A stretch of DNA of 23,643 nucleotides from a virus: positions 1-23,643 of IMG/VR virus record IMGVR_UViG_3300036770_000363; one strand, given 5' to 3'. Below the pieces are notes generated by a model that had not been told where the DNA came from, made no database searches, and saw only the letters and a program-made list of their open reading frames with translations. The stretch's first letter is position 1, and the number at the start of each line of letters is the position of its first letter. The translations under genes were made by a program, and so were the position numbers. Below, piece after piece: positions 1 through 23,643 of the stretch.

Positions 1-24
1 TTGCTGGTTGGTTGCGATGGCCAC

Positions 25-55
25 ATCTTACCACGATTTCCCACGATGAACGCAA
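25..55 (-). promoter_or_regulatory. Promoter/operator-like site at left edge
   Basis: Read on the minus strand, TTGCGT (55-50) is followed by a 19-bp spacer and TAAGAT (30-25). The spacer and -10 region closely match the minus-strand early promoter at 8890-8860, including a 14-bp core with 13 identities (28-41 versus 8863-8876). The plus strand also shows CCACGAT twice with a 10-bp period (31-37, 41-47). It points left, out of the window, just past the last gene of the operon. Promoter activity is inferred; a repressor operator is equally possible. Confidence 0.4.
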
Positions 56-226
56 CTAGGTGAAAACCCTACGTTTCCAATCTCCCTCGACGTCGATCTT
101 GATGACCTCCTCGCGCGTCCTGAATCGATGACCGTTCGCGCACTCATAGCGTCGACGCTTGCTGTTGTCCAGGTGTCTCCTGGTCTCCAGGACTCGCGTC
201 CATGCCTTGCACACTGGGCACAGCAT
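56..226 (-). CDS. NrdR-like zinc-ribbon small protein
   Basis: A 56-residue protein, last gene of the minus-strand operon. The N-terminus has CPVC (residues 3-6), then an ETRR segment, a basic RRRYEC stretch with Cys29, and NGHRF with His33. This matches the layout of the N-terminal zinc ribbon of NrdR regulators and similar stand-alone phage proteins, with the last ligand a histidine instead of cysteine. The NrdR ATP-cone domain is absent. The start at 226 is chosen because the ATG overlaps the upstream stop as TGATG; the longer frame to 304 runs inside the neighbour. A nucleic-acid-binding or regulatory role is inferred from the fold only. Confidence 0.7.
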   Translation of the reverse strand: MLCPVCKAWTRVLETRRHLDNSKRRRYECANGHRFRTREEVIKIDVEGDWKRRVFT

Positions 227-723
227 CAGACCACCTCGACATCGTGAGGCTGCTTGCGTCCGTCCAAGATGGCGTGGATGCGCTTCTCGGTCAGGCGATG
301 GCACCTGATCATGGTGCGTGCCGGCAGCACGTCCAACAGCTCGCTGTAGTTGGCCAGGACGGTGCGCACGGCCTGGATGCCAAGCCCGTCCAGCCTGATG
401 GGTTTGCCTTCACGCTTGTGGCGCTGGCCAGCCACTGCCAGGCCGCGGATGGCGTCCTGGAGCAGCCCACTGGCGTCCTCGCAGACCTGCATGTCCAGCA
501 CCAGCGTCTCCAGCATGTTGACGGCGTCGCTGACGACACGCCAGTCCTCGGTGTCTGGGCTGTCGGCTGTCTCCAGCGCGTGCAGCCCCTGGTACATGCG
601 TGTGAGCTGGTAGGTGCGATGGTCTTGCGGCAGCGGATCGCTGGCGCTGGCCATCAGCTCGTCCCAGTGCGTGTAGGTCACCAGCCTGCGCGCGGCAGGC
701 TTACGCTTGCTCGACTTCTTCAT
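226..723 (-). CDS. Hypothetical phage protein (165 aa)
   Basis: A 165-residue soluble protein with a very basic N-terminus (MKKSSKRKPAARR), then a mostly helical body without membrane segments or a recognisable catalytic motif. The C-terminal part (about residues 105-160) is rich in leucine and basic residues and could be a helical nucleic-acid-binding region, but no family is recognised. Its ATG lies 23 nt inside the upstream gene without an obvious Shine-Dalgarno sequence, suggesting translational coupling. Its stop is shared with the next start as TGATG. It sits among small regulator-like genes at the distal end of the early operon. Function unknown. Confidence 0.75.
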   Translation of the reverse strand: MKKSSKRKPAARRLVTYTHWDELMASASDPLPQDHRTYQLTRMYQGLHALETADSPDTEDWRVVSDAVNMLETLVLDMQVCEDASGLLQDAIRGLAVAGQRHKREGKPIRLDGLGIQAVRTVLANYSELLDVLPARTMIRCHRLTEKRIHAILDGRKQPHDVEVV

Positions 724-1078
724 GTTGAACGCCAGCCATTCTCTTGACCAGCTCCATCGCTCTGGTTTTCTCTCGATGCCTTGCCTGGCGCTGTACCTGG
801 GTCAGCTTCTCCCGCTTGGCGTCCTTGCCGCGACCGATCTTGTAAATCTTGATCACGTCACGGCCGCGCGTGTCCTTGTCCCACTGGCAGATGTGCGCGG
901 CCTTGGCGCGGTGCAGCTCCCTCGTGTACTGCAACACGGTGACGTAGTGCAGGCCGGTGATGTCGGCAAGCTCCTGGCAGTTGTAGACGCCATCGAGCAT
1001 GGCCTCGATCAGCTTGGCCTGGGTGATGGCGTTGATCTTGATGATGCGCCTGCCGGTGTTGTCGGGTGGTGTTGTCAT
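701..1078 (-). CDS. Helix-turn-helix DNA-binding protein
   Basis: A 125-residue protein. Residues about 18-65 look like a winged helix-turn-helix: an acidic/aliphatic helix, NCQELADITGLHYVTVLQYT as the turn and recognition helix, then a strand region ending in IYKIGRG. The last 40 residues are strongly basic and helical (AKREKL, RQARHREKTRAME), consistent with DNA or RNA contact. The start overlaps the upstream stop by ATGA. In an early phage operon this could be a transcription regulator, for example of the early-to-late switch. The HTH assignment is by eye, and the regulatory role is an inference. Confidence 0.7.
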   Translation of the reverse strand: MTTPPDNTGRRIIKINAITQAKLIEAMLDGVYNCQELADITGLHYVTVLQYTRELHRAKAAHICQWDKDTRGRDVIKIYKIGRGKDAKREKLTQVQRQARHREKTRAMELVKRMAGVQHEEVEQA

Positions 1079-1245
1079 CGGATCACGTCCACCAGGCCGA
1101 TGGTGCCCTGCTCACGGTCAAAGAACACAGCGATGGCTGGAGGCCGCGGCCCACCGATGGCCTGGCACGCTGCCAGACTCAACGGCGAAGGCCGCAGCAT
1201 CGCCACCAGGATGTGGCGCCTGTCGTTCGGGCTGTCTGCAGCCAT
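1075..1245 (-). CDS. Small hypothetical protein (56 aa)
   Basis: A 56-residue reading frame between two well-supported genes, coupled on both sides: its ATG (1245-1243) overlaps the upstream TGA as TGATG and its own TGA overlaps the next ATG as ATGA. The frame extends open upstream to 1485, but that part is out of frame with real genes there and is ignored. The sequence contains a proline-rich middle (GGPRPPAIAVFF) and no known motif. The tight coupling is the main evidence that it is expressed. Function unknown. Confidence 0.6.
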   Translation of the reverse strand: MAADSPNDRRHILVAMLRPSPLSLAACQAIGGPRPPAIAVFFDREQGTIGLVDVIR

Positions 1246-1376
1246 CAGTACGACCTCCAGACATCGATCTCGACAATCCACAGGTACAGGTGGAACTCGC
1301 TGCGGTCGAACCCGATGGCGAAATACGGCCAGCGGCGAGGAAACCACTGCACAGACACTCGCGTGCGCTGCTTCAT
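1245..1376 (-). CDS. Very small hypothetical protein (43 aa)
   Basis: A 43-residue protein beginning MKQRTRVSVQWFPRRWPYF and ending in VWRSY, very rich in aromatic residues. It fills the exact gap between the ribbon-helix-helix gene and the 56-residue gene, with an ATGA overlap at its start (1376-1373) and a TGATG overlap at its end (1247-1243). The core AIGFDRSEFHLYLWIVEI has a beta-rich, amphipathic pattern, too polar for a clear membrane helix. Coupling on both sides makes it a credible gene despite its size. Function unknown. Confidence 0.65.
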   Translation of the reverse strand: MKQRTRVSVQWFPRRWPYFAIGFDRSEFHLYLWIVEIDVWRSY

Positions 1377-1564
1377 GTGGTGGCCTCCTCGTGGCTCTTG
1401 GCCAGCCCCTGCTTGATGTAGTGCAGCACCTGGGCGGCCAGCGTCCTGGTGTCGGCGTCAGCCTGGCGGCGCAGCGCCAGCTCAACCTCGGGCGGCACGC
1501 GGATCGTCAGGTATCGGTCCTTGACGGCCGAGGCCGACGACTTGGGAGTTGTCGGCGCTTTCAT
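1373..1564 (-). CDS. Ribbon-helix-helix (Arc-like) DNA-binding protein
   Basis: A 63-residue protein. After a short basic, Ser/Thr-rich tail, residues 18-55 follow the ribbon-helix-helix pattern: a beta strand RYLTIRVPPEVE, a helix ALRRQADADTRT, and a second helix AAQVLHYIKQGLAK. Arc/MetJ-type proteins of this kind bind operators as dimers through the strand. It is a candidate repressor acting on phage or host promoters; the target is unknown. The start is fixed by the TGATG overlap with the upstream gene and the stop by ATGA with the next one. Confidence 0.75.
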   Translation of the reverse strand: MKAPTTPKSSASAVKDRYLTIRVPPEVELALRRQADADTRTLAAQVLHYIKQGLAKSHEEATT

Positions 1565-1806
1565 CAGTCGGTCATCCCTGGGTTGGTGCTGGCGATCTCC
1601 TCGAACATATCAGCGGTGGCAGGTCCACTGGACAGCTCGACAGGAATGCCACTGGTCAGCAGGCTCACCAGGTCGTCCTGGCCGGCAACCTCGATGTCGA
1701 ATCGAGTCTGGGCAGCGTGCCGGATGGCCTGAGCCTGGTTGGCAGCGCGGATCAGGCGGTGCTTGTTGGTCTCCGTGTCGGTGACCAGGTAGATGCGAGT
1801 GCTCAT
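1564..1806 (-). CDS. Hypothetical phage protein (80 aa)
   Basis: An 80-residue protein starting MSTRIYLVTD. The first 45 residues alternate strands and a helix (RIYLVTDTETNKHRLIRAAN, then QAQAIRHAAQTRF), a pattern I associate with small uncharacterised phage proteins encoded next to VRR-NUC nucleases. The remainder is acidic. No catalytic motif is seen. The ATG at 1806 overlaps the VRR-NUC stop by ATGA; the longer frame up to 2094 is antisense-like filler inside the nuclease gene. Its job may be linked to the nuclease, but that rests only on position. Confidence 0.65.
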   Translation of the reverse strand: MSTRIYLVTDTETNKHRLIRAANQAQAIRHAAQTRFDIEVAGQDDLVSLLTSGIPVELSSGPATADMFEEIASTNPGMTD

Positions 1807-2180
1807 TGGGTTCCTTGGTTGGTGTTGAAAAAGGCGCTGATCTGCTGCTTCGCATGATCCGCACCTTTTCCCACTATAACCCAATGTCCCACACTTTCTA
1901 GGTACTCGATCCAGTCCTTTTGCTCTGCGCTGAGGCTTCCACCCTTGCTGCGCTTCATCTCGATCCACAAGCGCCAGGCAGGGATGAACAGGTCTGGCAC
2001 GCCAGAGGCCACGCCTTCGGCCTTCAGGCGGCCAGCAGTGGCCTTGCTGCGCGCTCCACCATTGGGAATGGCGAAGATGCGCACGCCTGGCCAAGTCTGC
2101 CGGAACCAGCGCACCAGTTCGCGTTGCTCAAAATGTTCTGAAGGCGCTGCCTCAGATGCCGTGGTTTTGATGGAAGCCAT
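1803..2180 (-). CDS. VRR-NUC domain nuclease
   Basis: A 125-residue protein that is almost entirely a VRR-NUC domain, the PD-(D/E)XK-fold family that includes the FAN1 nuclease domain and many phage stand-alone nucleases thought to cut branched or flapped DNA. Visible motifs are an N-terminal glutamate in EQRELVRWF (about 18-26), IPNGGARS (38-45), GVPDLFIP with Asp63, IEMKRSKGG with Glu74 and Lys76, and LSAEQKDW (83-90). It may act as the phage's junction resolvase; none of the classic RuvC/Rus type is seen here. The start at 2180 has GGAG about 7 nt upstream (minus strand), and both lie inside the HNH gene, which it overlaps by 29 nt. Confidence 0.88.
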   Translation of the reverse strand: MASIKTTASEAAPSEHFEQRELVRWFRQTWPGVRIFAIPNGGARSKATAGRLKAEGVASGVPDLFIPAWRLWIEMKRSKGGSLSAEQKDWIEYLESVGHWVIVGKGADHAKQQISAFFNTNQGTQ

Positions 2181-2667
2181 GCTGCTCCTCTGCCTTTCTA
2201 CGTGCTGCAACTGCGTCGTCAAACGACTCGAACGAACCCAAGTGCATCGACTTTCTTTCGATGCGAATCTGTGCCTGCCATCGTCCGGTCTGTGTGTGTT
2301 TGAAAACACCAGTCACGCCAGATGAGTTGCGCCTTGACTTCGACAGGTTCATGGCGTTCTGCGTTCTTTGAACAACACGCAGGTTGGCAATCCTGTTGTC
2401 TGTCTTGTCGTGGTTGATGTGGTCAATCTCTCCATCTGGCCAGTGGCCATGATGCAATGCCCAGGCAGCACGATGCGCAAACAGTTTCTGATTGGCTATC
2501 GCACCAAACAGATATCCGTTTGAGTGTGGCGCGCAGAGCGCTTGCCTTCCAGCAAATCGAGAGTTCCAGCATGGTCTACATGCGTCGCAGTGCAACCATG
2601 TGAACTTGCCGCTTGATGCGTCATATTCGACTCGTGCGCGTAGTTCTTCTATGGTGATCTTGTCCAT
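2152..2667 (-). CDS. HNH homing endonuclease with AP2 domain
   Basis: A 171-residue free-standing endonuclease. The HNH_3-type core runs about residues 75-120 with FAHRAAWALHHGHWP, EIDHINHDKTDNRIANLR and a following asparagine (TQNAMNLS), carrying the metal-binding His/Asn residues. The C-terminal 55 residues form an AP2-like DNA-binding domain (SSGVTGVF, GRWQAQIRI, LGSFESFDDAVAARR). Such genes spread by cutting gene copies that lack them. Start 2667 is a TGATG overlap with the 64-residue gene. Its 3' end runs 29 nt into the nuclease gene and carries that gene's ribosome binding site, so the insertion left operon translation intact. Confidence 0.88.
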   Translation of the reverse strand: MDKITIEELRARVEYDASSGKFTWLHCDACRPCWNSRFAGRQALCAPHSNGYLFGAIANQKLFAHRAAWALHHGHWPDGEIDHINHDKTDNRIANLRVVQRTQNAMNLSKSRRNSSGVTGVFKHTQTGRWQAQIRIERKSMHLGSFESFDDAVAARRKAEEQHGFHQNHGI

Positions 2668-2861
2668 CAGAAGGGCACCTCTAATTCCCACTGGTCGCAA
2701 GCATCCGGCGTGGCAGCGAAGTCGTCTGGCGGCCGCATGTCGAACGCAAGGCAGTGGCCTGACTGGTTGAAGTGGTCGCAGGTGTGGCACAGCTTCGGCG
2801 GTCCGGCGCGCATCCACTCGCGCCACTGGATCAGAAACTCTGGCTCTTGTGGTCTGGTCAT
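2667..2861 (-). CDS. Four-cysteine hypothetical protein (64 aa)
   Basis: A 64-residue protein with cysteines at 25, 28, 37 and 55 (LCHTCDHF, GHC, PDACDQWE), a spacing that could hold zinc or an iron-sulfur cluster. The stretch PPDDFAATPDACDQWE resembles a motif seen in uncharacterised small proteins of Burkholderiales phages, from memory. It starts with an ATGA overlap to the upstream gene and ends in TGATG with the HNH gene. It is probably an accessory factor of the early replication region, but nothing in the sequence shows what it does. Confidence 0.7.
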   Translation of the reverse strand: MTRPQEPEFLIQWREWMRAGPPKLCHTCDHFNQSGHCLAFDMRPPDDFAATPDACDQWELEVPF

Positions 2862-3037
2862 GACAGGCTCTCCTGTTGGCCAAGCAGCACGTAGTGCTTG
2901 ACGATCTCCAGCACGCCAATCACCTCGGCAGCGCTGATCTGGCGGTCGTACTTGAGCACCACCTCGTAAAGTTCTTGAGCGAACTCACCGTTGGTCACAA
3001 ACTTGGTGTCAAAGTTGGGGCGAATGATCTCGCTCAT
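2858..3037 (-). CDS. Small hypothetical protein (59 aa)
   Basis: A 59-residue protein starting MSEIIRPNFDTKF with a long helical C-terminal part (LYEVVLKYDRQISAAEVIGV). The start at 3037 is preferred over an upstream in-frame codon at 3055 because AGGAG lies 8 nt in front of it on the minus strand, just beyond the stop of the preceding gene. No family is recognised. Its stop overlaps the next start as ATGA. Confidence 0.65.
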   Translation of the reverse strand: MSEIIRPNFDTKFVTNGEFAQELYEVVLKYDRQISAAEVIGVLEIVKHYVLLGQQESLS

Positions 3038-3039
3038 GA

Positions 3040-3318
3040 TCAGAACTCCTTCCACAGTTCGTTGAAAATCTCCAGCACGCGGTGATCACGCACCTGCATG
3101 CCTTCCCCACTTTCGTGGCCAAGTAAGAAGCTGTGCTCGTCGTAGCGCTTCAAGTAGAACGGTCCGATGGTGAGCGCAATTTCCTGCTCCGGCTGCTCCA
3201 GCGCGGCGCGGAGGGAAACCATTGCCAATCCGCATTTCACAAAGTAAGGCTGGTTTTCTCCAAGCGCAGCTTCTAACGCCTCCAGCGCCTGCTGGGCGGA
3301 TTCGCGTAGCGTGCTCAT
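3040..3318 (-). CDS. Hypothetical phage protein (92 aa)
   Basis: A 92-residue protein. The N-terminal third is a helical, Ala/Leu/Glu-rich segment (STLRESAQQALEALEAALGE) that is common at the start of small phage proteins of unknown role; the remainder looks beta-rich (IALTIGPFYLKRYDEHSFLL). No catalytic motif or membrane segment is present. ATGA overlap with the upstream gene fixes the start at 3318; a 2-nt gap separates its stop from the next gene. Confidence 0.65.
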   Translation of the reverse strand: MSTLRESAQQALEALEAALGENQPYFVKCGLAMVSLRAALEQPEQEIALTIGPFYLKRYDEHSFLLGHESGEGMQVRDHRVLEIFNELWKEF

Positions 3319-4022
3319 GCCTGCTCCTTCACTTGGTAGTCCTTGAAAACAACGCCTTTACTGGCGTCGCCAACCTTGCATGGGCGAACCCATACGATCC
3401 TGCCGTCTGGCAGCCTGCGCGAGTGCCCACGCCTGTCGTGCAGCCTGGGGCTGGCGTGCGTGCCTCCGTGCGGCTCACGCTTGAGCGCTTTGCCGTTTAT
3501 TACGACCGTGTGCCAGTCGTAGGTCGGCTGCTTGCCTTCTGCAATCTTGCGCCTGTTGGTGAAGCTCTGGCGCACGAACGGCTGGTAGGCATGGCCACCG
3601 GACAGCATCGATTGGTACCACTTGGCGATGATGCCAAGCACCAGGCGCGCTTCTTCTTCCGGCACCGGTTCGGCCTCTTCGGTTGGCCCGTACATCACCA
3701 TGTCGCCTTCGGTGGTGTAGAGCATCGTTGGCACCTTGCGCGGCATGATGCCCGTCGGACCCTTCCACATGTCGACCACGATGCCGTCCTTGGCGTTGTC
3801 GCCAACCACCAGCATCAGCATGTCGTAGGACGCATGCGACTTGCTCGGACCACGGTAGGCCACCACGCACTTGCCAAATGGTGGGTTGCACTCCATCAGC
3901 ACATCTGTCGTCGTCTCGAACCTGGAGGTGGTCAGGCCAGAGATGTCGAACCACTGCAACTCGACCGGGTCTAGGCCAGTGGCCGTTGCCCACTTCACCG
4001 TCTCTCGAATCAGCGGCGTCAT
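3315..4022 (-). CDS. Hypothetical phage protein with C-terminal basic motif (235 aa)
   Basis: A 235-residue protein directly after the helicase gene (ATGA overlap at 4022-4019). The N-terminal half is of mixed character with many aromatic and acidic residues. The C-terminal 60 residues are rich in His and Arg: HASPRLHDRRGHSRRLPDGR followed by IVWVRPCKVGD and FKDYQV. I recall this H-x-SPR-x-H-x-RRGH pattern as recurring at the C-terminus of uncharacterised phage and plasmid proteins. It suggests a small nucleic-acid-binding domain, an inference. The open frame extends to 4484 but that part is inside the helicase gene, so 4022 is taken. Confidence 0.65.
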   Translation of the reverse strand: MTPLIRETVKWATATGLDPVELQWFDISGLTTSRFETTTDVLMECNPPFGKCVVAYRGPSKSHASYDMLMLVVGDNAKDGIVVDMWKGPTGIMPRKVPTMLYTTEGDMVMYGPTEEAEPVPEEEARLVLGIIAKWYQSMLSGGHAYQPFVRQSFTNRRKIAEGKQPTYDWHTVVINGKALKREPHGGTHASPRLHDRRGHSRRLPDGRIVWVRPCKVGDASKGVVFKDYQVKEQA

Positions 4023-5620
4023 GCCCAACTCCTCTTGATGACACGGTGGAACTTCCCATCCAGCCGGTACTCGATGCTGCTCGGCGGCTTGCTGTTGCTC
4101 ATCTGGACCGCCAGGTAGTCCAGCCCTTCGCTGCCTTCCAGGTGCGCAGCCTCGGCCAGATGTGCACCAGACGAGTTGGCCATGGTCAGCAACTGGCGCA
4201 TGGCCTTCTGCCCAGCGTATCCATCGTGCAGAACCGGCAGGTACTCGGTGATGGGCTTGTCGGACAGGCTGCCGTAGTAGGTGCAGGACAGCATCTCCTT
4301 GCCTGACGCTCGACTGACATGCCTGCGCCAGTTCCAAGAAGTGACCTCCAGGTCTTTGCCTTCCAGGCCCATGATGTCGTCGTTGCGCAGTTCCAGCTTC
4401 TTGCGCTCTGGCTCTGGGAAAGGATGGCCGCAGGCCGGGCAGGTGGCCACGGCAATCGCGCACAACTCTCCGCAGTTGTCGCAAACCTTGACCGGCGCTT
4501 CTCCGTTGCCGTCGCCTGACTTCTTGGGCGGCTGCACGGCCGTGATCGGACCGTGCGTGGCCACCACCCCAGCGAAGTCCAGCACCAGGCAGTGGTCGGT
4601 GTGGCTCTTGACCCGCATGCCCCGGCCTGCCATCTGGACGTACAGGCTGGCCGACATGGTCGGGCGCAGCATGGCGATCAGGTCAATGTCAGGATAGTCG
4701 AAGCCAGTGGTCAGCACGTTGGCGTTCGTGAGTGCGCGGATGCGGCCTGCTTTGAACTCGGTCAGCAGGCGCTCGCGCTCCTTCTTCGGCGTCTCGCCTG
4801 TCACGCACTCGGCCGTCACGCCATGCTGGCGCAGGACTTCGGCCACGTGCTGGGCGTGCTTGACGCCTGTGCAGAACACCAGCCATGCCTTGCGGTCGCC
4901 TGCCAACTCGATGACCTCGCGCACCACTTTCTGGTTGTTGTCGTCGGTGTCGACTGCTGCCTGCAGCTCGGACTCGATGAACTCTCCACCTCGCTTGTGG
5001 ACGCCAGTGGTGTCCAGCTTGGCCCTGGTGACCTTGCTGCGCAGCGTGGCCAAGTAGCCTTTGAACACCAGTTCCTCGATGCTGACCGGCTCGATCAGGT
5101 CATCGAACAGCGCAGGCTTGTCGGTGATCAGGCCGTGCCCCAGGCGGTAAGGTGTCGCGGTGAGACCTATGACACGCAGCGCAGGGTTGATGGCCTTCAG
5201 GTCGGCAAGCAGTTGTCGATAGCCTCCTGTGTCTGTGTGGTTGACCAGGTGGCACTCGTCGATGATCACCAGGTCGACGTGGCCAATCTGCTTGGCCTTG
5301 GTGCGGATCGACTGGATGCCGGCAAAGGTGATCGGCTCACCGAGCTGCTTCTTGCCGATGCTGGCGCTGTAGATGCCCATCGGAGCGCCTGGCCAGTGCT
5401 GGCGCATCTTCTCGGCGTTCTGCTCGATCAACTCCTTGACATGCGTCAGCATCAGCACCACGGTCTCCGGCCAGTTCTGCAGCGCGTCCTTGCACAGCGC
5501 GGCCACGATGTGGCTCTTGCCTGATCCGGTCGGCAGCACCAAGCAGGGATTGCCTGCGTGGCCTGCCTCGAACCACGCATAAAGCTGGTCGATGGTTCGC
5601 TGTTGGTAGTCACGCAGCAT
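4019..5620 (-). CDS. SF2 DEAD/DEAH-box helicase with zinc ribbon
   Basis: A 533-residue ATP-dependent helicase. Motifs in order: Q-type start RDYQQRTI, Walker A LPTGSGKS (29-36), DECH box (121-124), GLTATP (152-157), then the second RecA domain with VFCTGVKHA, TGFDYPDIDL and QMAGRGMR. A C-terminal zinc ribbon follows (VCDNC and TCPACGHPF). Phage helicases of this type are proposed to unwind recombination or replication intermediates. Start 5620 is chosen because AGGAG lies about 8 nt upstream and the protein then begins MLRDYQQR, as relatives do; the frame is open to 5908. It overlaps its upstream neighbour by 11 nt and the downstream gene by ATGA. Confidence 0.9.
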   Translation of the reverse strand: MLRDYQQRTIDQLYAWFEAGHAGNPCLVLPTGSGKSHIVAALCKDALQNWPETVVLMLTHVKELIEQNAEKMRQHWPGAPMGIYSASIGKKQLGEPITFAGIQSIRTKAKQIGHVDLVIIDECHLVNHTDTGGYRQLLADLKAINPALRVIGLTATPYRLGHGLITDKPALFDDLIEPVSIEELVFKGYLATLRSKVTRAKLDTTGVHKRGGEFIESELQAAVDTDDNNQKVVREVIELAGDRKAWLVFCTGVKHAQHVAEVLRQHGVTAECVTGETPKKERERLLTEFKAGRIRALTNANVLTTGFDYPDIDLIAMLRPTMSASLYVQMAGRGMRVKSHTDHCLVLDFAGVVATHGPITAVQPPKKSGDGNGEAPVKVCDNCGELCAIAVATCPACGHPFPEPERKKLELRNDDIMGLEGKDLEVTSWNWRRHVSRASGKEMLSCTYYGSLSDKPITEYLPVLHDGYAGQKAMRQLLTMANSSGAHLAEAAHLEGSEGLDYLAVQMSNSKPPSSIEYRLDGKFHRVIKRSWA

Positions 5621-5975
5621 CTGTCCTTCTCCTGATTGCATCTGCGCAGTCATCAGCGCCAGCGCTGCGGCCTTGTGTGAAGTCGGATGCTCGGCCTTCT
5701 TCATCGCCTTTGTACGGCGGTCGGCCCTTGTACAGCTTCCACATGTCAATGGCGATCTCGTCGCACAGCTTGGCGCAAGCCTCTCGCTCGACTGCTGCAA
5801 TGCTTCGCTCGTACTCGGTCCAGTGCGCCTGCGTCCATGTGCGATTGCGTGCATGCTCTGCGACAAGGGCAGCGAATCGTTCAAACACAGGGGCAAGATC
5901 ACGCTCAACCCATGTCATATGGTCAAACATTGCACCAGCCTCCCGCGCCATGCGGATGATGTCTTCTCTGGTCAT
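5610..5975 (-). CDS. Hypothetical phage protein (121 aa)
   Basis: A 121-residue, mostly helical protein beginning MTREDIIRMAREAGAMF. It has a central FERFAALVAEHARNR and an EREACAKLCDEIA segment and ends with a DDCADAIRRR helix. This arrangement is common in uncharacterised early phage proteins. No catalytic residues stand out. The start at 5975 has AAAGGTGG upstream on the minus strand and overlaps the stop of the small membrane protein as ATGA, so it is preferred to the upstream codon at 6047. Confidence 0.7.
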   Translation of the reverse strand: MTREDIIRMAREAGAMFDHMTWVERDLAPVFERFAALVAEHARNRTWTQAHWTEYERSIAAVEREACAKLCDEIAIDMWKLYKGRPPYKGDEEGRASDFTQGRSAGADDCADAIRRRTDAA

Positions 5976-6109
5976 GCAATCCACCTTTTGATGTGATACC
6001 AGGCAATGCAGCCAATGGTGAACCAGACGGCGATCAAAGCCATCCACAGGTAAATCATGGCGAAGACGCCAGCCTTCTCACCTTCATTCATTTTTGTGAT
6101 TGGCTTCAT
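5972..6109 (-). CDS. Small single-span membrane protein (45 aa)
   Basis: A 45-residue protein. Residues about 15-39 (FAMIYLWMALIAVWFTIGCI and the following AWYHI) form one clear hydrophobic membrane helix, preceded by a polar N-terminus with KPITKMNEGEK and followed by basic KRWIA. It fills the gap between the Cas4-like nuclease gene and the 121-residue gene exactly, with ATGA overlaps at both ends. Possible roles are an early membrane effector, a superinfection-exclusion factor or a membrane tether for replication. None is shown by sequence. An internal Met7 could be an alternative start. Confidence 0.65.
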   Translation of the reverse strand: MKPITKMNEGEKAGVFAMIYLWMALIAVWFTIGCIAWYHIKRWIA

Positions 6110-7131
6110 CCCACAATCCTCGCGTCAAAGGTCTCGCGCAGCTTCTCCACATACTCGTCCCCCAGGCTGCACATCTTGGGGTTGGCCAGAATCTCGCGGC
6201 TGGTGTAGACGTGCGCATCGCCTTCACCGTTGGCCACATCGCGGCCTTCGATGACGTAGACGGCCGTCCATTGGTCTAGGCCGTCCTTGCGCTCCCAGGG
6301 CACCAGGTCAGGGTGCAGCACATGGCTGTCGCAGGCCTGGCGCTGGAACTCCACTGGGATGCCATCGGCCTCGTGCCTCTCGCAGCGCCAGGTGCTGTCC
6401 TCCTTGGCCGTGCTGTGCGCGCAGGTGCGGCAGTTCACATGCTTGGTGGTCTTGGTCTCGTGGCAGAACTCGTGCGCATCGCAGAACTTGCACTGGTACC
6501 AGGATGGGTCGGTGCTGATGGGTGGCGGCATGCGGTCATCCAAAGCTAGACGCCGGCCGCGTGCGATGAACTTCTCGGCCACCTCCTTGTCGTAGCGAAC
6601 ACGCTCGGTGTAGATGCGGTCATCGTCCTTGCAGACAGCCACATACAGGGCGCGGTCGATCTCGGTGCCATGCATGTAGAGCTGCATTTGGACGAAGTGA
6701 TCGGGCTTGGCCTCGGCTACGCCTTTCTTCTCCAGGTCGTTGAACGACTTGGCGCTGTGCGTCTTGAATTCGGCCACATGGCGCTTCTTGGGCGCTGCAG
6801 GAACGCCAGACTCGATGATGGCGTCAATGCTGCCGGACACATGCGCACCAAAGTCCACGCGCGCCTGCTGCCGGCTGGTGCGCACGTCCATGCCGATGGC
6901 GCGCAGGTCCGACACGATGGTTGCCTCCTCCATCTGGCCACGCCTGAACAGGCGAAGGATGCGGCCAGGAAACTTGGGCTGGACAGCCCAGCGAAACGAC
7001 AGCCACAGCCACCTGTCGCATGGGTGACCCAACTGGCTGCAGCCCATGTGCGGCCTGGGCGGCTCGGCCTGCTTCTCGTGGTGCTTGTCGATCAGCGCTT
7101 GGATGCTATGCTCTGGCTCGGGTATCTTCAT
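6106..7131 (-). CDS. Cas4/RecB-like PD-(D/E)XK exonuclease
   Basis: A 341-residue nuclease. The catalytic set is SGSIDAII with Asp103, VAEFKTHS with Glu121 and Lys123, and QMQLYMHG with Gln148/150. Cysteines at 31/38 (GCSQLGHPCDRW) and at 214, 217 and 223 (YQCKFCDAHEFC) match the split arrangement that holds an iron-sulfur cluster in Cas4 and AddB. A second cysteine cluster (234, 237, 250, 267) follows. Beside a Sak4-type annealer and ssDNA-binding protein it is likely the end-resecting exonuclease of a phage recombination system. Start 7131 follows GAGGGG on the minus strand; a codon at 7149 is a weaker choice. Confidence 0.85.
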   Translation of the reverse strand: MKIPEPEHSIQALIDKHHEKQAEPPRPHMGCSQLGHPCDRWLWLSFRWAVQPKFPGRILRLFRRGQMEEATIVSDLRAIGMDVRTSRQQARVDFGAHVSGSIDAIIESGVPAAPKKRHVAEFKTHSAKSFNDLEKKGVAEAKPDHFVQMQLYMHGTEIDRALYVAVCKDDDRIYTERVRYDKEVAEKFIARGRRLALDDRMPPPISTDPSWYQCKFCDAHEFCHETKTTKHVNCRTCAHSTAKEDSTWRCERHEADGIPVEFQRQACDSHVLHPDLVPWERKDGLDQWTAVYVIEGRDVANGEGDAHVYTSREILANPKMCSLGDEYVEKLRETFDARIVG

Positions 7132-7162
7132 GTTGCCCCTCTCTGTCATGTGATCGCTACTC

Positions 7163-7199
7163 GCCCAGGACCAGCACGCGCTGGCCTGGGCTTCTTTTT
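7163..7199 (+). terminator. Intrinsic terminator, plus-oriented, inside minus operon
   Basis: GCCCAGG-A-CCAGC (7163-7175), a 4-nt loop ACGC, and GCTGGCCTGGGC (7180-7191) form a 12-bp GC-rich stem with one bulged A. TTCTTTTTGG follows directly on the plus strand. That is a textbook rho-independent terminator for rightward transcription, yet both flanking genes are leftward. On the minus strand the same hairpin lacks a trailing U-tract, so leftward readthrough is expected. Confidence 0.75.
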
Positions 7200-7202
7200 G
7201 GC

Positions 7203-7721
7203 TTACTTCTTCTGCCAGGGCGGCGCGGCCTTCGCAGGAGCACCAGACGCTGCAGGAGCTGCTGCAGCAGGTGCCGCGGCAAAGCCAGGCGCTGCGCCAC
7301 CGTTGACGGCCTTGAAGCCTTTGACGTCGTTGCTGGCCTCGTAGGTCTTGCCAGTGCGCTCATCGGTGCGTGCCGGCCGGATCTCCAGCTTGACCTGGAT
7401 GCTGGCGCCAATGAGCTGGTCGGTGTCTTGCACCTTGGCCAGGCCGATGGCGCGCATGATCTCGCCAAGCTGCTGGCGGCCGATCTCCTCGGCCTTGGCG
7501 CTGGCGTTCTTGATGTTGAGGTTGCCGAACACCACGCGGCCCTGGTGCGTCGGCCCGGTGATGTCGTAGCGCAGCTTGATGTACTGGCCATCGCCAGAGG
7601 CGGTGGTCTTCAGCTCGGCCTGCGTGATGTTGGCGGTGTACCAGCCAGCCGGCAGCGGCTCGAAGTTGCTGGTGCCCTGGGGCATGTCAGATGCGGCGAA
7701 GGTTTGTCCGAGAAAGGCCAT
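7203..7721 (-). CDS. DUF669-family ssDNA-binding protein
   Basis: A 172-residue protein with features of the DUF669 family, phage single-stranded DNA-binding-like proteins: the opening FEPLPAGWYTANITQAEL, the strand GQYIKLRYDITG, RVVFGNLNIKNASAKAEEIG, and the helix QLGEIMRAIGLAKVQDTDQL. A low-complexity Ala/Pro/Gly tail ends in PPWQKK instead of the acidic tip of bacterial SSB. It should coat ssDNA made by the neighbouring exonuclease and hand it to the annealing ATPase. AAGGAG lies 7 nt before the start (7721). A 71-bp gap with a hairpin separates it from the nuclease gene. Confidence 0.82.
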   Translation of the reverse strand: MAFLGQTFAASDMPQGTSNFEPLPAGWYTANITQAELKTTASGDGQYIKLRYDITGPTHQGRVVFGNLNIKNASAKAEEIGRQQLGEIMRAIGLAKVQDTDQLIGASIQVKLEIRPARTDERTGKTYEASNDVKGFKAVNGGAAPGFAAAPAAAAPAASGAPAKAAPPWQKK

Positions 7722-7724
7722 GAT

Positions 7725-8123
7725 TTACTCCTTGGGGGTGATGGGTTCGATGGTGAAAGAAGGGCGGCCAGGCTTGGCTGTGATTGCTCCGGCGAGTGCT
7801 TTGGTGATGGACTCATCTGTCGCCTTCCAGATGGCCATGTTGATCTCCGGCTTCCACCGGAAGAGCGTGCCCAGGTGATCGGTCAGGCCGTGCTCTGCCG
7901 CCAACTCCTGCACCTTGTCGGCGTCGACCTTGCGGTCGATGCGGCCGACGATCTTGATCGAGTAGTGCTCGGTCTTGATGTTCTCGGTTCCTTCGGTGTG
8001 CTCCGAGTAGTTGGTCAGGGCGCGCATGGCGTCCTCGAAGTCACGGCGGCGCTCGGTGGCCTTGCGCTCGGCCTCCTTGGCCTCAAGCCACTGCGCGGCC
8101 AGTTGTTCCATTGACTTGGTCAT
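7725..8123 (-). CDS. Hypothetical coiled-coil protein in recombination operon (132 aa)
   Basis: A 132-residue protein whose first 45 residues form a charged helix (MEQLAAQWLEAKEAERKATE), followed by a mixed region (HYSIKIVGRIDRKVDADKVQ) and a hydrophilic end. Small helical proteins of this look are often encoded between a phage AAA ATPase recombinase and its ssDNA-binding protein, suggesting a shared role. No enzymatic motif is visible. Start 8123 lies 2 nt past the upstream stop, behind a G-rich stretch; Met5 (8111) is a possible alternative. Confidence 0.7.
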   Translation of the reverse strand: MTKSMEQLAAQWLEAKEAERKATERRRDFEDAMRALTNYSEHTEGTENIKTEHYSIKIVGRIDRKVDADKVQELAAEHGLTDHLGTLFRWKPEINMAIWKATDESITKALAGAITAKPGRPSFTIEPITPKE

Positions 8124-8125
8124 GA

Positions 8126-8800
8126 TCACTTGCCCCCGATCTTGGCGATGACTGCACCGAGGTCCGGTGCTTCCCAGGTGTCCAGCTTGCCCGACCGATC
8201 CTTGGCCAGCCACAGGCCGTCCGAATCGCACATCAGGGCGCGCTGGGTGTTGTTTTCGCTGTCCTTCTCGACACGCAGCGCCAGCACCTCGTCGAAGAAG
8301 TAGGGCAGCGCCTGGCCGGTCTTGTTGCCAGGCATCGAGGGCGCATACAGCACGCGGCCCATCTCGTCCTGGGTCTTCTCCAGCTTGGCGCTCATGTAGA
8401 CGTGCCGGCCAGGCAGGTCGCGGAATGCGCGGATGATGTCGGCCATCTGCTCCTGCATCGCACCGTAGGCTTGCCGCGGATCCTTGGTGGCCTTCTTCTC
8501 GGCATTGAGCACGACCTCAGCGATCTCGCTGATGGAGTCCAGCGCGACCGACTGGAACCCCTTGGCCTCGTCGGACTGCGTCAGCCAGGAGTAGGCCTCC
8601 CGCAGTGTCTCCATGTCGCTGATCTCGATGAAGGGCAGGTCGGCGTCCTGAATGGACAGCAAGCCTCCTTCAGCAGACAGCACGATGGGCTGCGGCAGGG
8701 TCTTGATCAGCGAGGTCTTGCCTGCACCGGCCTGGCCATAGACCAGGACTTTCACACCATTGGCAGCCAGGCTGCCGGTCGTCTTTACGTTGATTGCCAT
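8126..8800 (-). CDS. AAA ATPase, Sak4-like recombinase
   Basis: A 224-residue RecA-fold ATPase of the AAA_24 type. Walker A is GQAGAGKT (22-29) and Walker B is FQSVALDSIS with Asp88. Further conserved-looking stretches are GRHVYMSAKLEKTQDEMG and the LYAPSMPGNKTGQALPYFFD segment, which is typical of the phage Sak4 group (only its parts are quoted here: MPGNKTGQALP and YFFDEV). Sak4 proteins promote single-strand annealing together with a phage SSB. It is the first gene of the leftward operon. Start 8800 has AAGGAG 9 nt upstream; an in-frame GTG at 8869 would lie over the promoter and is rejected. Confidence 0.85.
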   Translation of the reverse strand: MAINVKTTGSLAANGVKVLVYGQAGAGKTSLIKTLPQPIVLSAEGGLLSIQDADLPFIEISDMETLREAYSWLTQSDEAKGFQSVALDSISEIAEVVLNAEKKATKDPRQAYGAMQEQMADIIRAFRDLPGRHVYMSAKLEKTQDEMGRVLYAPSMPGNKTGQALPYFFDEVLALRVEKDSENNTQRALMCDSDGLWLAKDRSGKLDTWEAPDLGAVIAKIGGK

Positions 8801-8855
8801 GAGTGGCTCTCCTTCTTGGTTGCTGCGCCTTCGGCCAATTCCGTTCGCGCAGTGG

Positions 8856-8885
8856 TTGAACTTTACCACGGTTTCCGGTTAAGAT
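8856..8885 (+). promoter_or_regulatory. Rightward promoter (cro-primase operon)
   Basis: TTGAAC (8856-8861), an 18-bp spacer and TAAGAT (8880-8885) form a sigma70-like promoter about 43 bp before the cro-like start codon. It overlaps the leftward promoter almost completely, so the two probably exclude each other or share operators. Prediction by eye. Confidence 0.5.
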
Positions 8886-8890
8886 GTCAA
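8860..8890 (-). promoter_or_regulatory. Leftward early promoter
   Basis: On the minus strand a perfect TTGACA (8890-8885) is followed by a 19-bp spacer and TAAAGT (8865-8860). It lies about 60 bp before the first gene of the leftward operon. The spacer holds direct repeats (CGGTT at 8869-8873 and 8876-8880 on the plus strand) and the 14-bp core 8863-8876 that recurs at 28-41, a possible Cro or repressor operator. The spacer is longer than the 17-bp optimum, so help by an activator is possible. Confidence 0.5.
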
Positions 8891-8927
8891 CACCCTACGA
8901 AAATTTATCCAGAAAGAGAGGTCAGCG

Positions 8928-9107
8928 ATGACGACACAGGAAGCAATCGACCACTACGGCAGCGTCAAGAAGCTGGCCGATGCGCTCGGCATCTGGCCAC
9001 AGGTGATCTACACATGGGGCGAAACGCCACCGATGGCGCGCCAGTACGAGCTGGAGGTCAAGACAGGCGGCACATTGAGAGCAGATCGGCAGGTGGTCAA
9101 TGGCTGA
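8928..9107 (+). CDS. cro: Cro-like helix-turn-helix repressor
   Basis: A 59-residue protein beginning MTTQEAIDHYGSVKKLADAL. It matches the short Cro-family layout: EAIDHYGSVKKLADALGIW as helices 1-2 of the HTH, PQVIYTWGETPP as recognition helix and turn, then RQYELEVKTGGTL. Cro binds operators in the divergent promoter region and shuts down early or repressor promoters. It is the first rightward gene, immediately beside overlapping divergent promoters. GAGAGG precedes the ATG. Its stop overlaps the primase start by 8 nt. No CI-type repressor is found across the divergent region, where one would be expected; the window may lack it or the phage may be lytic. Confidence 0.85.
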   Translation: MTTQEAIDHYGSVKKLADALGIWPQVIYTWGETPPMARQYELEVKTGGTLRADRQVVNG

Positions 9108-11154
9108 TCTCTCTAAAGTCCTGGGTGGCCCCTGGTCGCCACCACCCGAGAAGAGGGTGGCACCACCAGAAGAGCAGCTTCGTGATGCGATGCTGAAGCT
9201 GGGGCTTAACCCGCCAGAAGAGCTGCACTTCGACGGCAAGATTCACAGGTTCAAGTCCGGCACAAAAGGCTCGCCTGGCCACGGCGACAAGCCTGGCTGG
9301 TACCTGGTCTTCGGTGATGGCGTGCCGGCCGGCCGATTCGGCTGCTGGAGGGCTGGTGTCGAGACGCCCTGGAAGGCAGATGTCGGGCGCAGACTTTCAG
9401 ATGCCGAGGAGATGTTTTACGCCAGGCGAGTGGCCGAGGCCAAGGTGCTGCGTGATGCCGAGCTGGAGCGCCAGCACCAGGTGGCAGCCGACACGGTCGA
9501 GAAAATCTGGCTCAGTGGTGTGGCAGCACACCCTGATCATCCATACCTCAAGCGCAAGGGCATTCAGACGCACGGCGTGCGCACCACTGGAGATGGGCGC
9601 TTGATGGTTCCCCTGTACGACCAGGACGGAACTCTCAGCACGCTGCAGTACATCGATGAGGAAGGCGGCAAGCTGTACCACCCAGGCGGCAAGTCTGGTG
9701 GTAAGTTTTGGATGCTTGGCACGATGGATGAGCCAGGCGTGCTCTACATTGCTGAAGGATTCGCAACCGCGGCGACCATCCACGAGACCACCGGCCGGCC
9801 CTGCGCGGTTGCCTACAGCGCCAGCAATTTGGTGCCAGTGACTGGTAGTCTGCGTGAGATGTTCGGCCAGCAGCAGACCATCGTCATCGTGGCAGACCAC
9901 GACAAAAGCGGCACCGGCCAGAAGTATGCCGACCAGGCCAGTGCCAAGTACGGCGCGCGCGTGGTGATGCCTCCAATCGAGGGCATGGATGCCAATGATT
10001 ATGCGCAGGCCGGGCACGATCTGACAAGCCTGCTGGTGCAGCAGACAGGCACGGCTGTGGTCGAGAAGTTGCGCCTGGTCTTCGGTGACCAGCTCGGCAC
10101 CGACTACGAGGCACCAGACGAGCTGGTCGAAGGCCTGATGACCATCGGCAGCTCGGTGGTGGTCTACGGCGACAGCAACTCCGGCAAGACGTTCTGGGCG
10201 CTGTCAGTGGCCACGGCCATTGCCACCGGCACCGACTGCTACGGCCGCAAGACCGACCCAGGCCTGGTGGTCTATCTGGCCAGCGAGGCACCGGCCAGCA
10301 TCCGGTCTCGCATGCAGGCCATCAAGCAGTTCTACGGCTGCAGCCTGGAGAACCTGGCGATGGTGCCGGTCCCGATGAACTTCTACTCCGGCGACCAGGA
10401 CGCCAATGACGTGATTGAGCTGGTCAAGGCGGTCGAACAGATCAAGGGCAAGCCAGTGCGCCTGATCATTGGCGACACGCTGGCCAGGATGAGCGCAGGA
10501 GCCAATGAGAACAGCGGCGAGGACATGGGTCCGGTCATGGCCAGATTCGACCAGGTGGCCACGGCCACCGGCGCGGCCATGATGATCATCCACCATAACG
10601 GCAAGGACGCGGCCAGAGGCGCTCGCGGCTGGTCCGGCATCCGTGCCCACATCGACACCGAGATCGAGGTCACAGAGAAAGATGGCACCAGGTCTGTGAC
10701 GGTCACCAAGCAGCGCGAGCTGCCCAGCAAGGGCGAGACGATCTACTTCCGGCTGGAGGTGATCGAGATGGGCACCACCAAGTTCGGCGCGCCAGCGACC
10801 ACCTGCGTGGCCGTGCCAGACACTGATGCGTCCAACACGAAACCACACAAAAAACCCACCAAGCACGATGAGAACGTGCGCACCATCGAGCGCGCATGGT
10901 GGCATGCTGGAGCTGAGGAACGTGAGGGTTTACCCTATGTCAGCAGGTCTGCGCTGCGTGAGCTGCTGGTCAACGATGGCATGTCGGAGCGCACGGCCAA
11001 GAACAAAACCGAGGCCAGCCGACAGGATGGAATCATCGCGCAACTGCTCAACGCAGGCACGATTGAGACGCTGGAGCACGGCTGGATTGTGAGCAATGAG
11101 GTGCAGGCCAGCGCCATGTTGATGAGGAAAAGTGGCCAGGAAAAGCGCCCCTAA
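9100..11154 (+). CDS. Bifunctional Toprim primase / RepA-type helicase
   Basis: A 684-residue replication protein. The N-terminal part (about 40-100) resembles the substrate-binding front of phage primases (GWYLVFGDGVPAGRFGCW). The Toprim domain carries LYIAEGFATAAT with Glu219 and VIVADHDKSGTG with Asp266/Asp268. The C-terminal motor is a RepA/AAA_25 hexameric-helicase type: Walker A GDSNSGKT (357-364), Walker B LIIGDTL with Asp459, and MMIIHHNGKDAARGARGWSG. A winged-helix-like tail (about 590-675) may bind the origin. This layout resembles phage primase-helicases that initiate replication, with a repeat array directly downstream. It overlaps cro by 8 nt and lacks a CHC2 zinc finger. Confidence 0.88.
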   Translation: MADLSKVLGGPWSPPPEKRVAPPEEQLRDAMLKLGLNPPEELHFDGKIHRFKSGTKGSPGHGDKPGWYLVFGDGVPAGRFGCWRAGVETPWKADVGRRLSDAEEMFYARRVAEAKVLRDAELERQHQVAADTVEKIWLSGVAAHPDHPYLKRKGIQTHGVRTTGDGRLMVPLYDQDGTLSTLQYIDEEGGKLYHPGGKSGGKFWMLGTMDEPGVLYIAEGFATAATIHETTGRPCAVAYSASNLVPVTGSLREMFGQQQTIVIVADHDKSGTGQKYADQASAKYGARVVMPPIEGMDANDYAQAGHDLTSLLVQQTGTAVVEKLRLVFGDQLGTDYEAPDELVEGLMTIGSSVVVYGDSNSGKTFWALSVATAIATGTDCYGRKTDPGLVVYLASEAPASIRSRMQAIKQFYGCSLENLAMVPVPMNFYSGDQDANDVIELVKAVEQIKGKPVRLIIGDTLARMSAGANENSGEDMGPVMARFDQVATATGAAMMIIHHNGKDAARGARGWSGIRAHIDTEIEVTEKDGTRSVTVTKQRELPSKGETIYFRLEVIEMGTTKFGAPATTCVAVPDTDASNTKPHKKPTKHDENVRTIERAWWHAGAEEREGLPYVSRSALRELLVNDGMSERTAKNKTEASRQDGIIAQLLNAGTIETLEHGWIVSNEVQASAMLMRKSGQEKRP

Positions 11155-11258
11155 ATGCCCCTGAGTGCCCCTGGGGGCGTTAGGGGCGATAGGGGCAAAA
11201 GCCCGGAAAAACGCCCCGCCCCGCCCCTAAACCCTATAGGGTAGGGGCAGGTAGGGGC
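11147..11258. repeat. Iteron-like GCCCCT/AGGGGC array
   Basis: The hexamer GCCCCT occurs at 11147, 11157 and 11167 (exact 10-bp period), then inverted (AGGGGC) at 11182 and 11191, again as GCCCCT at 11223, and inverted at 11243 and 11253 (10-bp period). Between them are the runs CGCCCCGCCCCGCCCC (11212-11227) and the palindrome CCCTATAGGG (11232-11241). TTAGGGGCG (11180-11188) pairs with CGCCCCTAA (11222-11230). The block begins at the 3' end of the primase-helicase gene and is otherwise non-coding. Helical phasing suggests binding of a protein to one DNA face. Confidence 0.75.
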
Positions 11259-11285
11259 ACCGGGATGCGGGGAAACAGAGAAAAG

Positions 11286-11294
11286 TTATCCACA
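11286..11294 (+). promoter_or_regulatory. DnaA box
   Basis: TTATCCACA is the exact high-affinity bacterial DnaA box. It sits 28 bp after the repeat array and 22 bp before the next start codon, in the intergenic region following the primase-helicase. A single 9-mer can occur by chance, but its place beside an iteron-like array supports a replication-origin role, an inference. Confidence 0.55.
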
Positions 11295-11315
11295 GGAATG
11301 TGAGGAAGCACTAAC

Positions 11316-11597
11316 ATGACACAGACGAACGTGAACGAGATGCTGGCCGGACGTGAAGAACGGTATGGCGCATTTGAGAACCACGCCAAGACTAGTCAGG
11401 GTCTCAAGGACGTGATGCAAGAGCGCAGCAACTGGGACTGCCTCAAGCCAGACCAGCGCGAGGCCTTGGAAATGATCCAGCACAAGATCGCGCGCATCCT
11501 GAACGGCGATCCGAACTACGTCGACAACTGGGTCGACATCGCTGGCTACGCCACCCTGGTGGCCAATCGGCTGGAAAAAGAGGAGAATGAGGTATGA
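11316..11597 (+). CDS. DUF6378-like phage protein (93 aa)
   Basis: A 93-residue protein. The stretch ALEMIQHKIARILNGDPNYV followed by DNWVDIAGYATLVANRLE resembles the conserved core of the DUF6378 family of small phage proteins, of unknown function; the front half contains ERYGAFENHAKTSQGLK, also typical. The fold looks all-helical and recalls MazG-like helical bundles, without the full EXXE-type metal motif being clear. It lies right after the presumed origin and before the methyltransferase (ATGA overlap). TGAGGAAG precedes the ATG by about 9 nt. Family naming is from memory. Confidence 0.75.
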   Translation: MTQTNVNEMLAGREERYGAFENHAKTSQGLKDVMQERSNWDCLKPDQREALEMIQHKIARILNGDPNYVDNWVDIAGYATLVANRLEKEENEV

Positions 11598-12871
11598 CCA
11601 CAAAGTCCCACAAAGTAAATCCAGCCGACAAGGTCGAGCAGTGGCCTATCGAAAAGCTGGTGCCCTACGCCAAAAACTCGCGCACGCACTCCGATGACCA
11701 GATCGCACAACTGGCGGCCAGCATCAAAGAGTGGGGCTTCACCTCGGCCATCCTGGTGGACGAGGACGGCGGCATCATTGCCGGTCATGGTCGCGTGATG
11801 GCGGCGCGCAAGCTGGGGCTGGCATCATTGCCGGTCATGGTCGCGGCAGGCTGGAGCGAGTCCCAGAAGCGCGCCTACGTCATTGCGGACAACAAGCTGG
11901 CGCTGAACGCTGGCTGGGACAACGAGTTGCTGGCGCTGGAGTTGGCCGAACTCGATGGCCTGGGCTTTGACGTTGAACTGACCGGCTTTTCCGACGAGGA
12001 AATCAAAGCCCTGATGCCGGTGGAAGTGAACGAGGGTTTGACAGACCCGGACGATGCCCCGGCCGTACAAGAAAACCCGGTCACCGTGCCCGGTGACGTT
12101 TGGGTCATGGGCAAGCACCGGCTGCTGTGCGGCGACTCGACCAGCGTCGATGACTTGGCCAAGCTGACCCAGGGCAGCCTGGTGGACATGTGGCTGACCG
12201 ACCCGCCTTACAACGTGGCCTACGAGGGCGGAACGAAGGAGAAGCTGACCATCAAGAACGACTCGATGGGCGACGATCAGTTCCGGCAGTTCCTGCGCGA
12301 TGCCTACACGGCGGCCGACACGGTCATGAAACCTGGCGCGGTCTTCTACATCTGGCACGCGGACAGCGAGGGCTACAACTTCCGTGGCGCAGCCAAGGAC
12401 GCTGGCTGGACCGTGCGGCAGTGTCTGATCTGGAAGAAGTCCAGCATGGTGCTTGGCCGACAGGACTACCAGTGGAAACACGAGCCGTGCCTGTACGGCT
12501 GGAAAGACGGCGCTGGCCACCTCTGGGCAGCGGACCGAAAGCAGACGACCATCCTGGAGTTCGACAAGCCAGCGCGCAACGGAGAGCATCCGACCATGAA
12601 GCCGGTGGCGCTGTTCGAGTACCAACTGCTGAACAACACGAAGGGCGGCGATATCGTGCTCGACTCGTTCGGCGGCTCTGGAACGACTCTGATCGCTGCC
12701 GAGAAGAACGGCCGCACGGCCATGATCATGGAACTGGACCCACGCTACTGTGACGTCATCGTCAAGCGCTGGCAAGAGTTCACTGGCAAGCAGGCAACAC
12801 ACGCAGAAACTGGAAAACCTTTCGCGGAGGTTAAAAATGGCAACGAAAAAGCAATCACAGAAGCAGCCTGA
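11594..12871 (+). CDS. ParB-domain DNA methyltransferase (N6-A/N4-C)
   Basis: A 425-residue two-domain protein. Residues about 15-110 are a ParB/Srx-like domain (WPIEKLVPYAKNSRTHSDDQ, IIAGHGRVMAARKLGL, KRAYVIADNKLALNAGW). The rest is an amino-methyltransferase: LTDPPYNVAYEG with DPPY at 203-206 and FGGSGTTLIAAE at 359-370. DPPY before the S-adenosylmethionine motif marks the beta class, which methylates adenine N6 or cytosine N4. Such proteins are common in phages and probably protect DNA from host restriction. The target site cannot be read from sequence. A 25-bp repeat lies within the ParB domain. It overlaps the genes on both sides, by 4 and 35 nt. Confidence 0.9.
   Translation: MTTKSHKVNPADKVEQWPIEKLVPYAKNSRTHSDDQIAQLAASIKEWGFTSAILVDEDGGIIAGHGRVMAARKLGLASLPVMVAAGWSESQKRAYVIADNKLALNAGWDNELLALELAELDGLGFDVELTGFSDEEIKALMPVEVNEGLTDPDDAPAVQENPVTVPGDVWVMGKHRLLCGDSTSVDDLAKLTQGSLVDMWLTDPPYNVAYEGGTKEKLTIKNDSMGDDQFRQFLRDAYTAADTVMKPGAVFYIWHADSEGYNFRGAAKDAGWTVRQCLIWKKSSMVLGRQDYQWKHEPCLYGWKDGAGHLWAADRKQTTILEFDKPARNGEHPTMKPVALFEYQLLNNTKGGDIVLDSFGGSGTTLIAAEKNGRTAMIMELDPRYCDVIVKRWQEFTGKQATHAETGKPFAEVKNGNEKAITEAA
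11771..11845 (+). repeat. 25-bp exact direct repeat inside methyltransferase
   Basis: An identical 25-bp stretch (beginning GGCATCATTGCC) occupies 11771-11795 and 11821-11845, separated by 25 bp of unrelated sequence. The first copy is read as GIIAGHGRV (residues 60-68), the second in another frame as LASLPVMVA (76-84). Both peptides fit the ParB-domain pattern at their positions, so the gene is not broken by the repeat. Confidence 0.9.
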
Positions 12872-13289
12872 AGCTGCTGAAAAATCGGTCATAAAAAAGC
12901 AAGGCGGCCCCAGGCCGAACAGCGGAGGAGCGCGCGAAGGGGCTGGCCGACCGGCATTCCAGCCCACAGACGCCGAGCGCAAGCAGGTCGAGGCGCTGTC
13001 CGGCTACGGTCTGCCCATCGAGCAGATCGCAGTCCTTGTGCGCGACGGCATCGACACCGACACCCTGCGCAAGCACTTTGCAACCGAACTGATCTCAGGC
13101 AAGGCCAAGGCCAACGGGCAGGTAGGGAAAACCCTGTTCCAGAAGGTCATGGCAGGCGACACGGCCGCGGCCATCTGGTGGTCCAAGACCCAGATGCGCT
13201 GGAAGGAAGTGCAGCAGCACGAGATCACTGGCGCTGATGGTGCTCCCATTGAGTTCCGCAAGATCGAGCGCGTGGTGGTTGGCAAGTGA
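12837..13289 (+). CDS. Terminase small subunit-like protein
   Basis: A 150-residue protein immediately upstream of the large terminase. It has a Lys/Gln-rich N-terminal tail, a PRPNSGGAREGAGRPAF linker, an HTH-like segment (LSGYGLPIEQIAVLVRDGID, TLRKHFATEL) and a helical end with AKANGQVGKTLFQKVMAGDT and AIWWSKTQMRWKE. This layout is typical of DNA-recognition subunits of phage terminases. It should bind the packaging site and recruit the ATPase/nuclease. Start 12837 has GGAGG 6 nt upstream, within the methyltransferase gene; the frame is open to 12750 but without a better start. Its TGA overlaps the next start as GTGA. Confidence 0.78.
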   Translation: MATKKQSQKQPEAAEKSVIKKQGGPRPNSGGAREGAGRPAFQPTDAERKQVEALSGYGLPIEQIAVLVRDGIDTDTLRKHFATELISGKAKANGQVGKTLFQKVMAGDTAAAIWWSKTQMRWKEVQQHEITGADGAPIEFRKIERVVVGK

Positions 13290-14512
13290 CGACCCTGCGC
13301 ATCGAGACACCGAAATGGGCGCTGCCACTGCTGGAGCCTGCGCGCTACAAGGCAGCCTACGGCGGCCGCGGCTCCGGCAAGTCGCATACCTTTGCCGAGA
13401 TGCTGATCGAGGCGCACATCATGGATCAGACCAGTCGTTCGGTCTGCGTGCGTGAGGTCCAGAAGTCGCTGGCGCAGTCGGTCAAGCGCCTGCTGGAGCT
13501 GAAGATCGAGTCTATGAATGCTGGTGCCTACTTCGAGGTGCAGGAGGCCGTGATCAAGTCCAAGCGCGGCGACGGCCTGATCATCTTCCAGGGCATGCAG
13601 AACCACACGGCCGACTCGATCAAGTCGCTGGAGGGTTACGACCGCGCCTGGTGCGAGGAGGCGCAGAGCCTGTCACAGCGCAGCCTGGACCTGCTGCGGC
13701 CGACCATCCGTAAGCCAGGCTCCGAGCTGTGGTTCACCTGGAACCCGAGCCAGTCGAGCGATCCGGTGGACCAGCTCCTGCGTGGCGACAAGCCACCACC
13801 AGACTCGGTGGTGCTGGAGGTCAACTTCGACGACAACCCCTGGTTCCCGGACGTGCTGCGCGCCGAGATGGAGTACGACAAGGCGCGTGACCCGGACAAG
13901 TACGCTCACGTCTGGCGTGGCGGCTACCTGCAGAACAGCAGCGCGCGCGTCTTCCGCAACTGGAAGGTCGAGGAGTTTGAGGCGCCGAAGGACGCCATCC
14001 ACAGGCTCGGCGCCGACTGGGGCTTCGCAACCGATCCAACCGTACTGGTGCGCTGCCACATCGTCGGCCGCACGCTTTACATCGACCACGAAGCCTACAT
14101 GGTGGGCTGCGAGATCATGAACACACCTGAGCTGTTCATGACCGTGCCCGAGGCCGAGAAGTGGCCACTTGTGGCCGACAGCTCCAGGCCCGAGACCATC
14201 AGCCACATGCGCAAGAACGGATTCCCGAAGATCATGCCGGCCGTCAAGGGCAAGGACTCGGTGGTCGAGGGCGTTGAGTGGCTCAAGTCCTACGACATCG
14301 TCGTGCATCCACGCTGCACGCACACCATCGACGAGCTGACGTTCTACAGCTACAAGACGGACCCATTGACTGGCAAGGTGTTGCCAGTGCTTCAGGATAA
14401 GCAAAACCACGTCATCGACGCACTGCGCTACGCATGCGAAGGCGTCAGGCGTGCCACGACGGTCAGCAGGCAGGTGAACTTCACGCCATTGCCCGTGACG
14501 AACAAATGGTAG
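13286..14512 (+). CDS. Terminase large subunit
   Basis: A 408-residue packaging motor of the PBSX/Terminase_3 type. The ATPase half shows Walker A GGRGSGKS (26-33), Walker B-like YDRAWCEEAQSLS (Asp/Glu-Glu) and the coupling motif LWFTWNPSQ. The nuclease half has GADWGFATDPTV with an acidic metal ligand, PLVADSSRPETI and KQNHVIDALRYAC near the end, the usual RNase H-like positions. It pumps DNA into the procapsid and cuts concatemers. The start is a GTG at 13286 overlapping the upstream TGA; no better ATG precedes the ATPase domain. Confidence 0.93.
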   Translation: MTTLRIETPKWALPLLEPARYKAAYGGRGSGKSHTFAEMLIEAHIMDQTSRSVCVREVQKSLAQSVKRLLELKIESMNAGAYFEVQEAVIKSKRGDGLIIFQGMQNHTADSIKSLEGYDRAWCEEAQSLSQRSLDLLRPTIRKPGSELWFTWNPSQSSDPVDQLLRGDKPPPDSVVLEVNFDDNPWFPDVLRAEMEYDKARDPDKYAHVWRGGYLQNSSARVFRNWKVEEFEAPKDAIHRLGADWGFATDPTVLVRCHIVGRTLYIDHEAYMVGCEIMNTPELFMTVPEAEKWPLVADSSRPETISHMRKNGFPKIMPAVKGKDSVVEGVEWLKSYDIVVHPRCTHTIDELTFYSYKTDPLTGKVLPVLQDKQNHVIDALRYACEGVRRATTVSRQVNFTPLPVTNKW

Positions 14513-14538
14513 AAAATACTTGCAAATAGGGGCGAAAT

Positions 14539-16593
14539 ATGGCACGCATGTCGAAAGAGCAGTATCTGGCAAACCTCCACTCCGATGCGTTGACGCAGTT
14601 CAACGACATCCAGACTGCTCTGCGCGACGAGCGCCTGCAGTGCCTGCAGGACCGGCGCTTCTACAGCCTGGCCGGCAGCCAGTGGGAAGGACCACTCTGG
14701 GATGTCTACGAGAACAAGCCCAGGTTCGAGGTCAACAAGATCCACCTGTCGGTGATCCGCATCATCAACGAGTACCGCAACAACCGCATCACGGTCGACT
14801 TCGTCAGCAAGGAAGACGGCGACGACAAGCTGGCCGAGACCTGCGACGGCCTCTACCGTGCCGACGAGCAGGACTCGGTGGCCGACGAGGCGTACGACAA
14901 CGCCTTCGAGGAGGCGGTGGGCGGGGGCTTCGGTGCCTGGCGCCTGCGCACGGTCTACGAGGACGAGGAGGACGAGGAGAACGAGAAGCAGCGCATCCGC
15001 ATCGAACCGATCTTCGACGCTGACTCGTCGGTTTTCTTCGACCTGAACGCCAAGCGCCAGGACAAGGCCGATGCGCGCTACGCCTTCGTGGTCACCTCGA
15101 TGACCCGCGCCAGCTACAAGGAAGAGTGGGGCGACGATCCGACCGACTGGCCGAAGATCATCCACCAGTACGAGTTTGACTGGTGCACGCCTGACGTGGT
15201 CTATGTGGCCGAGTATTACAAGGTCGAGGACGTCACCGAGACCATCCGCATCTTCCGAGCCATCGACGGCACCGAAGAGCGCTACCGACAGGCCGACTTC
15301 GACGCAGATCCTGCGCTCGAAGAGACGCTGGCGGCCATCGGCAGCCAGGAGGTCCGACAGCGCAAGGTCAAGTCGCGTCGCGTCCATAAGTACATCATGT
15401 CGGGCGGCAAGATCCTGGAAGATGCCGGCTACATCGCAGGCAAGTGCATCCCGGTCGTGCCGGTCTATGGCAAGCGCTGGTTCGTCGACAACGTCGAGCG
15501 CTGCATGGGCCATGTGCGCCTGGCGAAAGATGCCCAACGTTTGAAGAACATGCAACTCAGCAAGCTGGGCGAAATCTCGGCGCTGTCCAGCGTCGAGAAG
15601 CCCATCCTGATGCCTGAGCAGGTCGCTGGCCACCAGGTCATGTGGGCCGACGACAACCTGCGCAACTACCCGTACCTGCTGGTGAACCCGATCACCGGCC
15701 CGGACGGAAGCCAGCAGGCTGCAGGCCCGGTGGCCTACACACGCAGCCCACAGATCCCTCCGGCGATGGCAGCGCTGCTGCAGATCACCGAGCAGGACAT
15801 GCAGGACATCCTGGGCAGCCAGCAGAACGGCGACAAGATGATCTCGAACATCTCCGGCAAGGCCGTCGAGATGATTCAGACCCGCATCGACATGCAGACC
15901 TTCATCTACATGTCCAACTTCGCAAAGGGCATGAAGCGCTGCGGCGAAATCTGGCTCTCGATGGCGCGAGACATCTACGTCGAGGAAGGCCGCAAGATGA
16001 AGACCATCAGCTCGACCGAGGAAGTCGGCATGATCGAGCTGATGCGGCCGATGGTCAGCGAGACCGGCGAGGTGGTCATGGAGAACGACCTCAGCCGTGC
16101 CAAGTTCGACGTGAACGTCGATGTCGGCCCGTCCAGCTCCAGCAAGCGTGCGGCGACCGTGCGCGCACTCACCGGCATGATGGCCATCACCGACGACCAG
16201 CAGACCAAGCAGGTGTTGCAGGCGATGGCCATGATGAACATGGAAGGCGAGGGCATTGGAGAGGTGCGCGACTTCTTCCGCAAGCAGCTCGTGCGCATGG
16301 GCGTGGTCCAGCCGACCGAGCAGGAGCAAGAGGAGATGATGGTCGAGCTGCAAGGCCAGCCCGAAGACCCGAACAAAATCTTCCTGCAGGCCGCGGCCGA
16401 GGAGGCGATTGCCAAGGCGGCCAAGGCGCGCGCAGATACCGTCAAAACGGTGGCCGACGCCGGCCTGTCTCGCGCACGCACGGCCGAGACGCTGGCCAAG
16501 ACTGGCGTGCAGGAACAGAACATGGCGCTCACAGCCCTGGAAGCAACTCAGCAGGCCGTCATGGGCCAGGAGGTGCAGCCCGTTGTCAGATGA
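14539..16593 (+). CDS. Portal protein, P22 gp1-like
   Basis: A 684-residue portal, close to the 725 residues of P22 gp1. The front carries SDALTQFNDIQTALRDER and a segment GSQWEGPLWDVYENKPRFEV leading into NKIHLSVIRIINEYRNNR, typical of the P22-type portal family. The C-terminal 130 residues are long charged helices (AAAEEAIAKAAKARADTV), fitting the helical barrel seen in P22. Twelve copies should form the DNA channel of the capsid vertex, binding terminase outside and gp4-like protein later. AGGGGC stands 6 nt before the ATG. Confidence 0.92.
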   Translation: MARMSKEQYLANLHSDALTQFNDIQTALRDERLQCLQDRRFYSLAGSQWEGPLWDVYENKPRFEVNKIHLSVIRIINEYRNNRITVDFVSKEDGDDKLAETCDGLYRADEQDSVADEAYDNAFEEAVGGGFGAWRLRTVYEDEEDEENEKQRIRIEPIFDADSSVFFDLNAKRQDKADARYAFVVTSMTRASYKEEWGDDPTDWPKIIHQYEFDWCTPDVVYVAEYYKVEDVTETIRIFRAIDGTEERYRQADFDADPALEETLAAIGSQEVRQRKVKSRRVHKYIMSGGKILEDAGYIAGKCIPVVPVYGKRWFVDNVERCMGHVRLAKDAQRLKNMQLSKLGEISALSSVEKPILMPEQVAGHQVMWADDNLRNYPYLLVNPITGPDGSQQAAGPVAYTRSPQIPPAMAALLQITEQDMQDILGSQQNGDKMISNISGKAVEMIQTRIDMQTFIYMSNFAKGMKRCGEIWLSMARDIYVEEGRKMKTISSTEEVGMIELMRPMVSETGEVVMENDLSRAKFDVNVDVGPSSSSKRAATVRALTGMMAITDDQQTKQVLQAMAMMNMEGEGIGEVRDFFRKQLVRMGVVQPTEQEQEEMMVELQGQPEDPNKIFLQAAAEEAIAKAAKARADTVKTVADAGLSRARTAETLAKTGVQEQNMALTALEATQQAVMGQEVQPVVR

Positions 16594-16655
16594 GTGGCAA
16601 TGGGTGAAAATGTGGGAAACGGCAACCACCCAGCCGTTCAAATTGGGTGAGTTTG

Positions 16656-17561
16656 ATGGGGTCAACGATGAATTTGAAGGCAGAAGCAGGAGAAAACGAC
16701 AACGGCGGCGAAGCCGCGGTGCTAGATGACGAGCAGCAGCCTGTTGAGATTGAAGTCAGTGAGAACGATGCCGCTGATGGCCGACAGGTTGAAGGTTCCG
16801 ATGACGAGCATGCGGAAGAGTCTGACGAAGTCGTGGTCTCCATAGGGGAGGAGTCGCCACCCCCCGAAGAGGAAGTTCGAGCACCTGAATGGGTTCGAGA
16901 GCTACGCAAGGCCAACAGGGAAAAAGAGCGAAGGATTCGGGAACTCGAAGCCAGGCTCGCAACCACTGCACCTGAGAACAAGCCAGTGCAGTTGGGACCG
17001 AAGCCCAAGCTGGAGGACCACGACTACGACGCTGAGAGGTTCGAGCAGGCATTGGACGCCTGGCATGAACGCAAGCGGCAGCATGACTTCATGGTCGAAC
17101 AGGCCAGGATGGCAGAGCAGCAGCAGCATCAAGCCTGGCAGGCCAAGCTGGAGGGCTACAGCAAGGCCAAGGCCGAGCTGAAGGTCCGAGACTACGAGGA
17201 TGCCGAGGCGATGGCCCAGGAGGTTCTCAACGTCACCCAGCAAGGCGTGATCCTGCAAGGAGCTGAAAACCCTGCGCTGGTGGTGTACGCACTCGGGAAG
17301 AACCCCAAGAAGGCAGCCGACCTCGCAAAGATTACCGACCCCGTGAAGTTTGCTTTTGCGGTGGCAAGACTGGAGAAAGAATTGAAGGTCACGAACCGCA
17401 GAGCAGCACCCGCACCGGAGCGCATCATCCAGGGAACTGGCCGATCATCTGGAGCGGTGGACTCAACCCTTGAACGGCTGCGAGCTGAAGCTGAAAAGAC
17501 TGGGAACTACACCAAGGTGCTCCAGTACAAGAAGCAGAAGCAAGCAGCATCACGCAACTGA
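16656..17561 (+). CDS. Scaffolding protein
   Basis: A 301-residue, very acidic and helix-rich protein between portal and coat genes, the position of gp8 in P22. The first 80 residues are almost entirely Asp/Glu/Ser/Gly (EEVVVS-like runs, SPPPEEEV), followed by coiled-coil helices (ELRKANREKERRIRELEARL) and a basic end (YKKQKQAASRN) like the coat-binding helix-turn-helix of P22 scaffold. It should direct procapsid assembly and leave before packaging. The start is uncertain: ATG 16656 follows GGTGAG; a GTG at 16647 and an ATG at 16668 are alternatives. Confidence 0.85.
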   Translation: MGSTMNLKAEAGENDNGGEAAVLDDEQQPVEIEVSENDAADGRQVEGSDDEHAEESDEVVVSIGEESPPPEEEVRAPEWVRELRKANREKERRIRELEARLATTAPENKPVQLGPKPKLEDHDYDAERFEQALDAWHERKRQHDFMVEQARMAEQQQHQAWQAKLEGYSKAKAELKVRDYEDAEAMAQEVLNVTQQGVILQGAENPALVVYALGKNPKKAADLAKITDPVKFAFAVARLEKELKVTNRRAAPAPERIIQGTGRSSGAVDSTLERLRAEAEKTGNYTKVLQYKKQKQAASRN

Positions 17562-17581
17562 TTTCTGAATAGGAGCCAATC

Positions 17582-18874
17582 ATGGCCAATAGTTTTTCCA
17601 AAGAAGAGCGTGTCGCCTTTGAGAACCTGCTCGAAGGCTTCCACGATGCCCTGGTGCTCTCGCGCAACGTGAGCGTCTACAACACCGACCAGACGATGAT
17701 GGCTCGTACCAACGACATCATCTGGCGTCCGATGCCCTACATCGCGCAGTCGATCTCGTCCACGCCTGGCACGCCGATCCCCGGCTACCAGGACATGACG
17801 CAGTTGGCTGTTCCGGCCACCATCGGCTTCAGCCGCACGGTGCCCTGGACCATGACTTCGCTTGACCTGCGTGACGCACTGCAGGAAGGCCGTCTGGGCG
17901 AGGCTGCCAAGCAGAAGCTGGCCTCGGACATCAACCTGGCGATCATGAACGCTGCTGCGAACCTCGGCTCGCTGGTGGTCGACATTGGCGCTCCTGCTGG
18001 CACCTATGATGACGTCGCCGAGTGCGACAGCATCATGAACGAGCAGGGCGTGGCCAACTATGACCGCTACCTGGCTCTGGCCAGCCGTGACTACAACGGC
18101 ATCGCTGGCAACATCGCCACGGCTGCTGCTGGCACTGCTGCACGTTCGTTCGGTGGCAACAAGTCGAACAGCGCCTTCGAGCGTTCGTTCGTCGGCATGG
18201 TGGCTGGTTTCGAGACCTTCAAGTTCGACTACGCCAACCGTCTGCTGGCTGCTGCTCCTGGTGCTCCTGTCACCATCGACACGCAGGCTGCTGCCAACAA
18301 CTACTACGTCCCTGCGGCCACCTCGACGGCTCTGTCCGGCGAGACCCAGAACGTGGACAACCGCTTCCAGACCATCACCGTCAACGCGACGGCCGGTGTG
18401 AAGGCTGGCGATGCGTTCACGATTGACGGCGTGGAAGCTGTGCATCACATCACCAAGCAGGGTACTGGCCAGCCCAAGACCTTCCGCGTGGTGAGCGTGC
18501 CTGCTGGTGGCACCGATCTCGTGATCACCCCGCCGATCATCTCGGCCCAGGGTGGCTCTGATGCTGAACTCCAGTATCAGAACGTGATCGTGACCCCGAA
18601 CGCTGCTGCTGCCATCACCTTCCTGAACGCACAAGACGCAGCCGTCAACGTGTTCTGGCAACGTGATGCGCTGGAGCTGCTGCCTGGGCGCTACGCTGTG
18701 CCGGCCGACGCTGGTGCCGCAGTGATGCGTGCCACCACCGACAACGGCATCGAAGTGGTGATGCAGAAGTTCTACGACATCGACAGCATGACGATCAAGT
18801 ATCGTCTGGACACGCTGTTCGGCGTCGTGAACAAGCAGCCCGAGATGTCCGGCATCCTGCTGTTCAACCAGTAA
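17582..18874 (+). CDS. Major capsid (coat) protein, P22 gp5-like
   Basis: A 430-residue coat protein, the same length as P22 gp5, with the P22 coat pattern: MANSFSKEERVAFENLL, TNDIIWRPMPYIAQ, MTQLAVPATIGFSRTVPW, and the late stretch YAVPADAGAAVMRATTDNGI followed by MQKFYDIDSMTIKYR. A beta-rich insert lies around residues 225-345. It uses the HK97 fold in this family. AGGAG lies 7 nt before the ATG. The gene uses far more GCT and CGT codons than its neighbours, which prefer GCC and CGC, a sign of selection for high expression. A strong hairpin follows it. Confidence 0.94.
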   Translation: MANSFSKEERVAFENLLEGFHDALVLSRNVSVYNTDQTMMARTNDIIWRPMPYIAQSISSTPGTPIPGYQDMTQLAVPATIGFSRTVPWTMTSLDLRDALQEGRLGEAAKQKLASDINLAIMNAAANLGSLVVDIGAPAGTYDDVAECDSIMNEQGVANYDRYLALASRDYNGIAGNIATAAAGTAARSFGGNKSNSAFERSFVGMVAGFETFKFDYANRLLAAAPGAPVTIDTQAAANNYYVPAATSTALSGETQNVDNRFQTITVNATAGVKAGDAFTIDGVEAVHHITKQGTGQPKTFRVVSVPAGGTDLVITPPIISAQGGSDAELQYQNVIVTPNAAAAITFLNAQDAAVNVFWQRDALELLPGRYAVPADAGAAVMRATTDNGIEVVMQKFYDIDSMTIKYRLDTLFGVVNKQPEMSGILLFNQ

Positions 18875-18889
18875 GCTGACGGCAAGAAT

Positions 18890-18909
18890 GGGGGGACTTC
18901 GGTCCCCCC
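18890..18909 (+). terminator. Perfect TTCG hairpin after coat gene
   Basis: GGGGGGAC (18890-18897), loop TTCG, and GTCCCCCC (18902-18909) make a perfect 8-bp stem closed by the extra-stable C(UUCG)G tetraloop. It starts 15 bp past the coat stop. Only TT follows it, so it lacks the U-tract of an efficient terminator. It more likely slows polymerase or shields the coat mRNA 3' end, giving partial transcription into later genes. Confidence 0.65.
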
Positions 18910-18927
18910 TTCACCAAGGAGAACACC

Positions 18928-19098
18928 ATGCCGCTGACCAAGGGCTACTCGCAGAAGTCGATCTCGAAGAACATCTCCAAGGAGATGAAGAAGGGCATGC
19001 CTCAGAAGCAGGCTGTCGCTGTGTCGCTGAACGTGGCGCGCGAGGCTGCGATGAAGGCCGGCAAGCCCAGCAAAGCGCCCAAGAAGGCCAAGAAGTGA
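18928..19098 (+). CDS. Small basic post-capsid protein (56 aa)
   Basis: A 56-residue, lysine-rich protein beginning MPLTKGYSQKSISKNISKEM. The pattern SQKSISKNI followed by GMPQKQAVAVSLNVAREAA is one I recognise as a widespread small phage protein encoded next to capsid genes, with no assigned function. Its basic C-terminus (KPSKAPKKAKK) suggests DNA contact. AAGGAG lies 6 nt upstream of the ATG. The stop overlaps the next GTG start by 4 nt (GTGA). Confidence 0.8.
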   Translation: MPLTKGYSQKSISKNISKEMKKGMPQKQAVAVSLNVAREAAMKAGKPSKAPKKAKK

Positions 19099-19268
19099 AG
19101 ACTGGCCTCTACGCCAACATCCACGCCAAGCGCGAGCGCATCGAGCGCCAGAAGGCCGCAGGCGAGACGCCTGAGCGCATGCGCAAGCCTGGCGCCAAGG
19201 GCGCGCCGACCGCAGCAGCATTCAAGGCCGCGGCCAAGACCGCCAAGAAACCGAAGGCCAGGAAATGA
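19095..19268 (+). CDS. Small basic phage protein (57 aa), GTG start
   Basis: A 57-residue, highly basic protein. The sequence KTGLYANIHAKRERIERQ, then EKMRKPG-like ERMRKPGAKGAPTAAAFKAA, is a recurring pattern of small uncharacterised phage proteins. The last 20 residues are Ala/Lys repeats similar to histone-like tails. It starts with GTG overlapping the upstream stop, and its TGA overlaps the following ATG as ATGA. With the preceding basic protein it forms a pair that may enter the head with DNA; this is an inference. Confidence 0.75.
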   Translation: MKTGLYANIHAKRERIERQKAAGETPERMRKPGAKGAPTAAAFKAAAKTAKKPKARK

Positions 19269-19726
19269 CCACGTTCCCATGCTTCCTCTACCGGGCACCT
19301 GGTGCGATCAAGCGCGCGCACTACTCCTACAACTTCATGCTGGTGCATGATCAGAACCAGCTCGACATCCGGCTGGCTTCCGGCTGGCACATGACGCTGG
19401 AGGCGGCCATCGAGGCAGCAGGCCCACTGGCAGCGCGCCACCTGATGGGACGCAAGACCAGGAAGCAAAGGCGCATGCCTGCCAAACCGACACCTCCTGT
19501 CGAGCGTCGTGCATCGGTGGTCAAGGCGGCCAAGAAGCCAAAGCCTGCGCCAGCTCCGGCACCGGAGCCTGTTGCGCCTGTCGTCGATGACGATGCGCCA
19601 CCGACCCGCGAGGAGCTGGAGGCCAAAGCCATCGAGCTGGCAGTACCATTCAACAAGCGCACCTCCGACAAGAAGCTGGCCGGCTTGATCGAGACTGCGC
19701 TCGCACAGCAGACACAGGGAGAGTGA
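19265..19726 (+). CDS. Phage protein with C-terminal HeH/LEM-like helix (153 aa)
   Basis: A 153-residue protein in three parts. The N-terminal 60 residues (FPCFLYRAPGAIKRAHYSYN, ASGWHMTLEAAIEAAG) resemble the front of uncharacterised phage proteins found near capsid genes. A Lys/Ala/Pro-rich linker (KKPKPAPAPAPEP) follows. The end, PTREELEAKAIELAVPFNK and RTSDKKLAGLIETAL, fits the short HeH/LEM-type helix-extended-loop-helix motif seen in phage head and DNA-binding proteins. Coupled by ATGA to the preceding gene. Possibly a minor head protein. Confidence 0.7.
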   Translation: MTTFPCFLYRAPGAIKRAHYSYNFMLVHDQNQLDIRLASGWHMTLEAAIEAAGPLAARHLMGRKTRKQRRMPAKPTPPVERRASVVKAAKKPKPAPAPAPEPVAPVVDDDAPPTREELEAKAIELAVPFNKRTSDKKLAGLIETALAQQTQGE

Positions 19727-19727
19727 C

Positions 19728-20210
19728 ATGGGATACAGCAAGCGCCAGTTCGTCTATGCAGCATTCGAGGAAATCGGCCTTGCGTCCTACGTCTTCGACC
19801 TGCAGCCTGAGCAGCTTGAGTCGGCCAGGCGGCGCCTGGACGCCATGATGGCCGACTGGAACGGCAAGGGCATCCGATTGGGGTATCCAATTCCTGGATC
19901 CCCTCAAGACGGCAGCATCGACGAGCAGACCAACGTGCCGGACTCGGCCTACGAGACCATCATCTGCAACCTGGGCATCAGGCTGGCGCCGAGCTACGGC
20001 AAGCAGGTCATGAACGAGACCAAGGCCACGGCCAAGCAGGGCTATGACACGCTGCTGCAGCGAGCCACTGCACCACTGGAGCAGCAATTCCCGAACACGA
20101 TGCCATCCGGTGCCGGCAACAAGCCCTGGCGCGTGTACGACAACCCGTTCCTGAGTCAGCCGGTCGATCCGGTCACTGCAGGCCCGGACGGCCCCATCGA
20201 GTACAACTGA
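19728..20210 (+). CDS. Head completion/tail accessory protein, P22 gp4-like
   Basis: A 160-residue protein close in length to the 166-residue P22 gp4. Family-like features are the start KRQFVYAAFEEIGLASYVFD, QLESARRRLDAMMADWNGKG, IRLGYPIP and AYETIICNLGIRLAPSYGK. Twelve copies of gp4 bind under the portal ring after packaging, close the channel and provide the platform for the tail. The location between coat and gp10-like genes matches P22. GGGAGAG precedes the ATG. Confidence 0.88.
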   Translation: MGYSKRQFVYAAFEEIGLASYVFDLQPEQLESARRRLDAMMADWNGKGIRLGYPIPGSPQDGSIDEQTNVPDSAYETIICNLGIRLAPSYGKQVMNETKATAKQGYDTLLQRATAPLEQQFPNTMPSGAGNKPWRVYDNPFLSQPVDPVTAGPDGPIEYN

Positions 20211-20220
20211 GGAACACACC

Positions 20221-20676
20221 ATGCCGCAAATCAATCAGCTCCCCCTGCTGTCCCAGGTATCGCCTGGCGACCAGGTGCCCGTCTACAGCCCGAACAACGG
20301 TGATGCGCGGCGCCTTCCGATCAGCCAACTGCTGGCCTACTTCCAGCAGACCTTTGCCAGCCCGACGCTGGCCACCAACGTCTACACGCCTGGCACCGGC
20401 TTCAACATTGCGGTGCCGACGCCTGTGGCGCAGCAACAGTGGATGCTGATCCAGCCGGCCGGCACGTTGGCCACCGGCACGGTCACGCTGCCACTGAACA
20501 CGCAGACGCCTGACGGCACCGAAGTGCTGATCACGACCACGCAGCAGATCACGGCCTTCACGCTGGCACCGAACAATGCGGCCAACGTCTATGGTGCGCC
20601 TGGCACGCTGGCGGCCGAGGACTTCTTCCGCATGCGCTTTGTGCAGGCCACCAACTCCTGGTATCGGATCGCCTGA
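20221..20676 (+). CDS. Putative structural protein, beta-rich (151 aa)
   Basis: A 151-residue protein. It opens with INQLPLLSQVSPGDQVPVYS, a segment like those that start many phage fibre and head-decoration proteins, and continues as beta-rich sequence full of Thr, Val, Gln and Pro (GTLATGTVTLPLNTQTPDGT). It contains no enzymatic motif. Its place between gp4-like and gp10-like genes suggests a virion component such as a head fibre or tail accessory protein. GAGGAAC precedes the ATG. Confidence 0.7.
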   Translation: MPQINQLPLLSQVSPGDQVPVYSPNNGDARRLPISQLLAYFQQTFASPTLATNVYTPGTGFNIAVPTPVAQQQWMLIQPAGTLATGTVTLPLNTQTPDGTEVLITTTQQITAFTLAPNNAANVYGAPGTLAAEDFFRMRFVQATNSWYRIA

Positions 20677-20678
20677 TC

Positions 20679-20966
20679 ATGGCTGCCAAGAAAGACCCAC
20701 GGCTGGAGCGTGTTGGCGTCGAGGGCTTCAACAAGCCCAAGCGCACGCCATCGCATCCGACCAAGTCGCATGTCGTGGTGGCCAAAGCTGGCGACCAGGT
20801 CAAGACGATCAGGTTCGGACAGCAGGGTGTCTCTGGCAGCCCCAAGAGAGAAGGCGAGTCCAAGGCAGACAAGGCCAGGCGCGAGTCGTTCAAGGCCAGG
20901 CATGCCGGAAACATCGCCAAGGGCAAGATGAGCGCTGCCTACTGGGCAGACAAGGTGAAGTGGTGA
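20679..20966 (+). CDS. DUF6321-like small phage protein (95 aa)
   Basis: A 95-residue basic protein with a very recognisable pattern: KKDPRLERVGVEGFNKPKRT, PSHPTKSHVVVAKAGDQVKT, IRFGQQGVSG, and the end RESFKARHAGNIAKGKMSAA with YWADKVKW. I associate it with the DUF6321 family found in the virion modules of many tailed phages, with no known role. The start lies 3 nt past the previous stop with only a weak ribosome binding site, so translational coupling is likely. Confidence 0.85.
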   Translation: MAAKKDPRLERVGVEGFNKPKRTPSHPTKSHVVVAKAGDQVKTIRFGQQGVSGSPKREGESKADKARRESFKARHAGNIAKGKMSAAYWADKVKW

Positions 20967-20970
20967 GGCC

Positions 20971-22374
20971 ATGCAGATTCCAATCCTGAACGGCATCTAC
21001 ACCGACAACGGCCCGGACTTCCGCACGTCCTATCCGGTCAACATGGTGCCGGTGCCAAAGAACAGCGGCATCAGCTCCGGCTTTCTGCGTCCTGGCGATG
21101 GCATCGTGGCCAACGGCAGCGGCCCAGGTATCGACCGCGGCGGCATCAACTGGAATGGCACCTGCTACCGAGTCATGGGCACCAAGCTCGTGACTGTGGC
21201 CAGCAACGGCACGGTGACCGTGCTGGGCGATGTCGGTGGACCAGTCAACACGCTGGTGACGATGGACTACAGCTTCGACCGCCTGGCCATTGCGTCTGGC
21301 GGCCGTCTGTACTACTGGAACGGCACGCTCACGCAAGTGACTGACCCGGATCTTGGCGTGGTGCTCGATGTGGTCTGGATTGACGGCTACTTCATGACCA
21401 CCGATGGCACCAGCCTGGTGGTGACTGAGCTGACCGACCCGACCCAGGTCAACCCTCTGAAGTATGGCTCCAGCGAGATCGATCCCGATCCGGTGGTGGC
21501 GCTGGTCAAGCTGCGCAACGAGGTCTACGCGCTGAACCGCAACACCATCGAGGTGTTCGACAACGTCGGCGGCGACTTTTTTCCGTTCCAGCGCATCGAC
21601 GGCGCGCAGATCCAGAAGGGCGTCATCGGCACGCAAGGATGCTGCATCTTCATGGAGACGGTGGCATTCCTTGGCAGCGGACGCAACGAGGCGCCAGGCA
21701 TCTACATGGGCGCCAACGCCACGGCCACCAAGGTGAGCACGCAGGAGATCGACGAGATCCTGCTGCAGTACACCGAGGTGCAGCTCGCCAAGGTCAAGCT
21801 GGAGGCGCGCAACGACAAGGCGCACCAACACCTCTACGTCCACCTGCCTGACCGCACGCTGGTCTATGACGCGGCGGCCAGCGAGGCATTGGGTGAGCTG
21901 GTCTGGTTCACGCTGACGAGCACAGTCGTCGGGTTTGCACAGTACCGTGCGCGCAACCTGGTCTGGGCCTATGACAAGTGGCTGGTCGGTGATCCGCAGT
22001 CGAGCAACGTCGGCTACCTGGTGGACAACATCGGCACGCACTGGGGTCAGAAGGTGCGCTGGGAGTTCGGCACGCTGATCGCCTACAACGAAGGCAACGG
22101 CGCGCTGTTCCATGAGCTGGAGCTGGTCAGCCTGACCGGCCGCGTGGCACTGGGTGTCGACCCGGTCATCACCACCAGCTACAGCCTGGACGGCCTGTCC
22201 TGGAGTCAGGACCGGCCACTGCGTGCCGGCACCATCGGCAACACCAAGAAGCGCCTGGCATGGTTCCAGCAGGGCAGCATGCGCAACTGGCGCATCCAGC
22301 GCTTCCGCGGCGACAGCGATGCGCATTTGGCCTTCGCACGGCTTGAGGCGCAGATTGAAGGGCTGCTTTACTGA
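20971..22374 (+). CDS. Packaged DNA stabilisation protein, P22 gp10-like
   Basis: A 467-residue protein close to the 472 residues of P22 gp10. It opens IPILNGIYTDNGPDFRTSYP and VNMVPVPKNSGISSGFLRPG, followed by beta-propeller-like repeats: WIDGYFMTTDG, NEVYALNRNTIEVFDNVGGD, DRTLVYDAAASEALGELVWF and AYDKWLVGDPQSSNVGYLVD. In P22, six gp10 copies form the hub below gp4 and hold the tailspikes and needle. GTGAGG precedes the ATG, and its TGA overlaps the next start as TGATG. Confidence 0.9.
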   Translation: MQIPILNGIYTDNGPDFRTSYPVNMVPVPKNSGISSGFLRPGDGIVANGSGPGIDRGGINWNGTCYRVMGTKLVTVASNGTVTVLGDVGGPVNTLVTMDYSFDRLAIASGGRLYYWNGTLTQVTDPDLGVVLDVVWIDGYFMTTDGTSLVVTELTDPTQVNPLKYGSSEIDPDPVVALVKLRNEVYALNRNTIEVFDNVGGDFFPFQRIDGAQIQKGVIGTQGCCIFMETVAFLGSGRNEAPGIYMGANATATKVSTQEIDEILLQYTEVQLAKVKLEARNDKAHQHLYVHLPDRTLVYDAAASEALGELVWFTLTSTVVGFAQYRARNLVWAYDKWLVGDPQSSNVGYLVDNIGTHWGQKVRWEFGTLIAYNEGNGALFHELELVSLTGRVALGVDPVITTSYSLDGLSWSQDRPLRAGTIGNTKKRLAWFQQGSMRNWRIQRFRGDSDAHLAFARLEAQIEGLLY

Positions 22375-23438
22375 TGGCCACGTCCAAACTCAACCTCACG
22401 CGCGACCAGCTCGCCACGTTCCTCAAGAACTTCGAGCAGATCAGGCAGTTCGAGAACCTGTTCGCGGTGGCCGACGCCATCGCGCCTGATGTCGTCAACG
22501 AGGTCAAGATCGAGGCAGGCACGGCGCAGGCCACGGCAAATGAGGCGCTGGCGCAACTGCAGCGCATTGCCAACGCTCTGGAGCTGTTGGCGGCTGCGCC
22601 TGTCATCCAGAACAACAACTCGGTGGCGACGGACTACGTCGACCTGAACGAGCGCGCGCCTGTGCCTGCCGACAAGCCAGGCCGAACCTACTGGAACCGC
22701 GACGACGGCACGATGGACGTCGACCTGTATGGCGGCAGCGTGCTGCAGGTCGGCCAGGAGATTCACTACTACGCCAAGAACACCAGCGGCAGCCTGATTG
22801 CCAACGGCACGCCTGTGATGTTCACAGGAACGGTCGGATCATCTGGCAAGCTGGAGTTTGGCCTTGCGGTGGCCAATGGATCTGTGCCGGCCGACTACAT
22901 GATGGGCGTGGCCACACAGGACATTGCCAACAACGCATTCGGCTACATCACCAGCTTCGGGCTGGTGCGCGGCTTCAACACAACCGGCACGCCTTATGGC
23001 GAGGTCTGGATAGACGGCGATCTGCTGTACTTCGACCCAGCAACGCCTGGAACATGGACCAACGTCAGACCAGCAGCTCCGAACATTGCTGTGCCAGTAG
23101 CTGTCGTTGTCAATGCCGGCAGCGGCGGCTCTGGTTCGATCTTCGTGCGCATGAAGGTCAGCGAGTCGCTGAACAACCTGCAAGACGTCTACATCAACGG
23201 CGGCGGCCCATTGGCTGGTCAGGTTCTGATCTATGACGCAGCGCAGCAGCGCTGGGAAAACCACTTCCTGACGCCAGGCGCCAACATCAGCATCACCAAC
23301 GCATCAGGCTCGATCACGATTGCTGTGACTGGCCTTGGAACGATGGCATTCGAGAACACAGGCGCATCTGGCTCCTTCACTGCGGCCAGCGGCGAGGTCA
23401 TCACGGTCGTCGACGGCATCATCACAAGCATCGTCTAA
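22374..23438 (+). CDS. Putative tail structural protein (354 aa)
   Basis: A 354-residue protein. Residues 1-80 are helical (LTRDQLATFLKNFEQIRQFE, VNEVKIEAGTAQATANEALA). The rest is beta-rich with Gly, Thr and Asn, containing ERAPVPADKPGRTYWNRDDG and a C-terminal stretch (SGSFTAASGEVITVVDGIIT) typical of phage fibre shafts. It stands where the tail needle gp26 lies in P22, and helix-then-beta organisation is compatible with a trimeric fibre or needle, but no specific family is seen. TGATG coupling to the gp10-like gene. Confidence 0.7.
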   Translation: MATSKLNLTRDQLATFLKNFEQIRQFENLFAVADAIAPDVVNEVKIEAGTAQATANEALAQLQRIANALELLAAAPVIQNNNSVATDYVDLNERAPVPADKPGRTYWNRDDGTMDVDLYGGSVLQVGQEIHYYAKNTSGSLIANGTPVMFTGTVGSSGKLEFGLAVANGSVPADYMMGVATQDIANNAFGYITSFGLVRGFNTTGTPYGEVWIDGDLLYFDPATPGTWTNVRPAAPNIAVPVAVVVNAGSGGSGSIFVRMKVSESLNNLQDVYINGGGPLAGQVLIYDAAQQRWENHFLTPGANISITNASGSITIAVTGLGTMAFENTGASGSFTAASGEVITVVDGIITSIV

Positions 23439-23447
23439 GGAGAAACC

Positions 23448-23643
23448 ATGACCGTCACAGTCAAAGTTCTGATTGCAGCCAAGCAGGCCGAGAACGCTCA
23501 GACCACACAGTACACGGCGACCAACGCCAAGGCCATCATCGACAAGTTCACGGCCACCAACACCAGCGCGGCCAACGTGACGTTGAGCGTCAACCTGGTG
23601 ACCGGAGGCGGATCTCCTGGCGCTGCCAACCTGGTGGTGGATG
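23448..23643 (+). CDS. Partial small structural protein, cut by window end
   Basis: A reading frame starting at 23448 behind AAGGAG and open to the last base, so the C-terminus is missing. The visible 65 residues begin MTVTVKVLIAAKQAENAQTT and are beta-rich with alternating Thr/Ala/Asn (IDKFTATNTSAANVTLSVNL). The pattern suggests a small beta-sandwich virion protein next to the putative tail protein. No family can be named from this part. Confidence 0.65.
   Translation, partial: MTVTVKVLIAAKQAENAQTTQYTATNAKAIIDKFTATNTSAANVTLSVNLVTGGGSPGAANLVVD

Follow-up and report, generated by a model that had tools for sequence, protein, structure and literature searches.

Repeat array behind a phage primase-helicase gene: a probable replication origin whose word follows the winged-helix tail of the helicase

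A block of repeated GCCCCT words directly downstream of a phage primase-helicase gene is very probably the replication origin of this phage, with the words bound by the tail of the protein encoded upstream. An iteron origin beside its initiator had been proposed in the initial annotation, and hundreds of related loci strongly support this arrangement; from sequence, we infer that replication starts at the array, which would be the site of duplex opening, helicase loading and priming. The DNA analysed, here called the window, spans the whole of an IMG/VR virus record (23,643 bp). Among its genes pointing left are those for a helicase, a Cas4-type exonuclease and a Sak4-like annealing protein. 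The rightward genes encode a P22 Cro-like regulator, the primase-helicase (9100-11154), a DUF6378 protein, a ParB-domain DNA methyltransferase, a Terminase_3 large subunit and a P22-like portal. The array region is flanked by the primase-helicase and DUF6378 genes. A change in GC skew near a divergent gene pair at about 8.9 kb was set aside as evidence, because gene orientation alone can account for it.

Eight exact hexamers are present at 11147-11258, GCCCCT at 11147, 11157, 11167 and 11223 and AGGGGC at 11182, 11191, 11243 and 11253. The initial annotation had counted eight and given positions for seven, the eighth being 11223. The first copy overlaps the stop codon of the primase-helicase gene (TAA, 11152-11154). 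The 5-base core GCCCC/GGGGC occurs in 11 copies, ordered as three forward, three reverse, three forward and two reverse. The left block (11147-11196) is inverted, with GCCCCT at 11147, 11157 and 11167 and GGGGGC/AGGGGC at 11173, 11182 and 11191, and is kept in A1; the linker between the blocks is AAAAGCCCGGAAAAAC (11197-11212), and all main-class relatives except one have CAAAA after the left block. Clustering of a short word in multiple copies beside a putative initiator gene is the arrangement of an iteron origin. An artefact of chance or composition in a GC-rich genome is a negligible prospect: the hexamer is common window-wide (15 copies of AGGGGC/GCCCCT for a chance mean of 15.9), yet 8 of the 15 lie inside the array, AGGGGC is the densest hexamer anywhere in the window, and the local density of 8 copies per 120 bp was unmatched by shuffling, with maxima of 4 in 300 window shuffles and 5 in 5000 local shuffles. 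Together with the conservation of the array across relatives and its coupling to the protein, the shuffles ruled out this explanation. An AT-rich stretch as unwinding element was not evident in the array, which has a GC content of 0.61 as has the window. The 10-bp spacing claimed for the repeats is real in the window and in GCCCCT-class relatives (10 bp, n=129; 9 bp, n=44), but is no general rule: GGTAAC arrays mostly have 7 bp, other arrays 8-9 bp, so that the check across relatives did not support helical phasing at exactly 10 bp as a general property.

A first set of 80 primase-helicase relatives was extended by six further viral scans to 269 distinct loci. At least six copies of one hexamer in the 160 bp behind the gene were present in 226 of the 269 loci, versus 9 of 807 control segments taken from those same loci. 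In a separate scan of bacterial genomes the window protein alone gave no matches, while an alignment query yielded loci, and 46 of 74 carried an array. Relatives with the same primase were checked for loss of the repeats, and nearly all close ones retain the array behind the gene. The word is uniform inside each array and differs among relatives. Those at about 75-99% identity mostly have GCCCCT; more distant ones have other words on the same plan, namely CCCCCT (L037), GACCCT (L061), CACCT (L048), GGGAAC (L075) and GGTAAC (L065, L068), and isolated phages have GGGACA (CGphi29), GGTACA (1N2-2), GGTTCA (XX1924) and CTACAAA (CRP-811). Absence of the array was considered for L045, L046, L050 and L054 and rejected, the array being found about 210-380 bp further downstream. 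Within about 420 bp of the gene no array was found in some relatives, e.g., L085, L227, L269, L273, L316 and L322. Arrays displaced downstream from the helicase gene, by 1.0 kb at L151:5516-5623 and by 1.5 kb at L087:5133-5253, show that adjacency to the gene is common, not needed. A second branch of RepA-like helicases, of the Roseobacter-phage type (L412-L490 and L088), has a different C-terminal domain (HFYGKxTATNKRQAY...) and the words ATACCA, GTACCA, TACAAA, TGTAAA, GTCCTA and ATGTGA; exact DnaA boxes were absent in the classes tallied. A full-text literature search of incomplete coverage retrieved no description of this array family.

The inferred initiator is a protein of 684 aa (9100-11154, plus strand) with a Toprim primase region, an RSF1010-RepA-like AAA_25 helicase and a C-terminal winged helix. 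Pfam matches were Toprim_3 (E 2.3e-12) and AAA_25 (E 5.3e-31), and a profile match to PDB 1g8y, the RSF1010 RepA, covered residues 324-504 (E 6.9e-15). The AF2 model had a mean pLDDT of 84. The C-terminal domain, residues 585-684 (10852-11151, plus strand), is the predicted reader of the words. For this tail, an AF2 prediction with 55 sequences gave a winged-helix topology (pLDDT 89.0, pTM 0.79), bearing out the winged-helix-like tail noticed initially; rows L082 and L084 were left out of the structure-prediction alignments. Its structural neighbours were ArsR-type winged helices with VIA-align Z of about 6-7. Foldseek with the tail found merely the common winged-helix resemblance and no match at E <= 0.001, therefore no specific structural family is claimed. 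A Pfam search of the tail gave no significant family; RepA_N matched 2 of 55 tails with a best E of 0.028, which is not significant.

The sequence of one helix in the tail, ERTAKNKT in the window (residues 630-637; 10987-11010, plus strand), tracks the word. ERTAKNKT is paired with GCCCCT, ERTATNKT with CCCCCT, ERTVRNM with GACCCT, SAKVY with GGGAAC, SAKQY with GGTAAC and TAKTY with GGGACA, the last pairing holding also in the bacterial-genome locus L496. Among pairs of loci with a helicase identity of at least 0.75, the word was shared in 826 of 836 with a helix identity of at least 0.9 versus 6 of 905 with less than 0.4. Given helicase similarity, helix similarity predicted the sharing of words (partial Mantel r=0.578, 0 of 300 permutations). 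L302 forms a natural chimera with the window: its helicase is 28% identical to that of the window, its helix is 93% identical, and the word is the same. Single-linkage clustering of the words chained unrelated words and was dropped; a test on a Val/Gln exchange in the helix was used instead. In the clade with this exchange, Gln was accompanied by GGTAAC in 29 of 29 and Val by GGGAAC in 21 of 21 loci, presenting agreement in all 50 called loci; one further Gln locus had too few word copies for a call. In a tree from which the tail was excluded, residue and word each change 10 times, and all nine supported independent switches were concordant (p=0.0039). N635 of the window protein aligns with the Val/Gln position of the GGGAAC and GGTAAC classes.

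Natural exchanges of tail and array were also found. In L289 and L156 the primase and helicase parts of the protein, about 540 residues, are near-identical (about 99%), and the DNA is 94-100% identical over most of the sequence until about 250 bp before the stop codon. Tail and array have about 20-65% identity, and beyond about 349-350 bp after the gene the identity is again 96-100%, the swapped stretch stopping at the next gene. The two loci thus differ only in a cassette of about 400 bp, with RKPRTIENDLS and AGGGGG in one version and SEASAKQYIKPS and GGTAAC in the other. Each version is present in several independent contigs, which makes an assembly artefact unlikely. At L065:3625-3922 two complete arrays stand in tandem, GGTAAC followed by GGGACA; the first matches the tail encoded by this locus, the second a different tail class, and the tandem looks like a fossil or an intermediate of an origin exchange. 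The link between tail and repeats, suggested initially from their neighbourhood, is borne out by the covariation of helix and word and by these swaps, and binding of the tail to the words is strongly implied. From covariation and natural chimeras, the word specificity would be set by the linked initiator, in a statistical, not a biochemical sense. Centromeres also carry iteron-like repeats, and a ParB_N domain was matched weakly (Pfam E 6.5e-6) in the second gene 3' of the array, so a parS-like site for partition or segregation, perhaps tied to this ParB-domain methyltransferase, was considered. We regard it as very improbable: the word tracks the tail of the primase-helicase, the swap between L289 and L156 ends at the next gene, and the phage encodes terminase and portal. 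The gene itself (11594-12871) is a fusion of ParB_N with an N6/N4 DNA methyltransferase and has the inferred origin on one side and the terminase genes on the other.

The perfect DnaA box TTATCCACA reported at 11286 is confirmed (11286-11294, plus strand). It is the only exact copy in the window, and a single exact match is, alone, not significant. Support came from the relatives: exact boxes numbered 198 in 109 kb beside arrays and 37 in 1.48 Mb of other sequence from these loci, which makes them 72-fold enriched. In the GCCCCT class the box lies on the 3' side of the array; the GGTAAC and GGGAAC classes mostly have it doubled and on the 5' side. No exact box was found near the array in several clades (ATACCA, ATGTGA, GTACCA and CTACAA classes), hence DnaA is not universal; the host DnaA box expected of an iteron origin is present, though absent in some clades. 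The boxes bear also on a reading of the array as an operator, through which the tail autoregulates transcription or shuts off downstream genes while replication starts elsewhere. A DNA-reading tail with matching sites could explain the word coupling without replication, and the array is intergenic, just ahead of the DUF6378 gene. Such an operator is unlikely, however, in view of the enriched DnaA boxes, of a predicted word reader that is a helicase-primase, and of the location of the array downstream of its own gene; moreover, the gene behind the array differs among relatives, and neither promoter nor intrinsic terminator was found around the array.

One long imperfect palindrome, absent from the initial annotation, makes up the right half of the array (11202-11264). 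It reads CCCGG...GCCCC x3...CCCTATAGGG...GGGGC x2...CCGGG and includes five word copies. The central palindrome CCCTATAGGG (11232-11241) has the variants ACGTATACGT and ACCTATAGGT. At the foot of the palindrome ATGCGG (11265-11270, plus strand) is conserved in the main class, and GATGCGG or CGATGCGG takes this place in several other word classes. Across the aligned relatives, 98.8% of the cells in the arms were paired; 51 cells were changed on both sides versus 12.7 in shuffled alignments (0 of 500 shuffles as high), these cells being sequences and not independent events. Cells changed on one side only were not observed, and at most one of the 51 two-sided cells is a G-U pair. Such covariation can also be yielded by template-switching repair of palindromes. 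The region folded better than shuffles, with z of -2.7 and -3.5 on the two strands under DNA parameters, and these values together with the covarying stems would fit repeats acting as RNA, i.e., a structured transcript serving as regulatory RNA, primer RNA or antiterminator. The changes are, however, unlike those of typical RNA helices, and the near absence of G-U pairs in the covarying arms favours a DNA palindrome or hairpin over RNA. An Rfam search of the array region gave no family at threshold; neither a known family nor covariation with G-U pairs thus marks the region as a structured RNA. All word copies change together, beyond what pairing requires, and the coupling is to a fold of DNA-binding type. 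An RNA function is quite improbable. In L008, L009, L011, L013, L022, L030, L035, L052 and L053 the right half is of a second type, TACCCCCTTTTAGGAAGGGGTAGGGG...ATCATGATGCAG followed by a T run, without the DnaA box that is present in sister arrays. L035 combines the left half of one type with the right half of the other, which suggests recombination within the origin.

In the origin account that we favour, the C-terminal winged helix of the primase-helicase would bind the repeated GCCCCT words, and the word copies on both strands would gather several copies of the helicase. The DnaA box, where present, would recruit host DnaA to help the opening of the DNA. The palindrome is perhaps extruded or exposed as a hairpin; it may then be the loading site of the helicase, with the Toprim domain priming there. 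The word may drift, or recombination of the tail-plus-array cassette may replace it, and both would lead to separate origin specificities among related phages. Perhaps, at a little under an even chance, the family has a readable system of origin addresses: a winged-helix tail unknown to Pfam, a code of nearly one residue to one base (Val to Gln, GGGAAC to GGTAAC) and cassettes of tail plus origin that pass between phages by recombination as whole units. Pressure from competitors, from satellites or from nucleases directed at the origin may cause the address to shift, a view already proposed for PLE and Odn; the palindrome may act in loading or priming as a DNA hairpin. Sequence alone now suffices to locate a predicted origin in this large family of uncultured phages and prophages. 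Hundreds of protein-word pairs, including single-residue switches and clean domain swaps, present a natural data set for reading the DNA specificity of winged helices. With it, the questions how initiators can evolve another origin specificity and stay viable on the way, and whether competition or attack on the origin drives origin diversity among related phages, become directly testable.

Among known systems, the RSF1010 replicon is similar in its homologous hexameric RepA helicase, matched here by 1g8y, and in its iteron origin; it uses hairpin ssi sites for priming. The helicase class of P4 differs from the RepA/AAA_25 type, and we know of no word switching described for P4. The analogy to P4 alpha drawn in the initial annotation is fair in the layout and fails in the helicase, which here is not a P4-type domain but of the RSF1010 RepA type (AAA_25/RepA). 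Both proteins unite a Toprim-type primase, a helicase and a winged helix, and P4 alpha binds repeats of its origin (PMC4234260). Helicase, primase and iteron reader of RSF1010 are three proteins (PMC4234260), whereas they are one protein here; the word tracks the helicase's own tail instead of a separate RepC iteron binder. In SaPI Rep and SCCmec Cch2, the C-terminal domain of the helicase reads several short iterons that lie immediately 3' of the helicase's own gene (PMC7581432, citing Ubeda et al. 2007). The phage shares with SaPI the origin directly downstream of the helicase gene and the putative C-terminal reader. SaPI Rep and Cch/Cch2 are DUF927- or D5-type helicases with AEP primases (PMC7581432), whereas the phage protein is RSF1010-RepA-like with Toprim; its helicase matched AAA_25 and RSF1010 RepA, not the DUF927 or D5/Primase_Cterm type. 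Unlike SaPI, the array region here has a long covarying palindrome and DnaA boxes. In PLE, a phage satellite of Vibrio cholerae, the DNA-binding domain of RepA covaries with the iterons while the rest is conserved, replicons have been swapped, the match of RepA to its iterons was put to the test in vivo, and a phage nuclease, Odn, attacks the iterons (PMC8263062). The RepA_N protein has its DNA-binding domain at the N-terminus, is not known to be fused to helicase or primase and has three semi-palindromic iterons of about 30 bp (PMC8263062); here the domain is C-terminal and fused, the word classes are many, and cassettes swap among phage genomes. Archaeal plasmids of the pRN1 family encode a multifunctional primase-helicase with a C-terminal winged helix; immediately behind this gene they have a required stem-loop of about 100 nt, conserved in shape and poorly in sequence (PMC4234260). 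They have no iterons, an archaeo-eukaryotic primase and an SF3 helicase (PMC4234260), in contrast to the iterons, Toprim and RepA-like helicase of the phage. Unusual here are how broadly the words switch, how cleanly tail and array form one cassette, and that a single residue goes with a switch of specificity. With an RSF1010-RepA-like helicase, a Toprim primase and a fused putative word reader, the phage system would work like those of SaPI, PLE and pRN1 but belongs to none of them.
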